Source: Bacteriovoracaceae bacterium (GTDB lineage: Bacteria; Bdellovibrionota; Bacteriovoracia; Bacteriovoracales; Bacteriovoracaceae). Taken from it: a DNA stretch of 64,000 nucleotides. Shown here in pieces: positions 1-64,000 of this stretch. The number at the start of each line of letters is the position of its first letter. Within the stretch, counting starts at the first letter, position 1. The stretch lies in contig JADHTQ010000001.1 in the NCBI GenBank assembly GCA_016784965.1, forward strand, positions 1 to 64,000. Reading direction: 5' to 3'. The notes under the pieces were generated by a model that saw nothing but the letters and a program-made list of their open reading frames with translations, had not been told where the DNA came from and ran no database searches. The translations under genes and the position numbers were made by a program.

Positions 1-30
1 GTGCACAATTTAGTGCGCTAAATTGTGCAC
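1..30. repeat. Perfect 13-bp inverted repeat
   Basis: GTGCACAATTTAG, a 4-nt centre (TGCG), then the exact reverse complement CTAAATTGTGCAC. It lies 24 nt beyond the stop codon of the small minus-strand gene at 54-311. It could be the stem of a terminator for that operon or an operator for a gene beyond the window edge. The window ends at the repeat, so a U-run on the minus strand cannot be seen. The GC content of the arms is low for a terminator. Confidence 0.6.
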
Positions 31-53
31 ATGGTCCCACAAGTCTGCTGGCA

Positions 54-311
54 CTAACCTGGAATAGATGGTAATTTGCGTGGAGCTCCACCTGGTCGTG
101 AACCGGGAGGTGCTGGTCTTTTGGGACGTAGCTTTGCCATAATCTGGCTAGGAGTTTCCATGACGTGAAATAGCACATTACCAGTCATAACAATTTTTGT
201 TTTTCGTGATTCTCTGGTAAAGGTTAAGATTTGGCGAGGATTGACATATAACTCCCATTTCTGAATTGGTGCGCCACTGCCTTGGAGGGTAATTCCTGTT
301 AGTTTGATCAT
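54..311 (-). CDS. Small FlbD-like protein
   Basis: Protein of 85 aa. The first ~60 residues follow the pattern of the short flagellar FlbD family: a MIKLTG start, a central VNPRQI segment, a TKIVMTG strand and a closing VMETPSQIMAKL helix. FlbD proteins are small, usually flagellar-locus proteins of poorly known role; the match here is by pattern only. The last ~25 residues form a Pro/Arg/Gly-rich tail that the family does not usually have. It starts 23 nt after the rplT stop and probably shares that transcript, which is an unusual place for a flagellar gene. The function is therefore uncertain; it could simply be a small regulatory or RNA-associated protein. Confidence 0.55.
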   Translation of the reverse strand: MIKLTGITLQGSGAPIQKWELYVNPRQILTFTRESRKTKIVMTGNVLFHVMETPSQIMAKLRPKRPAPPGSRPGGAPRKLPSIPG

Positions 312-334
312 AGCTTTATAATTCTACCCTGGTA

Positions 335-685
335 CTAACGTTTTGCTACAGTCTCGTGGATGACTTTAAATCCGTCACCGTCTAATGCTGCAATTTCAGC
401 AAGCATTTTTCTGTTTAACTCACAACCATTCTTTTTCATAGATCCCATGAATTTTGAATAGGAAGTTCCTAGCTGTTTTGCAGCAGCAGAAATTCTAATT
501 ATCCATAGTTTTCTAATATCGCGTTTGAAAATTCTTCGACCTTTATAAGCATTGTGTAGAGCACGCTTGACGGTCTCAGCAGTATGCCTAAACTTTCTTC
601 TTCTATCGAAATGAAAACCCTTTGCGAGTTTCAATATCCTATTTCTTCTTCTTCTGGCCTTAAAGCCTCTTCTCACTCTGGACAT
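335..685 (-). CDS. rplT: 50S ribosomal protein L20
   Basis: Protein of 116 aa, the usual length for L20. It has the very basic N-terminal extension (MSRVRRGFKARRRRNRIL) that threads into 23S rRNA, and the conserved globular core with KRDIRKLWIIRI and YSKFMGSMKKNG. L20 is needed early in assembly of the large ribosomal subunit and in many bacteria also represses its own operon by binding the leader mRNA. It follows rpmI by 30 nt in the classical infC-rpmI-rplT order. Confidence 0.97.
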   Translation of the reverse strand: MSRVRRGFKARRRRNRILKLAKGFHFDRRRKFRHTAETVKRALHNAYKGRRIFKRDIRKLWIIRISAAAKQLGTSYSKFMGSMKKNGCELNRKMLAEIAALDGDGFKVIHETVAKR

Positions 686-715
686 TTCGCCTGCTCCTTA
701 TTTAACAAACACCTC

Positions 716-913
716 TTAGGCATAAGGTATTAATTTTTTTACTCTTTTTTGGTCTGCTTGTGAAATATAGTCTGTTTTACCAGCAATTTTTTTTGATTTT
801 TGTGACCTTTTTTCTAAAATGTGCCGAAGGCCTTTTCTTCTTCTCTTTACCTTTCCAGTCGCGGTAAGAGAAAAACGCTTCGCAGCAGCACTTTTAGTCT
901 TCATCTTTGACAT
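716..913 (-). CDS. rpmI: 50S ribosomal protein L35
   Basis: About 65 aa of L35, with the family signature MSKMKTKSAAAKRFSLTATG and a C-terminal half rich in Lys and Arg. Three consecutive possible start codons occur (TTG, ATG, ATG at 919, 916 and 913). The third is chosen because a GGGAG ribosome-binding site ends six bases upstream and because L35 proteins normally begin M-x-K-M-K-T. The 114-bp gap to infC contains a 12-bp palindrome (CTTGATATCAAG, 971-982) that could be part of an autoregulatory leader structure, but a fold was not computed. Confidence 0.95.
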   Translation of the reverse strand: MSKMKTKSAAAKRFSLTATGKVKRRRKGLRHILEKRSQKSKKIAGKTDYISQADQKRVKKLIPYA

Positions 914-1027
914 CATCAACTCCCGTCTATATAAAAAGCAGATCCTTAAGTAACCGAACCCTAAAAGAGCCTTGATATCAAGTTTTAAGCTTTTTGTAAA
1001 AGGAAAAAATATTAATTCATTAAAAGA

Positions 1028-1687
1028 TTACTCAGTGGGATGCGCACCAGATCTTTTCTCCATTTTGTGGTGCTTGACCTCTTCTTTTTCTTGATCTTTC
1101 TGTTGAGCACGAAGCTTTACGCGAGCAGCTGCCTCTTTAATAATCTTCTTATCTGGAGCAACCATAGAAATAATTCTATTTCCCATCATTCTTGGCTCAG
1201 ACTCTATAATGGCGCCTAATTCCCTAACGTTTTCAATAATTCCAAGAAATTTTTGAAAGCCAACGTCCCTGTGCGCCATTTCGCGACCACGAAATTGCAT
1301 AACCAACTTGACCTTATTTCCACTAAGCAAGAATTTACTAGCTCTTTTGAGTTTCGTCTCCAAATCGTGAGCTTCAATATTGGGCCTAAACTGGATTTCT
1401 TTTAATGCAGTGGTGAGTTGCTTCCTTTTTGAAGCATTCGCACTTTTTTGCGTCTCATATTTATGTTTTCCATAATCAATAACTTTAACAACTGGTGGCT
1501 TTGCATTTGGGGACACTTCAACTAGATCTAAACCTCGATCACCTGCTATCCGCCTGGCTTCTGTCAGGGATACAATGCCAAATTGCTCGCCATCGTCAGA
1601 AATCAATCTACACTCAGACAACCTAATGTCATCATTCATCCTAGGGCCAATATTTCTCCCTCTTTTGCCGCGATTATCTATACTAAT
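1028..1687 (-). CDS. infC: Translation initiation factor IF-3, likely ATT start
   Basis: IF-3 binds the 30S subunit, blocks 50S joining and proofreads start codons. The protein shows the N-terminal domain (MNDDIRLSECRLISDDGEQF, GLDLVEVSPNAKPPVVKVIDYGK), a basic linker and the C-terminal domain (KEIQFRPNIEAHDLETKL, VMQFRGREMAH). A short charged tail extends it slightly. A strong AAGGAGG occurs at 1693-1699, and the only codon at ideal spacing (5 nt) is ATT at 1685-1687. A longer frame from TTG at 1711 would place the Shine-Dalgarno inside the coding region. IF-3 genes starting with AUU are known from enterobacteria, where the poor start codon allows IF-3 to limit its own translation. thrS, often upstream, is absent here. 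Confidence 0.93.
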   Translation of the reverse strand: MSIDNRGKRGRNIGPRMNDDIRLSECRLISDDGEQFGIVSLTEARRIAGDRGLDLVEVSPNAKPPVVKVIDYGKHKYETQKSANASKRKQLTTALKEIQFRPNIEAHDLETKLKRASKFLLSGNKVKLVMQFRGREMAHRDVGFQKFLGIIENVRELGAIIESEPRMMGNRIISMVAPDKKIIKEAAARVKLRAQQKDQEKEEVKHHKMEKRSGAHPTE

Positions 1688-1749
1688 AGTAACCTCCTTT
1701 TTCTTCAACAACGCGCAGCTGTTAGTGGCAGCTACATATTTTTAGATGT

Positions 1750-1957
1750 CTAAAATAGCACATCCATATAAAAAGTAAATTCCTTTATTCCATAACCCTT
1801 CTTTAATACTTCCTGTTTTATGCCTTGGCACACAACAGGAGACTCATCTAATAATTCTGGCAGGTTGGCAAGTAAAATCTTTGTTGCAAGATAGATTAGT
1901 GACAATATCGCCAAAAATATGCTCTGCGTCTGCTAGCAATGTTGAAGAAGATAACTC
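1750..1957 (-). pseudogene. Relic of a CDF-type cation efflux gene
   Basis: Directly after the folE stop codon the minus strand continues with protein-like sequence in two frames. The first piece, in the folE frame, reads ELSSSTLLADAEHIFGDIVT and resembles the helix-2 signature of cation diffusion facilitators (LLADA-x-H-x-x-x-D). From 1899 to 1750 another frame reads ILLANLPELLDESP, then IKQEVLKKGYGIKEF and a TAG stop, resembling the last membrane helix and the start of the cytoplasmic domain of the same family. About 100 residues between these parts are missing and there is no start codon. The most likely reading is an internally deleted, frame-disrupted transporter gene. The match is by motif memory and is moderate. 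Confidence 0.4.
1752..1779 (-). promoter_or_regulatory. Putative infC promoter, extended -10
   Basis: On the minus strand, TTTACT (1774-1779), a 16-nt spacer and TATTTT (1752-1757) with TG one base upstream of the -10 resemble an extended-10 sigma70-type promoter. Transcription would start near 1745 and give a leader of about 58 nt before the ATT start. An inverted repeat TTTTAGA-tg-TCTAAAA (1740-1755) overlaps the -10 and start point and could be an operator. This is a reading of consensus similarity only. Confidence 0.35.
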
Positions 1958-2548
1958 TTAATGCTTAATTAATGTCATCAATTCTTGACGAGTGTTGGTG
2001 CTTTTTAAAAAACTACCACGCAAAGAAGATGTGACCATAACAGAATTTTGTTTTTCAACTCCCCTGCAGGTCATACAAAAGTGTTTGGCCTCAATAATAC
2101 ACGCTGCCCCCTGAGCGTTAATATTTTCCATGATGGAGGTTGTCACCTGATTGCCAATTCTCTCTTGAATTTGAAGCCTTCTAGAGTAAACCTCTAAGAT
2201 TCTTGCCAATTTTGATATCCCTACAATTTTATCAGATGGAATATAGGCCACATGGGCCTTGCCGTAAAAAGGTAGAAAATGGTGCTCACAAGTGGAGTAA
2301 AATTCAATATCTTTAAGCAAAATTATCTGATTATAAGGAATGGCCGAATCTTCTTCAAAGACCGTTAAAATTTTTCCCGGATCACTTTGATAACCACTAA
2401 AAATTCGCTGCCATGATTTAAGCATTCGTTCAGGAGTGCCCTTTAATCCTTCTCGCTTTGAATCTTCACCAAGATACTCTAATATCTCCATGATATTTTG
2501 TTTAATCATTTTATCATTGTTGCTGTCAAAATGTTTTTTATTGGTCAT
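1958..2548 (-). CDS. folE: GTP cyclohydrolase I
   Basis: Protein of 196 aa. It converts GTP to 7,8-dihydroneopterin triphosphate, the first step of tetrahydrofolate (and often queuosine) synthesis. The zinc site is intact: Cys and His in STCEHHFLPFYGK near residue 87 and Cys in HFCMTCRG near residue 158. The substrate-binding segments GISKLARILEVYSRRLQ and VMVTSSLRGSF are present. The length agrees with bacterial FolE. It starts 11 nt after the acyltransferase gene and is probably the last intact gene of the npt-plsB-folE operon. Its C-terminus abuts the efflux-gene relic. Confidence 0.96.
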   Translation of the reverse strand: MTNKKHFDSNNDKMIKQNIMEILEYLGEDSKREGLKGTPERMLKSWQRIFSGYQSDPGKILTVFEEDSAIPYNQIILLKDIEFYSTCEHHFLPFYGKAHVAYIPSDKIVGISKLARILEVYSRRLQIQERIGNQVTTSIMENINAQGAACIIEAKHFCMTCRGVEKQNSVMVTSSLRGSFLKSTNTRQELMTLIKH

Positions 2549-2559
2549 TTAATTCACCT

Positions 2560-4338
2560 TTAAAACTTAATATTGAACATTAACTGCGCCTTTAAGTCCC
2601 CTGCGTAGCTACTGATACGCCGACTTAACCTTGGAGCATTGGTCACAAAAAACTTATCTTCCTTTTTGGCAACCACCTTCTCATTGGAAAAATATGCAAA
2701 ACTACTCTTAATTAGGGGCAATGTACCACTTTCAACATATTTTACAATTTGACCGTGGGTAAATTCTGTATGAAAAATACTTAAAAATTCCTTTTGATAT
2801 TCTTCATAACTAAATTGTCGATTGAGATCATCCTTTATCAGCGACAAAAGTGCCAAGCTTGAAATGTAGTATCCTTCATATATATAGCTAAAGCCCCTTG
2901 AAAATATTCCAAGGGTTGAAATAATAGCATACATATCTTTGTAATTGACGGCCATACACTCTTCTATGGTTTGAATAGGTCTACCTACCACATCAGATAA
3001 CAACGTTAGCGCTTGATGTAAAAATTCACTTCTGGGTGGAAGGTAAAACTCATGTTTTAATTGATTCAACTGAGTGTCAAAAAAAGCTCTAAGCTCCAAG
3101 GGTGTAGTAAATTGTCCTTGGAACATTTTAATCCAGCCTAAATTGATAATCCATGGGACCAAAAAGTGGTGTAAAATTGTGTTTTTTGAATAGAGCACTT
3201 CTTTTCGACAATCTTCTCTAATAGAATAAAAAACATTCCCAAAGCGCGATTTTCCCAAAACATTTACTTTGCGATTACCAATTAAGATATCGAGTGCATG
3301 CTCAAGTGCACCTTCAACCTTATCTCCTTGGAGTGTTTCTGTCACGGGTACTTTAAATTTATCACAAAAGCTAAGAATTTTTTTGGCCTTTGTTAAAATA
3401 TCATCCCACTTCATAGCTCCGACAGGCTCGTCGAGCATAATAAGTGCTATTAGCGAGGATGGGCTCACTACAATATTTTTGCCTACAGAATGGAAGCACC
3501 CAAATGCTAGCTTTTGAATTTTTTGTCGCTCATCTTCTTGCTCAAGTGGTTCAATGGGTTTTCCAAGTCTTATGTGGACACTCCCCAATTGATAGGAAAA
3601 AATCTTATACAATTTTAAAATTTGTAAAAAGCTCTCCTTTTTCTTTGCCCCGCCCTCTAGTTCTCTGGACATTGATTTTTGTTCGGGAACATACTCATGA
3701 GATATACTTGTGGGTACAAATAAAAGAGGTCTTTTATGTTCCTTGGGAACACAGTCATGGGCCTCAACCAGCATATTAAAAAAGCCATATTTTGGAGGTA
3801 GTAATTTTCCAGATCTAGAGCGACCTCCCTCAAAAAAGAACTCTATCGGCTTCCCTTTTATCAGCAGATAGTACAAATATGCTTCAAAAACAAGTTTGTA
3901 AATAATATCCTTTTTAAAGCTTCTTCTAATAAAGAAGCACCCCGATTTTCGAAATAGTGGACCAATGGGAAAAACATTGAGGTTGATTCCTCCAGCTACA
4001 TAAAGTGGAAGTTTAAAGGTTTTATAAACCATGTAATTGACTGCTATATAATCGGCATGAGACTGATGGTTTGGAACCAAAATTACATTGTTTTCCTTTA
4101 CTAATTTTATAAAATCGGTGTCGGGCGGAGATTGTATGAAAATCCCATGATATAGTTTGTAAATTACTGCATCTAAAAATTTACCAAACCCTTTTAAAAC
4201 TGGCTCTGACACATCTGCGGCAATCTCTTTTAAAGACTTGAGAGCCTTTTGCTTGGCCTCTTCAGAATTTGCTACTCGTTGCTTTAGCTTTGGATAAGTT
4301 AGAACAATCTCCTGCATTTCTTTTACTACTTTATCCAT
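2560..4338 (-). CDS. plsB: PlsB-like glycerol-3-phosphate acyltransferase
   Basis: Protein of 592 aa of the PlsB/GPAT family, which acylates sn-glycerol-3-phosphate at position 1 to begin phospholipid synthesis at the inner membrane. Acyltransferase block I is NHQSHADYIAV (HxxxxD catalytic pair, near residue 93). Block III is FFFEGGRSRSGKLLPPKYG near residues 165-185, which binds the glycerol-phosphate. A following FVPTSISHEYVPE corresponds to block IV. It is clearly shorter than E. coli PlsB (about 800 aa), closer to eukaryotic DHAP/glycerol-P acyltransferases in size, so an alternative acceptor is possible. It lies 13 nt after the Na/Pi transporter gene. Confidence 0.85.
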   Translation of the reverse strand: MDKVVKEMQEIVLTYPKLKQRVANSEEAKQKALKSLKEIAADVSEPVLKGFGKFLDAVIYKLYHGIFIQSPPDTDFIKLVKENNVILVPNHQSHADYIAVNYMVYKTFKLPLYVAGGINLNVFPIGPLFRKSGCFFIRRSFKKDIIYKLVFEAYLYYLLIKGKPIEFFFEGGRSRSGKLLPPKYGFFNMLVEAHDCVPKEHKRPLLFVPTSISHEYVPEQKSMSRELEGGAKKKESFLQILKLYKIFSYQLGSVHIRLGKPIEPLEQEDERQKIQKLAFGCFHSVGKNIVVSPSSLIALIMLDEPVGAMKWDDILTKAKKILSFCDKFKVPVTETLQGDKVEGALEHALDILIGNRKVNVLGKSRFGNVFYSIREDCRKEVLYSKNTILHHFLVPWIINLGWIKMFQGQFTTPLELRAFFDTQLNQLKHEFYLPPRSEFLHQALTLLSDVVGRPIQTIEECMAVNYKDMYAIISTLGIFSRGFSYIYEGYYISSLALLSLIKDDLNRQFSYEEYQKEFLSIFHTEFTHGQIVKYVESGTLPLIKSSFAYFSNEKVVAKKEDKFFVTNAPRLSRRISSYAGDLKAQLMFNIKF

Positions 4339-4351
4339 TATTCATACCTCT

Positions 4352-6034
4352 TTAATTTGTACTTCTTGCATCGTGAATTCTCTCTATCGCCTGAGAGATA
4401 TTATGAGAATGTCCCCTAATCTTGGACATTGATGCAACCATTTCCGAGTAAGTCATGACTGTTTCTGGCTCATATGCACCTCTTGAAATCCTATCTACAT
4501 ACTTGTGACGAATCGATTCTGCAACCACTATTAATTCCTTTGATTTTCTATCAAAAACAGTCCCATCAAAAGGGTCCTCGGGATCAGATGGGGCAATAAC
4601 CTCTTCGAAGTATTTTTTAATTTCAAAAAAGTACTCAAAAAACTCCTTTTTGGATTCTCCTTGCTGCCATTTTTGATTTTCTCTAAATTTCGAATAACGT
4701 AACACTACTTTCTCTAGATAATCTGCAACGCTCTCTAGTTCATCAGCAATCCTTACAATTCCTTGGGACTCACTAGATTGTGCAAAAGAGAGTCTTTTCT
4801 CCATGGTTTGGCATATAAACAGGGTTACTTCTTTTTGAATATTATCTGTAATCCTTTCATAATCACTGATTTTTGCTAAATGTTTTCCATTGGAATTTTC
4901 ATTTTTTGCGTACTCATAGGACATGTCAAACATTCGGTGTACAATGTCTTTCATCTTGGCTATTTCGTTACAGGCTTGAACTAAAGCAGTGGCCGGCAAC
5001 ATATCCGTAGGGTTTCCCAACATAACTAAATGATGCTGTTCTTTTACTTCTTTATCGGGAGTAATTTTAACTACAAATTTTGCCAGAATATTGATCAAGG
5101 GAAGAAACAAAAGGGTAGCAGTCACGTTAAAGATTGTATGGGCGGTCGCAACGTGTACTGCAATATTGGGTCTGTCACCTAATTCATTGATAAAATTTGC
5201 TTCTCCCGGAATCAACCACTCTATAAATTGCACATATAGTGGAAATATTGCAAGCATCACAACAACGCCAAATACATTAAAAAATGCATGGGCCCGTGCT
5301 GCTCTTTTGGCATGCACATTCCCTCCAATTGATGCCAAAACTGCAGTTATGGTAGTCCCAATGTTTTGTCCTAGCACCAGTGCTACCGACGTGTAAAATC
5401 CAATTACCCCAGATATGGCCATCGCAATGGTGATACCCAACATTGCAGAAGAGGATTGGACGATCATTGTCAAAACACATCCGACTACCGCAGAAGCCAG
5501 GTAGGCCCCATAATGATGTCCCGAAAAATAACTTATACTATCTAGAAATTCGGGCATAGAATGAAGTGGCTTAAATGCATCACTCATGGTTTTTAGTCCC
5601 AAAAAGATCATTCCCACTCCAAGGAATATTTTTCCAATTTGAGTCCATTTGGGATTATTAGAAAACAACGCCGGAAAAACCCCAATACCAATTAACAAAA
5701 GCCCATATTTACCTACTTTGATCGAAATGATCCATCCAGTAACGGTGGTACCAATATTAGCACCAAAAATAACTCCTATGGCTTGAGTTAGCTGCATGAG
5801 TCCCGCATTGACAAAACCTATTACCATGACAGTTGTTACCGATGAGCTTTGTACAATCATTGTAACAACAACTCCAACTGAAACTGCCAGCAAGCGATTG
5901 GATGTCAAAGAATTGATAATTTTTCGAATAATACTACCGGCTGCTGATTGCAGAGAGTCAGACATAATCTTCATTCCATAAAAGAAGATTCCAAGGCCCC
6001 CGAGTACCGTGTATGTAATTTGAAATACATTCAT
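4352..6034 (-). CDS. Na/Pi cotransporter family protein with PhoU-like tail
   Basis: Protein of 560 aa. The first ~320 residues are hydrophobic and contain the duplicated Na/Pi-cotransporter core, with the two QSSS motifs (QSSSVTTVMVIGF and QSSSAMLGITIAM) each followed by an N-I-G-T-T motif (GANIGTTVTG and GQNIGTTITA). Residues from ~340 onward are helical and charged, as in the PhoU-like domain of NptA/YjbB-type proteins. Known relatives move phosphate with sodium; in several bacteria they act mainly in phosphate efflux or homeostasis. It is the first gene of the operon with plsB and folE. AAAGGA precedes the ATG. Confidence 0.88.
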   Translation of the reverse strand: MNVFQITYTVLGGLGIFFYGMKIMSDSLQSAAGSIIRKIINSLTSNRLLAVSVGVVVTMIVQSSSVTTVMVIGFVNAGLMQLTQAIGVIFGANIGTTVTGWIISIKVGKYGLLLIGIGVFPALFSNNPKWTQIGKIFLGVGMIFLGLKTMSDAFKPLHSMPEFLDSISYFSGHHYGAYLASAVVGCVLTMIVQSSSAMLGITIAMAISGVIGFYTSVALVLGQNIGTTITAVLASIGGNVHAKRAARAHAFFNVFGVVVMLAIFPLYVQFIEWLIPGEANFINELGDRPNIAVHVATAHTIFNVTATLLFLPLINILAKFVVKITPDKEVKEQHHLVMLGNPTDMLPATALVQACNEIAKMKDIVHRMFDMSYEYAKNENSNGKHLAKISDYERITDNIQKEVTLFICQTMEKRLSFAQSSESQGIVRIADELESVADYLEKVVLRYSKFRENQKWQQGESKKEFFEYFFEIKKYFEEVIAPSDPEDPFDGTVFDRKSKELIVVAESIRHKYVDRISRGAYEPETVMTYSEMVASMSKIRGHSHNISQAIERIHDARSTN

Positions 6035-6302
6035 GAAAAAAATCCTTTTTGAAGAGTTTACAAGTATACCTAACGTCTTCTTTTTTAGCTTTTATCCACC
6101 GTAAGTCAATTATTTACTCTCCATACTCAAAGAATTATTTCTCATCTATTAAGATTATTTTGGGGTAACTCCTAACTTGTAGCGGCAAAGGTAACACAAT
6201 CAGCTACTTGCAACAATTTTAATGTCTTAAATGGGGAATAATTTGCATACTGAGTAAATAATATAGGCGTTGCTTCTCTTTATCTTAAAAAGCATTTCTG
6301 GT

Positions 6303-7622
6303 TTAGATAAACAACTTGAATATAGAGTATAGTGGATAGTTGTGTATATTAAACATTGTATCGAAGTTGCGTTTAGAAAATTGTAACCCAAATTGGGAAT
6401 GAGCTTTTTCTTTGAGAAACTGTTGCATACTTTTAAGCGTTCCTGTTTTTCCACTTTTAACTTCAATGGGAACAACTTTTCCCTCTAAGCCAATTACGTA
6501 ATCTACTTCTGCCATAGAATTTCTTTTTTCTCTGTTCCAATAAAATAGATCCATTTTTTTGTATGGATTACTATAAGCTAAAAGTTCTTGGCCTACAAAT
6601 GATTCAGTAACCTCTCCTATGTTGGAAATTGTTTGACTTGGATTTAATATCCACTGTCCCAAATCTATTCCTAATATGGTTTGTGATAACGCAATATCTA
6701 AAAATATCATTTTAAAAATTGAAGGATTTGCCTCTGCTCCTAGTGGTATTGCATTTGAGGAAGAGTGTACGACCGAATGGACAATTCCTGCCTTAATCAG
6801 AAGGTCAAGGGCCGGTTTCAAGTCACGCGCTTTTGTATTTTTATCAACGGAAGTAAAAGTAAATTTTTTAGTGAGCATTCTTGGGATAGAACTGAATAGT
6901 TTTTCTACATGAATAACCTGCTTTGCTTTGGCATATTTTGAAAAGTCCTGACGATAAGTCTCAATCAGGTCATTGTGAATCATTTTAGTTTTTTTAAGAT
7001 CCTTTGTATCAATCCATTTTTTAACTGCCTCGGGCATTCCTCCAACTGCCATATATTCACCAAACAATCCGATAAACAAATCATGTAAAAATAAATCCAT
7101 GGGTTTTTGGCAATCATGGTCAGTTATAAACTGATATAACTTTTTATTACCAGTTGCATGCAAGAATTCGTAAAAGTTCATTGGATATACATATAAACTT
7201 CTGACTCTACCTACTGGTATACCCACATCTTCAAGCGTAAAGTCTAAAAGTGATCCTGCAGATACAACATGAAGTTTTGGAAGTTGTTCATAAAAATATC
7301 TAAGTGCCGTTATTGCTCTTGGACACTCCTGAATTTCATCAAAAAACAGTAGGGTTTTACCTGGAACAATATCTACATCTAGTGCTGCAATAATTTTTTT
7401 GACAATAACACTTGGGTCTAAATCTTGCTCAAAAATTGAAATCAATCCAGGCCTTTGCTCAAAGTTTAGTTCTACAAAATTATAAAAAGATGTTGAGAAC
7501 TCTCTTATCAGATAACTTTTTCCTACTTGGCGAGCTCCACGTAAAATCAATGGCTTATGATCTTGATCAGACTCCCATTTTGCTAACTCTTCTTGTAATT
7601 GACGAAACATAGTCTTTCTCAC
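6303..7622 (-). CDS. AAA-type ATPase with DUF4143 domain
   Basis: Protein of 439 aa. Walker A is GARQVGKS (around residue 30) and Walker B is LLFFDEIQ, followed by the sensor-like SAGSLLDF. The C-terminal part has the DUF4143 layout, ending in a nuclease-like element (SMAEVDYVIG followed by VVPIEVKSGK) that resembles the D-(E/D)xK core of PD-(D/E)XK folds. These widespread ATPases have no agreed function and are often found in variable genome regions. The gene stands alone, with about 270 bp and 400 bp of non-coding DNA on its two sides, which fits independent acquisition. GAGAAAG precedes the ATG. Confidence 0.85.
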   Translation of the reverse strand: MRKTMFRQLQEELAKWESDQDHKPLILRGARQVGKSYLIREFSTSFYNFVELNFEQRPGLISIFEQDLDPSVIVKKIIAALDVDIVPGKTLLFFDEIQECPRAITALRYFYEQLPKLHVVSAGSLLDFTLEDVGIPVGRVRSLYVYPMNFYEFLHATGNKKLYQFITDHDCQKPMDLFLHDLFIGLFGEYMAVGGMPEAVKKWIDTKDLKKTKMIHNDLIETYRQDFSKYAKAKQVIHVEKLFSSIPRMLTKKFTFTSVDKNTKARDLKPALDLLIKAGIVHSVVHSSSNAIPLGAEANPSIFKMIFLDIALSQTILGIDLGQWILNPSQTISNIGEVTESFVGQELLAYSNPYKKMDLFYWNREKRNSMAEVDYVIGLEGKVVPIEVKSGKTGTLKSMQQFLKEKAHSQFGLQFSKRNFDTMFNIHNYPLYSIFKLFI

Positions 7623-8024
7623 ATTTTTATATTGTTAGCTCTTTATATCATATTTAAGGATGTTAAGACAGGGGTATTTACTGATAAAACGGACATTATG
7701 CATAGGGTGTTTTGTTGAAAAATGGGCATTGTAATAATGCTGTTAAAAAATGTTCAAAAAATATCAGTCAGTATTCCAACTTAAAATTCCGCCAAATGTC
7801 AGAAATGTCAACATTCTAATGTTTGGATATTTTTTACAACATGTTAACTACTTCCCATAACTTTACGAATGTGTGTGTGTATTTTTATCAAAGGCCACAA
7901 TTAGCGATTTAAACAAGCCTCTATTTTAAAGCAACCCCTATAAAACTAATAAACCTCAAACAATACTTTTAAATCGCTACTGTGGCCTTTAACAAGCAGT
8001 GAGTCTGGCAGCTTACAAAGCAAA
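7623..8024. other. 402-bp gene-free stretch
   Basis: This very AT-rich spacer holds no credible open reading frame. The 7623-7700 part should contain the promoter of the minus-strand ATPase gene. A GT dinucleotide run of five units sits at 7871-7880. The only clear structure is the long imperfect inverted repeat at 7890-7990, listed separately. Confidence 0.6.
7890..7990. repeat. 101-bp inverted-repeat element
   Basis: The arms at 7890-7913 and 7968-7990 are near-perfect inverted copies: the left arm contains AAAGGCCACAATTAGCGAT and the right arm ends GCTACTGTGGCCTTT, differing by one base change and one single-base gap over ~23 bp. The 54-bp centre is unstructured by eye. The element lies 34 bp past the end of the minus-strand gene at 8025-8555. 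It could be a long hairpin ending that transcript, a small-RNA gene or a MITE/REP-like repeat. Confidence 0.6.
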
Positions 8025-8555
8025 CTAAAATTGCATTACAAACCCTGGAATATCTTTTTTGAAAACATAGTTGTCAACAACACCGGGAGCTGTTTTATAA
8101 TTGACAACGATCAAAATTTCATTATTTTTACCAGTTTTCCACAATATACTGTGGGTCATATCTTTCATTGGAACTTGTAGCTTAGCAGCTTCTTTTAGGG
8201 CGCGTGTAAAAACAGTTACTCCACGCTTTACTTCACTGCCACCTTTTTCATTGGTGATCCAAATTACTTCATATTGCCAGGACATATCAATCACTTTGGT
8301 CCCTACAGTTTCCACAAGATACTCTGTTATTACAAAAGTCTCTCCAGCAATTTCTTTGATAGAACATTTATGAGCACTCATCTGCCCACCGCTTGAAAGG
8401 GTTACCTCTACATCATTCCAATCGCTGTGTTCAATTTTTAGCTTCGGCTGTGGTGTACCTGCATCAACCATGTCGCAAGATACTGCCGAGATACAAGGCG
8501 TTGCCCAGCCAATCATTATAACAAGTAATATGTAGACTAATTGATTTTTCATCAT
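8025..8555 (-). CDS. Small exported protein, unknown
   Basis: Protein of 176 aa not assigned to a family. It begins with a signal peptide (MMKNQLVYILLVIMIGW, then cleavage near CISAVS), so it should be periplasmic or secreted. The mature part is predicted by eye to be mostly beta-strand with alternating hydrophobics, and it has two cysteines (SCDM and HKCS) that could form a disulfide. It follows the SleB-type hydrolase by 10 nt with its own AAGGA site, so the two are probably co-expressed, suggesting an envelope role. Confidence 0.7.
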   Translation of the reverse strand: MMKNQLVYILLVIMIGWATPCISAVSCDMVDAGTPQPKLKIEHSDWNDVEVTLSSGGQMSAHKCSIKEIAGETFVITEYLVETVGTKVIDMSWQYEVIWITNEKGGSEVKRGVTVFTRALKEAAKLQVPMKDMTHSILWKTGKNNEILIVVNYKTAPGVVDNYVFKKDIPGFVMQF

Positions 8556-8565
8556 CTATTATTCC

Positions 8566-10476
8566 TTATTTAATAGACCGCCAAAATATATGTTTCCTAA
8601 TCCGCTCCCATGGAGCAGGATAGCTTTGACCGTAAGGCCAAAACCGAAGCTTGGTGCCATATACTCGTCTTTTTTGTGCCTTCCAACTACTTGGTGTTGG
8701 AAAGTAGTCCGCATGATAATTTAACACCCTCATGTTTTGCAGTCCACCTGCATACTCAATTCTGTTATCATCATGCATCAAGACTACCTTAATTGCACTT
8801 TTAAAAGATTGTTTTGGTTTATTATAAATCATCAACTCTAAATTGTGATTCATAACTGCAGCAACTTTTCCATTTTTATAAGTGACATGATTCCATACAG
8901 AAAATTGTTTATTGGCCAAAGCAACACGCATCCTTTTATTGCAATTAAGAAATGGTATCCCTGCGGATGTTACTATTTTCGCATTGGTGCGCACATTTTT
9001 TGTGGCCCTATTACTCATTACTTTTATAGTTGCCGCCATCTCGCCTTCACCTTCACCGCGGGCCTCACCGTGAGCAGTCAAAGCTGTGATTATCTTATTC
9101 ATCCTAAGGCAGCCATTTTTGTGCCCCCATTTTTTTCGGTATTTGCTCCACATAAACCTTAAAAATCTATTTTTCACTTTTATCTGTCTTAGGTAGCTGC
9201 GAGGCTTACTTAGATATTGTCTATTGGCAGCAGCAAAGTCAGCATGAAACTGCTCAAACTCTTTAAAATACTCTTCAGTTTTGTTAACCTTGCCTCGAAG
9301 CATTGGTTTGGGTCTAGTCGTTGTCTCTGTTTTTTTAGCCACCTTTGGTCTTTTGGTGGTCTTGGGTTTTTTAACGGCCTTAAGCCTGGGAGCAGGTTGG
9401 GGTCTCGGCACCGGTTTTTGTAAACAATCTTCTTCAGTTTGTGGGGACAACCTTTTTTTAACCTTCCTTTGAACAGCTGGTATATCTGGCAGCAAAGATA
9501 TCAAAGAGGAATCCGTGCAAGATGTTCCCTTGTGGAAATACTTTATTGAAGTGTAGTAAGTCTTTCTCGGTTTGGGTGTCTGTTTTCCATTTCTAATTAC
9601 AACCTGTACAGCATAACCCTTCCATCTTTTTACTTTTCCTATCCTCTTTAAAACTGTAAGACCTTTGCCTTTGGCTTTGAGGTATTCACGGTTTTTTCTA
9701 AATGAATATGGCCCGGTTAGAAGTGTTATCCTTTTGTTTAATACAAAATACTTTGCCGGCACATTTGGATTACCACACGCTGGCTTTATCTTCTTAGGAG
9801 TTGCAAGCCCCTTTTTAATTTTTTCAATCTGCCGCTTTATTTTTTTACAAGCTACTGTATTTTTATATGAGCAATAAAGCTTCATAGTACTTTGTAGTTC
9901 ATTAAAGAGTTTTCCCGCTTTTTTTGCCTCTTTTGTGTTGGAATTTAAAAACTTGGCAACGTCTTTGATTTTTCTGCCACTGTGTTTAAACTTGTGAAAG
10001 CAACTTGAGGTTGGTCTCGTACGTCCTTTGCTATTTTTAATGTTGGCGCACATTATGGGGGATCCAAATAGTGCTGGATTACAGGCGATCGTATTTCCCT
10101 TACACATTTTTTTATAATCTTTTTTGTACGAACTATTTTGGCGATGTGGGCGATCACAAACCTTTCTGTGACGCCATTTCACTAGTGTCGACGGCCAGCC
10201 ACCATATATGCAGTTATTTCTTTTTGCAGCATAGCTGCTACCTATAAGCCAAGATAAATAGTCTTCCATGGAGCTGTTTGGTAAATTTATTACCGTTTTA
10301 TTATCATCGGGTTGCTCTGCAGAAAGGGCAAACTGGGTCATGGCGTTTATAACCTCTACCTGGTCCTCTTGAGATAGTTGTTGGAATTGCTGGATTGTGA
10401 TTTCACTATAAGAGGAAAAACTAAGTAGAAAGGCAAAAACTCCCATCAATAGAGATAATTTTTTAGACCAATTCAT
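8566..10476 (-). CDS. Exported SleB-type cell wall hydrolase
   Basis: Protein of 636 aa. A signal peptide (MNWSKKLSLLMGVFAFLLSF) is followed by a Cys-rich, strongly basic region (residues ~85-260), a Lys/Pro-rich linker (about 345-395, PVPRPQPAPRLKAVKKPK) and a C-terminal domain. That domain starts TALTAHGEARGEGEGEMAAT near residue 467, followed by VMSNRA, the pattern of SleB/CwlJ hydrolases, which cut peptidoglycan glycan strands. The long basic N-terminal part is unlike spore SleB. In a predator such an enzyme could act on prey or self wall; this is inference. A GAGG site seven bases before ATG supports the start. Confidence 0.75.
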   Translation of the reverse strand: MNWSKKLSLLMGVFAFLLSFSSYSEITIQQFQQLSQEDQVEVINAMTQFALSAEQPDDNKTVINLPNSSMEDYLSWLIGSSYAAKRNNCIYGGWPSTLVKWRHRKVCDRPHRQNSSYKKDYKKMCKGNTIACNPALFGSPIMCANIKNSKGRTRPTSSCFHKFKHSGRKIKDVAKFLNSNTKEAKKAGKLFNELQSTMKLYCSYKNTVACKKIKRQIEKIKKGLATPKKIKPACGNPNVPAKYFVLNKRITLLTGPYSFRKNREYLKAKGKGLTVLKRIGKVKRWKGYAVQVVIRNGKQTPKPRKTYYTSIKYFHKGTSCTDSSLISLLPDIPAVQRKVKKRLSPQTEEDCLQKPVPRPQPAPRLKAVKKPKTTKRPKVAKKTETTTRPKPMLRGKVNKTEEYFKEFEQFHADFAAANRQYLSKPRSYLRQIKVKNRFLRFMWSKYRKKWGHKNGCLRMNKIITALTAHGEARGEGEGEMAATIKVMSNRATKNVRTNAKIVTSAGIPFLNCNKRMRVALANKQFSVWNHVTYKNGKVAAVMNHNLELMIYNKPKQSFKSAIKVVLMHDDNRIEYAGGLQNMRVLNYHADYFPTPSSWKAQKRRVYGTKLRFWPYGQSYPAPWERIRKHIFWRSIK

Positions 10477-10542
10477 TCCTTTTCCTCATACTTGACAACA
10501 GTAATCTTCTATACCTGTAGAACTTATCGGTAAAATTTAAAA

Positions 10543-11409
10543 TTATTTGAAGGTTTTAAGAATAGTATTTAGGTATGCCATATCAGGGGCATCTGTATTT
10601 ATTTGCTCAATAATGCTGCCAATTTCGGACTTTTTGGCCTCATCAACGGGTTTGGTTAAAATTCGGCATAAATTGATGGCAAAATTGTTGGTAAGTTTTC
10701 CATATTTCTTTAAGTCACGCATACAAAGCAGAGATTTTTTGTTTTGATTGCTCACTACACTTAAAAGATCAATGACAATTCTTTCATTTAATGTTGCATT
10801 TTGAGGTCTTAAAAATTTTTTAGCAATTTTATGGGCCTTTAGATACTGCCCTCTTGTGATATAGGTCGCTAAGTCATTCCATAAAATATCGTCAATTAAT
10901 AGATCGGTCTTAATTTTTTGTGCTTGTTTGGGAGTTAACACTTCAGAAGACAATCTATTTTCATACATACACTTATAGAGGACGTAGCGTCCCAAGGAGC
11001 CTTCTAATTTATAAGTTTTATGGCCTAAAATATAGTTATCTAATCGTTTCAGCCACCTTTTAAGCATTAATGGTTCTTTGCTATTGTGGTAAAATGTAAG
11101 AACGTTTACATACAGATGTATTTTGTTGGTTTCATAGTTTTGATCAATTGCAAGCTTGGTGTATTTAAGGGCCAAACCAGCAAAGCCAGCTTCATATAAG
11201 GATTCCTGGGCCTTCACATATGTCTGATAATACTCTTTGGAAGCAGCCTTCTTTTTTTTCAAATTATTAATAATTTCATTGTGATATTTTAAAGCTAAGT
11301 GGGGGTCGATTGTTCTAGAGTCAATCGCAAATAATGTATTGGATAAAAACAAAAACAATGTAAGCAAGGAAAAAACTCTTTTGATTTTAAACCCTCCCCA
11401 TAAAGGCAT
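10543..11409 (-). CDS. Exported helical (TPR-like) protein, unknown
   Basis: Protein of 288 aa from ATG at 11409, overlapping the 3' end of the RNase gene by 23 nt. A signal peptide with hydrophobic core VFSLLTLFLFLSNTLFA is present, but it would be preceded by an odd MPLWGGFKI. An ATC codon at 11383-11385, one base after the RNase stop and ideally spaced from GGGGAGGG, would give the textbook beginning (M)KRVFSLLTLF, so the true start may be that rare codon. The mature part consists of helix pairs like SLYEAGFAGLALKYTKLAID, resembling tetratricopeptide repeats. Function unknown. Confidence 0.7.
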   Translation of the reverse strand: MPLWGGFKIKRVFSLLTLFLFLSNTLFAIDSRTIDPHLALKYHNEIINNLKKKKAASKEYYQTYVKAQESLYEAGFAGLALKYTKLAIDQNYETNKIHLYVNVLTFYHNSKEPLMLKRWLKRLDNYILGHKTYKLEGSLGRYVLYKCMYENRLSSEVLTPKQAQKIKTDLLIDDILWNDLATYITRGQYLKAHKIAKKFLRPQNATLNERIVIDLLSVVSNQNKKSLLCMRDLKKYGKLTNNFAINLCRILTKPVDEAKKSEIGSIIEQINTDAPDMAYLNTILKTFK

Positions 11410-13012
11410 CCCAAACTTTTCTTAATAGATTTTTTTGTTTATCCCGCTTTAGTGACTTTACAGCAGGGCTTGCTGTAGTATTAACCGTCGATGGAGTGGA
11501 CATGTACTTAGCAGATAAATCAGAAGATTTTGGTATTAATACATAACTTTCCTGAACCTTACTGCCACCACTTTTGCTTTTAGCTTTAATCCGCTCAACT
11601 TTAAATTCTGGTGTATGCATGTGTGGATTGGGGACTACAAAGACTTTTATATTGAGGTTTTTTTCAACTTCTAATAGGTCTGCTCTTTTTTCATTTAGCA
11701 AAAATGCTGCAATTTCAATAGGTACCCTTGCATGTACTTGCAATGTGTCTTCTAGTAGTGCTTCCTCTTCAACTAGGCGTAAAATAGATAGTGCTAGTGA
11801 TTCAATATCCCTTATTGACCCTTGGCCATTGCAACGGGGGCAAACATTATGAGCGGACTCAATAAGAGAAGGGCGAATCCTTTGTCTGGACATCTCAAGA
11901 AGACCAAACATTGAAATCTTTGCCATTTGAATGCGAGCACGATCCAATTTGAGCACTTCCTTCATATAATTTTCAAGTTTGCGTTGATTTTCATGTTTTA
12001 CCATATCGATAAAATCAACGACCACAAGACCCCCCATATCCCGTATTCTAAGCTGTCTGGCTACCTCAGATGCTGCTTCCATATTGGTTTTTAGAGCTGT
12101 TTCCTCTATGTTTTTCCCACCTCTGGTTCTACCTGAATTTACATCAATTGAGGTGAGGGCTTCTGTGTGGTCTAGTATAATGGAGCCACCTGACTTTAGA
12201 GTTACTGTTCTAGAAAATGCCGTTTCAATTTGAGTTTCTATTTGAAATTTATTGAATATGTGTAACTTATTTTTATAGAGCTTAACTTTGTTTAAAAAGC
12301 TGGGCATTACAGAGCTTATAAATTGGTGGGCCTCCTTATAAACTTCTGGATCATCGATTAACACTTCATCTGTATCTGTTTTTAAGCAGTCTCTTAAGGC
12401 CCTGATAATTACATTACTTTCTTTATAAATCAAAGATGGGGTAGTTGACCTAGAGGCACCTTCTTGAATCAAATCCCACAATTTGATGAGATAATCTAAA
12501 TCCCATTGTAGATCTTCTTTGGCTTTGCCAATCCCAGCAGTACGAACAATCACACTCATACTTTCGGGAACGACCAGGTCTCTCATCACAAGTTTTAACT
12601 TGTTTCGATCCTCTCCGTAAATGCGCCTTGAGATGCCACCAGCATTGGTTTTGTTTGGCATTAAAACCAGGTAGCGGCCAGCTAGTGAAATTTGGGCCGA
12701 CAGGTTTGCGCCTTTGCTGCCTCTTTCTTCTTTTTCCACCTGAACAATAACTTCCATTCCTTCTTTTATTTCAACTTTAGGTATTGTTCGCGATAGATCC
12801 CTAAGGGACAAAAGCCCATGTTTTTTAAAGCCATAGTCAACAAAAGCCGCTTCTAAGCTTTTTTTAATATTGTGCACCCTACCTTTATAGATATTGGCCA
12901 CAACTTGTTCTTTACTTGGTATTTCAATGTCTAGATCGTAGAGATAATTGCCATCAACCATAGCAACTCTAAGTTCTTCTGCTTGCACTGCATTTATTAG
13001 AATTCTTTTCAT
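11387..13012 (-). CDS. rng: Ribonuclease E/G family endoribonuclease
   Basis: Protein of 541 aa. It contains the S1-like RNA-binding segment (VVANIYKGRVHNI to KGANLSAQISLAGRYLVLMP), the catalytic Asp-bearing stretches LTSIDVNSGRTRG and GGLVVVDFIDM, and the Zn-link motif CPRCNGQGSI that holds the dimer or tetramer together. RNase G/E cut single-stranded AU-rich RNA near 5' ends in mRNA decay and 16S rRNA maturation. There is no long degradosome scaffold after the core, only about 90 residues, so RNase G is the better name. The Shine-Dalgarno before the ATG is weak. Confidence 0.92.
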   Translation of the reverse strand: MKRILINAVQAEELRVAMVDGNYLYDLDIEIPSKEQVVANIYKGRVHNIKKSLEAAFVDYGFKKHGLLSLRDLSRTIPKVEIKEGMEVIVQVEKEERGSKGANLSAQISLAGRYLVLMPNKTNAGGISRRIYGEDRNKLKLVMRDLVVPESMSVIVRTAGIGKAKEDLQWDLDYLIKLWDLIQEGASRSTTPSLIYKESNVIIRALRDCLKTDTDEVLIDDPEVYKEAHQFISSVMPSFLNKVKLYKNKLHIFNKFQIETQIETAFSRTVTLKSGGSIILDHTEALTSIDVNSGRTRGGKNIEETALKTNMEAASEVARQLRIRDMGGLVVVDFIDMVKHENQRKLENYMKEVLKLDRARIQMAKISMFGLLEMSRQRIRPSLIESAHNVCPRCNGQGSIRDIESLALSILRLVEEEALLEDTLQVHARVPIEIAAFLLNEKRADLLEVEKNLNIKVFVVPNPHMHTPEFKVERIKAKSKSGGSKVQESYVLIPKSSDLSAKYMSTPSTVNTTASPAVKSLKRDKQKNLLRKVWDAFMGRV

Positions 13013-13051
13013 CAGTGGTATTTAGCAAATATTTTCCAAAGGCACCAGCCT

Positions 13052-16000
13052 TTAATTTATAGTACTCTCTCTGGGTATAGATGAAAATTTCATATGGCCA
13101 CTTGTGGGAAATATAAAAGTAGTTTTCACCTGACTTGTTGCGCTAAACTTATTGACAGACACATTAAACTTGATTTGTAGCTGGCGTTCCTTATGCAGTT
13201 CCCTAATAGTATTTGCAAGAGGTACAAAAGATGCTTTTAACTCATCTTCTTTTATATCATTTAATTTTATAGCAATGAGTTGGCAAACTAGTCCAGAGTC
13301 ATCACCACGAACTAAATCAATTTTAAACTCAGGTACACTCTGCCCCAGCTTTTTTAATTCGTTAATAAACACTAAGCAAAACGATTCAAATGCTTTGAGA
13401 TCATCTAACGAAACTATTTTCTCTCTGGTCAATCGCGTCATCAAACGATTTCCAGAAGCTGGTAGCTCGTCTTTTAAAAGTCCATCAAAATCATCAACAT
13501 ACGAAAATAGAGTTGGCTCAGGTTTAGCTCGATTAATTTTATTGTAATTTTGCTTTAACTGTCTCGACTGCTTTTGTATGACTCCATTTTCTTCTTCATT
13601 CTTGGCCATAGTATTACTTAACTTATCTTGTAAATCATCTACCACTTGTTGTTGTTTTTGTAGTATTTCCTCATTTTTGCTAATCACTTCTTGGTTTTTA
13701 CTGGATTCATCAGAGCTTACCTGCAGCTGTTGTTTTAACTGCTTAATTTTTACATCCATATCAGTAACAGCGTCTTTTTGCTCTTTCATCTTTTTTAAGT
13801 GCTCTAAGTTATTGCTCATTTTATTTTTTACAGTTTCTTCTAGATTTTTCAATTCCTCTTTTTTAGATTCTAACTGTTGATGATTGCCAGTTGTCTTAGT
13901 TTCTAGGGTTTTAAATTTGCTGGATGCCTTAGTGTGTTGATCTGTCAGCTTTGCTATTTTTTGGTTATGATCTGCAAGCAGTCGACTCTGAGCTTCATCG
14001 ACTAGAGTTTTTTCTTTTAGCTTGGCATCTACTGTATTCAACATATAAGTATATTTTTCAATTGATAAACCAAGATCTCTGACTTCTTTATCTTTGATCT
14101 TTATTGAGTCATTTAAAATTGCCAACTCTTGATTCTTTTTAGCGATCAAATTGCACAATTTATATTTAGTATTATTTTGTTCGTTTAAAGCTTTGTTCAT
14201 CCGCCCTATTTCTTTGTTTTTTTCTTTAGCAAAGATAGTTAGCTTTTGATTTTCCTGACCTTTAGAGGCCATCTTCTCTTTATGATCCTGTAGTAACGAT
14301 TTATTTTTATCAAATGATTTTTGTAAAATGTCAGATTCATCTCGAATCTGTGAGTTTAACTTTATTAATAGTTGTAATGCATCTTTGTTTTCTTGAATTT
14401 TTTTCTCTTGCTCTAAAACCTCTAGCTTCTTTTGTTCTACACTCTCGCTTCTTTGCTGATGAAGCATTTCTTGCTCTTGATAGTTTACCTTTTCTAATTC
14501 AATGGCCTCTTCGTTTTTGGCAATAATCAATTTTTGTTCTTCCAGCTGCTCATCCATCATTTTAATTTTATGCGATTTATCAGCAATCTCTGTCTTGTGT
14601 TTATCAATTTTAGCGCGTTGATCTGGAATCAATTCATTATTTTTTTGTATAGCGTCTTCTTTACTTGCAATAGAATCTTTTAACTTAGAAAGTCTTGTTT
14701 GGTATGTATCAATATCAGCTTCTAACTGGGTAATAGTTTCAGATTGTGTTTGTATCGATAGTTGCTGGGATAGGAGTTGGTCTTCACAATCTCTTACTTG
14801 CTTGGTTAATGGTGTCAGTTGATCATTGTACTCATCAATCTGTTGTTTTTGTTCTGTAAGATGATCCCCATTAACTTTTGTTGTTTGATTAAGTTGCTCC
14901 AAAGACTCATAGTTTTTTTGTACCTTTAACTGCAACTCATTTATGATGATTTCTTGATCTTTTTTCGTTTGGATCAAATGCTCAAGGTTGTCAGTTTGCT
15001 GCTTTAGGGTTTCAAGCTGTAAATTAATAGTTTCTTCATGGTCTGCAACCTGCTTTTCTATGGATCTAACTCTCTCATTCTCTGTATAAAATTGATCCTT
15101 TTTTCCATCTAGTTGTTTTTGGTTAGTTTCTACCTTTTGCTTTATGTCACTTAACTTAGAGTTAACTTGTTTCTCTTGCTCAATTAGGTCTTGTAACTTC
15201 TCATCGTATTCATTGAGCAGAGCAACGTTTTTATCAAATTCAATCTGTACCTTTATAGTGTCTTCTTTTTTTTGTGTAATGGTTTCTAAAGTACTCTTTA
15301 ATTTATCTTGGCCAAGCTTTATATTATCGCCCTGCTTTAAGATGCTCTGCCTACACTCTTTTTCCTCTAAACATTGGTCCCTATAAACCATCTCTTGTGC
15401 CAACACTTTAGATTTAAGCGATTCAATTAACTCATCGTTTTCACTAATTGTTTCAAGTTGCTTTTGTATGTAGGTGCTAATTCTTTCTAATCGTTCTTGT
15501 TTATCCTTTTTTTCTTGTTTATAGGATTCAATCTGGGCACGTTGTTTGGGAATCAACTCATTATTTTGTGAAAATGTATCCTCGCTACTTATAATGGAGC
15601 TTTTTAGCTCCGCCAAGTTCTTTTTTTGTATTTCTAGTTTACCTTCAAGCTCCTCAACACCAGTTTTTTGTACTCGAATCAACTGTTGCTGCACTTGTAC
15701 TTGTTTCTCACGCTCAACTATCTCAGATTCCAGTGATGATAGTAGAGTATTATATTTTTCTATGTGTTCTTTTTGTTTGTTGAGCTTGAGCTTTTTTAGT
15801 TCAGTATTAACACTTAATTGTTCTATGGAATTGTTGCACTGTTGAACTTTAGTTTGCAGTTTTCTAATATTATCTTCTTGTTTTCTTTTAATTACTTCTA
15901 GGTTATCAAATTTGCTTTTTTCAACGTCTAACACGGCTACTTGAGAGTTAACAACCTCATCTTGTCGTGAAATTTCAGCCTTTTTTGCTTCAATAATTTT

Positions 16001-17176
16001 TTCTTTTTTGGCTATAATGCTGTCAAATTTCTCAATTTTTGCTTCATTTTTCTCTATGATCCCAGCTTGCAAACTTATTACTGACTCTGCTTGCTTAATG
16101 TTGTGCTCAATTTCCTCTTTACTTCTTTTGCGGTTTAATAATTTTTCGTCATTACTTTTAATACAAGTGCGCAGCTGTGCAATTTGCTCCGCATTGCTAT
16201 CAAACAGATTATTTTGTTCTTGTTCTAACAAAACGACCGACTCTAATTCTTTTACTTGAGCGTCTATAAGGGCCGCCAATCCCTGCATCTGTTTTTTGCT
16301 ATCATTTAAGAGATCTCTGTTTTCTCTAACGATATCGTTTTGCTTTTCTAGGCCCTTTTTTTGTTTAACGTACCGAAACTTCAGGGCGTTATAGTCTTTG
16401 TATAGCCCTTGTAGATCACATATAAGGTTCTTTTTTTCTTTTATTTTGGATAAGAGTAATTTCTTTTGATCTTCAATGGAAGTTAGTTTGCTTGTAATCT
16501 TACGTTTGTAGTATGAAATCTTTTTTTGAATTTGTTTAATGCTTTGGTTTTGCTCATCAATCTTTTTTTGGATATTTTTAAGTTTAATACTCACTTGAGT
16601 TTTGTAAAAACTACTCTTGCTTTTCATCTCCTGACTAAGGGAGCTCACCTTTTTTTCGAGTTCTGCAAGGATTCCCTTTTTTTCACTTAGAATTATTGTG
16701 TGCCTAGAAATATTTGCTTTTATATCTGTTATGCTATTTGTGGTTGTAACAATGTTGTGCTGGAGCGTCATAAGCGTTTTTTGTTGCTTATTAATCAACA
16801 CTTTATTACTTTCAAGGATTTCTAATTGGTCTTTTTGTTTTTTAACATACTTATAAAAAATCCTCTTGTGGCGGCTAACCTTTTTTAAGATACGCTTTAT
16901 TTTCCACTCTTGCATTTTGATTACAAGCTGGTTTTCTTTCATTGATTTTTGTTGGTCGATGTTTTTATCTACACAATCAATTGCATCTAGCTTTAACTTT
17001 TCTATTTGTTGCTTATTATTTCTTTCTTGCTCCTCAATTTCCAGCAATTGTTCCTGCCAGCTAGTGCCCTTATCCGGCCCACTGGTTAATTTAGATATGT
17101 CGTCCTCCTGATAGCGGAGGTCATCTTGTAATCTCTTTTTGCTTTTAACTAACTTATAAATAAGATTATCTATCAT
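13052..17176 (-). CDS. 1374-aa coiled-coil protein with internal duplication
   Basis: No family recognised. Residues ~1-1215 are almost unbroken heptad-type sequence rich in Lys, Glu, Gln and Leu with no membrane segment or signal peptide, so it is probably a long cytoplasmic rod or filament. Two ~200-residue stretches are similar: one around NNELIPKQRAQIE (near residue 546) and one around NNELIPDQRAKID (near 852), about 307 residues apart, implying a duplication. The last ~155 residues (from FSYVDDFDGLLKDE) are globular and mixed alpha/beta, a possible binding head. A perfect TATAAT (17183-17188) lies six bases before the ATG without a ribosome-binding site, so the mRNA may be leaderless. 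SMC proteins were considered, but there is no Walker motif. Confidence 0.85.
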   Translation of the reverse strand: MIDNLIYKLVKSKKRLQDDLRYQEDDISKLTSGPDKGTSWQEQLLEIEEQERNNKQQIEKLKLDAIDCVDKNIDQQKSMKENQLVIKMQEWKIKRILKKVSRHKRIFYKYVKKQKDQLEILESNKVLINKQQKTLMTLQHNIVTTTNSITDIKANISRHTIILSEKKGILAELEKKVSSLSQEMKSKSSFYKTQVSIKLKNIQKKIDEQNQSIKQIQKKISYYKRKITSKLTSIEDQKKLLLSKIKEKKNLICDLQGLYKDYNALKFRYVKQKKGLEKQNDIVRENRDLLNDSKKQMQGLAALIDAQVKELESVVLLEQEQNNLFDSNAEQIAQLRTCIKSNDEKLLNRKRSKEEIEHNIKQAESVISLQAGIIEKNEAKIEKFDSIIAKKEKIIEAKKAEISRQDEVVNSQVAVLDVEKSKFDNLEVIKRKQEDNIRKLQTKVQQCNNSIEQLSVNTELKKLKLNKQKEHIEKYNTLLSSLESEIVEREKQVQVQQQLIRVQKTGVEELEGKLEIQKKNLAELKSSIISSEDTFSQNNELIPKQRAQIESYKQEKKDKQERLERISTYIQKQLETISENDELIESLKSKVLAQEMVYRDQCLEEKECRQSILKQGDNIKLGQDKLKSTLETITQKKEDTIKVQIEFDKNVALLNEYDEKLQDLIEQEKQVNSKLSDIKQKVETNQKQLDGKKDQFYTENERVRSIEKQVADHEETINLQLETLKQQTDNLEHLIQTKKDQEIIINELQLKVQKNYESLEQLNQTTKVNGDHLTEQKQQIDEYNDQLTPLTKQVRDCEDQLLSQQLSIQTQSETITQLEADIDTYQTRLSKLKDSIASKEDAIQKNNELIPDQRAKIDKHKTEIADKSHKIKMMDEQLEEQKLIIAKNEEAIELEKVNYQEQEMLHQQRSESVEQKKLEVLEQEKKIQENKDALQLLIKLNSQIRDESDILQKSFDKNKSLLQDHKEKMASKGQENQKLTIFAKEKNKEIGRMNKALNEQNNTKYKLCNLIAKKNQELAILNDSIKIKDKEVRDLGLSIEKYTYMLNTVDAKLKEKTLVDEAQSRLLADHNQKIAKLTDQHTKASSKFKTLETKTTGNHQQLESKKEELKNLEETVKNKMSNNLEHLKKMKEQKDAVTDMDVKIKQLKQQLQVSSDESSKNQEVISKNEEILQKQQQVVDDLQDKLSNTMAKNEEENGVIQKQSRQLKQNYNKINRAKPEPTLFSYVDDFDGLLKDELPASGNRLMTRLTREKIVSLDDLKAFESFCLVFINELKKLGQSVPEFKIDLVRGDDSGLVCQLIAIKLNDIKEDELKASFVPLANTIRELHKERQLQIKFNVSVNKFSATSQVKTTFIFPTSGHMKFSSIPRESTIN

Positions 17177-17182
17177 AAGTGT

Positions 17183-17188
17183 ATTATA
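17183..17188 (-). promoter_or_regulatory. Consensus -10 box directly before coiled-coil gene
   Basis: TATAAT on the minus strand, with ACACTT between it and the ATG. Transcription would start at or next to the A of the start codon. No good -35 hexamer is seen at 17 nt (GAGGTA) and no Shine-Dalgarno precedes the ATG. Confidence 0.35.
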
Positions 17189-17258
17189 GGAGTATTCAGA
17201 TAAATTACCTCTTCGGGAATATTTTTCCTAAATAAATATCCTTTACGTGCTTGCTGCT

Positions 17259-18884
17259 TTAGAGCTTTGCCCTCATCTCCCACATTAGTTGACTTAAATA
17301 GGGCCTTCTCTTTTCTCCGGTGGCTATAATCAACAGTTTCATGATTTTTAAGTTACTTGGATCAGAAAATAATATTATCAGCAATTCGTTGATTAAATTG
17401 GTATTTAAAGTGACATAATTGTCTGTTCCAACACCTAAATTAACATTCTTTTTTTCCCACCAAGAAAATGGGTGATCTTTATAGTCAGAATAACAGTCAG
17501 TAAGTTTTTTGTTTGAAGAGGGCAAAGAGGTCAAACTGATCTGTTTGTTAATCATTCTGTTTAATATGTCATGCTGATAATATTCAATTTCCATTGAAGT
17601 ATGAAATTTTACTTTTACAAATTGAGTAATCTCATCATCGCTTAGAGGAATACCCGCAATTAATTTGTCCGGTATATCTTTGTCGTTTCCCCAACCCATT
17701 TCACGCAGCTCGTTATACTCGATGCTGCCAACTGCAATTTTTACCTTGGATCTATTTTTTTTCAGAATACTTTGGTAGAGAATATGATAATAAAAATTAG
17801 GGTTAATTCCCAAACTTAGCCCATGCTCTAGTGTATCAATATTCCAGATGTTCATAGAATTGTCGACTGCTTGAATTCCTCTTTTTAAAGAGTGCCAGGT
17901 TTCACCATGATGGCTTCGAATTTTTAGCCCTCTAAAGCGCAATTTTCTAAATCCTCGCCTCATTTCTAAAAAGTGGCTCTTTCTAAATAACTCTTTTTCA
18001 TTGCCCACTGTATCGACTTCAGTAAGATAGCTACAAAGATGAGGATACTTGTCTAATAGACTAATAAGCACGTCTACTTGGTGTAAAAAGTGCTCCTGCT
18101 TACTTTTAAATTTTATATCATAGTGATTGGCCTCTTTTCTAAAGCATGGAGAAAGGATGAAGTTGAAGCTTGGATTTTCCTTCTGGTATTTTTTAAAACC
18201 ATCATAAAGACCTAATACCACATCCTCTTCCGTAAGATTTTGAATTCCTGGTATCTCCTCTTCTTTGTTTTGTGTTTCGCGCGAGAGAGTAAACTTTAAG
18301 CGCAAACTTCCTATATTAAATTTTGTATATAGCTCCTTTGCCATAGTGTAACTAGCACTTGCATGGATCTGTTTTGTAGTTAGTATCAATTTTGGTATTA
18401 ACAATATTTTAAGATAGCGCTCAAAGTATTCGTTCTTTTTTAAGTGTAGGAGGTTGGTTATATCTTCTGGAGAATTTATGGGTTCATCTCCATAAACATC
18501 TTTAATTTTTTTTAATATTATTTTTTTGTTAGGCCCATCAATCATCCGGGCCAAATGGGGATAGATAAAATCACCAGACAGTGAGCCGGTTAGATGAAGA
18601 TGTTCATCCCTGTATGGGAGTGGAAAATTTTTAAAAAATTGAAACAATCCAAGAGCTATTGGATGATCTAATAATTTATCGACTTGAATTTTTCCTTTAG
18701 AAAATTTAGTCAACATTCCATCAAATTCTTCAATAAGCTTTAGTAACTTAGGAGTCTCTTGTATTTTATTAGATGTACTAAGAAGCTTCAAAGTATCCAG
18801 CAGGGTCAGTCCATTTGATTCACTAATAGTTTTTGTAAGAATTGTATATAGCTGTTTTTGTAATTCTTTATCCATACTTTCCAT
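17259..18884 (-). CDS. Divergent adenosine deaminase-like hydrolase
   Basis: Protein of 541 aa with the metal-dependent deaminase motifs in order: DEHLHLTGS (His95 and His97, zinc ligands), SHHGETWHS (His325 and Glu328, the usual zinc His and proton-donor Glu), IDTLEHG (third His near 352), and GVGTDNYVTLNT near residue 475, where family members have S-x-N-T-D-D-P. The zinc Asp is present but the second Asp is Asn. It is ~200 residues longer than typical adenosine deaminases (~340 aa), with an added N-terminal helical domain and long insertions. The substrate could be an adenosine derivative or another purine. AAGGAGG precedes the ATG. It sits between two giant-protein genes with no obvious functional link. 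Confidence 0.7.
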   Translation of the reverse strand: MESMDKELQKQLYTILTKTISESNGLTLLDTLKLLSTSNKIQETPKLLKLIEEFDGMLTKFSKGKIQVDKLLDHPIALGLFQFFKNFPLPYRDEHLHLTGSLSGDFIYPHLARMIDGPNKKIILKKIKDVYGDEPINSPEDITNLLHLKKNEYFERYLKILLIPKLILTTKQIHASASYTMAKELYTKFNIGSLRLKFTLSRETQNKEEEIPGIQNLTEEDVVLGLYDGFKKYQKENPSFNFILSPCFRKEANHYDIKFKSKQEHFLHQVDVLISLLDKYPHLCSYLTEVDTVGNEKELFRKSHFLEMRRGFRKLRFRGLKIRSHHGETWHSLKRGIQAVDNSMNIWNIDTLEHGLSLGINPNFYYHILYQSILKKNRSKVKIAVGSIEYNELREMGWGNDKDIPDKLIAGIPLSDDEITQFVKVKFHTSMEIEYYQHDILNRMINKQISLTSLPSSNKKLTDCYSDYKDHPFSWWEKKNVNLGVGTDNYVTLNTNLINELLIILFSDPSNLKIMKLLIIATGEKRRPYLSQLMWEMRAKL

Positions 18885-18917
18885 TAACCCTCCTTAGCAC
18901 CTATCACGTCATCCTTG

Positions 18918-21900
18918 CTAATCATCTACTCGAGAATCCGCATTTTTTATACATCGGAAACCAGTAAATACTTCGCTATTATCATTTTCAGGTAGCACCT
19001 CTATTGTATACACCCCAGCTGTATTTCCTCCTGAAGTATAACTACCGCCTGTAGTAAAATATCCTACGCCAGTATATTCAATACTGGGGGCAAGATTCCT
19101 TTCGTAAATATTTATAAATCTAACTTGATTACCACTGCCAGTGGCAAGATAAACCACTTCATTGTTTATAACAAGTTGTTGAAAGCTTGCAGGTGGAATT
19201 GTTGTGGACGTCTCCTCAACAGGTACTGTTACATTGCTGACATCAATTGCTGCAATATCATCACCTCCTGCAATTATAACGTAATCACCGTCTTTTGCCA
19301 TATGAACTGGAGCGATAGAAGAGTTCATAGAGCTGTAGAATATCGGCTTATCGGGATCTGTTAGTTCAAAAATTAGAAAATCATCAGTTGTTGCTGAAAC
19401 CGCGTAGATATTAGATGCCTCAACGATTAAATCTCTAAACTCAAAATCTTTACCATTATCTACATCGTTGTAGAATACTCCAACTTGTGGATTGCTAGGA
19501 TCTGAAATATTAAGTGGAACCAAATTATCATCAGTAACAAAATATATGTAATCTCCTAGATAGTCTATTGACTGGATACTTTGAGACGGGGTATAGGTCC
19601 CTCTGGCAGTCATGGCGTTTGGATCAGATATGTCCACTATATGCAACTCTCTAGGATCTTCTTCGCGATAAATATAGGCACTATTTTTAGTGCTATCTAC
19701 AACGACCTTTTCAACTTCGGTAAAGTTTGGGTCATAAGTGTTAATTAAAGATGGCACCATACTGGTGTCTATTCGAATACTTTTCAAACCACCCTCTGTC
19801 GCTGCCAGTATAAGACTAGAAGAATATACATCCACATCATTTATGACATTTCCAAGATCTATTGAGCTTTGGAAAACTACATTTGTATCAGTACCGGTTA
19901 GTTTTGTATTAATAATTATTAAATTTGTATCGTCAGCAGTGACTGCATAATTATTATTGATAGCGGCAATGGTTACTGTGCTGTTTGTTGTTACATAGTT
20001 ACTATCTGAAACTTCTGTGAGCACTACGTTAGAGTCTAGGGTAAGCCCTTTAAGTCTCAGTGCGTTCACTGAAATAATGTCTTCGTGCAATTGTGCAGCA
20101 GTAATACCCAAAACGTCGTCAGCTCCGATTAACTGATAAGTGTAATAGGTGGTGATATCATCGTCACCAGGCAAGCCCAGAGGTGCAAAAAACTTCGTGG
20201 CATCATTGTTTGCAAAGGAAGTATCTGCAAAGGCCCATGTGCCCAACGCAGATCGCTCCTCAGTATCACACCAATCATCAGATCCTTCGCTTCCGTCACT
20301 ATTTAAAATGCTGTCCGCACAAGGTCCAAAGCGACTATCGAAATTGTAAGCGGCACCAGAGTCTAGAGTATCATTAAAAGGAATAGTTGATGCTGAAAGC
20401 ATACATATTTCACCCTCACTACCCGAACAATCAACAGAGTCTTTTGTCCACTCTCGCACATTACCAACAACATCTTGAATTCCATAACGAGAGGTGCACA
20501 TTCTAGTTGCCTTAGAACCAGTGGCCAAAGATCTTATATTGTTAGAAGAAGAGCCAGAAATGGTATCTACATATGCATTGTGCGCAAAATTTATACTATT
20601 AAAAAGCACACCACTGGCTTCATTTGTATTACAACCAGAGACCGTATTTAATGTAGCACCAGTCTCTAGGGTGCTAATTGCAGCATCGTCTAGAGTTGAT
20701 GACCAAGATGAGTAAGCCATTTGCTGTTTTCTAGTGGGTAAGAATTTGCTAGAACACAGGGTATCGGCATCAGAGCGAGAAACCTGAGTTATCGGTGGCA
20801 GAAATGGGGCGTTGCTGGCAAGCCCCGATTCTCCATTAATTGGTTGCCATACATCGTTGGCATCGGCTGCTTTATTGATATAGCACTTCCCGGAACTACG
20901 ACTGTAATAAATTGCATTTTCATCTTCTGAATTTTTAAAATTAATAACTTTAGTAGCTGGATCATTGGGATCATCTACATCTGTTCCGATGCAGCCACCT
21001 GCTTCTCCTCCACCATCAGCATTACAGTAATCCGAGTTTGAGTATTTACATCCTGCCTCGTAGCGATCAACAATTATACTTCTTCCTAAGTCATAATACA
21101 TTTCACTTGTATTACCGGGGCCAATGTACTCACAGCGATAGTTGTTGGAAGAATCTGTCAACTCACCTATTCTTGCACACATATCAATGTTGGCCATCCA
21201 TCTATGTACTAAAGCTTCATTCGCACCAGGCACCTCAACTTTCAAAGTAGTTAAAGCATTATCTACCGTTCCAGTTGCAATTCCATCTATGATTGGTCTT
21301 ACTTGATACGCATAAGTTGTATTTTCTGCAACGTCACTGTCTATGTAACTTCTTGTGTTTGCATCTAACGGCGTGTTATTTAAGGGTTCAGAAAAGTCAC
21401 CCTCCCCGGGAGAGCCAGAGGGTCTTTGCTCAAAGCTCCCCGCAGGAGATATTCTATAAACATTCCAGCCACTAATAGTAGCATTATCTAGTCCCATCTC
21501 ATTCCAAGCAAAGCGTACCTGAGCACTACTATCATCGTTGTAGCCTCTACCATCCTGCGAAGTACTTGGGATGGCCAGTCCTGAGACAGTAAGCAAAGTG
21601 TTGCTGTCAACAACCTCACTGGTCTCAATGGTATAACCATCATCTGGAGGAGTATCATTACCTGTTGAATGAATAACGTGTAATTTGGTCTTGGGAAGAA
21701 ATTTTTCTGTTACATCGCCAGAAAAAGTAAAGGTATTTGCATCTCGATCGGTACCTATTATTCTAAACTGCTCATCTGTTACCGTTGCACCGAGCATGTC
21801 TTGCCTGGGTCCAACAGAGTAGACCTGACTCCATCCGTTGTGTACGAGGTTTAACTGCTCCACGAAGACAGTAAACTCCATCCTGCCCACGTTGGGGTCT

Positions 21901-24900
21901 TCACCGCTGTCTCGTACTTCAACTGTTATTGTAGCCCCACCACTTTGCGCACTTGCCGGCAACAGGTCTATCGTTAGCTCTATATCTGACTCAGTAGTTC
22001 CATCACCGAGACTCTGATATTCTCCATCAAACGATATTTCAGCTGCACCATTTCTATTTGCCTTAATATTTTCTAATGGAAAGAGTGCCTCATCACTAGA
22101 GTATATTTTTACGCTCATTTCCTGGATCTCTTCATCATCTCCCCCACCTTCATCTATTTTTACTTTCAATCCTAGAATTTCGGTGTTCTCGTTAGTTGTC
22201 TGGGTCGCAATATTAGTAATGGTAGGCAGATTATTAAACGGAATAATATTAACATCATAATCCAAACTATCTTCCCAAGTTAATCCCCCATCGTCACTGA
22301 CAGAGATTTTAATGTTAATGTCATTTGCAACGGCAAACGTCTCGGGAATAAAGTTAATTTTTAACTCCGCAGTATTAGCATCACTTTCACCATCCACATT
22401 ATAAAAAACCACAAATGCATTGGGATCATCGTTGATATTAGTGTCACTGCGACTAATTGCATTTTCCCCCCACCTTAACATGACATTTGATAGAGGAACC
22501 GCTTCATCACTGATTTCTACTTTGACAGAAACACCTTGACCGCTTTCATCACCTTCATTTAAATCACCCTCATCTATCCTAAAGATATGTTCGGCCATAG
22601 TCCCTTCATCAATATTAATGTTTGCATCGCTGGTTATTCTAGTGATAGTGGGATCATTATTATCAATTTCGACCCAAAACGTGTGTTGTTGAGCTCTAGA
22701 CCAATCTACATCGTCAGTTAACTCCACAGTAAGCCTAGATGGTCCACCGCGAGAGGCAAGAGCTTTAGTTGCAATATTCACCACTACATTGGCATCATTA
22801 GCATCATCATTTCCGTCAGCTAATGAAAATCCTCCTGTGGGCAAAGCAACAGCTGGTGTGCCATTCCAAGAAAATTTTATATCAGATGAGTCGATCAAGT
22901 TGCTGTCATATTCCACCACTTTAATTTTTAGGTTTTGGTAGTCCTCATTAACTCCTCCACCCTCATCAACTTTTAATAAAAAGTTTGCATCTTGGCCCAT
23001 TGGACGAATTCGTAGCAAATTTGTGTCAGCATCGGCAATTGTAGGTAGATCGTCGTTGGCATCCCAGTTGAGTGCTACACTATAGGTTCTTGAGTTTGGA
23101 TCTCGTCCGTTATCTGTTAACCGGATGGTGCAATCAATGGCCCCCTGATTCGGATCAGTAAATTCACTGTTGGGATCAATATTACTAAAGTCATCATCAG
23201 GGCGCAAAATCCTTATTGCAAATGTCGTTTGATCAGCGCTGTCGTCGCCAGTACTTGTTGTAATTGTATTAACGTCTGCGCCGTCAATTCTGATATCATT
23301 TGCATTGTCAAAAACATGCTCAGGATGTGAGCATCGAGCTTGACAAGTTATACTGGCGGTTACCTCTTGCCAGTCTTCATTGTCTTCTCCACCCTCATCC
23401 ACGACTAAGTTGAAGAGTTGATCGTTACCCTCAGCCACACTGATTTCCTCTAGTACATTTGGATTGGAAGTTAACACGTTTGGGTTAACTATAAAGGGTG
23501 GATCATTGACCGAAATAATATCTATATAAAGCTTTTCACTTTTGGGCGACCAATTAACTCCTCCGTCTCCACTGATCCAAATTTCAAGCTCTAACTGATT
23601 TGGGGATACATCACTTTCAAGTCTGTTATAGCTTGCAGTAATCTCCCCATTTTCTCCCAAACCACCATGAACGAATATTTCACCTGCAGCTGTACCCACA
23701 GATGTCTTAGTCCACTCTTGTGTGTTTAAAACCCTAGTGTTAATTTTGACCTTTAAACTATCATAATTTATAAACTCATCACCTAAGGTTATTTGAGTAG
23801 AAGGTGCATATAAACTCCACCTAATGTTCATAGGACTATCTACAACTGCATCTGGAATATCTTTAAAAACAAGTAAATCTCTGGTTGCTGCATTGAATGA
23901 GGTATACATACCTTCGTCAATACCGTCATCATCTATTGAGACTGCAATACTTCCTACGTCAATATTTTCGCCACTTAAGGTTACAACTTGATTGTCATCT
24001 GAAGCTTGATATGTTGTATCTAAAGTGAGCGTACTGCTTGCATATTGAGTATCCTGGTCATAAACCTCACTGTAACTTGTAAAACTATTAACAGGAGGAG
24101 TAATCGTCAAATAAATTGAATCAGTTGAAGCATCAATGGTTTCTCCCTGCTCACCACCATCATAACCTACAAGAAACACTGTTGGATCAGCTGAATCCCG
24201 TGTAAAGTTTTTAGTGCCCCATTTAGGGGTTACACCATCGATAGGTAAGATATTAGTATCACTAATTATAATCTTGATTGCCAGCGGGGCAGTATCAATA
24301 TCACCAACCATCAGGGTATTTGCATCCACCGAAAATGCATTCGTCTCATAGGCCGTCTCTTCATCAAAAGTAATTCCTAACTCAGGGTAAGAGATTGCAG
24401 GAAAGTCCTTTTTAATTTTCATCCTAAAAGATGTATAAGGTGATGCATCGGCACCTAATATAATTGGTGCATCACCTTCTGCTCCTGGAAGATAGTCTTC
24501 TACAAAAAGCGATAGCGTTACGTAGGGGGGGGTTGGGTATTTATAAGTAACTACCACGTCACCAGTAGATGGAAGCCCTGCATTTAAAGTAACTATGTCG
24601 CCAAGGGGGTAATCTTGTCGACTTAAATTCCAAGAGCCAACATCAATGCTATTTGGTCCAATTGCGACTGAAATACTTGTTTCACTTACATTGTTGTCGG
24701 GTAGCTCAACTTGTATCGGATCAGGTGAACTCGCAGGATAAATTATATCACTATTCCATTGATTTGCATCGTGATAAGTATCATAGAAAACCACGATATT
24801 TCCTGCATCGATAATATCTGAAGCGAGGGTGAGACTGTCGGGACTATTTGTTGAGTTTAAAGTCCACTGCGCAGGAGGTACATAGACATTTCCGTCCATA

Positions 24901-27900
24901 TAAACAGCTAAAGAGTCGCTAATGACATCATCATGAAATAAGGCCACAGCGACATCATTTGACTCTATGTTATAATTAATAAGTATCTGGTTACCCTCTA
25001 GCAGTGGATCTATACTAGGATCTACGGTCACCTCAAAAGTATCATTATCTAGCTGAAAGTTGGCGTCGTAAGATGTGCCTCCAATGGTCATACTCATGTC
25101 ATCTATCTTATCTTCACCCGTTGTACATTCACCTGAGGCAAGACAGCTCAAATCAAAACTAACCCCAGCATTTAAATATCCCCCGTGATCCTCTGCGGTT
25201 ACAGGACGTTGACCACGATAAGCCGTATTGGTATTTTGATTTAAGGTAGTGGTATGAATTACATCATAGTCTAGAGTGACATCTCCTCTGTTTGGTCCCT
25301 TTAAGGTCAGGGTATCGGGGCCAGGAGACCTGACATCAGTAAACTCCCATTGATTGGCATCAACTGTAACACCATCTACTTTTAGAACGATTGACTCTTT
25401 GTGAATGTGATCATGGGGGAGCTCTAATATATAATCTAGAGAGTTTGCTCGATACTCAACAAATATGTCTTCATTGATATACCCCACTCCTATACCGCTG
25501 TTTATAGTTATTGTATTGGGAGTACTTAGTGAGTAGCTGCCTGGATCAATTGTTTCATTTTTAATTTTTACCTCAATGATTCTTTCTACGAAGTCAGCAC
25601 TTATAGTATAGTTTGTGTTGTTACCGTTATCGTACAAAAAGAAGCGTTCAGTAACGTTGACATCCCCCCTATAGAAAATTTCTGGATCATAATCTTCCAC
25701 ACGGGTAATCGTTTTTGACAATTCACCATCAGTGTCGGGTGCCACCTTTAGTGACAAGCTTTGTGAGTTTGCATCATAATTGGTGTCGCCAATAATAAAA
25801 ATATTGCGGTCTACATCACCAGCATACCTAAACAATTCATTTTGCCCCCAACTAAGTGTGATATCGCTGTTTTGAACCCTATCAGGTATACTACTTCTAA
25901 CCGCAACATATAACATTTGATTATTTTCATCGACTCCTCCTCCCTCATCAACTTGAAAGAGGTAGTTGTCTAACAATTCACCGCCTTGGATGGTCATATC
26001 TACATCATTTACATCTTGCATATTTACAATGGTTGCAAGGTCTTCATTTGGATCCCATGAAATAATGACATTTCTAATTACTTCAACTGTCGACCCACCG
26101 TCTTCACTTAGCCCCACACTAAGTTCGATGGCGCCATTATATCCAACCTCTTGTTTTGGGGTTACAGTGACAAGGACGTTTAAGTCATCATCGCTTTGTC
26201 CTGCCGTCGTGGTAAGAGTAAACTTATTATCGAGACGGGTGAAATCATTACTATCAACCATAATGATATCGTTGCTATTATGATCCACAACACCAGTATC
26301 CGATGAAACGAATACGATTGTAATTTCTTGATTGTTTTCTTCAATATCTGTGGCTCCCCCACCTTCATCCACAATTAAATTGAAGCTTATAGATTCCCCC
26401 TCGACCAAAGTCTGACCATCTACAGGGTATCTATCATTTGGCTCTGCCGATACAAACACCGGATCATCATCGACAGCAATGATCTCAATGTTGACTACAT
26501 CATTGGCCTTCCAGTAGTCACCTGCTGCCCTGTAACCATCTTCATCACTCACATCTACGTTAAGAGGAATTGTACTGCCGCTGGTGTGAAAATTTTCAGT
26601 GGGCAAGATATTTAACAGCAGCGGATAACTTGCAGCATTGTTGTCCATGTCGGCAACTGTAAAAATTTTGGCCCAAGTCCTCCCTGCTGCAAGACAGGCT
26701 GCAGAGGTAGTGTCGCTGAGATTTTCAACACACTCACCGGTGGTCCAGGTATAAGGAGCGGTACAGTCTTCTTGACGAGAGAAGGCGCTGTTACTGCAAG
26801 CCCCAACAGTTAACACTTCCCCAAATCTCCACGTAGCTACTATATCGTTATAATCAATAATATTTTGATCACCACTATAAACTCTAACAACAAGTGTCTG
26901 GTTATCCTCAGGAATACCTCCGCCTTCATCAATATTAAAAGATAGACCAGCTATAATTCCGTCTTCTTGAATGCTAACCGTAGCGTCATTTGCATCTATG
27001 CTCGGTGGAGATTCAACAGGTGTCCATGTTACAAAGAAGTTATCTACAATCGTATATGCTCCCCTAAAGTCATCAAGGGATACGGTGTAGCTTAAAGTGC
27101 CATTGTATCCAACATAGGGTGGACTTATTGCAACACTTATATTCTGAGTATGTGCGCTAGCATTTACAGCTTCTGTTGTAGTATAAATATTATTTCCGTC
27201 TTGAAGACTAATGCCGACAGCTGCGTCTCCTGAATAGTTAGACGTAATTTTTACTTTCACATATTGATAGTCTTCGTCGCTTCCCCCCCCCTCATCGACA
27301 TTAATCGAAAAGTTGACATTTTCATCCTCTTCTACAGTGGCATCTGCAACTGCAGCTACTAGAGTTGGTACATCATCAACTTTATTAATCGTGACAAAAA
27401 ATGAAGTATTGGGATCTTCAGTGGACGGGTTGCCGGCAGTATCACTATCTCGAACATAAACATCTAATTTAATTGCACCGGTATTTTGAGTATGAACATC
27501 TTCATCTGGTCGTATATTAATTTTCATCAAGTTGATCAGTGAATTAACTGTGCCGTCTGGTAAATTACAAGTGAAAGTATTTGCGGTCGCAGAGGGTGAT
27601 ACACAAGGTGAGTCCTTCCAGAGAATAGATATATCGCTTCCTCTAATAATATTCTGATTATTGCTTACTACCAGAATTTTCATTGACTGATAATACTCAC
27701 TAGATCCTCCTCCCTCACTTGTCACCATATTGTGAGTAAGAGTTGTGCCTTCGGCCATTGTCTCAAACTCACTTCCTTGGTAATTTAGTACATACGGAGG
27801 GTCGTTAAACTCACTTACGGTCAACTCGAATGACTCAGTTGTTTCCCATGTAAAGGAATCGTCGTCATTACTGGCCTTTATCGAAATTGTAACTGGTCCA

Positions 27901-29159
27901 TCAATAGTTGTTACATGCTCTGCCGCGGTTGGAATTGTTAGATAAATTATATCAAGGCCCGAATCGGCATTGCCGTCGTTTAATGAAAATATACCATTTT
28001 GCGAGGTTATGGAACCGGTACTACTTGTAGCGGTTATTTTTGATACATCTATGATATTGCTGTCACTGCTATCAATGGTAAATTGAATGTTCTTGGCATT
28101 ATCATAGGCACTTCCACCTTCATCAATAATAATCGAAAGCAGATGATTTGTGTCCTCAACCATTGTTTGAGCTGGTACGGCTTCACCACCTGGTGCAGTG
28201 ATTACCGGTGGATCAATTACTGGTGTAACTATTAAGTCAAAAGAGGTCGAACTCTGCCAGTTTGAGCCGCCAGTATCGCTAACATCAATAAATATTTTAA
28301 TTGGAGTAACCGATCCGTCTAAATTTGTGGTATGTGCATTAGCAGTAGGAATCACTCTAACTTTAAGTGGATATAATTGGGCACCTTGGGTCCCTTTTGG
28401 TATCTCATATACTCCTGGAGACCTGGTAGTTAGTGCACGTGAATTCCAAAAACCTCTGATACTGTTAAGTGGCGCTAGCGATAAATTGGAGCTTCTAAAT
28501 TTAACAAAAATCCGATCACTATCTTCATATGATCCTCCCCCCTCATCAATAGTAGCGTCATGGTAAGCCAAAGAGGTATCTTCATCAATAGTCTCTGTGC
28601 TTGTGGTTGTATTGACTGCAGTTGGCACATCATTCACCCTACGCCAAGTTACTTTAAAATCCTGATATGTCGGATATGTGGCACCACCTTCATTGCTTAG
28701 TTCTACCTTGAAGGTTGCGACACCATTAAAATCCCTATCGCGATCTGGCAGAATTAATACCTCAGTATTCGCCATAAAATCAGCACTTACTCCAACCGGA
28801 TCCTCTGTTGTATAGGTATTTCGTTTTACGCCATTGATATATACATCAAGGTTTTCATCAACAACATTTGGGTTTTGGGATGTAATTCTAATAGTTACGT
28901 TTTTATCGTCCTGAGTAACCCCACCACCTTCATCAACGGCAAGATCTAAAGCAACACTTTCACCTTCTGAAAGAACCTGGTCTAATATGTAGTTTCTAAT
29001 TACTGGATCTGAGGGACCAATTTTTTCTTTGTAGTACTCTTCAGGAGTTAGAGAATCTTCATCATTAGTGTCACCTTCATTTAAACTAACAGGTGGCAAG
29101 CACCCCCATAGCAGGAAGTGAAAAAGAAATGAAATAAGGACATAATAATTTTTAACCAT
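18918..29159 (-). CDS. Giant repeat lipoprotein with FGE-like and propeller domains
   Basis: Protein of 3413 aa with a lipobox (FLLWGC, Cys20) followed by Leu, so probably outer-membrane and surface-exposed. Residues ~60-2350 carry about 12 copies of a module around 110-190 aa long, each with a D-E-G-G-G motif followed by an acidic (E/D)D-x-Q segment, for example FSINVDEGGGSDEDYQ; these look like Ig/cadherin-type strands with acidic, possibly Ca-binding loops. Between ~1180 and 1840 a second, ~50-residue repeat type alternates (V-x-V-x-G ... W ... G-x-V-x-Y). A fibronectin-III-like segment follows (~2440-2640), then an FGE-sulfatase-like domain from ~2650 (QDVVGNVREWT near 2903). LVIVD-type propeller repeats occupy ~3050-3355, and the final GFRCIK strand closes the FGE fold. 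An adhesion role is inferred. Confidence 0.88.
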   Translation of the reverse strand: MVKNYYVLISFLFHFLLWGCLPPVSLNEGDTNDEDSLTPEEYYKEKIGPSDPVIRNYILDQVLSEGESVALDLAVDEGGGVTQDDKNVTIRITSQNPNVVDENLDVYINGVKRNTYTTEDPVGVSADFMANTEVLILPDRDRDFNGVATFKVELSNEGGATYPTYQDFKVTWRRVNDVPTAVNTTTSTETIDEDTSLAYHDATIDEGGGSYEDSDRIFVKFRSSNLSLAPLNSIRGFWNSRALTTRSPGVYEIPKGTQGAQLYPLKVRVIPTANAHTTNLDGSVTPIKIFIDVSDTGGSNWQSSTSFDLIVTPVIDPPVITAPGGEAVPAQTMVEDTNHLLSIIIDEGGSAYDNAKNIQFTIDSSDSNIIDVSKITATSSTGSITSQNGIFSLNDGNADSGLDIIYLTIPTAAEHVTTIDGPVTISIKASNDDDSFTWETTESFELTVSEFNDPPYVLNYQGSEFETMAEGTTLTHNMVTSEGGGSSEYYQSMKILVVSNNQNIIRGSDISILWKDSPCVSPSATANTFTCNLPDGTVNSLINLMKINIRPDEDVHTQNTGAIKLDVYVRDSDTAGNPSTEDPNTSFFVTINKVDDVPTLVAAVADATVEEDENVNFSINVDEGGGSDEDYQYVKVKITSNYSGDAAVGISLQDGNNIYTTTEAVNASAHTQNISVAISPPYVGYNGTLSYTVSLDDFRGAYTIVDNFFVTWTPVESPPSIDANDATVSIQEDGIIAGLSFNIDEGGGIPEDNQTLVVRVYSGDQNIIDYNDIVATWRFGEVLTVGACSNSAFSRQEDCTAPYTWTTGECVENLSDTTSAACLAAGRTWAKIFTVADMDNNAASYPLLLNILPTENFHTSGSTIPLNVDVSDEDGYRAAGDYWKANDVVNIEIIAVDDDPVFVSAEPNDRYPVDGQTLVEGESISFNLIVDEGGGATDIEENNQEITIVFVSSDTGVVDHNSNDIIMVDSNDFTRLDNKFTLTTTAGQSDDDLNVLVTVTPKQEVGYNGAIELSVGLSEDGGSTVEVIRNVIISWDPNEDLATIVNMQDVNDVDMTIQGGELLDNYLFQVDEGGGVDENNQMLYVAVRSSIPDRVQNSDITLSWGQNELFRYAGDVDRNIFIIGDTNYDANSQSLSLKVAPDTDGELSKTITRVEDYDPEIFYRGDVNVTERFFLYDNGNNTNYTISADFVERIIEVKIKNETIDPGSYSLSTPNTITINSGIGVGYINEDIFVEYRANSLDYILELPHDHIHKESIVLKVDGVTVDANQWEFTDVRSPGPDTLTLKGPNRGDVTLDYDVIHTTTLNQNTNTAYRGQRPVTAEDHGGYLNAGVSFDLSCLASGECTTGEDKIDDMSMTIGGTSYDANFQLDNDTFEVTVDPSIDPLLEGNQILINYNIESNDVAVALFHDDVISDSLAVYMDGNVYVPPAQWTLNSTNSPDSLTLASDIIDAGNIVVFYDTYHDANQWNSDIIYPASSPDPIQVELPDNNVSETSISVAIGPNSIDVGSWNLSRQDYPLGDIVTLNAGLPSTGDVVVTYKYPTPPYVTLSLFVEDYLPGAEGDAPIILGADASPYTSFRMKIKKDFPAISYPELGITFDEETAYETNAFSVDANTLMVGDIDTAPLAIKIIISDTNILPIDGVTPKWGTKNFTRDSADPTVFLVGYDGGEQGETIDASTDSIYLTITPPVNSFTSYSEVYDQDTQYASSTLTLDTTYQASDDNQVVTLSGENIDVGSIAVSIDDDGIDEGMYTSFNAATRDLLVFKDIPDAVVDSPMNIRWSLYAPSTQITLGDEFINYDSLKVKINTRVLNTQEWTKTSVGTAAGEIFVHGGLGENGEITASYNRLESDVSPNQLELEIWISGDGGVNWSPKSEKLYIDIISVNDPPFIVNPNVLTSNPNVLEEISVAEGNDQLFNLVVDEGGEDNEDWQEVTASITCQARCSHPEHVFDNANDIRIDGADVNTITTSTGDDSADQTTFAIRILRPDDDFSNIDPNSEFTDPNQGAIDCTIRLTDNGRDPNSRTYSVALNWDANDDLPTIADADTNLLRIRPMGQDANFLLKVDEGGGVNEDYQNLKIKVVEYDSNLIDSSDIKFSWNGTPAVALPTGGFSLADGNDDANDANVVVNIATKALASRGGPSRLTVELTDDVDWSRAQQHTFWVEIDNNDPTITRITSDANINIDEGTMAEHIFRIDEGDLNEGDESGQGVSVKVEISDEAVPLSNVMLRWGENAISRSDTNINDDPNAFVVFYNVDGESDANTAELKINFIPETFAVANDINIKISVSDDGGLTWEDSLDYDVNIIPFNNLPTITNIATQTTNENTEILGLKVKIDEGGGDDEEIQEMSVKIYSSDEALFPLENIKANRNGAAEISFDGEYQSLGDGTTESDIELTIDLLPASAQSGGATITVEVRDSGEDPNVGRMEFTVFVEQLNLVHNGWSQVYSVGPRQDMLGATVTDEQFRIIGTDRDANTFTFSGDVTEKFLPKTKLHVIHSTGNDTPPDDGYTIETSEVVDSNTLLTVSGLAIPSTSQDGRGYNDDSSAQVRFAWNEMGLDNATISGWNVYRISPAGSFEQRPSGSPGEGDFSEPLNNTPLDANTRSYIDSDVAENTTYAYQVRPIIDGIATGTVDNALTTLKVEVPGANEALVHRWMANIDMCARIGELTDSSNNYRCEYIGPGNTSEMYYDLGRSIIVDRYEAGCKYSNSDYCNADGGGEAGGCIGTDVDDPNDPATKVINFKNSEDENAIYYSRSSGKCYINKAADANDVWQPINGESGLASNAPFLPPITQVSRSDADTLCSSKFLPTRKQQMAYSSWSSTLDDAAISTLETGATLNTVSGCNTNEASGVLFNSINFAHNAYVDTISGSSSNNIRSLATGSKATRMCTSRYGIQDVVGNVREWTKDSVDCSGSEGEICMLSASTIPFNDTLDSGAAYNFDSRFGPCADSILNSDGSEGSDDWCDTEERSALGTWAFADTSFANNDATKFFAPLGLPGDDDITTYYTYQLIGADDVLGITAAQLHEDIISVNALRLKGLTLDSNVVLTEVSDSNYVTTNSTVTIAAINNNYAVTADDTNLIIINTKLTGTDTNVVFQSSIDLGNVINDVDVYSSSLILAATEGGLKSIRIDTSMVPSLINTYDPNFTEVEKVVVDSTKNSAYIYREEDPRELHIVDISDPNAMTARGTYTPSQSIQSIDYLGDYIYFVTDDNLVPLNISDPSNPQVGVFYNDVDNGKDFEFRDLIVEASNIYAVSATTDDFLIFELTDPDKPIFYSSMNSSIAPVHMAKDGDYVIIAGGDDIAAIDVSNVTVPVEETSTTIPPASFQQLVINNEVVYLATGSGNQVRFINIYERNLAPSIEYTGVGYFTTGGSYTSGGNTAGVYTIEVLPENDNSEVFTGFRCIKNADSRVDD

Positions 29160-29445
29160 GTCTATATTTTCTCCCCACCTATAAAATTATCCCACCTTCA
29201 TTATCGGTTTTTGTGAATAATAACTTTAAAATCAATTAGTTAATTAGGGTAGATTAGTATATATCAACAGCGCGATAGAGGGGTGTTATCTGCCCAAGTG
29301 CCAATAAATCTTGACAATTTTACCATGTGATTTATGGTCATCACTTCCTGCCTAATGAAAACGAGCAGTTGTAAATAATATGACGGTGGCTTAAAATTTA
29401 AACACATGCTTATAAGTAGATGATTGTTTGAATAATGGGACTGCC

Positions 29446-30909
29446 ATGAATATGAGATTAATGCTAATAATAATAACAATAATATATTTAACATCCAATA
29501 TCACACCACTAGGAGCAAAAGTAGAGATCAGTGAAGACTTGATTGTAAATTTAATTCAAAAAAGCCCACCAACCATCCAAAAGCTTAAAGCATCACTGCT
29601 ACAGCAAAAATATAATGTAAATAGCTTTAAAGAGGCATTTTCTTGGAAACTAAAAATGGGTGGCACTTATGACAAAAGCACAGAGTATCCCTTCAGCGAA
29701 TACGCCCCCGTTACAGACCAAGCGACAACACTCTCAGTTGGAGCGACAAGACCTCTTATTAATGGCATGAATGTTGCTGCAAACATATTTACAGGTCAAG
29801 TAAGCAATACATATCTAAGTGATGCTACAACCTCAGGGGTGACTGTGCAATTTGCAATGGACCTACATAAGGATCTATTGGGCAAAATCAGCAAAACTAA
29901 ATTAAATCTTTTACACCTTTTTCAGGAAAAAGAAAGTTTGCTAAATAAGATTCGGGTACATGCTTTTTATCAAGAAATCAGAAAACTATATTGGAATATG
30001 GTAGCAAATAACGAGTCACTCAATGTTACAAAAAAGCTGCTAAAAACTTCTATCAGACAGTCAAAAAATGCTAAAAAGAGAATGGCAGATTCTGTTGCCG
30101 ATTCAGGTGAGGTTGCTCGCTATGAATCTCAAGTGGCTTCAAGACGAGCAAGTATTGTCTACTTTGACTATCTTATGAAGGCACCTCAAAGAGCGATTAA
30201 AGAATACTTACCTGAGTTAAAAGATGAATTACTGTCTCTTTTGCCCTATACTTTAGAGACCACCATTTCCAATTTTTTAATTTGTACCAGTATTATTAAA
30301 AATGTTAATCATGTACCCTTAGAATATACACTGTATGATGAAGTAATTAATATCCTCAAAAAACAGCACATTGCTAGTGATAAAATAACAAATAGCCACA
30401 CAGACTGGGATTTAAGTTTAACTTCACAAGTTCAAACTACCGGAAAAGATTATGAGTACCTTGACTCTTTTGGCAAATTGATTAACGAAGCAAAGGTAAA
30501 CTACTCTGTGGGTATAAACTTCAATATGCCACTTGGTGGAAAAGTTAAAACTACTAGAGATACAAAAAGATTACTTGAGAGGTTGCGCTACGATTCAGAA
30601 ATAGTTGCAATCGAAGGAAAACTTAGCGCCTATCATCACCAAGTTGTTGAATCGATAACCTTACTGCAACAAGTGATGATTCATCAAGTGACAAACTCTG
30701 CTAAGTTGGCCCATAGTCTTAAAATTGCCCAAAAAAAATATAACCAAGCCCGAATTCCTGTGCGAGATTTAATCAATGACCAAGATGCTCTTTTAGAAAG
30801 CAACCTAAGTGAGATCAAAACCAAACTAATGATTATTACTACTCTACTAGAGTACTTTTCTGTTTTCACAGAAACTCCATGTGAGCTCAACAGGAAAATT
30901 AAGCTATGA
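29446..30909 (+). CDS. TolC-family outer membrane efflux protein
   Basis: About 487 aa with a signal peptide (MNMRLMLIIITIIYLTSN, cleavage near LGAKVE). The frame is also open to a TTG at 29428, but ATG at 29446 gives a normal signal sequence. The rest shows the TolC plan: helical stretches with small periodic residues (KLNLLHLFQEKESLLNKIR, HQVTNSAKLAHSLKIAQKKY) separated by strand segments (SVGINFNMPLGGKVKTTRD). Such proteins form the trimeric outer-membrane duct of tripartite pumps. Its stop overlaps the RND gene start by 4 nt, so the two are translationally coupled. Confidence 0.85.
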   Translation: MNMRLMLIIITIIYLTSNITPLGAKVEISEDLIVNLIQKSPPTIQKLKASLLQQKYNVNSFKEAFSWKLKMGGTYDKSTEYPFSEYAPVTDQATTLSVGATRPLINGMNVAANIFTGQVSNTYLSDATTSGVTVQFAMDLHKDLLGKISKTKLNLLHLFQEKESLLNKIRVHAFYQEIRKLYWNMVANNESLNVTKKLLKTSIRQSKNAKKRMADSVADSGEVARYESQVASRRASIVYFDYLMKAPQRAIKEYLPELKDELLSLLPYTLETTISNFLICTSIIKNVNHVPLEYTLYDEVINILKKQHIASDKITNSHTDWDLSLTSQVQTTGKDYEYLDSFGKLINEAKVNYSVGINFNMPLGGKVKTTRDTKRLLERLRYDSEIVAIEGKLSAYHHQVVESITLLQQVMIHQVTNSAKLAHSLKIAQKKYNQARIPVRDLINDQDALLESNLSEIKTKLMIITTLLEYFSVFTETPCELNRKIKL

Positions 30910-33900
30910 AAACTCTGGCAAAATTTTTTATCAACAACTACAAGTTAACAATAGTGATCTCTGCTTTTATGGTAGTTTATGGATGGATGGGAATCAATAC
31001 GATGAATTCAGAAAGTTTCCCTTCTGTCGATATTGGTGTTGCCATTATCACAACGTCTTACGACGGAGCATCCGCTGAAGATATAGAGATTAAAATCACC
31101 AAGCCCATAGAGGATGAGGTTCGAAGTGTAAGTGGTGTAAAAGATGTGAAGTCAGTTTCTCAGTCCGGGCTTAGTACTATCGTTGTGCGACTAGATATTG
31201 ACAATGTTGATGTCGAAAGTGTTATGAGTGATCTTCAAAAAGCAGTAGATCGCGTATCAAACCTCCCTTTTGATCTGGGAGATCCTCCCAAGTTTAAAGA
31301 GCTAAATTCCGAAGAGTTTCCCGTTGTTGAAATTGCAATTAAAGGTAGCAACATTGGTCGTTTCAGAGACTTGGCCGCAGATGAGCTTAAAGATGAAATT
31401 GAAGACATTAAAGATGTATTAAGTATCCAGTTTACAGGATTTGTTAAAAGGGCATTTCAAGTAGAACTTGATACTCAAAAGCTTAAAAAATATCACATCG
31501 GAATTGATGAAGTATTATCAAAGATAAAACATAGAAACGTAAATCGCCCTGCAGGACATATTAAAGATGACTCCAAGCAAACTTTATTGAGAGTCGAAGG
31601 AAAAATTAAAAGTAATAAAGACCTTGAAAATATTTTAATCCGTTCTAATTTTTCTGGGCAGAAAATCTACCTACGAGATGTAGCAAATATTCTTGACGAT
31701 GAAGAAGAAAAGAAGATAATAACCAGATTAAATGGGGAAGAGTGTACCCTTTTAATTATAAACAAAAAAGGTGGTGCAGATACAATTTCTCTAGTTAAAA
31801 TGATTATGAAAAAAATTAAAATCTTTAACAAGAGATACCAGAACAAACTCACCACTAAAATTTATCACAATGAGGGTCTGGAAGTAAAAAACCGACTGGA
31901 AGTGCTTTTTAGTAATGCCATAAGTGGCCTAGTATTAGTCATTATTTTTCTACTCCTATTTTTACCGGGAAAAATTGGTGTAGTCGCAAGTTTTTCTCTT
32001 CCACTAGCAGTTTTAACCACATTTGGTGCCATGTTTAGTTTGGGAATGAACCTAAATGCTGTAACAATTTTGGCATTAGTGATTGCCTTAGGTATGTTGG
32101 TTGACAACAGTGTAGTTATCAGTGAAAACTTTAACCGCCTAAGAAGTGAAGGTGAAAACCTTCTTGAAGCTGCCTTAGACTCTGTAGCGCAACTTTGGCT
32201 ACCAATCACAGCAACGGCATTTACAACTATCGCCACCTTTCTTCCCATGTTAGTCACTAGGGGTGTAATGGGTGAGTTTATAAAAAACATACCAATCGTC
32301 GTTACATTCGCACTTTTAATTAGTCTTCTTGAGAGTTTTTTCTTGTTGCCTATGAGATTAGTAAAAGTTGAAAAATTGTTTGGCAAAAACAAACAAGATA
32401 AAACTACAAAACATGACTGGTTTGAACCCATTGCTGATAAATTTGAATGGCTGATGAGCAAGTTTGTCAGACAAAGATACATCGTCGCATTTGTATTTAT
32501 AATAACTGTTTCATTTTCTTTATACATAATTGTTAAAATTAATAAATTCATTTTATTCCCTGCAGAAGAAACAAAAATGTATTTTGTGCGTTTTCAAACG
32601 CCCAGAGGGACAGTGCTTAAAAAAACTGATCAAGTGCTTACTAGGCTAATGAGTGATATAAAAAACAAAATGGGAGATAAAGTTGAGCATATTGTAGGTA
32701 GGGCCGGAACCTCTTCTATGGGAGTTATTGATCCAAGAGGAAAGGTCGGCAACAATGCCGGTGTAATCACCATATATGTTAGTGACTACGTAAAATTTAA
32801 TTACCCCCACACAGAAATATTAAACACTTTGCGCTCTATTAATACTGATTATGTTAACAAAATAAATTTTGAAGCACAGATCAACGGTCCTCCAGTGGGC
32901 GACCCCATCAATGGAAAGTTTCGTTCAAATAATATGGAGGCCCTTACAGAGCTAGTGGACAAGGTTATCATTGACTTAAACAAGGTTAACGGAGTTTTTG
33001 ATATTCAGTTAGATGACGTTGTTGGAGATGATCAGATATACATAGACATAAACCACGTCAAAGCCGACAGGTTAGGGCTAAACGTAGACCTTATCAGCAA
33101 CACTATTAAAACGGCGATATCCGGAAAAAAAATATCCGATGTTAATTTAAATAATAAGGACGTAGACTTATTCGTTCGGTTTGGTCCAAGCTATCGCCGC
33201 AGCGTTGATGACTTAAAATCAATTAAGATTATGGACAAAAGAGGCAACTTGATATCACTAGGAGATCTTGCTAGTTTTCGCAAAGAGGAGGGATCCATTC
33301 AAATAAAGAGGTTTGACTATAAAAGAACGAAAACATTAACGGCTAATGTCGATGAAAAAATAATTACAGCATTTGAAGCTACTGGTGAACTTAAAAAAAT
33401 ATATGCAAAGTATGAATCACTCTACCCAGAAGTTTCATTAGTATTTGGTGGGATGGAGGAGACCACCAAGGAATCACTAGAAAGCTTATTCCAAGCACAA
33501 ATCTTATCGCTAATTGGTGTGTTTGGACTTTTAGTTTTTGTCTTTGGCAGTTACCTACGTCCTATAATTATTATGAGCACTATCCCTTTAGGGTTTTTAG
33601 GATTTTCAGTTGCATTCTACTTTCATGATAAACCCACCAGCTTTTTATCATTAATTGGAATGGTGGGCCTTGGTGGTATTATAGTCAATTCTGGCATAAT
33701 TCTAATTAGTTTTATTGATAATATGATTGATAGTGGGCACATGTCACTGGAGCAGGCCCTTGTAAAAGCTTCCAGGATAAGACTACGAGCTGTTTTAGTA
33801 ACATCTCTAACCACAATAAGTGGTCTAATGCCTACCGCGTACGGAATCGGTGGATCTGACGCCATTTTAATTCCCATGACCATGGCAATGGCCTGGGGAT

Positions 33901-34037
33901 TAACTAGCGGCACAATATTAACCTTAGTTTGGGTACCTTGTGCCTACGCCATTTTGGAAGACTTCAATCAACTTGTAAAAAAGATCTTCCAATTTAACAA
34001 ACAAAGACTCATAGAGAGTGAAGCCTGTAGTGATTAA
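30906..34037 (+). CDS. RND-family efflux transporter
   Basis: Protein of 1043 aa, the normal length for an AcrB/MdtB-type proton-driven pump. One membrane helix is followed by a periplasmic porter domain (PSVDIGVAIITTSYDGASAE, SVSQSGLSTIVVRLDI), helices 2-6 with GMLVDNSVVISENF in helix 4, a second periplasmic half, and helices 7-12 (GMVGLGGIIVNSGIILISFI, TTISGLMPTAYGIGG). It exports lipophilic or toxic molecules with the TolC-like partner encoded just before it. No HlyD-type adaptor gene is adjacent, although adaptors are usually in the operon. The substrate cannot be read from the sequence. Confidence 0.93.
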   Translation: MKTLAKFFINNYKLTIVISAFMVVYGWMGINTMNSESFPSVDIGVAIITTSYDGASAEDIEIKITKPIEDEVRSVSGVKDVKSVSQSGLSTIVVRLDIDNVDVESVMSDLQKAVDRVSNLPFDLGDPPKFKELNSEEFPVVEIAIKGSNIGRFRDLAADELKDEIEDIKDVLSIQFTGFVKRAFQVELDTQKLKKYHIGIDEVLSKIKHRNVNRPAGHIKDDSKQTLLRVEGKIKSNKDLENILIRSNFSGQKIYLRDVANILDDEEEKKIITRLNGEECTLLIINKKGGADTISLVKMIMKKIKIFNKRYQNKLTTKIYHNEGLEVKNRLEVLFSNAISGLVLVIIFLLLFLPGKIGVVASFSLPLAVLTTFGAMFSLGMNLNAVTILALVIALGMLVDNSVVISENFNRLRSEGENLLEAALDSVAQLWLPITATAFTTIATFLPMLVTRGVMGEFIKNIPIVVTFALLISLLESFFLLPMRLVKVEKLFGKNKQDKTTKHDWFEPIADKFEWLMSKFVRQRYIVAFVFIITVSFSLYIIVKINKFILFPAEETKMYFVRFQTPRGTVLKKTDQVLTRLMSDIKNKMGDKVEHIVGRAGTSSMGVIDPRGKVGNNAGVITIYVSDYVKFNYPHTEILNTLRSINTDYVNKINFEAQINGPPVGDPINGKFRSNNMEALTELVDKVIIDLNKVNGVFDIQLDDVVGDDQIYIDINHVKADRLGLNVDLISNTIKTAISGKKISDVNLNNKDVDLFVRFGPSYRRSVDDLKSIKIMDKRGNLISLGDLASFRKEEGSIQIKRFDYKRTKTLTANVDEKIITAFEATGELKKIYAKYESLYPEVSLVFGGMEETTKESLESLFQAQILSLIGVFGLLVFVFGSYLRPIIIMSTIPLGFLGFSVAFYFHDKPTSFLSLIGMVGLGGIIVNSGIILISFIDNMIDSGHMSLEQALVKASRIRLRAVLVTSLTTISGLMPTAYGIGGSDAILIPMTMAMAWGLTSGTILTLVWVPCAYAILEDFNQLVKKIFQFNKQRLIESEACSD

Positions 34038-34194
34038 TCTTTTATGCGCTGACACGTAACTACATTGTGCGTAAATGACTCTGCAAACGAAGCCAACAAC
34101 AAGTTTCAACATGTTACAGTAAAATGGCAAACAGCACTAGTTTCTCATGATGTATTTAGAGCATAAAACCGGCCCAGTGCCCAAACAATTTTAG

Positions 34195-34217
34195 TTGCTA
34201 TTTACTGTAAATAACAA
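34195..34217. promoter_or_regulatory. 23-bp operator-like palindrome
   Basis: TTGCTATTTAC-T-GTAAATAACAA is an 11-1-11 inverted repeat with a single mismatch; its inner 15 bp (TATTTACTGTAAATA) are perfect. It lies 56 bp upstream of the first gene of the Lol-like ABC operon. The symmetry and size suit a dimeric helix-turn-helix repressor site. No regulator gene is adjacent. Confidence 0.45.
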
Positions 34218-34272
34218 TAATATTTTCATTTCAGTAATCAACACACTAACGTCATAACGCTTGGGAACTAAT

Positions 34273-35112
34273 ATGAATAACGAAGAAAACCAAGAAGAAA
34301 TAAATGCCATACCAACTTATTCACTACATAGTGTACAAACAAATTTCCCAGGTATGCAAAACCCTGTCATCATTATGCAGGATAATATGACCGAGGATAA
34401 TAACGGCACACCCGCTCCAGGTGTAAAAAACTATATTGAGCAAAAGTACCCTACTTTTAAAAAAGCCGCACAATCAACTTTTTCTAAAGAAGGTCTCACA
34501 GGTGTTGTCACAACTTGCAACAAGTTAACTTCTGAAAGCAAAAACTACTTGTCGGCGTTACCTATTAAGCAGTATGCATATAATAGCAGTCAATATTTAA
34601 AAAAAATTACTAACAAATTAATTTCAGATGCCGAAAGCAGTCCCTACCTACCTGCTCCAGTTGCAAGAAATTTTACTCAAGAAAATCTTAGAAGAGTAAG
34701 AAAAAAAATGGCCCTGGATCGAAGCATGGTAGTTGCTAGTTATCGTTTTAGTAGCGACACTTTTTCAAACCTTTATAAAAAGCTGGCCACTGGCAGCAAG
34801 ATCTACTTCACAGAACAATCCATAAAAGAGTTTGCAAGTAATAGATATAATGATCTAAAAGCAATCGGCACATTTTTTGCGAAACTTGCACACAAGATCA
34901 TTAGCAAGGTATGGTCTTTTCTAAAGGGCTTAACCCAAAAGGAAGATGACAATCCTTATAAAGGACAAGGTGAAGTTCAACTACGCAGCAATCTAGCAAG
35001 CACTATCGATAAAATTACTAAAAAGATTGATCGATTTGAGTCAAAACTAGATATCCAGATTAAAGACACCTATGACTGGGATAACCTCAGTGACGGTGCC
35101 TTTGCCTTTTAA
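34273..35112 (+). CDS. Helical cytosolic protein, unknown
   Basis: About 279 aa from the ATG at 34273, with GGGA six bases upstream; the frame also extends to a TTG at 34261. No family recognised. The N-terminus is acidic and Asn-rich (MNNEENQEEINAIPTYSL) and there is no signal peptide. Residues ~60-240 consist of amphipathic helices with regular Lys and Ser/Tyr (YNSSQYLKKITNKLISDAES, FFAKLAHKIISKVWSFLKGL), followed by a short predicted coiled coil. It is the first gene of the seven-gene operon that includes the ABC exporter, 5 nt before the cyclase-fold gene, so it may be a cytoplasmic accessory factor. Confidence 0.65.
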   Translation: MNNEENQEEINAIPTYSLHSVQTNFPGMQNPVIIMQDNMTEDNNGTPAPGVKNYIEQKYPTFKKAAQSTFSKEGLTGVVTTCNKLTSESKNYLSALPIKQYAYNSSQYLKKITNKLISDAESSPYLPAPVARNFTQENLRRVRKKMALDRSMVVASYRFSSDTFSNLYKKLATGSKIYFTEQSIKEFASNRYNDLKAIGTFFAKLAHKIISKVWSFLKGLTQKEDDNPYKGQGEVQLRSNLASTIDKITKKIDRFESKLDIQIKDTYDWDNLSDGAFAF

Positions 35113-35117
35113 TTTCG

Positions 35118-35717
35118 ATGAATAGCAATCACGAATTATTTTCTTATTTAAAAGAATTATCTGACAATAATCAAAATCTTAAAGAAATTGAAGCTTCTGC
35201 TTGGCAAAAATTTGGTATGGAGTGTTCATGCTTGGTTTTAGACTCAACTGGTTTTACACGTACTTCAAAACAACAAGGTATTGTGTATTTTCTAATCCTA
35301 ATTGCCAAGATGAGGGAGTTGGTGCTTGATATTTTAAAAAAGCACAATTGCATCTCCTATCGATTCGAAGCAGATAATGCGTATGCAGAATTCCCAACTA
35401 GCACCCATGCCCTCAATGCCTCAACCTCGATCCATCAGGCAATTAATAAGCTTGCCATTAAACTTAACACCAACGAAGAGTATAAAGTTTGTATCGGAAT
35501 TGGCTTTGGAAAAGTGCTAAATGCTGGACATGAAGGAGTCTATGGAGAACAGATGAATTTGGCGTCCAAACTAGGTAAAGACTTAGCTGAAGGAGACCAA
35601 ACACTTCTTACTGAGTCTGCATATTTGTCGCTTAGTACAAACGAGCAAAACAAAAAAAACTTCACAAAAAAAGAAATCATATTGTCAAAAACGCCAATCA
35701 CATATTATGAGATGTAG
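35118..35717 (+). CDS. Class III nucleotide cyclase-fold protein, altered active site
   Basis: Protein of 199 aa consisting almost only of a cyclase homology domain. The first metal Asp is Asp42 in LVLDSTGFTR and the second is Asp86 in YRFEADNAYAEF. VCIGIGFGKVL and YGEQMNLASKL match the later strand and the transition-state motif. Active-site residues differ: the base-selecting Lys is Arg82, Gly before the second Asp is Ala85, and the catalytic Arg after N-L-A-S is Lys151. It may be a weak or inactive cyclase kept as a nucleotide sensor. It sits between the helical protein and the outer-membrane barrel gene of the ABC operon. No clear Shine-Dalgarno is seen, so coupling to the preceding gene is likely. 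Confidence 0.7.
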   Translation: MNSNHELFSYLKELSDNNQNLKEIEASAWQKFGMECSCLVLDSTGFTRTSKQQGIVYFLILIAKMRELVLDILKKHNCISYRFEADNAYAEFPTSTHALNASTSIHQAINKLAIKLNTNEEYKVCIGIGFGKVLNAGHEGVYGEQMNLASKLGKDLAEGDQTLLTESAYLSLSTNEQNKKNFTKKEIILSKTPITYYEM

Positions 35718-35726
35718 ATTTATTAA

Positions 35727-36794
35727 ATGTTTAAATTAATACATTACATTTTAGGCCTAACCATCTTGACAATTCTTTGTCCAGCTCTTGCTTTTAAACA
35801 TGAGTATAAAGGGCAAATTAGTGCCATTGATTACTTTAATAAAAATAGAGGTATTACGTATAATACATTTGGGATCCGCTATATCCCAGATCTAACACTA
35901 ACGTATCAAGTCAATGATCACAATTCATTCGACTTAAATACCTCCATCGATAGTTTGTTAAGCTTTAAAAAAAATAACGGATCATCATTTAATTTAAAAC
36001 TTTATAGATTAAAAGGACGTCTAACCACACCTCAAAGTGATACACGCATTGGTTTGCAAAAAATAAATTTTGGACCGGCCCAAATTTTAAGATCTATCAA
36101 ATGGTTTGATAACATTGATCCCACAGACTTATTAAAAATAACTGACGGTGTATGGGGACTTAGATTTCGCTACTACTTTTTAAACAATGCTAACATTTGG
36201 TTTTGGACCCTTTATGGCAACAATGATCTCAAAGGGTATGAAACTGAGGTCACAAAAAAGAACACTCCCGAGTTTGGAGGAAGAATACAATACCCAAACA
36301 CCTATGGCGAGCTTGCCTTTACCTTCCATACAAGACAAGTAACAAATTATGAAAAGCGCTATGCAATTGATGGAAATTTCGATTTGGGAGTTGGGGCTTG
36401 GTTTGAATTGGTTGCTATCGACACAGATAGTATTTTTTGGAAAAATATGTTTACTGTCGGAGTGGATTACACATTTGAGTTAGGAAGTGGTCTATACATA
36501 CTCACAGAACATAACTCCAAAGCAACGACTAAGGGTCTATTCACTTTTGGGAGCAATATCAACACTACCGCTATCGAATTTAGCTATTCTTTAAACATAA
36601 ATTACCACCTATTATATATTTTAACCCATAGTTGGTATCACAAACAAAGTTACCATCTCGTGAGATTAGAGTCTACGTATAATGATTGGATGATAAGTAT
36701 TGATCTTATGTGGAACAAAGAATCTGCCAATGAAAGTTCAACTGTGAGCAATTTAGGAAAGGGCCTTCAAATAATGATTGTTAATAATCATTAA
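35727..36794 (+). CDS. Outer-membrane beta-barrel protein
   Basis: Protein of 355 aa with a signal peptide (MFKLIHYILGLTILTILCPA, cleavage near LAFKHE). The mature chain shows alternating hydrophobic/polar strands with aromatic girdle residues and short turns (LTLTYQVNDHNSFDLNTSI, WGLRFRYYFLNNANIWFW), typical of a 14-18 strand barrel. The segment IGLQKINFGPAQILRSIKWF resembles barrels of unknown function found next to Lol/MacB-like ABC genes. It does not end in the usual C-terminal aromatic residue, so the last strand may be atypical. In this operon it is the candidate outer-membrane partner of the ABC exporter and LolA-like carrier. Confidence 0.72.
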   Translation: MFKLIHYILGLTILTILCPALAFKHEYKGQISAIDYFNKNRGITYNTFGIRYIPDLTLTYQVNDHNSFDLNTSIDSLLSFKKNNGSSFNLKLYRLKGRLTTPQSDTRIGLQKINFGPAQILRSIKWFDNIDPTDLLKITDGVWGLRFRYYFLNNANIWFWTLYGNNDLKGYETEVTKKNTPEFGGRIQYPNTYGELAFTFHTRQVTNYEKRYAIDGNFDLGVGAWFELVAIDTDSIFWKNMFTVGVDYTFELGSGLYILTEHNSKATTKGLFTFGSNINTTAIEFSYSLNINYHLLYILTHSWYHKQSYHLVRLESTYNDWMISIDLMWNKESANESSTVSNLGKGLQIMIVNNH

Positions 36795-36805
36795 AGGATC
36801 AAGTT

Positions 36806-37516
36806 ATGCAGGATACTCTTATTAATATACACAATCTATCCAAACACTACTCTATCGGTGGTGGACAATTTAGTGCACTTAAAAATGTTGATTTAAAAAT
36901 TAATGCTGGTGATTTTATGGGACTAGTTGGGCCCAGCGGCTCAGGAAAGACGACCTTGTTGAATGTAATAGGAGCACTTGACTCTCCTTCAGAAGGGAGT
37001 GTTGAAGTTTTAAAATTAAAAATTGAAAACATTAGTGCCAAGCAGGCAGCTAAACTTAGAAAAGAGAAGCTGGGTTTTATTTTTCAAACCTATAATCTAC
37101 TGCCTGTCTACAATGTATATGAAAATATCGAGTTTCCTCTTTTACTTTTACAATTGTCTTCTACTCAAAGAAAAGATTTAGTAATGCAGGCACTAGAATG
37201 GGTCGGTTTATTAGATAAAGTTAAATCAAAGCCTGCCCAATTATCTGGAGGGGAATGTCAAAGAGTGGCCATAGCTAGAGCAATGGTTAAAAAGCCTCAA
37301 GTGGTATTAGCTGACGAGCCCACTGCTAATTTAGATGCCAGAAATTCCCACAATATTTTACAAACTATGGAAAAGCTTAATCAATTACTTGGAACAACCT
37401 TTATCTTTGCCACTCACGATGCAAAAGTCATTGGCTATTTAAAAAGAAAGGTCACTTTAATCGACGGACGTGTTGAAGAAGATATTACACTTCCACCGAG
37501 AGGCCCTCAATGTTGA
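36806..37516 (+). CDS. ABC transporter ATPase, LolD/MacB type
   Basis: Protein of 236 aa with Walker A GPSGSGKTTLLN, Q-loop FIFQTYNLLP, signature LSGGECQRVAIARA, Walker B VVLADEPTANLD and switch His in FATHD. The Q-loop and signature are those of the LolD/MacB/FtsE group, which power mechanotransmission rather than pore transport. AAGGA precedes the ATG. It overlaps the first permease gene by 7 nt, giving strict coupling. The pairing with two FtsX-type permeases and a LolA-like protein points to lipoprotein or lipid transfer to the outer membrane. Confidence 0.93.
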   Translation: MQDTLINIHNLSKHYSIGGGQFSALKNVDLKINAGDFMGLVGPSGSGKTTLLNVIGALDSPSEGSVEVLKLKIENISAKQAAKLRKEKLGFIFQTYNLLPVYNVYENIEFPLLLLQLSSTQRKDLVMQALEWVGLLDKVKSKPAQLSGGECQRVAIARAMVKKPQVVLADEPTANLDARNSHNILQTMEKLNQLLGTTFIFATHDAKVIGYLKRKVTLIDGRVEEDITLPPRGPQC

Positions 37517-38685
37517 TTTTTAAACTAGCCTATCGAAATATTAAAGGTGCAGGAATTAGAACCTGGCTTAACGTTGTTGTTTTATCACTTGCTTTTGTTT
37601 TGATTATTTTTAGCCAGGGCATGATTGATGGCATGAATGAGCAGATTATCACCACCATGCAAGATACCGAAATTGGCGGTGGACAATATTGGCATCACTT
37701 ATTTGATCCATATGACCAGTTCACCATCGAAGATGGTCATGGAGAACTTCCTGTCAAACTACAAGAGTTGGTCAACAAAAGGTTGGCTACCCCAATGCTC
37801 TGGGTACCAGGATCTATATTTCCTGATAGAAGAGTGCAGGCCGTTGTCCTTAAAGGCATCGATGTTGACCAAACAATTATTCAACTGCCATCTGATAAAC
37901 TTAAAATTAACGACAAAAATATAATCCCCGCCTTAATTGGCACTAGGATGGCAAAGCAGACCAAGTTAAAAATTGGAGATTTTGTTACAGCACGGTGGCG
38001 TGATAAAGACGGAACTTTTGATGCCACAGATGTAAAAATCGTTCACATTATGAGTACTCTTGCCCCTAGAATGGACTCTCAGCAGATTTGGCTTCCAATA
38101 TCTACACTTAGACAGATGATTGACGGCAAAGGCCACGCCACAGTACTAACCCTAAAAAAAGATATTGGGCCAGTACCTATTGTAGATAAATGGATTCACC
38201 GTGACCTAAATTACCTCTTAAAAGAGATCAGAGCATTGATTAAATCAAAAAGAGTATCAACCCTAATATTTTATGGGATATTATTTGGCATGGGGCTTCT
38301 GGCAATCTTTGACACCCAAGTCTTGGCCATTTTCCATAGAAAAAAAGAGATCGGCACTCTAATGGCACTTGGAATGGGCAGGTGGAGCGTTATTAGTTTA
38401 TTTACCCTAGAGGGGAGCCTCCACGGAGTATTGGCCTATTTGCTAGGTGCAATCTATGGAGTACCATTGTTAGTTTATACTTCCACCACAGGTATTCCAC
38501 TGCCTGAAATAACTGATGAAATGGGGATTGCCATGGGCAGTACTCTCTATACTCGATATGGTATCCCAGTGCTGCTTGCAACTATGTTGATATTATTTCT
38601 CACAGTAGTTTTTATAAGCTTCCTGCCAACTAAAAGCATTGTAAAATTAAAACCCACAGATGCACTGAGGGGGAAGATGGCATGA
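37510..38685 (+). CDS. FtsX/LolC-type ABC permease 1
   Basis: Protein of 391 aa. The plan is one N-terminal membrane helix (about residues 15-40), a periplasmic MacB-type domain (about 45-245), then three membrane helices (LIFYGILFGMGLLAIFD, VLAYLLGAIYGVPLLV, VLLATMLILFLTVVFISF). The coupling element RKKEIGTLMALGMGRW precedes the third helix, as in LolC/LolE. It shares a 4-nt overlap with the next permease gene, so the two probably form a heterodimer with the ATPase. Confidence 0.9.
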   Translation: MLIFKLAYRNIKGAGIRTWLNVVVLSLAFVLIIFSQGMIDGMNEQIITTMQDTEIGGGQYWHHLFDPYDQFTIEDGHGELPVKLQELVNKRLATPMLWVPGSIFPDRRVQAVVLKGIDVDQTIIQLPSDKLKINDKNIIPALIGTRMAKQTKLKIGDFVTARWRDKDGTFDATDVKIVHIMSTLAPRMDSQQIWLPISTLRQMIDGKGHATVLTLKKDIGPVPIVDKWIHRDLNYLLKEIRALIKSKRVSTLIFYGILFGMGLLAIFDTQVLAIFHRKKEIGTLMALGMGRWSVISLFTLEGSLHGVLAYLLGAIYGVPLLVYTSTTGIPLPEITDEMGIAMGSTLYTRYGIPVLLATMLILFLTVVFISFLPTKSIVKLKPTDALRGKMA

Positions 38686-39926
38686 TTAAATTCATTTTAA
38701 AAGGACTTATTTATGATAGACAACGCAGTTGGTTTCCCATTATTGTTATTGCTCTTGGAGTGATGCTTACTACCCTCCTTTATTGTTACATGCAGGGAGT
38801 AAGTTCTGACATGGTTGATATCAATGCCAAAATTGATACTGGCCATGTGAAAATTATGACACATGAGTATGCCAAGATTGCCAGTCAAGTTCCCAACGAT
38901 TTGGCAATTTGGGATCTAAGTAAATTCTTAAATAAAATTAAAAAAGAATATCCCATTGATTGGGTTGCCCGTATTAAGTTTGGAGGACTTTTAGACATCC
39001 CTGATGACAAGCGAGAAACTAAAGCTCAAAGTACCGTCTTTGGTATGGCTTTTGATTTGTTATCAAAAAATACTACTGAAATTGATCGCTTAAAACTAAA
39101 ATTGGCCATTGTCAGAGGACGTCTTCCACAAAACCCTGGCGAAATTGTTATTAGTGAAAAATTAGCAAACAGCTTGCAAATTAAGTTGGGTGAAGCGGCT
39201 ACTTTAATAAGCTCGACCTCTACTGGCAATATGGCAGTTCACAACTTTTTGATAGTGGGCACAACCCATTTTGGCATTTCCAATCTAGACCGCAACATAA
39301 TTATCGCAGATATTTCAGATATTCAATATGCCCTAGACATGGAAGATGCCGCCTCAGAGCTACTTGGTTTTTTACCGACTGGTTTTAATAAGGCAAAAGC
39401 TCTAAAAATTAAAAGCAATTTTAACTCACCCCAAATGACCATGCTTACTTTAGCCGATCAAAATGGTCTTGGGGAATACTTAGATCTCATTGGAATTAAG
39501 TTATCAATAATCATTTCAGTCTTTGTTCTGGCAATGTCTATAGTTTTATGGAACACAGGACTTATGTCCGGCATTAGGCGATATGGCGAGATTGGCTTAC
39601 GCTTGGCCATAGGTGAATCTAAAGAAGAACTATATCTGTCTATGATTTTGGAGGCAATTCTTGTTGGGATCATTGGCTCCCTTATAGGAACCGTTTTGGG
39701 ACTTTTGGCTGCCTACTACCTTCAAGAAGTTGGAATTGACACCTCCGAACTTTTAAAGGGATCAAAGATGTTAATGTCCACAACAATTCGGGCAAAAATT
39801 ACTACAACCAGCTACTTCATAGGATTTGTCCCAGGTATATTATCCATGTTATTTGGTACTATGATAGCAGGAGTTGGTATATTCAAAAGAGAGACAGCTT
39901 CACTTTTTTATGAATTGGACGTTTAG
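38682..39926 (+). CDS. FtsX/LolE-type ABC permease 2
   Basis: Protein of 414 aa with the same four-helix plan and an extracytoplasmic domain of ~230 residues (VVISEKLANSLQIKLGEAAT is the usual periplasmic motif). The coupling helix RRYGEIGLRLAIGESKEEL leads into helix 3. The two permeases differ enough in sequence to be a heterodimeric pair. The next gene begins directly after its stop codon, so the carrier protein is made in step with the transporter. Confidence 0.9.
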   Translation: MIKFILKGLIYDRQRSWFPIIVIALGVMLTTLLYCYMQGVSSDMVDINAKIDTGHVKIMTHEYAKIASQVPNDLAIWDLSKFLNKIKKEYPIDWVARIKFGGLLDIPDDKRETKAQSTVFGMAFDLLSKNTTEIDRLKLKLAIVRGRLPQNPGEIVISEKLANSLQIKLGEAATLISSTSTGNMAVHNFLIVGTTHFGISNLDRNIIIADISDIQYALDMEDAASELLGFLPTGFNKAKALKIKSNFNSPQMTMLTLADQNGLGEYLDLIGIKLSIIISVFVLAMSIVLWNTGLMSGIRRYGEIGLRLAIGESKEELYLSMILEAILVGIIGSLIGTVLGLLAAYYLQEVGIDTSELLKGSKMLMSTTIRAKITTTSYFIGFVPGILSMLFGTMIAGVGIFKRETASLFYELDV

Positions 39927-40694
39927 ATGAATAGAAAAATCCATGTCATATTGACAATCTGCTTTATTTTTATAAGTGCTGCTATACAAGCAAATGATCT
40001 ACTAAATAACCCACCAACTGGTGCCACCATCTTAAAAAACATCGACAATAACCTTCATGTTGATAAAGCAATCACTCATACCAAAATGGTGATTTATAGA
40101 CGCAATAGAATTAACACCATTAAGGCCAAAACGTGGATAAGTGGCAAATATAATGCATTTACTGAATACCTATATCCTTTGAGAGAAAAGGGAAAAAAGA
40201 TGCTAAAGCTGGGGGACAAGCTTTGGACTTACATCCCAGAACCCAGTGATAGAATTATTACAATCTCAGGACACATGTTACGCCAGTCCCTTATGGGTTC
40301 TGATCTTTCTTATGAAGATATGATGAATAACGATCCCCTGACTTCTCAGTACAATGCCAAAGTGATAGGTCTTGAGTCACTTTTAAATAGGGAGTGCCTA
40401 GTCCTGGAGTTAGTTGCCAAATTAAATGGTCTCTCCTATGAGCGTCGCAAACTGTGGGTGGATCCCTCCAGGTGGCTACCCTTAAAAGAAGAACTGTTCG
40501 CTAAATCCGGCAAACTTTTAAAAAGAACTGTGATTAATGAAGTCTTTAAAGTTGAGGGGCGTTGGTATCCAAAAAAAATGACTTTTAAAGACATGCTCTC
40601 AAAGGGCAAAGGAACCGAATATCATATTGAATCAATCGAGTTTAAAAAAAACATTCCCTCTCATATCTTCTCAAAAGCAGCCCTGCGCAAATAA
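39927..40694 (+). CDS. LolA-like outer membrane lipoprotein-sorting protein
   Basis: Protein of 255 aa with a signal peptide (MNRKIHVILTICFIFISAA, cleavage near IQAND). The chain matches the COG2834 group of LolA-like periplasmic carriers: an initial helix, then an open beta-barrel with strands such as MLKLGDKLWTYIPEPSDRII, RKLWVDPSRWLPLKEELFAK and WYPKKMTFKDM. LolA-type proteins accept a lipidated or hydrophobic cargo from an ABC transporter and carry it across the periplasm. It is the last gene of the operon, immediately after the second permease. Confidence 0.85.
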   Translation: MNRKIHVILTICFIFISAAIQANDLLNNPPTGATILKNIDNNLHVDKAITHTKMVIYRRNRINTIKAKTWISGKYNAFTEYLYPLREKGKKMLKLGDKLWTYIPEPSDRIITISGHMLRQSLMGSDLSYEDMMNNDPLTSQYNAKVIGLESLLNRECLVLELVAKLNGLSYERRKLWVDPSRWLPLKEELFAKSGKLLKRTVINEVFKVEGRWYPKKMTFKDMLSKGKGTEYHIESIEFKKNIPSHIFSKAALRK

Positions 40695-40860
40695 ACTCTA
40701 TGCACCAATTGTAACTATCCAAGCTGTTTAATCAAGACTTTACAAGTTTTTAAAAAATAATATTGTTAATGGCCATAATTTATATAACTATGGTAATAAA
40801 ATTCACAGTGTAATAATTTGGCGCGCCTTGCGTCTACCATGATTAACTTGGAGTCAGTTC

Positions 40861-42594
40861 ATGAATTGTGCAAAAATGATTTGTAGGTTTTTAGAAAAAT
40901 GTAACGTCGATAAAGTGTTTGGAGTTCCAGGATATGCCAATAGTGCCATCTATGTCGCATCTGATGATTCGGTAATGGTTGACGCCATAACTGCCAAACA
41001 TGAAGGTGGTGGTGCTTGGATGGCTTACGGTTACACTATGGCAGGCAGAGAGTTTGGTGTGTGCTCATCTACAAGTGGTCCCGGAGTGGCCAATACCGTT
41101 TCAGCTGTGTATGCAGCTTTTGCCAATTCAGCACCAGTGTTGGTTTTATCGGGTCAAGCCGATACTAACAAATTGGGCAAAAATGCATTTCAAGAAATTA
41201 GCTCAAAAAATCATAGAGTTCCAGACATAATGCAAATTATGTCAACTATGACAAAAATGAATGTAATGTTAGATAACCCCGCATCACTCCAAGAGACTCT
41301 AGCGCAAGCTTATTTTGCTCTTACAACAGGTCGAAGAGGGCCCGTTCATATAAATATCCCTTGTGATGTATTGTTAAGCGAGTGTCCAGATATTGATTTT
41401 AGTTTTATTGAAAATAAAAAAGAAAGTTTCACAGAACCAACTCCCAAGCTTGATGAATTCATAAAGCTTAAATCAATGTTGAAAGAGTCAAAGTTTCCCT
41501 TAGTTCTAGTAGGAAGAGGTTGTCTTAGATCAGCAGAAAAAGTAGAAGTATTTATTAAAAAAGTTAATCTCCCCTTTGCCACAACGATTCAATCAAAAGG
41601 TCTAATCAAAAATAGTTCTATTAACAATTTAGGTATGATTGGTATGCTTGGATCTTTAAGGGCCAGGCAATACATTGAAGATCTTTGCGACACAATCATA
41701 GTTCTTGGTAGTTCTTTGAATGAGTTTTCAACATATGGTCTCTCCGACTGGGTTTTTGACAATAAAAAACTAATTAGAGTCGATATCGATGAGCTTGAAT
41801 TTGAAAAAAATTATATTGCTGACCTTAACATCCACTCCGATGTTACTCAATTCATATCTGCCTTTGAAAAATTACTAAACTATGATTTTGAAACATCCTA
41901 CGATGCTGATCTGACTGCTGCCTATCTTTCAAAATTTCCTATATGCAAACAAGTTGAGACCGCCCCTCATATTGATCGCAAAGTTATGCCCTATGATGTA
42001 ATCAAATTGTTAAATGAGTTTGCTCCAGAAAACACCTTGTTTTTAGGTGATTCTGGAAATGCTGCCATTTGGGGAATTCATTACTTAGAACTAAAAGGGA
42101 AACAAAATTTCATGCAAGACATGAACTCAGGATGCATGGGATCTGCCATTATGGCTTCTATAGGCGCAAAACTTGCAAATCCTGGTCGTCCAGTAGTTGC
42201 TATCTGCGGTGATGGTACATTTATGATGAATGCCATGGAAATTCATACTGCTGCCGAACATAACGTACCCATCGTCTGGTTAGTTTTAAATGATCACAAG
42301 TATAGTGTTGTTCAACAAGGAGACACAAATCGTTTTGGAAATAGTGTTGGAGCAACTTTTAAAAATGTAAATGTAGCTGAAATTGCAAAAGGGTATGGGG
42401 CTGATGCAATACTCATAGAAAGCACCAACTCTCTAGAAAAGATTTTTAAAAACCTCAGCACTTTAACCAAACCTTTAGTTTTGGATGTGAGGATTAATGA
42501 GCTTAGCATACCTAAAGTTTATGACCGAGCAAAGAAGGCCAAGAAAGCCTCAACACAAAATAGTAACCTTGAGCATAGTAACTCTAATAAATGA
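40861..42594 (+). CDS. ThDP-dependent enzyme, acetolactate synthase-like
   Basis: Protein of 577 aa with the three domains of the pyruvate-oxidase/acetolactate-synthase family. The N-terminal domain has the cofactor-activating Glu48 in AKHEGGGAWMAYGY. The central domain carries a nucleotide-binding-like fold (VGRGCLRSAEKVEVF), and the C-terminal domain has the ThDP/Mg motif GDGTFMMNAMEIHTAAEHN with LND. Reactions are decarboxylation of a 2-oxo acid and ligation to a second carbonyl, or simple decarboxylation. There is no ilvN-type small subunit and no other branched-chain gene nearby, so a specialised acyloin- or aldehyde-forming role is possible. GGAG precedes the ATG. Confidence 0.85.
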   Translation: MNCAKMICRFLEKCNVDKVFGVPGYANSAIYVASDDSVMVDAITAKHEGGGAWMAYGYTMAGREFGVCSSTSGPGVANTVSAVYAAFANSAPVLVLSGQADTNKLGKNAFQEISSKNHRVPDIMQIMSTMTKMNVMLDNPASLQETLAQAYFALTTGRRGPVHINIPCDVLLSECPDIDFSFIENKKESFTEPTPKLDEFIKLKSMLKESKFPLVLVGRGCLRSAEKVEVFIKKVNLPFATTIQSKGLIKNSSINNLGMIGMLGSLRARQYIEDLCDTIIVLGSSLNEFSTYGLSDWVFDNKKLIRVDIDELEFEKNYIADLNIHSDVTQFISAFEKLLNYDFETSYDADLTAAYLSKFPICKQVETAPHIDRKVMPYDVIKLLNEFAPENTLFLGDSGNAAIWGIHYLELKGKQNFMQDMNSGCMGSAIMASIGAKLANPGRPVVAICGDGTFMMNAMEIHTAAEHNVPIVWLVLNDHKYSVVQQGDTNRFGNSVGATFKNVNVAEIAKGYGADAILIESTNSLEKIFKNLSTLTKPLVLDVRINELSIPKVYDRAKKAKKASTQNSNLEHSNSNK

Positions 42595-42631
42595 TGTTGA
42601 GAATAAGCACCAAAGTATGAATTTGTAGTTG

Positions 42632-42637
42632 TATAAT
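42632..42637 (+). promoter_or_regulatory. Consensus -10 box upstream of sensor kinase
   Basis: A perfect TATAAT occurs in the 86-bp gap between the ThDP gene and the histidine kinase gene. A start near 42644 would leave a ~43-nt leader. No matching -35 hexamer is visible, so an activator or extended recognition would be needed. Confidence 0.25.
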
Positions 42638-42686
42638 GTAGGGGGAACCTTATAATTGAGTATGAACCTTTAAATGTGAAGTGTAT

Positions 42687-44309
42687 ATGCCTACCCAAGA
42701 ACCATTTAGCAACGCTAATTCAAAATCAAAACTATCAATTCAAGTGGAAGGAGATGATTTTTTAAATAACTTTTTAGTATCACAACTAAATGCAATTAAA
42801 AGAATCTATGGTGAAAAAGCGTACGAACAACAAATAGAAGATTTACAAGTTGATCGTAAGTGGCTATTCAACGGAAAAAACAAGCATAGTTGGGAGTTCC
42901 ACCATTACTTTTTTACAACATTTAAAAAAAGAAGACCTGATGACTTCGATCTTGCAAAAATCATGGAAGAATTTATCTCTGTACCAGATAATCCAACCAC
43001 AAAATATATGACAAAATTTTTCATGGCAGTATCTCCTGATATGTTTGAAAAAATTATCATATCTGCTCATCGAAAGATGATACCACTATATGATATTCAG
43101 ACTGAACACTACGATAAGGGGGTAAAAACCTACTTAAGCCAGACAATCAAATTTAATAAAGAAATATCTCACGAAGCCAAGTTATTATTTTCCACTCTTA
43201 CGCAAATGGCCATAAAGTACACCTTTACAAACATATTGAAGGTTATGGGCTATAATGACTTGCGTGCAAAGTGTTTTTCTAAAAATGATGATTGTTGTAA
43301 GATTGTAGCTAGTTGGTATCGAGTTGGTTCTAGGTTTTCAAACATTACAAAAATACTAACCATTTTGGTTGTTTCATTATTTATTGTCGATTTTTTCTTC
43401 CTGCGTTTACCATTTACTGAGCCAAAATACCTGCTTTTGGCGTGTATAACTATAGTAACAATGACCATCTTGGCCATTATAAACTCAAAGAGGCAAGCCG
43501 ATCATAGAAGGATTATAAATGCTCTGTTTTCAGAAATCTTAGGACACTACTCACATCAAAATAAAATCTCAATGAATACTGTAACTGAGGCAAAATTTAA
43601 CTCTAGCGTAGTATCTGTATCAGAGATAATTCATGAACTAACTACACCATTAACTGCATCTTTAGGATACCTATCATTAATTGATCTTCTAGCTAATGAT
43701 TTGGATAAAAAAGAAAGTACACATATAACTCAAGAGATGATGTCGTTTGTTGAAAAGTCCATGAGTTGTTTACAACATCTATCACAAGTTCTATCAAGTA
43801 TGCGCTTTTTATTTTACTCATCTGCCTCCTCCAGAGATGATGAGAAAAAAATTGTTTCGATTGAAAGTTTGCTAAATAACTGCAAGCAACTTGTAACACA
43901 ATTTATGGCCAAACAGAGTATAGATATTGTTATAAATCATGAAACCCCAGGGCTTAAAATAAAAGTTATTGAAGAACAAGTTATTCAAGTTGTTTTAAAT
44001 CTTTTAATTAATGCTGTTCAAGCATTTGACAAGTTACCGCAAAAACAAATTATTACAATAAAATCTACACAAGAAGGCAATAGGTTTTGTGTATATGTAA
44101 AAGACCAGGGATGTGGAATTCCGAAGGAGAGTCAATCAGAAATTTTTACCGAGCACCATACCACTAAGGAGAAAGGGTCTGGCTTGGGTCTATCTATTTG
44201 CACTAAATTTTTAAAGTACAATGATGGCACGATAGAGCTAGTAGAAAGTATTATGAAGCAAGGTTCAACTTTTAAGATCACCATTCCGCTATATATTGAA
44301 CAATCATAA
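42687..44309 (+). CDS. Membrane sensor histidine kinase
   Basis: About 540 aa from the ATG at 42687; a GTG at 42681 is also possible. Residues 1-210 form a helical cytoplasmic-looking domain with no signal peptide, ending in a Cys cluster (KCFSKNDDCCKIVASW) similar in style to V4R/HNOB-type ligand domains. Two membrane helices follow (about 220-270). The kinase core has the phospho-acceptor in SEIIHELTTPLTASLGY (His316 from this ATG), an N box VLNLLINAVQAF, G1 VKDQGCGIP and G2 GSGLGLSIC. There is no receiver domain and no response regulator nearby. It sits between the ThDP enzyme and KAS III genes and could sense their product. Confidence 0.88.
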   Translation: MPTQEPFSNANSKSKLSIQVEGDDFLNNFLVSQLNAIKRIYGEKAYEQQIEDLQVDRKWLFNGKNKHSWEFHHYFFTTFKKRRPDDFDLAKIMEEFISVPDNPTTKYMTKFFMAVSPDMFEKIIISAHRKMIPLYDIQTEHYDKGVKTYLSQTIKFNKEISHEAKLLFSTLTQMAIKYTFTNILKVMGYNDLRAKCFSKNDDCCKIVASWYRVGSRFSNITKILTILVVSLFIVDFFFLRLPFTEPKYLLLACITIVTMTILAIINSKRQADHRRIINALFSEILGHYSHQNKISMNTVTEAKFNSSVVSVSEIIHELTTPLTASLGYLSLIDLLANDLDKKESTHITQEMMSFVEKSMSCLQHLSQVLSSMRFLFYSSASSRDDEKKIVSIESLLNNCKQLVTQFMAKQSIDIVINHETPGLKIKVIEEQVIQVVLNLLINAVQAFDKLPQKQIITIKSTQEGNRFCVYVKDQGCGIPKESQSEIFTEHHTTKEKGSGLGLSICTKFLKYNDGTIELVESIMKQGSTFKITIPLYIEQS

Positions 44310-44353
44310 AAACAATATTTACATAAATTTAATTAAAAAATAGGAGTTAAAAA

Positions 44354-45304
44354 TTGGGAAGCAAAATAATTGGTATTGGTGGTTATCTACCAGACAATGT
44401 TGTTAAAGTTGAAGAAGAAATAAAAAGGGATGATTATTTTGAAAGTCTACAAAAATATTGTGAGGGTGGGTCTAGTAAAAGACATGCAAAAATGAATGAC
44501 ACTCCCACATACATGGGAGTAAAAGCCGCCAAAGAGGCCATCGAAAATTCCAAACTAAGTTTGAGCGAAATTGATATGGTCATATTTTATACTCCATTTT
44601 TTGATTATATGGTACCAAGAGATGGAAGCTTTGTTGTTGCACAGTTAGGTCTTAAAAATGCCTGCTGTTGGCACTTGGATGTGGCCTGCACCAGCTTTGT
44701 TAGTGCACTAAAGTGCGGACATGCTCTCGTTGAACAAAAAATGCATAAAAATGTGTTGATCATTATATCTACAAGCTGGGTAAGGGTTCACGAAAAAAGT
44801 AAAAATACCAGTGCTCTTGGGGATGGAGCTGCTGCAGTTATGCTCACTCATGATCCTATCGAATCTTCACTCATTTGTGTAAAAGAGAGAATTTTTCCAG
44901 ATTACGTTGATAATTTAACATTAAAGTCACCTTTGATTTCAAAACAACAAGAAGTCTTTATCGTCAATAAAGAAGATTCTTTTAAAGATTTTGTTTTAAA
45001 AGGTGTTCCTGAATTTACTCATCAATTTTTGCAAGAATCGGAAGTAGAGATAGAAAGCATTGACTGGTTTATTGCTCATCAGCCAGGAGTTAAAGTTATT
45101 CATGCATGGAGCGAATATTTAAACATCCCTTCAACTAAGGCCCTTAGTACTTTTGATCATACTGCAAATATGACTGCAACAAATATTCCATATATTCTGT
45201 ATGAATTTACACAAATTGATAAAAAAATTAAAAGGGGAGATACCATTTTGTTTCTCTCAATTGGGGTGGGATTAGTCACTTCGGTTATGGTCTGGAAATA
45301 CTAA
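44354..45304 (+). CDS. Ketoacyl-ACP synthase III-like condensing enzyme
   Basis: Protein of 316 aa starting at TTG, supported by TAGGAG six to seven bases upstream. It has the thiolase-fold Cys-His-Asn triad of KAS III: Cys112 in DVACTSFVSAL, His242 in IAHQPGVKVI and Asn272 in DHTANMTATN. Housekeeping FabH makes acetoacetyl-ACP, and relatives make signals, polyketide starters or beta-hydroxy acids. It is not in a fab operon here; its neighbours are a ThDP enzyme and a sensor kinase. The H-T-A-N-M segment differs from the usual G-N-T-S/A-A, which suggests an altered substrate pocket. Confidence 0.85.
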   Translation: MGSKIIGIGGYLPDNVVKVEEEIKRDDYFESLQKYCEGGSSKRHAKMNDTPTYMGVKAAKEAIENSKLSLSEIDMVIFYTPFFDYMVPRDGSFVVAQLGLKNACCWHLDVACTSFVSALKCGHALVEQKMHKNVLIIISTSWVRVHEKSKNTSALGDGAAAVMLTHDPIESSLICVKERIFPDYVDNLTLKSPLISKQQEVFIVNKEDSFKDFVLKGVPEFTHQFLQESEVEIESIDWFIAHQPGVKVIHAWSEYLNIPSTKALSTFDHTANMTATNIPYILYEFTQIDKKIKRGDTILFLSIGVGLVTSVMVWKY

Positions 45305-45405
45305 CTAATAAGTATCACTTTCTATTTTTAAAATTGTAAATAAGTGTTAACATACTTTAAAATTAAAAAAGATTATTATACTGCTTTTAAGACCGGAGAT
45401 AAATC

Positions 45406-46431
45406 ATGCAAGATATGACCATCAAATATTTAGGCCATAAATTAAAAAACCCATTTATTATGGCCTCCAGTGGTCTGACAAAAGATATTGATGGAATAAA
45501 ACGGGCCTACGACGCCGGTGCCTCCGCAATCGTATTAAAATCATATTTTGAAGAACAAATAAATGTTGAATCCACCGATTTTAGCTCAATCCATCCCGAA
45601 GGAAGTGATGATTTTTCTAGGTATCAAACAATCGACTACTTACACCTAATAGAGAACAGTCGAAAAGATTTTGATATTCCGATTATTGCCAGCATTAATT
45701 GTGTTTCAAAGCAGGGCAGACAATCTCTTGTTAAAGATTTAGAATCCGCAGGAGCTTCCGCTATTGAAATAAATGTTATGTCGATCCCTAAAAAAACTCA
45801 CTCCGATCTCCCCATGGATCAACACTACTACGACACGCTGCCCAGTAAACCAAACTTTGACACCTCACATACTAAAAGTAGCACTGAGGTTGAAAATGAA
45901 TTATTTGAAATTGTAAAACAAGTAAAAGAGTCTACTACTTTGCCAATTGTGGTCAAACTTTACCCCTACTATACTTCCATTCAACACGTAGTTGAACAAT
46001 TGGCCACAAAGTATAATGTGGAGGGTGTAGTACTTTTTAATGCACCGCTGCCGCTTGACTTTAACCTCAAAAGCTTAAAGTTAGAATTAAAAACCAAGGG
46101 CTCATCACAAGCTGATATCTTACATAGTTTTAGATGGATATCCTTATTGCACGGACGTATTAAGTGTGATCTCAGCGCCTCAACAGGTATCGCAACCTCC
46201 ACCGACTGCATCAAGTTTCTACTTGCCGGTGCTAATTCACTACAGCTGTGTTCTTCTGTTTATAAAAAAGGGTACAAAGTAATAGACCAACTCTCAAAAG
46301 AACTCTCCAAGTGGATGAAAGCTAACAAATATGACAGTATCGACCAATTTCATGGCACTCTAAACAAGCATATTGATATCAACAAACTTAACTATACTCA
46401 ATATTCAAAGCTCGATACCAATTTAGAGTAA
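45406..46431 (+). CDS. Dihydroorotate dehydrogenase-like flavoprotein
   Basis: Protein of 341 aa of the PyrD-like TIM-barrel group. It begins with the typical TIKYLGHKLKNPFIMASSGL and RAYDAGASAIVLKSYFEEQI. An FMN-phosphate loop is seen near the C-terminus (STGIATSTDCIKFLLAGANS). This subgroup, annotated as dihydroorotate dehydrogenase-like, is common in deltaproteobacteria and Bacteroidetes, and its role may not be pyrimidine synthesis. No pyr gene is near. CCGGAGATAAATC before ATG gives a good ribosome-binding site; the 101-bp gap suggests a separate promoter. Confidence 0.8.
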   Translation: MQDMTIKYLGHKLKNPFIMASSGLTKDIDGIKRAYDAGASAIVLKSYFEEQINVESTDFSSIHPEGSDDFSRYQTIDYLHLIENSRKDFDIPIIASINCVSKQGRQSLVKDLESAGASAIEINVMSIPKKTHSDLPMDQHYYDTLPSKPNFDTSHTKSSTEVENELFEIVKQVKESTTLPIVVKLYPYYTSIQHVVEQLATKYNVEGVVLFNAPLPLDFNLKSLKLELKTKGSSQADILHSFRWISLLHGRIKCDLSASTGIATSTDCIKFLLAGANSLQLCSSVYKKGYKVIDQLSKELSKWMKANKYDSIDQFHGTLNKHIDINKLNYTQYSKLDTNLE

Positions 46432-46432
46432 A

Positions 46433-47278
46433 CTATTTGGTGTGAATATCTAGTTGTGGAAAAGGAATTTGGATCTGTTTTTGTTTAAATTGCTCATTAA
46501 TAGCATAACGAATGTCTGATAATATAAGATCATAAGTCCATAGTTCATCTACCCAAATTCGAAGTTCAAAAATTAAGGCAGAATCCGCAAAATCTTGAAA
46601 CAATACAGTTGGCCCGGGGTGACTTAATACTTGCTTATGCTTTTTTGCAATATCCAAAAGTTCTTCTCTAACCACAGAAGCATCGGTTCCATAAGCAACA
46701 CCAACTTGGATATTTAAGCGTATTCTCTGGCCAGAAAAGCTCTCATTAACGACCTCGTCGGCCACAAATTTAGAATTGGGAACAATAATTGCTACGTCAT
46801 CTCTAGTGTGAACAATAGTGGCCCTGGCGCCAATATCCTCAACCTTGCCAGACACATCCCCTACCTTAACGATATCACCCACTTTAATGGGTCGCTCAAA
46901 TAAAATAATTAGACCTGAGATAAAATTAGAGGTGATGTTTTGCAGACCAAAGCCAATCCCAACCATTAAAATGGCCCCCAGGGCAGCAAGTGACTGCATG
47001 CTAATTCCAATAGTATCCAGGGTGATTAAAATCCCAATTATGAGAGTTAAATATTTTACAAACCGCTCAATTGATCTTTTAACACCTGGATCAATGTCCT
47101 TTTCCCTCAAAAACTTTCTCATAAATTTTTCTGAAAGATTAGAGCAGTAGTAAAAAACATAAAATAGGGTAATGGCCAGTATTAAAGAAAAAACAGATAT
47201 CTGAGTTCCACTGATCTGTAAAAAAGGTGTGGATATGAAATTCCAAGCTGAATTTGCAAACTTAGTAACAAAATCCAT
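46433..47278 (-). CDS. mscS: Small-conductance mechanosensitive channel
   Basis: Protein of 281 aa, the size of E. coli MscS (286). Three N-terminal membrane helices end in the pore helix with Gly/Ala packing (LAALGAILMVGIGFGLQNI), followed by the beta domain (FERPIKVGDIVKVGDVSGKV, a hallmark of the family) and the C-terminal vestibule. It opens under membrane tension and releases osmolytes in hypo-osmotic shock. It converges with the dihydroorotate-dehydrogenase-like gene with one base between stops, and is divergent from the iron-sulfur protein gene. Confidence 0.92.
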   Translation of the reverse strand: MDFVTKFANSAWNFISTPFLQISGTQISVFSLILAITLFYVFYYCSNLSEKFMRKFLREKDIDPGVKRSIERFVKYLTLIIGILITLDTIGISMQSLAALGAILMVGIGFGLQNITSNFISGLIILFERPIKVGDIVKVGDVSGKVEDIGARATIVHTRDDVAIIVPNSKFVADEVVNESFSGQRIRLNIQVGVAYGTDASVVREELLDIAKKHKQVLSHPGPTVLFQDFADSALIFELRIWVDELWTYDLILSDIRYAINEQFKQKQIQIPFPQLDIHTK

Positions 47279-47351
47279 GTCATCTCCTGCAAAATAAGTT
47301 TATAAAACAATAGTATTACAAATTAAAAAGAGTATGAATTTATTTTTTATC

Positions 47352-47365
47352 TTGATTTAAATCAA
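47352..47365. promoter_or_regulatory. FNR/CRP-type box, exact consensus
   Basis: TTGATTTAAATCAA matches the FNR consensus TTGATnnnnATCAA at all ten defined positions. Its centre (47358.5) is 41.5 bp upstream of the start (about 47400) predicted from a TATATT -10 at 47388-47393, the classic geometry of a class II activator site. It serves the plus-strand iron-sulfur protein gene at 47438. The same box could also affect the divergent mscS gene. Confidence 0.6.
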
Positions 47366-47437
47366 ACAATTTAGATATTGATTACTGTATATTAACATTA
47401 GAGTGCAAAACGTATTTCTCATTCAAAGGATATAACT

Positions 47438-48229
47438 GTGAAAAGAAAGATTATTAAAATTGATGAATATTTATGCAACGGTTGTGGCGATTGTATAGTG
47501 GGATGCTCCGAAGGGGCACTAAAAATTGTTAACGGCAAGGCCAAACTAGTAAAAGAAGACTTTTGTGATGGTTTTGGAGATTGCGTGGGCGAATGTCCTA
47601 CTGGAGCACTAACTGTCGAAGAAAGGGAGGCCCCTGCTTTTGATTTACAAGCAACAAAAGAACACCTTAGAAATACTCAGGGAGAAGAAGCCGTAACTAA
47701 AATGATGGATGCTCAAAAAAAGCACTCTGGAGAGCATGATTCAAAAGACCATGATTGCGGATGCCCAGGAAAAAAAATGCACGACTTTTCCGGAAAAAAA
47801 GAAGCCAAATCTACAAGTTCTTCAGAATCTTCTGCAAACCCTCAAGTAATCCCTTCAGAGCTTACTCAATGGCCTGTTCAACTCCATCTAGTATCTCCAA
47901 GTGCACCATTTTTTAAAAATAGAGAACTAGTTGTCTTAAGTACCTGCTCACCAATTGCAGCTCCAGACGTTCACTGGCGATATGTAAGAGGCAGAAGTGT
48001 CGTTGTTGCCTGTCCGAAACTCGATAGAACTGACAACTACATAGAAAAACTTGCGCAAATTTTTAGTGAATCTACTATCCCTAAAGTAATTGTTGCCATC
48101 ATGGAAGTGCCATGCTGCAAGGGGTTATCAATGATGGTAAATGAGGCCGCTCGTTTATCGGGAAGAGATGATCTTGTTATTGAAGAGCACACTATTGGTT
48201 TACAGGGAAATCTATTAAACATTGTATAA
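47438..48229 (+). CDS. Ferredoxin-like 4Fe-4S protein (Hcp-associated type)
   Basis: Protein of 263 aa with a GTG start, preceded by AAAGGA. The N-terminal ferredoxin domain has one full cluster motif (CNGCGDCIVGC) and a second of the C-D-G-x-G-x-C-x-x-x-C-P kind (CDGFGDCVGECP), which has three cysteines. This second motif is normal for the family often found with hybrid-cluster protein or CO/nitrosative stress genes. A His/Cys-rich middle (HDSKDHDCGCPGKKMHD) and a conserved C-terminal part with LSTCSPIAAPDVHW and MEVPCCKGLSMMV follow. It probably transfers electrons in low-oxygen metabolism. The FNR-type box upstream supports induction under oxygen limitation. Confidence 0.82.
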   Translation: MKRKIIKIDEYLCNGCGDCIVGCSEGALKIVNGKAKLVKEDFCDGFGDCVGECPTGALTVEEREAPAFDLQATKEHLRNTQGEEAVTKMMDAQKKHSGEHDSKDHDCGCPGKKMHDFSGKKEAKSTSSSESSANPQVIPSELTQWPVQLHLVSPSAPFFKNRELVVLSTCSPIAAPDVHWRYVRGRSVVVACPKLDRTDNYIEKLAQIFSESTIPKVIVAIMEVPCCKGLSMMVNEAARLSGRDDLVIEEHTIGLQGNLLNIV

Positions 48230-48273
48230 ATCAAAAAAGTGACTTTACGATGTTTGTGATTGCAACAAGTTGT

Positions 48274-48328
48274 AATTCGAGGTACACTTCGAATATATTG
48301 GAAAAATTCGAGGTGATACTTGAAATAT
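48274..48328 (+). repeat. Direct repeat overlapping a start codon
   Basis: AATTCGAGGTACACTTCGAA (from 48274) and AATTCGAGGTGATACTTGAA (from 48305) are related copies 31 bp apart. The second copy contains both the GAGGTGAT ribosome-binding site and the TTG start of the ATPase gene at 48320. The first copy also contains a short inverted repeat (ATTCGA...TCGAAT). It may be an autoregulatory site or a tandem duplication of the translation start region. Confidence 0.4.
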
Positions 48329-49513
48329 TTAGAAAGAAGCCATAAGTTACTTAAATTACTTTACAAAAAAACATCATTACTTATCTTAGGGCCAAGGGGG
48401 GCCGGTAAAAGTTTCTATATTTCACGACTGGTAAACGGAGAAAAAGGTCTATTGACGATCAACCTCCTGGAAACAGATACCTTTAAAAAATACCTGAAGG
48501 CCCCTAATCTATTAAGATCGGAAGTAGAATTTCAATTAGAAAAATTTGATAAATCTCTTATCTTTATAGATGAAATTCAAAAAACACCTCTACTATTAGA
48601 TGAGGTTCACTACTTGATAGAAAAGTATCAACATAGAGTTAGCTTTATTCTTACTGGCTCCTCTGCTCGAAAATTAAAAAAAGAAAAAGCTAACTTACTC
48701 GCTGGCAGGGCAATCTACGCACCCTTCTATCCACTAAACTTTGAAGAGATTGATTTTGAAAAAAAATTGGCCAAGATTCTTCAATTTGGGCTTTTACCAA
48801 AAAATTATATTGAAGATGATCCAGATATGATTGTTCGTTATCTTAAAGCTTATACCGGTACCTATCTAAAAGAAGAGATCATGCAAGAAGCTGTGGTAAA
48901 AAACATAGAAGGATTTAATACTTTTTTAGAAGTAGCCGCTCAGATGAATGCATCACCAGTCAACTACTCAAAAATGGCCAAGCAGGTGTCAATTTCTGAC
49001 CAATCGATTAAGGGTCATTATCAAATTTTGGAAGATACGTTATGGGCCCACAGAATTCCAGCATGGACTTTTTCAACAAAGAAACAATTACAAAAGGCCC
49101 CGAAGTACTACTTTTTTGACAATGGTGTGCTAAACGCTCTAAGAGGTGAACTCAAAACTGAGCTTCAAGAATCATCTTTCCGTTACGAAGATCTCTTTGA
49201 AAACCTAGTTGTTAATGAGATTATCAAACTAAACTCCTTAAAAGAGCATGACTATAATATTTATCATTACCGAACATCAGAAGGCACAGAGATTGATCTG
49301 ATTTTGCAACAAAATCCTAAAACACCTCCAATTGCTATTGAAATTAAATCATCAACAACACCGGACGCAAGTGACATAAAAACACTGAGAAAATTTCAAA
49401 AGGAGTACCCAGATAGTAAATGTCTTGTTCTTTGTAGAGTGTCTACGCCTTCAACCCTACATGGCATCCCATTTTATCCCTTTATTGAAGGAATACAATC
49501 TATCTGGAGTTAA
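48320..49513 (+). CDS. AAA-type ATPase with DUF4143 domain (second copy type)
   Basis: Protein of 397 aa beginning at TTG with GAGGTGAT upstream. Walker A is GPRGAGKSFYIS, Walker B LIFIDEIQKTP, sensor-like LTGSSARKLK. The C-terminal half carries a predicted winged-helix-like segment (SKMAKQVSISDQSIKGHYQI) and a nuclease-like tail (GTEIDLILQQ and IAIEIKSSTTP). It is the same broad family as the gene at 6303-7622 but only distantly similar, so not a recent duplicate. It is isolated between unrelated genes, as such ATPases often are. Function unknown. Confidence 0.85.
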   Translation: MKYLERSHKLLKLLYKKTSLLILGPRGAGKSFYISRLVNGEKGLLTINLLETDTFKKYLKAPNLLRSEVEFQLEKFDKSLIFIDEIQKTPLLLDEVHYLIEKYQHRVSFILTGSSARKLKKEKANLLAGRAIYAPFYPLNFEEIDFEKKLAKILQFGLLPKNYIEDDPDMIVRYLKAYTGTYLKEEIMQEAVVKNIEGFNTFLEVAAQMNASPVNYSKMAKQVSISDQSIKGHYQILEDTLWAHRIPAWTFSTKKQLQKAPKYYFFDNGVLNALRGELKTELQESSFRYEDLFENLVVNEIIKLNSLKEHDYNIYHYRTSEGTEIDLILQQNPKTPPIAIEIKSSTTPDASDIKTLRKFQKEYPDSKCLVLCRVSTPSTLHGIPFYPFIEGIQSIWS

Positions 49514-49518
49514 GTATT

Positions 49519-50280
49519 TCAAAAAAGTGACTTAATAAATTCCCTATTCATGCGAGCAATATTTGTAATTTTTATTCCTTTGGGACAGGTCGCTTCACAC
49601 TCTTGTTCGTTGGTACAGTTACCAAAACCCAAGTCATCCATTTTTTCTACCATAGTGCGAACGCGCTCACGGGCTTCTATTTTCCCTTGAGGTAAAAGTG
49701 CAAATTGAGAAACCTTAGCTGAGGTAAATAGCATGGCAGCTGCATTTGGACAGCTGGCAATACATGCACCACAACCGATACATTGAGCTGCATCCATCGA
49801 TAGCTCTGCATTCTCTTTGCGAATTGCAATGGCATTGGCGTCGGGTGCATTACCGGTAGCGACAGTGATAAATCCACCGGCCATAACTATTGCGTCGAGT
49901 GCACTGCGATCAACCATTAAGTCTTTATGAACCCCAAAGGCTTCGGCACGAAATGGGCCGACTACAATTGTCTGCTCATCTTTAAACTTTCTCACATGAA
50001 GTTGGCAAGTCGTTGTTTCAGCTTCTGGGCCATGGGCCTGGCCATTAATCATAAGCGAACAGGCTCCACAAATACCTTCTCGGCAATCATGGTCAAAAGC
50101 TATTGGGTCTTCGCCTTCACGAATCAAACGCTCATTTAGAAGATCCAACATTTCCAGAAAAGACATGTCGGTTTTGACATCATTTAGTCGGTAGTCAACC
50201 ATTTTACCATCAGCGATACCATCTTGCTGACGCCAAATTTTTAGATTAAGTGTGATCTTTTTGTCTGATAGTCCACCCAT
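49519..50280 (-). CDS. sdhB: Succinate dehydrogenase iron-sulfur subunit
   Basis: Protein of 253 aa. The N-terminal 2Fe-2S domain has CREGICGACSLMING; the C-terminal domain has CIGCGACIASCPN (4Fe-4S) and CTNEQECEATCPKGI (3Fe-4S and 4Fe-4S ligands). It passes electrons from the flavin in SdhA to the haem cytochrome SdhC. It is the last gene of sdhCAB and converges with the DUF4143 gene with 5 nt between them. The sequence type fits the Wolinella/Bacteroidetes-like succinate:quinone reductase group, so it may work as fumarate reductase too. Confidence 0.95.
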   Translation of the reverse strand: MGGLSDKKITLNLKIWRQQDGIADGKMVDYRLNDVKTDMSFLEMLDLLNERLIREGEDPIAFDHDCREGICGACSLMINGQAHGPEAETTTCQLHVRKFKDEQTIVVGPFRAEAFGVHKDLMVDRSALDAIVMAGGFITVATGNAPDANAIAIRKENAELSMDAAQCIGCGACIASCPNAAAMLFTSAKVSQFALLPQGKIEARERVRTMVEKMDDLGFGNCTNEQECEATCPKGIKITNIARMNREFIKSLF

Positions 50281-50293
50281 TTATCTCTCCAAT

Positions 50294-52219
50294 TTATTTA
50301 TAACTTCGTTGTGTTAGTTTTACATTCTTGTATACCAAGTTTTCTTTGTGCAAAGTCGGAGCCTTGCCTTCACCTTTATGCTCCCAAGCTGAGACATGAC
50401 AAAATTTTTCATCATCTCGCTTTGCCTCATTTTCTTTAGTCTGACATTCTTCCCGGAAGTGTCCCCCACAAGACTCTTTTCTTTTGAGTGCATCTAAGGC
50501 CATAAGTTCTGCAAGATCGATAAAATCGGCAACTCGACCAGCTTTTTCTAACTCCAAATTTACATTATTGTTTTGTCCTGGCACCTTCACATTTTGCCAA
50601 AACTCCTCTTTAATCTTTGGTATTGCTTTCAAGGCTTCTTTTAACCCTTTTTCATTGCGGGCCATACCAACATGTTCCCACATTACTTTTCCTAGTTCTT
50701 TATGAAAATCATCTACTGTCTTTTTACCATTAATATTTAAAAGTTTATCAAATGTCTTTTTAGAACTATCTTCGGCTTCACCAAATGCTTCGTGTCCAGT
50801 TGTAGCCTCTTGTAAATTAGCAGACGCCAAATAGTTTGGAACAGTATTTGGGGCAACAAAGTAGCCATCGGCCAAACCTTGCATTAGGGCCGAAGCTCCT
50901 AGTCGATTTGCACCATGGTCTGAGAAGTTTGCTTCCCCTAAGACAAACAATCCTGGAATTGTACTCATCAAATTGTAATCAACCCAGCTACCTCCCATTG
51001 TATAGTGTATAGCAGGGAATATTCTCATTGGTACTTTATAGGGATTCTCATCCGTAATTCTTTCGTACATATCAAACAAGTTGCCATACTTGGCCTTAAC
51101 AGTATCGACACCATCTCTTTTTATGGCATCTCTAAAATCCAAATAAACAGATAATCCCGTGGGACCAACACCTCTGCCTGCATCACACTGATTTTTAGCA
51201 TTTCTGGAAGCCACATCGCGCGGTACGAGGTTTCCGAAACTGGGATATATTCTTTCAAGATAGTAATCTCTCTCTTCCTCAGAAATTTGACTAACAGGCC
51301 TTGTGTCATTTTCTTTTTTTGGAACCCAAATGCGTCCATCATTTCTGAGAGACTCACTCATTAATGTTAGTTTGGATTGATGGTCCCCAGCTGCTGGAAT
51401 GCAGGTTGGGTGAATTTGAGTAAAACATGGATTTGCAAAGTAAGCACCTTTTCTATAGGCCCGAAAGGCAGCAGAACAGTTTGAAGCCATGGCATTTGTC
51501 GATAGAAAATAAGCGTTGCCATACCCACCAGTTGCTAAGATGACAGCATCCGCTAGGTGACGCTCCATTTTGCCATTAATTACATTCCTGGTAATAATTC
51601 CGCGGGCCTTACCGTCAATCATAACTAGCTCGACCATTTCACAACGGGTATATAATTTAATTTTACCCTTGGAAACTTCTTTCATTAATCCTGAATAAGC
51701 TCCCAAAAGTAGCTGTTGACCAGTTTGTCCTCTGGCATAAAAAGTTCTAGAAACCTGAGCTCCACCAAAAGAACGATTGGCAAGCATCCCGCCGTAATCT
51801 CTAGCAAACGGAATACCTTGGGCCACACATTGGTCAATTATGTTATTTGAAACTTGCGCTAAACGGTAAACGTTGGCCTCTCGCGAGCGATAATCTCCAC
51901 CTTTTACAGTGTCATAAAATAAACGCCAAATTGAGTCACCATCATTGGGATAATTTTTAGCAGCATTAATGCCCCCCTGAGCCGCGATAGAGTGCGCCCG
52001 CCGAGGAGAGTCCTGAATACAAAATGCAGATACATTATAACCTTGTTCAGCAAGTGACGAGGCTGCTGAAGACCCTGCTAACCCAGTTCCAACTACGATC
52101 ACATTAAACTTTCGCCGGTTAGAAGGATTCACTAGTTTCATATCAAAACAGTGCTGATCCCACTTCTGCTGAATAGGACCTGAGGGAACGTTAGAATCTA
52201 ACTTTGATGTAGTCATCAA
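50294..52219 (-). CDS. sdhA: Succinate dehydrogenase flavoprotein subunit
   Basis: Protein of 641 aa. The dinucleotide-binding fold is [20 protein letters not shown]; the covalent FAD histidine lies in [17 protein letters not shown]. Active-site stretches include HPTCIPAAG and [12 protein letters not shown], and [18 protein letters not shown] binds FAD. It oxidises succinate to fumarate at the cytoplasmic face of the membrane. Its start overlaps the sdhC stop by 4 nt, and a gap of 13 nt leads to sdhB. Confidence 0.97.
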
Positions 52220-52890
52220 TATCCTCCTTGAATTAGGGCGTAGAGAGTAAACGCTGAGAAACCAATTACGGTGAACACTGCAAAGATTTTACCTATGACC
52301 TTAAGGTAGCTTGTGTAAGTTATATGGCCCAATCCTAGCGATTGAAATGCCGACCAAACTCCATGACTTACATGAATGCCTAGCACCACCATCGCACCAA
52401 TGTACCAACCAATATTTAGTTTGATCATAAAAAATTGGGCGACCAGTTTATGCAAATCTCTCATTGGTTCACCATCTACCGTGGTTCCATAGTATGCACC
52501 ATATTTAAAGTTTATTAGGTGCGCTACAATAAATGCTAAAATGAGTACTCCGGTGTAGATCATGGTCGACGAAGCAAAAGTCGATCCTCGTCCGGTTTTG
52601 ACCTTGAGATAATATTTATGTGAGCGAGCAGTATAATTTTGAATCGTTAAGCGTATACCCGTTACGACATGCGCTAAAAAAATTATAATTAAGATCGCTT
52701 CTGCTACATAAATAAGCGGGTTGGTTACTAGTTTGTGGGCATAGATGTTAAATAGATCGGCATTAACTGTATACAACACATTACCCGCAAAATGACCTAT
52801 TAAAAAAGTACACAGTAAAAGGCCGCTAATTCCCATGAAAATCTTCTTCATAATGGAAGAATTCATGGTTTTACAACATTTTTGACTCAT
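52216..52890 (-). CDS. sdhC: Succinate dehydrogenase cytochrome b subunit
   Basis: About 224 aa starting at the ATG at 52890 ([10 protein letters not shown]), chosen because AAGGAG lies nine bases upstream; a longer frame to 52938 lacks a good site. Five membrane helices with His residues ([49 protein letters not shown]) fit the two-haem, single-subunit type B anchor. It reduces quinone with electrons from SdhB. There is no sdhD, as expected for this type. Confidence 0.93.
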
Positions 52891-53106
52891 TTCATCAATC
52901 TCCTTGAGGAAACATTTATAAAAATTCATATAGTTCATATTAGAAAAAACAATATACTAACGTATTATCGTACGTAGGTTAAGTACTATTTATAATTTAT
53001 TTAAAAACACTAAATATCCTGTGTTGAAGTCATAAAAATGACGACCTAATAAGCCCTGATTGTCAGATGTTTGACAAACAAACGGTTAGATGAATATGTT
53101 TCCGGT

Positions 53107-53250
53107 AGATTAGAAATTAGTTTTTTGGTATGCATATTGCAGGTACAATAGTGTGTGTTGGAACTTAAGAAGAAAGGAATTTTTCTTGGGCACCAGTAAA
53201 GTCTTTTAAAAGGCCCTCTGCGTTTAAGTGTTGCGTGGTGGGCCTTTTTT
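53107..53250 (+). ncRNA. Candidate small RNA or ftcD leader
   Basis: A plus-strand promoter-like pair TTGACA (53071-53076), 18-nt spacer and TATGTT (53095-53100) predicts a start near 53107; a second -10-like TACAAT is at 53144-53149. Downstream lie a small hairpin (AAGAAA-ggaatt-TTTCTT, about 53170-53186) and a terminator at 53208-53250. The transcript would be ~95-145 nt and ends 70 bp before the ftcD start. No open frame of note lies inside. It could be an independent sRNA or an attenuator for ftcD; it was not matched to a known riboswitch. Confidence 0.4.
53208..53250 (+). terminator. Rho-independent terminator
   Basis: AAAAGGCCC (53208-53216) pairs with GGGCCTTTT (53240-53248), with a 23-nt loop, and the stem runs into a six-T tract. 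It lies between a promoter-like sequence and ftcD, so it ends a short upstream transcript or acts conditionally. Confidence 0.65.
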
Positions 53251-53320
53251 ATCTATGATCTAATCTAAATTTTCACGAGTGTTAACTACTTAACTAACTA
53301 TTTATAACCTGGAGTGAAAC

Positions 53321-54994
53321 ATGTCCAAAATTGTAGAGTGTGTCCCAAATATTTCTGATGGTATTAATCCCGATGTATATAATACTGTTGCCCAATCCTG
53401 CGAAAGAATTCCAGGAGTCAAACTCTTAGATGTAGATCCTGGAGCGACAACCAATCGAACAGTTATAACAATAGCAGGTTCGCCATCTGTAATAGTTGAC
53501 GGAGCATTTGAAATAATCAAAGCAGCAAAAGAGATGATCGATATGCAACAACATCACGGCGAACACCCAAGAATGGGGGCCGTAGATGTTTGCCCCTTCG
53601 TTCCGGTTAGCGGTGTAACAATGGAAGAGTGTGCAGAACTTGCTCGAAAGCTTGGCAAAAGAGTCGGTGAGGAGTTAGGCGTTTGGGCTTACTTATATGA
53701 AGCAGCAGCCAGTAAAGAAGAGTGGAAAAGCCTTCCAAACGTTAGGCAAGGAGAATATGAAGGATTAAAAAATCGCGAGGGCAAAGAGGAGTGGAAACCA
53801 GATTTCGGACCAATTGCTTTTGATTCCAAATTTGGTGCCGTTGCAATTGGCGCAAGGAAGTTTCTAGTTGCCTACAACATAAATATGAATTCAAGTAACT
53901 TAAAAATGGCAAAAGATATTGCTTTCAATATCAGAGAGAGTGGCCGGGCCAAAAGATCATCTTATCCAGATGGAGACATCCAAAGAAATCCCGATGGGAC
54001 CGCTATAAAAATCCCTGGTAAATTTAAAGATTGCAAAGGAAGTGCATGGATTATTCCCGAGTACAATTGTGCACAAATTACAATGAATCTCACGGATATT
54101 GATGTCACTCCAGTACACACTGTTTTTGATGAAGTAATGACTCAGGCAACTGAACGTGGTATGCGAGTAACTGGATCTGAAATTGTAGGTCTTGTCCCCT
54201 TACAAACCATGCTTGATGCTGGAATATATTATCTAAAAAAACAAGGATTATCTACTGGCATTTCAGAGGGTGATATTATCAAAGTTGCCATCATGTCCAT
54301 GGGTCTAAACGATGTTTCCAAGTTTAACCCCGATGAAAAAATTATTGAGTACCGCTTTAAACGAAACGACAGGCTTGTAGACCAAACTCTCGACAAATTT
54401 ATAGATATATTGGCATCAGATGCTCCAGCGCCAGGAGGTGGATCAATTGCAGCTCTTGCCGGTACATTAAGTGCTTCCCTAGCAACTATGGTAACCAATC
54501 TAACTCATGGAAAAAAAGACTTTAAAGAGAACTGGAACAGGATGGAAGAAACCGGAGTCGAAGGCCAAAAACTAAAAGTTTGGTTTTCAAATGCAATAGA
54601 TCGAGATACAGACTCATTTAATGATGTCATGGATGCTATGAGACTTCCCAAAAAGACTGATGAACAAAAGGCAGCTCGTGACCAAGCAGTTGAAAAGGCT
54701 TATATTAAGTGTACCCTTGTTCCTTTGGAGGTATTAGAACACACAACTAAATTAATACCTATACTCACAGATGCTGCCAAATATGGAAATCCTAATTGTG
54801 TCTCGGATGTTGGAGTTGCCGCTCATTGTATGTCCACTTGTGCAGAAGGTGCAATTTTAAATATTTTGATCAACTTAAAAAACATCAAAAATGAATCCTT
54901 TAAAAAAGATTGTAAGAAAATGATAGAGCGATGGTCATCACTTATTAATGCTGAAAAAGAAAAAATCATTACAATTGTGAAGGAAAATTTGTAA
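53321..54994 (+). CDS. ftcD: Bifunctional formiminotransferase-cyclodeaminase
   Basis: Protein of 557 aa with both enzymes in one chain, as in animals. Residues ~1-325 are glutamate formiminotransferase (MSKIVECVPNISDG, HHGEHPRMGAVDVCPFVPVS with the catalytic His and substrate residues). Residues ~345-557 are formimidoyl-THF cyclodeaminase (SDAPAPGGGSIAALAGTLSA). It moves the formimino group from histidine breakdown to tetrahydrofolate and then releases ammonia to give 5,10-methenyl-THF. No other hut gene is nearby. CTGGAG precedes the ATG. Confidence 0.95.
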   Translation: MSKIVECVPNISDGINPDVYNTVAQSCERIPGVKLLDVDPGATTNRTVITIAGSPSVIVDGAFEIIKAAKEMIDMQQHHGEHPRMGAVDVCPFVPVSGVTMEECAELARKLGKRVGEELGVWAYLYEAAASKEEWKSLPNVRQGEYEGLKNREGKEEWKPDFGPIAFDSKFGAVAIGARKFLVAYNINMNSSNLKMAKDIAFNIRESGRAKRSSYPDGDIQRNPDGTAIKIPGKFKDCKGSAWIIPEYNCAQITMNLTDIDVTPVHTVFDEVMTQATERGMRVTGSEIVGLVPLQTMLDAGIYYLKKQGLSTGISEGDIIKVAIMSMGLNDVSKFNPDEKIIEYRFKRNDRLVDQTLDKFIDILASDAPAPGGGSIAALAGTLSASLATMVTNLTHGKKDFKENWNRMEETGVEGQKLKVWFSNAIDRDTDSFNDVMDAMRLPKKTDEQKAARDQAVEKAYIKCTLVPLEVLEHTTKLIPILTDAAKYGNPNCVSDVGVAAHCMSTCAEGAILNILINLKNIKNESFKKDCKKMIERWSSLINAEKEKIITIVKENL

Positions 54995-55003
54995 ACTAAC
55001 CTT

Positions 55004-56521
55004 ATGAGCAATAATTGGTTTGTTTTTAAAGATGGCCACCATCTAGGCCCATACGTTCCCGAAGAACTTCATATGATGTATCAATATGGAAAAGTTTCGG
55101 GAACAACTTTGATTTGGAGAGAGGGTAAAGAGAATTGGCGTCCATTACAAGACTGTCCAGAAATTTTTGATGCTTTAGAGTTAGAGGAATCACAAAAAAC
55201 TACAAAGCCAGCAATAACTGATGATCCACCTCCCCTAGTTGAGAAACCCGTTAGTGAAGAACAAAAAAGTAAAATCCCCCCTATCCCTAAACTGCCAGCA
55301 AGCATTGATGTAAAAACGCCAACATTGCCCGAACCTGCAAAGCCTTCTGAACCTAAAGAGGAAAAAGGTGGTGCAGCGCTAATCAAAGAAGTAGAAGAAG
55401 TAATCAAAGCTGAAATTTTAGATCCCTCAAAAAAGCCAATCTTCAGCATCATTTTATCTTCACTTCAAGAAAACCTTATAAACATCAGCAAATGGATATA
55501 TGGATCGCTAGTTTTTATATTGATTATGTTTTCAATCTATTTCATTTGGGGAACGCAGGCGAATGACCCCTTAAAAGGGGAAGTTCTCACTCGAGATTAC
55601 AACCGCCTAAAAGAAATCTCTACGTCATCATACAAATCACGACCTGAATTCGCTTTTGCTCTATCTTCTAAAGCACGCGGTATATGGGGTGCCACCAATT
55701 GGCCAGGTAGTGGAGAAGTTCAAGTCACATTAGAGTCAATTAAGGGGAGAACTTTAAGTAATAAAAAAATTGTTATTAAATCAGTTGGATACCTAGAAGA
55801 CAAAAATGTGCTCTTTAGTAACCTATTGCTAAACCAAGGTGACCGCGTTATTGAGGGTTATTATAAAGTTTTAATTTCTGCCATTGACCTAAGCTTATCT
55901 GCTAAGATAAGTCGCTACCTCTCAAAGCCAAATACATTTAGGCCAATTTCAAAATTGTTTTCAAATTATGGCCAGTTTAAACATACTACCCAAACCTTGC
56001 TGACAAAAAGCACACCTTTTAAGTTTGAAAAAATTCTTGCTAAATACCAAGAAAGGATTAACAAAAAACACCTTAAGTTTGTTAATGACTTATTGGAAAA
56101 ATACAGAACTTATCAAGCACTACTAAAAAAAACAGAAGAATCATTTCGTAAAACATTGAAGAAAATTAGCAGAGGTAAACAAATTAGCCGTTTTGAAAAA
56201 AGTTATATCTCTAATATTGCCCCTGTTTTACAAGGAGCAGCATTAGATAGCCAAAAGGTGCATATTCTGACACAGTTAAACAAAACTACTTTTGTTGCTA
56301 AGCAAAACCTAGATAATTTTAAGCTTGGTAAGGATATTGCTCTCATAATTAGCGATATGATTCGAAAAACTAAAAAGCAAAAACGTTTAAACAAAAAAAC
56401 TAAAAAAGCTCTACTTAGAGAATTTAAAACAAGGGCCCAAATTGCAAGAAATTATTGCCTCAAGAAAGTTGACGAACTTACTGTCTACACTCAAAAATAT
56501 GACGAAATAAGCACCATTTAA
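55004..56521 (+). CDS. GYF_2-domain membrane protein, unknown
   Basis: Protein of 505 aa. The N-terminal ~55 residues are a GYF_2/DUF4339 domain (NWFVFKDGHHLGPYVPEEL, TLIWREGKENWRPL), which usually binds proline-rich peptides. A Pro-rich linker (about 65-125, e.g. KSKIPPIPKLPASI) leads to one membrane helix near residues 162-185 (WIYGSLVFILIMFSIYFIWG). The rest is a long basic, helical extracytoplasmic domain of unknown fold (KYQERINKKHLKFVNDLLEK). The topology is cytoplasmic GYF head, one helix, periplasmic tail. It starts 9 nt after ftcD but a functional link is not evident. Confidence 0.78.
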   Translation: MSNNWFVFKDGHHLGPYVPEELHMMYQYGKVSGTTLIWREGKENWRPLQDCPEIFDALELEESQKTTKPAITDDPPPLVEKPVSEEQKSKIPPIPKLPASIDVKTPTLPEPAKPSEPKEEKGGAALIKEVEEVIKAEILDPSKKPIFSIILSSLQENLINISKWIYGSLVFILIMFSIYFIWGTQANDPLKGEVLTRDYNRLKEISTSSYKSRPEFAFALSSKARGIWGATNWPGSGEVQVTLESIKGRTLSNKKIVIKSVGYLEDKNVLFSNLLLNQGDRVIEGYYKVLISAIDLSLSAKISRYLSKPNTFRPISKLFSNYGQFKHTTQTLLTKSTPFKFEKILAKYQERINKKHLKFVNDLLEKYRTYQALLKKTEESFRKTLKKISRGKQISRFEKSYISNIAPVLQGAALDSQKVHILTQLNKTTFVAKQNLDNFKLGKDIALIISDMIRKTKKQKRLNKKTKKALLREFKTRAQIARNYCLKKVDELTVYTQKYDEISTI

Positions 56522-56701
56522 AAAATAATTGAGCAAATTAACAAAAAACTGCAGTTTTTGGAACGCTGCGCCTAGTTTCTCATTTAACAGAGGATTAGTA
56601 TGGGATAAGTTAAAGGATTTGTTTGCCATATCTAAAAGGACAGACTATTTTAGCTTTGTTTCTTTTTAACTAATCGTATTTGTATGTAGGGGAAATTTGA
56701 G

Positions 56702-57883
56702 ATGAATGTCCATGAACACCAGGCAAAAGAGTTAATGAGGAAATTTGGAGTTCCCACTCTAAATGGCGACATAGCAACAACTGTCAGTGAAGCTACAGGA
56801 GTCGCCAAGAAGCTTGGAGGGAAAAACTGGGTGGTTAAAGCACAAATACATGCTGGTGGCAGAGGTAAAGCCGGCGGTGTGAAGCTTGCCAAATCACTTG
56901 CAGAAGTCAAAAAACATGCGACTGAAATATTGGGAAAAACACTCGTTACCCATCAAACTGGTTCAGAGGGCAAAGAAGTAAAAACTATCTTGGTTGAAGA
57001 AGGGTGTGACATCAAACATGAGTACTACTTGGCCATCGTCTTAGATCGCTCAAAGTCCAAACTCTCCTTTATTGCCTCAAGTGAAGGTGGTGTGGAGATA
57101 GAAAAAATCGCCAAGGAATCACCAGAAAAAATAATTAGCGTTACAGTTGACCCTGCTACCGGAGTTACTCCATTTGTAGGGCGCAAGTTAGCCTATGGGC
57201 TGGGGATGACAGGAAAAGTTGTTGGAGAAGCAGCAAAAGTTTTTAAGGGACTCTATGACCTATATGTGGCAACTGACTGTACAATTGCAGAAATTAATCC
57301 ACTTGTGACGACCAAAACGGGCTCAGTAATTGCCTTGGATGCTAAACTTAACTTTGACGACAATGCATTGTTTCGCAATGAGGATGTTCAGAATTATAGA
57401 GATCTATCAGAAGAGTCTAAAGAGGAGTCAGACGCTTCTGATTTTGGGCTTTCTTATATATCCCTAGATGGCAATATCGGCTGCATGGTTAACGGCGCAG
57501 GTTTGGCCATGGGAACTATGGATATCATCAAGCTGCATGGAGGAGAACCTGCCAACTTTTTAGATGTAGGTGGTAGTGCGACACAGGAGGCGATTGAAAA
57601 AGCATTTTCTATTATTCTCTCAGATGACAAAGTTGAGGCAATATTGATCAATATTTTTGGTGGTATCATGAAGTGTGACCTCGTCGCTGCAGGCATTGTG
57701 GGAGCAGCACAGCACCTTCACATAAAAGTTCCACTAGTGGTGAGGCTTGAGGGCACTAACGTGACCTTAGGTAAAAAAATCCTAAAAGAATCAGCTCTAG
57801 AAATAATTCCAGCTGATAATTTAGAAGATGGAGCAGTAAAAGTAATTAAGGCCCTTGAGAGTAAACAGGACGAAGAGGAGTAA
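56702..57883 (+). CDS. sucC: Succinyl-CoA synthetase beta subunit
   Basis: Protein of 393 aa. It begins [18 protein letters not shown] and has the ATP-grasp domain ([18 protein letters not shown]) and the C-terminal CoA-ligase domain ([36 protein letters not shown]). It makes ATP (or GTP) from succinyl-CoA in the TCA cycle. GGGGA lies upstream of the ATG. The sucD start is 5 nt past its stop. A 16-bp palindrome (AAAAACTGCAGTTTTT, 56544-56559) lies in the 180-bp gap before it. Confidence 0.97.
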
Positions 57884-57888
57884 GCACG

Positions 57889-58767
57889 ATGACGATACTC
57901 ATTAATCGTGATTCAAAACTTATAACAGTAGGATTTACTGGAAAGCAAGGCACGTTTCATTCTCTACAATCTAGAGATTATGGAACAAATTTTGTAGGAG
58001 GTGTTACACCCGGAAAAGGTGGCACTATACACGAGGGATTCCCAGTTTTTAACACTGTTTCAGAAGCAGTTAGAAAGACTGAAGCAAATGTCGCTATGAT
58101 ATTTGTACCAGCAAAATTTGCAGCTGATTCCATTTTGGAATGCATGGATGCCAACGTACCTCTTGTTATCGCCATTACAGAAGGTATTCCAATACAGGAT
58201 ATGGTTAAGGTGAAAGCAGCAATTGGAAGATCCCAAACTAGACTAATAGGACCAAACTGCCCAGGAGTTATCACTCCAGGTGAGTGTAAAATCGGCATTA
58301 TGCCTGGACATATCCACATGCCTGGCAAAGTTGGAGTAGTTTCTAGGTCTGGAACACTTACCTATGAAGCTGTTTATCAGCTAACCCAACGAGAAATTGG
58401 TCAATCAACTTGCGTGGGCATAGGGGGAGATCCCATTGTAGGAACTAATTTCATTGATGTTCTTGCTATGTTTGAAAAAGACCCCGAAACCGAGGCAGTT
58501 GTTTTAATTGGTGAAATTGGCGGCACTAGTGAGATAGAGGCAGCCAAATGGATAAGAAAGAGCATGACAAAGCCAGTTGTTAGCTTTATAGCAGGTGCAT
58601 CAGCTCCTGCTGGCAAGCGAATGGGACATGCCGGTGCTATTATTTCAGGAGGAGATGACACTGCTGAAGCTAAATATAAGATATTACAAGAGTGCGGTGT
58701 TACTATAACGAGATCACCTGCTGAAATTGGACAAAAAATTGAAGAGGTTTTAAAAAATAAGCAATGA
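57889..58767 (+). CDS. sucD: Succinyl-CoA synthetase alpha subunit
   Basis: Protein of 292 aa. The CoA-binding Rossmann domain ([20 protein letters not shown]) and the active site with the phosphorylated His in [13 protein letters not shown] (near residue 246) are intact. [20 protein letters not shown] is the family signature. GAGGAG at the end of sucC serves as ribosome-binding site, so translation is coupled. Together with sucC and sdhCAB in this window it converts succinyl-CoA to fumarate. Confidence 0.97.
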
Positions 58768-58803
58768 AAAAAATAGGTCTATCAGACCTAAAGGAGTTGA
58801 GTA

Positions 58804-59232
58804 ATGTCAGTAGAGAGAACTTTGTGTATTATTAAGCCTAATGCAGTAGAAGATTGTAACATTGGAAAAATTATTACCCGATATGAAGAAGAGGCACTTA
58901 AGATTGCTGCTACAAGATTTGCCAAACTCTCCAAAGAAAAAGCTGAAGGCTTCTATATAGAACATAAGTCTCGCCCGTTTTTTGGTTCACTTATAGCATT
59001 TATGACTTCTGGCCCTGTTCTCATTATGGTTTTAGAAGGTGAAAATGCAGTTGAAAAAAATCGTGAAATTATGGGCGCTACAAATCCCGCCGAAGCAGCT
59101 GAAAATACTCTTCGCAAACTATATGCCAAATCCCTTGAAGCAAACGCAGTTCATGGTTCAGACTCACTAACCTCTGCAGAGAGAGAAATATCGTACTTTT
59201 TCGAGAAAAATGAAATCATTTCAACCCACTAG
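58804..59232 (+). CDS. ndk: Nucleoside diphosphate kinase
   Basis: Protein of 142 aa. It has the start [17 protein letters not shown], and the phospho-histidine is His117 in [10 protein letters not shown]. It equilibrates NTP pools using the phosphate made by succinyl-CoA synthetase; sucCD-ndk adjacency is common and suits this. Perfect AAGGAG seven bases before ATG. The gap of 36 nt after sucD suggests one operon. Confidence 0.97.
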
Positions 59233-59266
59233 AATGTGTATATATTACAAATATGCAACATATTAA

Positions 59267-59295
59267 TTGAAATTTGTGCCACCTTGCGGTACAAG
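59267..59295 (+). promoter_or_regulatory. Putative carD promoter
   Basis: TTGAAA (59267-59272), a 17-nt spacer and TACAAG (59290-59295) match five and four of six consensus bases. Start near 59302 would give a ~59-nt leader that includes an inverted repeat AGTTGTT...AACAACT (about 59313-59334). Confidence 0.4.
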
Positions 59296-59360
59296 AGGTT
59301 TAGGATCAGTTAAGTTGTTGTTTTAAAAACAACTACTTGTTTCTTGAATATGAGGTTAAA

Positions 59361-59837
59361 ATGTTTGAAATCGGCGAATATGCTGTATGCCCTGGTCACG
59401 GGGTGGGACAAATTTGTAACATTGAAGAACGTGATGTAGGTGACACCAAGTGTGCTTTTTATGTTATAAAAGTGATCGCAAATGGTATGACCGTAATGGT
59501 GCCCGTAAATTCCCCCAATGGCGTAAGAAGCCTCATTAGCAACGAAGAAATCGACAATATATACACCTTCCTAAGTAATCACGACGTAAAATTAGACACT
59601 TCCACCTGGAATCGACGATATCGAGACTACATGGCCAAAATAACAACTGGCTCACTAATTGAAATTGCCGATGTGCTCCGATCACTTTTTTTATTGAAGG
59701 CAAAGAAAAATTTAAGCTTTGGCGAAAAAAAGATGCTTGATCAGTGTCAAAACTTACTCACAGAGGAGATCGCTCTTTCTGGAGGAGACAAACCCTGTGA
59801 AGTTAAAACTCAAATTGAATCCTGTTTTCGACAATAA
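59361..59837 (+). CDS. carD: CarD/CdnL-type RNA polymerase-binding regulator
   Basis: About 158 aa starting at the ATG at 59361 (MFEIGEYAVCPGHGVGQI), with GAGG five bases upstream; a frame start at 59337 adds eight residues without a ribosome-binding site. The N-terminal ~60 residues are the Tudor-like domain that binds the RNA polymerase beta subunit (VMVPVNSPNGVRSLISNEEI), and the C-terminal half is the helical DNA-binding domain (WNRRYRDYMAKITTGSLIEI). CdnL proteins stabilise open promoter complexes, chiefly at rRNA and growth genes. They are typical of Myxococcota, Bdellovibrionota, Actinobacteria and some Firmicutes. Confidence 0.92.
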   Translation: MFEIGEYAVCPGHGVGQICNIEERDVGDTKCAFYVIKVIANGMTVMVPVNSPNGVRSLISNEEIDNIYTFLSNHDVKLDTSTWNRRYRDYMAKITTGSLIEIADVLRSLFLLKAKKNLSFGEKKMLDQCQNLLTEEIALSGGDKPCEVKTQIESCFRQ

Positions 59838-59860
59838 TCAAAAAATAAGGCCCACAAATC

Positions 59861-61318
59861 ATGTCAGTAAGAGTTAGATTCGCACCCAGCCCTACCGGTT
59901 ATCTACACATAGGGGGTGCAAGAACCGCTTTATACAACTATATTTTCGCCAAAGCGATGAAAGGTTCATTTATTCTTAGAATTGATGATACGGATCTGGA
60001 AAGGTCAAAAAAAGAATATGAAACCAGCCAGATGAATGATCTTAAATGGCTCGGCATACTATGGGATGAAGGACCTGATAAACCTGGTGACTTTGGTCCC
60101 TATTATCAATCTAAGCGGCTTAATATCTATAAAAAGTATGCCGATCAACTGATCGACCAAGGCCTTGCATACTATTGTTTTTGCAGCGAAGAAACACTTG
60201 CAGCTAAAAAAGAAGTACTCGTAGAGCAAAAATTAGCACCTCATTATGACGGTACATGTAAAAAAATCGATCCACAAGTTGCCCACAAAAAAGTAGAAGG
60301 CGGCGAGGTAGCTACAATCAGGTTTAAGGCCCCTATCAAGGCGTACACTTTTGTAGATAAGGTTAGAAAAGAGGTAACATTTCCCGCTGAAATGGTGGGG
60401 GATTTTGTTATTGTCAGGGCCAATGGATTCCCTGTCTATAACTTTTGCAGCACAGTTGACGACTGGCTAATGAAGATCACTCATGTAATTAGAGCAGAAG
60501 AGCATCTGCCTAATACTCTAAGGCAGTTGATGATTTATGAGGCATTAGGGGCGACACCTCCTGAGTTTGTTCATCTATCACTACTTGTGGGAGCTGATCG
60601 ACAGAAATTATCTAAACGCCACGGCGCTACCTCTGTTACCCAGTACAGAGACGATTCTATTTTACCCAACGCATTGGTGAATTATCTATGTCTGCTTGGT
60701 TGGTCACATCCAACTGAGAAGAGTATCTTTTTTATTGATGAGATTATTGAGTGCTTCAACCTCGACCGCTTCATTAAAACAGCGGCATTTTTTGACGTTC
60801 AAAAACTTCAATGGATTAATGGACAGCACTTGAGGATGCTATCTAATGAAGATTTAGTGAGTGCTATGGAGCAAATTGTTAGCTCACGTCATGGAGCGGA
60901 TCATGGCTTTAATCAGCAAAACCTCGATTGGAAATTGATTTGCGTAGAGCTTTTTAAAGAAAAAATTGAATCATTTAAAGAAATGCTCCCAATGATTGAA
61001 GATCTCTTTAGCCAGGACGTTTTTGTTTCGGCCGACCTAAAAGAAATTCTAGAGTGGGAGAGTACTCCTTTAATCAAAACCTATATTACAGGTGAAGTTG
61101 ATAATCTTGTAAATCAAGGACGTATATTTGCCAATGAGAGTGATTTTTCAAAATGGAGCTCTCATATCAAAAAAGAGCTTAAAATTAAAGGTAAATTTCT
61201 TTTTAAGGGAATGAGGGCCATCCTCACAGGTAGAGACCACGGTGCCGACCTTAAGGTTTTAAGTACTCTAACTCCACTAACCACTATTCAAGGCAGAATT
61301 TCCAACCTTCCGGGCTAA
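59861..61318 (+). CDS. gltX: Glutamyl-tRNA synthetase
   Basis: Protein of 485 aa, the usual length. The class I HIGH-type motif is PSPTGYLHIGGARTALYNY (near residue 10) and the KMSKS-type motif is DRQKLSKRHGATSV near residue 250. It charges tRNA-Glu, and in organisms without GlnRS also tRNA-Gln for amidation. A four-cysteine zinc site as in E. coli is not evident around residue 100 (YYCFCSEETLAAKK has two Cys). It follows carD by 23 nt and probably shares its transcript. Confidence 0.96.
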   Translation: MSVRVRFAPSPTGYLHIGGARTALYNYIFAKAMKGSFILRIDDTDLERSKKEYETSQMNDLKWLGILWDEGPDKPGDFGPYYQSKRLNIYKKYADQLIDQGLAYYCFCSEETLAAKKEVLVEQKLAPHYDGTCKKIDPQVAHKKVEGGEVATIRFKAPIKAYTFVDKVRKEVTFPAEMVGDFVIVRANGFPVYNFCSTVDDWLMKITHVIRAEEHLPNTLRQLMIYEALGATPPEFVHLSLLVGADRQKLSKRHGATSVTQYRDDSILPNALVNYLCLLGWSHPTEKSIFFIDEIIECFNLDRFIKTAAFFDVQKLQWINGQHLRMLSNEDLVSAMEQIVSSRHGADHGFNQQNLDWKLICVELFKEKIESFKEMLPMIEDLFSQDVFVSADLKEILEWESTPLIKTYITGEVDNLVNQGRIFANESDFSKWSSHIKKELKIKGKFLFKGMRAILTGRDHGADLKVLSTLTPLTTIQGRISNLPG

Positions 61319-61401
61319 ATAGTTGCTTGTGCCTTCTATGTTATCTTGTTATATATTCATACTACTTAAAATAATATTAACTATTTATAAAAATTGCTCT
61401 A

Positions 61402-61842
61402 ATGAAAAAAATTGCAAATATAGGCAGCTTGCTTAAAAAAACTTACCGCACTTACAATACTAAATTGTTGCATCTGTTGCAGCAAAAAGGTTTTACTGAT
61501 TTGAGGCCTAGTTTTTTAGAGGTACTTTTATATATCTGTGAACAAGATGGGCCTTCGATTAAATCTATCGGTCTATCTTGTAATTTAAAAAAACAGACTA
61601 TGACAGGACACCTCAATGAACTAGAAAAAAGAAATTACATAATTCGCAAAACGAGTGAATTAGATAAACGAGAACAGAAAATCTATCTAACAGAATATGG
61701 TGAAAGTTTTCGTTTTAACCTCTATGAAAGTGTCAATGAGCTGGAAAATCAGATGTTAGATATCTTGGGAGAAGTAGAGCTTGATAGAATAGAACTACTG
61801 CTTGTCAATTTATACAACAAACTTACAAGTCAAACGGGATAA
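61402..61842 (+). CDS. MarR-family transcriptional regulator
   Basis: Protein of 146 aa. A winged helix-turn-helix is seen in PSIKSIGLSCNLKKQTMTGHLNELEKR-like order, with the wing at IIRKTSELDKREQKIYLTE and dimerisation helices at both ends. MarR proteins repress target genes and release DNA upon binding phenolic or redox ligands. No Shine-Dalgarno is clear before the ATG. Its 3' end overlaps the convergent membrane-protein gene by 13 nt. The target is unknown; the neighbouring genes on the other strand are candidates. Confidence 0.82.
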   Translation: MKKIANIGSLLKKTYRTYNTKLLHLLQQKGFTDLRPSFLEVLLYICEQDGPSIKSIGLSCNLKKQTMTGHLNELEKRNYIIRKTSELDKREQKIYLTEYGESFRFNLYESVNELENQMLDILGEVELDRIELLLVNLYNKLTSQTG

Positions 61843-62744
61843 AAACTACCAAAGTCAATCTGTCCTGTAATAATTGATGTTAAATAAAACGATGTAAGAA
61901 AAAGTGCTCCTTCATATACACCATGACCTAGTTGTGGTCCATAGAGTGTCCGCTCTTTTTTAACTGACTCAGTTTCTGACTTTTCCTCGCTATCATATAT
62001 TTTAAATATCAACTTAACACCTTTTCGCAGAATTGGAGAAATAATAATGGCCAAAATAATCTTTAATATTGCTTGTATACTATACCACTGGATATTAGCT
62101 GTACTGTGGTTTAGGGCCTGAGCAACAATTAAGCACCACCCCCAAAAATAGCCCAAATAAGAAAATGATAGGGCCATATTCTGTTGAATAACAAGTCGAT
62201 TAAAGGGAAGATCTGAATAAAACGAGTAAGCCTTGCATGTAAATCCCATGATTACAATGGCAAAGGGCCATATAAATAATAGTAGAGTCATAGAATTACC
62301 GGCCGTGTGTACAATTGTTTTTAAGACAAAAGCAACACCTATGGCCCCAGCTGCACTTATAATTGCATAGGGGTAATTTTTTCTCTTTAAAATTTCATCG
62401 CTATACTCAAAGTTATATAGCACGATGCTTTCAATAATATAGATGGAAAGAAGAAATAAAAAAGAGACACTGGTTCCCTGAATAAAAAAGTCCAACAGGG
62501 CAACAAAAAGACCATCCGACATGTAAAATGAAAATTCAGACAATATTAGTCCTATCCCTATAATCCTGGAAAATAAATGCAATGTATCCGTGGCATTTTT
62601 TGAGGGGTAAAATCTTACCAAAAGTTGCTTCTTGGTTGAGGGATACAAAAAGACATGTGCATACTTGTAAATCACTACGATTAAACATAGAAACAGTGCA
62701 AATATAACTCTAATAATTAATTTATCTATAAGCTCATTAAACAT
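61830..62744 (-). CDS. Polytopic membrane protein, DUF350-like
   Basis: Protein of 304 aa with about eight hydrophobic helices arranged as two similar halves. The segments NYPYAIISAAGAIGVAFVLK and YGPQLGHGVYEGALFLTSFY resemble DUF350 (YjfL-type) repeats, whose function is unknown. A charged cytoplasmic loop (DSEEKSETESVKKER) precedes the last helices. It ends FGSFYPV at the convergent overlap with the MarR gene. The next upstream gene encodes an exported protein 24 nt away, so the two may form one operon. Confidence 0.65.
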   Translation of the reverse strand: MFNELIDKLIIRVIFALFLCLIVVIYKYAHVFLYPSTKKQLLVRFYPSKNATDTLHLFSRIIGIGLILSEFSFYMSDGLFVALLDFFIQGTSVSFLFLLSIYIIESIVLYNFEYSDEILKRKNYPYAIISAAGAIGVAFVLKTIVHTAGNSMTLLLFIWPFAIVIMGFTCKAYSFYSDLPFNRLVIQQNMALSFSYLGYFWGWCLIVAQALNHSTANIQWYSIQAILKIILAIIISPILRKGVKLIFKIYDSEEKSETESVKKERTLYGPQLGHGVYEGALFLTSFYLTSIITGQIDFGSFYPV

Positions 62745-62768
62745 TTTTTCCTCACAAAGCTTTATGTC

Positions 62769-63422
62769 TTATAAAAATTTTAACAAATGCTTTTTAAAAG
62801 AGAATTGCTCCCGCTTTTTTTTATGATCCTCTTTTTTTAAATATTTTTTTGTAACAGATCCATTGGTTCCAAATTCATTATTGAGGCCATAAAATGGTTC
62901 TTCCCTATTCATAGAATATTTCGCAGCTGAATAAAAAGCTTGACTGGGCCTAAAATCTCCCCAATAAAAATAATCCGTAAAATGTCTATACACCCCATGA
63001 AAACGCCATATATTTCTTATCTCTGAACCATGATCCTCAAATTGGCCATAGGCACGATTGCCAACATATAAGATACCTGGGGGCATAACAATAAAGTTTG
63101 TAGCGTTTTGTTTTTCTTCTCTTCTAAAAAGTGACATCCCGTGATTTTTTAGATTTTTGAACCAAAATGCTTTTGAAACCCTAACGCTGACAGTCTCCGT
63201 ACTTTTAAGGCCGCGAATAACTTTATATTTGTGATAATAAGTTTTTATAAAAAGGCCGGTTTGAAATGAATCAAATAAAATAATCGAAAGTGGGGCCCCT
63301 TTAAAGTAATTATTAAATACTCTCTCATTTACTATACCAATAGGTCCTTTTCCAGAGGGAGTAAAACTTGATATTCCTAGATAAATAAAAGTTAAAAAGA
63401 TATAAAAAGATATCTTAAGCAT
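62769..63422 (-). CDS. Membrane-anchored or exported protein, unknown
   Basis: Protein of 217 aa with an N-terminal hydrophobic helix (MLKISFYIFLTFIYLGISSF) that may be a signal anchor. The rest is rich in aromatic and basic residues (WRFHGVYRHFTDYFYWGDFR), with a very basic tail (KKYLKKEDHKKKREQFSFKK). No family recognised. It lies two nt downstream of the HD-domain gene and 24 nt before the DUF350-like gene, so the three probably form one transcript. The conserved-looking F-x-x-S-x-A-F-Y pattern could be searched for. Confidence 0.6.
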   Translation of the reverse strand: MLKISFYIFLTFIYLGISSFTPSGKGPIGIVNERVFNNYFKGAPLSIILFDSFQTGLFIKTYYHKYKVIRGLKSTETVSVRVSKAFWFKNLKNHGMSLFRREEKQNATNFIVMPPGILYVGNRAYGQFEDHGSEIRNIWRFHGVYRHFTDYFYWGDFRPSQAFYSAAKYSMNREEPFYGLNNEFGTNGSVTKKYLKKEDHKKKREQFSFKKHLLKFL

Positions 63423-63424
63423 TT

Positions 63425-64000
63425 TTAGCTACCCTCAAAAGTATTACCTATTAGCTCTAAAACGTCATTTCTTTGGGCCACTGAAAGTAAATTCAAGTTG
63501 CAATGAAGACGATTAACGGCATGTGATGAGCTAAATTTAAAAAACAAATCAGTTGCTTCATTGATATCAAGGTATAAACGCTGTCCTTTTCCATAAAAAT
63601 TTCGAATCACCTTAATTAAATATTTGTTACTTTGCTGCACACCGTGTTGGTAGTACTTGGAAAGTCGTCCTGTTGATGAGCATCTGATATACTCAATGTT
63701 TTGGCCGCTCAAATAGTCTTGAACCGCCTCTAGGGTAACAAGTTGCGATTCATTAAATGACTCAAATATTTTAGTTGGTATTTGATTACTAACAATGGAC
63801 TCAGCATAGCGGTTACTGCTGGCCCTTAGAGCTTTCATCAAAAAATGATCATCGTGCTCTAGGTACTCTTCAATATTGGCGGGAATGCAATACTCATTTG
63901 GCGCTGCAGTAAAATACTTAAGTAACAGTTGCTCAAGACATACAGATCTGTAGTGAAAGTACACCATCAAAAACATGTGGTAGCGACTAAGCAAAAAATC
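63425..64000 (-). CDS. HD-domain phosphohydrolase, 3' part only
   Basis: The frame is open to the window edge (reading ...DFLLSRYHMFLMVYFH), so the 5' part with the HD metal motifs lies outside. The visible 190+ residues match the C-terminal region of COG1078-like HD hydrolases, with L-x-x-R-Y-x-M-F-x-x-V-Y-x-H and IEEYLEHDDHFLMKALRAS. Family members hydrolyse dNTPs or other phosphomonoesters. It ends two nt before the next gene. Confidence 0.6.
   Translation of the reverse strand, partial: DFLLSRYHMFLMVYFHYRSVCLEQLLLKYFTAAPNEYCIPANIEEYLEHDDHFLMKALRASSNRYAESIVSNQIPTKIFESFNESQLVTLEAVQDYLSGQNIEYIRCSSTGRLSKYYQHGVQQSNKYLIKVIRNFYGKGQRLYLDINEATDLFFKFSSSHAVNRLHCNLNLLSVAQRNDVLELIGNTFEGS

Follow-up and report, generated by a model that had tools for sequence, protein, structure and literature searches.

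Several bacterial proteins adopt the fold of the formylglycine-generating enzyme (FGE), a subtype of the C-type-lectin fold, for purposes other than catalysis. PorK, GldK and GldJ of the type IX secretion system of Bacteroidota are lipoproteins with a non-enzymatic FGE-like fold in which insertions give rise to new functions; PorK lacks the catalytic cysteines, serves as a docking hub, and carries its inserts at helical regions, for ring assembly (PMC12421860). The variable proteins of DGR systems (TaqVP, TvpA and Mtd) possess a C-terminal, ligand-binding FGE-subtype C-type-lectin fold, which in TaqVP contains a 31-residue 'insert 3' between strands β2 and β3 (PMC6328139). In Bdellovibrio bacteriovorus the trimeric, phage-like MAT fibres have exchangeable C-terminal adhesive tips, and the tip of Bd2740 shows a C-type lectin fold (PMC10769870).

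The window analysed here, a stretch of 64,000 nucleotides from a Bacteriovoracaceae bacterium, encodes a protein that combines features of these systems. Like PorK, GldK and GldJ, it appears to be a lipoprotein with a non-enzymatic FGE-like fold that has been modified by insertion, and like the DGR variable proteins it would carry this FGE-subtype C-type-lectin fold at its C-terminus. Unlike the inserts of PorK, its insert is a probable LVIVD-type propeller of ~330 residues, located before the last strands of the domain, and the domain itself ends a stalk of 12–13 Ig-like modules. In length this insert exceeds insert 3 of TaqVP about tenfold, and a DGR-type reverse transcriptase was not found in the genome, which is estimated to be 97% complete. 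The repeat family of the insert is also that of LVIVD-repeat lipoproteins from the same bacterial family (e.g., L092 and L088), but these are stand-alone proteins or long arrays, with no FGE-like core in the stretches fetched. The protein also differs from the MAT fibres, being a lipoprotein built of Ig modules that ends in an FGE-subtype domain.

The gene occupies positions 18918–29159 of the minus strand, to which all coordinates below refer, as one intact open reading frame with an ATG start, encoding 3413 residues. It lies in a draft genome of 126 contigs, and its immediate neighbours encode a deaminase-like protein and components of RND efflux. The N-terminal 20 residues (29100–29159; MVKNYYVLISFLFHFLLWGC) form a signal peptide with a lipobox, read from the translation, and Cys20 is the predicted lipid anchor. 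The lipobox noted in a preliminary description of this DNA is plausible on inspection (...HFLLWGC20), with an unusual tryptophan at position −2. A lipobox-like N-terminus was found in 46 of 63 relatives, using a loose pattern which let in a few matches that were too internal and missed two paralogs, L013 and L014, in which the motif is visible by eye. A further open reading frame at 13052–17176, on the same strand, encodes a Lys/Glu/Gln-rich, coiled-coil-like protein of 1374 residues with no Pfam match.

Most of the protein is taken up by repeated modules marked by a DEGG(G)-type block. Modules 1–8 (25683–29045; residues 39–1159) have these blocks at residues 75, 205, 346, 481, 621, 744, 930 and 1070, and modules 9–12 (21876–23540; residues 1874–2428) at residues 1920, 2064, 2196 and 2336. 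Each module is recognised by a profile of the other eleven, with E-values from 1.5e-12 to 3.3e-25, and the twelve are therefore mutually homologous, as the preliminary description had proposed; the opposite outcome, unrelated blocks, was not observed. A degenerate thirteenth module, lacking the DEGGG motif, is present at 24087–24503 (residues 1553–1691), where a profile of ten modules matches at approximately residues 1620–1691 (E 6e-5). Module 6 harbours a Cys-rich insert, behind which it continues in a fragment at residues 831–876 that is also marked by the twelve-module profile; module 8 lacks its last strand at this place. A short Cys-rich segment (C...C...W...C; residues 788–822, 26694–26798) recurs inside modules, and is found in L013 as well. 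Comparison of the DEGGG modules with solved structures gave no convincing match.

The second, ~50-residue repeat of the preliminary description was recovered as seven copies of about 50–75 residues between modules 8 and 9, six of which were significant in leave-one-out searches, the exception being r3. Copies r1–r5 of this ~55-residue repeat lie within residues 1180–1548 and make up a first block (24504–25682; between residues 1160 and 1552), and r6–r7 lie within residues 1708–1847 of a second (23619–24086; residues 1692–1847). Strands resembling the ends of other modules come behind each block, and for this reason the first block, as judged from the sequence, appears to interrupt module 8, and the second the degenerate module. 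The DEGGG-module profile gives 1–4 matches in most module-bearing relatives, and 8, 9 or 13 matches in the three proteins with a propeller, the window protein and two of its paralogs. A long stalk is thus found in the same genes as the propeller.

Behind the modules follows a stretch at about residues 2440–2639 (21243–21842) that was recognised by eye as FnIII-like, but had no match in Pfam. In L013, a 2505-residue open reading frame (G000:C78), the FnIII-like stretch is interrupted at residues 1335–1473 by a different, non-LVIVD propeller-like stretch with weak matches to PorZ_N, PSII_BNR and Reg_prop.

The FGE/C-type-lectin-like domain is divided over two parts. Its N-terminal part (20067–21242; residues 2640–3031) contains the signature GNVREW and ends with LHEDIISVN; its C-terminal strands (18921–19070; residues 3364–3413) comprise YFTTGGSYTSGGNTAGVYTIE...GFRC. 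A profile of relatives without a propeller matches residues 2640–3030 with an E-value of 5e-91, and the GGSY-strand profile scores 26.7 bits at residues 3364–3390. GNVREWT starts at residue 2899 and GFRC at residue 3400, in agreement with the previously noted positions (near 2903 and ~3400). The match to the Pfam family FGE-sulfatase (PF03781) has an E-value of 0.013 for the whole protein and 0.0013 for the C-terminal domain, the latter scoring 18.9 bits, which is below the curated cut-off of 23.3. The window protein therefore falls outside curated membership, but relatives do match PF03781 (15 of 21 aligned members at E≤0.1, the best at 9e-9), and the profile of relatives matches SUMF1 and PorK/GldK in the PDB collinearly, with GNV.EW followed by GGS...GFRC. 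PorK is its best match among solved structures. A phmmer search of the PDB with the C-terminal domain of the window protein alone gave no match. Because the relatives score better, and SUMF1 and PorK match in the same order, the domain is likely homologous to the FGE-sulfatase family, as a divergent relative.

The segment between the two parts of the domain (19071–20066; residues 3032–3363) is probably a seven-bladed LVIVD propeller. The LVIVD family of Pfam (PF08309) is matched above its cut-off, with E-values of 3.5e-5 for the whole protein and 2.7e-7 for the C-terminal domain; on the latter, one stretch passes, and the score is 30.3 bits, compared with a cut-off of 20.2. In a genome-wide LVIVD search, above-cut-off matches were found only in the two paralogs, the stretches in the window gene remaining below the cut-off. 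Among the 21 aligned members the three propeller proteins are the only ones to match LVIVD. With a profile built from 69 LVIVD blades of relatives, the window insert reaches 20.0 bits (E 7e-8), where the maximum of 1000 shuffles is 10.1, and L013 and L014 reach 148 and 90 bits, respectively. This profile yields six partial matches on the window insert, and seven blade-like repeats can be discerned by eye from about residue 3054, which suggests seven blades closing as one propeller. A profile of the 14 blades of the paralogs reaches 5.8 bits on the window insert, no better than shuffles (maximum 7.7). As this profile misses the window copy, the propeller of the window protein must be strongly diverged, and its blade count rests on the eye. 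Very long LVIVD arrays are present at G150:C13 and G017:C28, in open frames of 1551 to 3817 residues.

Whether the propeller lies within the domain was judged by comparison with relatives in which the site is empty. A profile was made from propeller-less relatives; in each relative, the LHxDxxxxN block with which this profile ends was located, and, separately, the GGSY strand. From the end of the core to the GGSY strand there are 334 residues in the window protein and 324 and 340 in L013 and L014, in contrast to 7–41 in the remaining relatives with a scored strand. The single outlier, L072 (124 residues), has a core match that ends 64 positions early and a strand score of 6 bits; by motif its LHxD-to-GGSY distance is 21 residues. 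Some distant relatives gave no strand match and are uninformative for the spacing. These profiles are exploratory, in that anchors and thresholds were picked after viewing the sequences, but the contrast in spacing is independent of them. In a search of the phylum with a separate profile (alignment A4), many proteins align unbroken over positions 1–456, whereas the match in the three propeller proteins extends only to positions 405–407, and in all three the TGGSY...GFRC ending follows behind the propeller, as it ends the relatives. Because the alignment of empty-site relatives passes through the site without a break, the sequence comparison supports a real insertion of propeller type that separates the FGE signature from the final FGE strands, as the preliminary description had suspected.

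Other inserts were observed at two sites of the domain, site A before the GGSY strand and site B behind it, ahead of the GFRC strand. In L097 (G071:C13) the A4 match ends at position 400, at the same site A, where a different, Ala-rich and probably helical insert of roughly 150 residues is present. Inserts at site B, from about 100 to over 500 residues long and several of them alike, are carried by L015, L018, L020, L022, L024, L026, L029, L032, L033 and L038.

Structure prediction by AlphaFold of residues 2640–3413 resulted in a model with a pLDDT of 36; the alignment contained 34 rows without the propeller paralogs, and the part of the core rows behind GNVxEW was misplaced on the tail. For L041, a relative whose site is empty, the domain was modelled from 42 well-aligned rows, with a pLDDT of 82.2 and a pTM of 0.86. 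In this model the insertion site corresponds to a short loop between a helix (residues 424–428) and a strand (residues 435–441), from which strands continue up to GFRC, and the model thus supports that the final strands belong to the domain in the empty-site relative. A Foldseek search of the PDB with the L041 model identified TaqVP, a DGR variable protein with C-type-lectin fold, as the best match (probability 0.97, E 1e-3), followed by weaker FGE and C-type-lectin matches; the TM-scores are low (0.28–0.34). The best matches among viral structures were a SUMF-like phage protein and a tail fibre. The order of the motifs would place the propeller at the insert 3 position (β2–β3) of the DGR variable proteins.

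Of 59 near genomes, 32 have a match to the C-terminal domain, and of 369 genomes of Bdellovibrionota, 103 do. When about 85,000 species genomes were scanned, 52 loci were obtained; their labels fit Bdellovibrionota, with the exception of a MAG named as Epsilonproteobacteria and a record named simply 'bacterium'. The FGE-like domain is widespread in the phylum; the propeller is lineage-specific and no general feature of the family. The genome of the window holds three further copies of the domain, two of which (L013 and L014) have a similar insert at the same place, and one of which (L015) has no propeller. The core tree joins L013 with L014 (support 96/93), the window protein is near but outside this pair, and L015 falls among propeller-less relatives. 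The AU test does not reject a single group of the three propeller proteins (p-AU 0.21), which is consistent with a single gain followed by duplication; as the best tree separates the three, two gains are possible. No relatives were found in a plasmid search, nor in scans of viral contigs for which an LVIVD lipoprotein was used as query in addition to the domain and the propeller.

We consider it rather likely that the window gene encodes a lipid-anchored stalk with a lectin-like tip in which an LVIVD propeller has been inserted, acting as a binding or docking head. Its product would belong to a family of Bdellovibrionota proteins with an N-terminal lipid anchor, in which Ig/cadherin-like modules form a stalk that, together with an FnIII-like linker, presents the C-terminal tip. 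The tip would be a non-enzymatic FGE-subtype C-type-lectin-like domain that serves as a scaffold, and the LVIVD propeller, now carried by three genes of this genome, would have entered the loop directly before the last strands of the domain. The composite tip would then most likely act as the binding or docking head, with the propeller as a second binding face. This reading builds on what was directly computed, namely the insertion as compared with relatives whose site is empty, the LVIVD nature of the insert, the paralogs and the missing catalytic cysteines. Lipobox, C-terminal position and structural neighbours are consistent with the tip of a surface adhesin; surface exposure is likewise inferred, and contact with prey or other cells is a speculative extension.

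Other readings of the same data have to be weighed against this one. The Pfam name FGE-sulfatase could point to an active enzyme, either a formylglycine-generating (sulfatase-modifying) one or a related one of the FGE superfamily. In SUMF1 the active-site cysteines follow the GGS motif. Upon alignment to SUMF1 the window protein shows GGSYTSGGNTAGVY at the position of the active-site pair, without a cysteine, and the aligned relatives likewise have no cysteine at these positions; enzymatic function was rejected for this reason and is very improbable. Membership of a DGR was also rejected: the genome has only two RVT_1 matches, both with the QGGxxSP motif of group II introns, and diversification by a DGR is unlikely. 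With neither FGE catalytic cysteines nor a DGR-type reverse transcriptase, a non-enzymatic binding or docking tip is the most likely function. That the tip works as a docking hub for partners in an envelope machine, as PorK/GldK, rather than as an adhesive head, is an explanation to which we assign a minor but appreciable chance. The lipoprotein PorK has an FGE fold that is non-enzymatic and bears functional insertions (PMC12421860), and no other solved structure matches the relatives' profile better; the window domain, however, sits at the C-terminus of a long stalk and not beside the anchor, and the immediate neighbours named above, the only genes checked for PorK-like partners, are of other kinds.

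The insertion itself could be disputed on two grounds. The lectin-like domain might be complete before residue ~3050, with the propeller as the next domain and GFRCIK as an unrelated tail, an arrangement that the window domain's own model, at its pLDDT of 36, could not exclude. It is nevertheless improbable: the empty-site relatives have their TGGSY...GFRC block 7–41 residues behind the LHxD block, SUMF1 and PorK share both blocks in the same order, and the block recurs behind the propeller in every one of the three propeller proteins. A domain ending before 3050 does not fit this comparison. An assembly artefact, conceivable in a 126-contig draft, has hardly any probability, as the same topology occurs in three intact open reading frames with diverged sequences on three different contigs.

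With an adhesive or docking tip as the preferred reading, the mosaic fibres with a C-type-lectin tip in Bdellovibrio (PMC10769870) make adhesion plausible by analogy. More tentatively, and with somewhat less than even expectation, the tip may be a family-wide 'plug-board', in which a dead FGE/C-type-lectin scaffold accepts unrelated domains at a few fixed sites (A and B) and recognition is diversified without a DGR.

The locus provides a natural before-and-after case of a propeller entering a C-type-lectin-like domain, in which both states of the site, empty and filled, can be compared among relatives and among the paralogs of one genome. A search of the open-access literature yielded no description of propellers inserted in such a fold, or of the family, and the results point to a widespread family of FGE-tipped lipoproteins in more than a quarter of the Bdellovibrionota genomes searched. 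If these domains are true surface heads, they would add to the MAT fibres as candidate means by which predatory bacteria recognise prey or partners.
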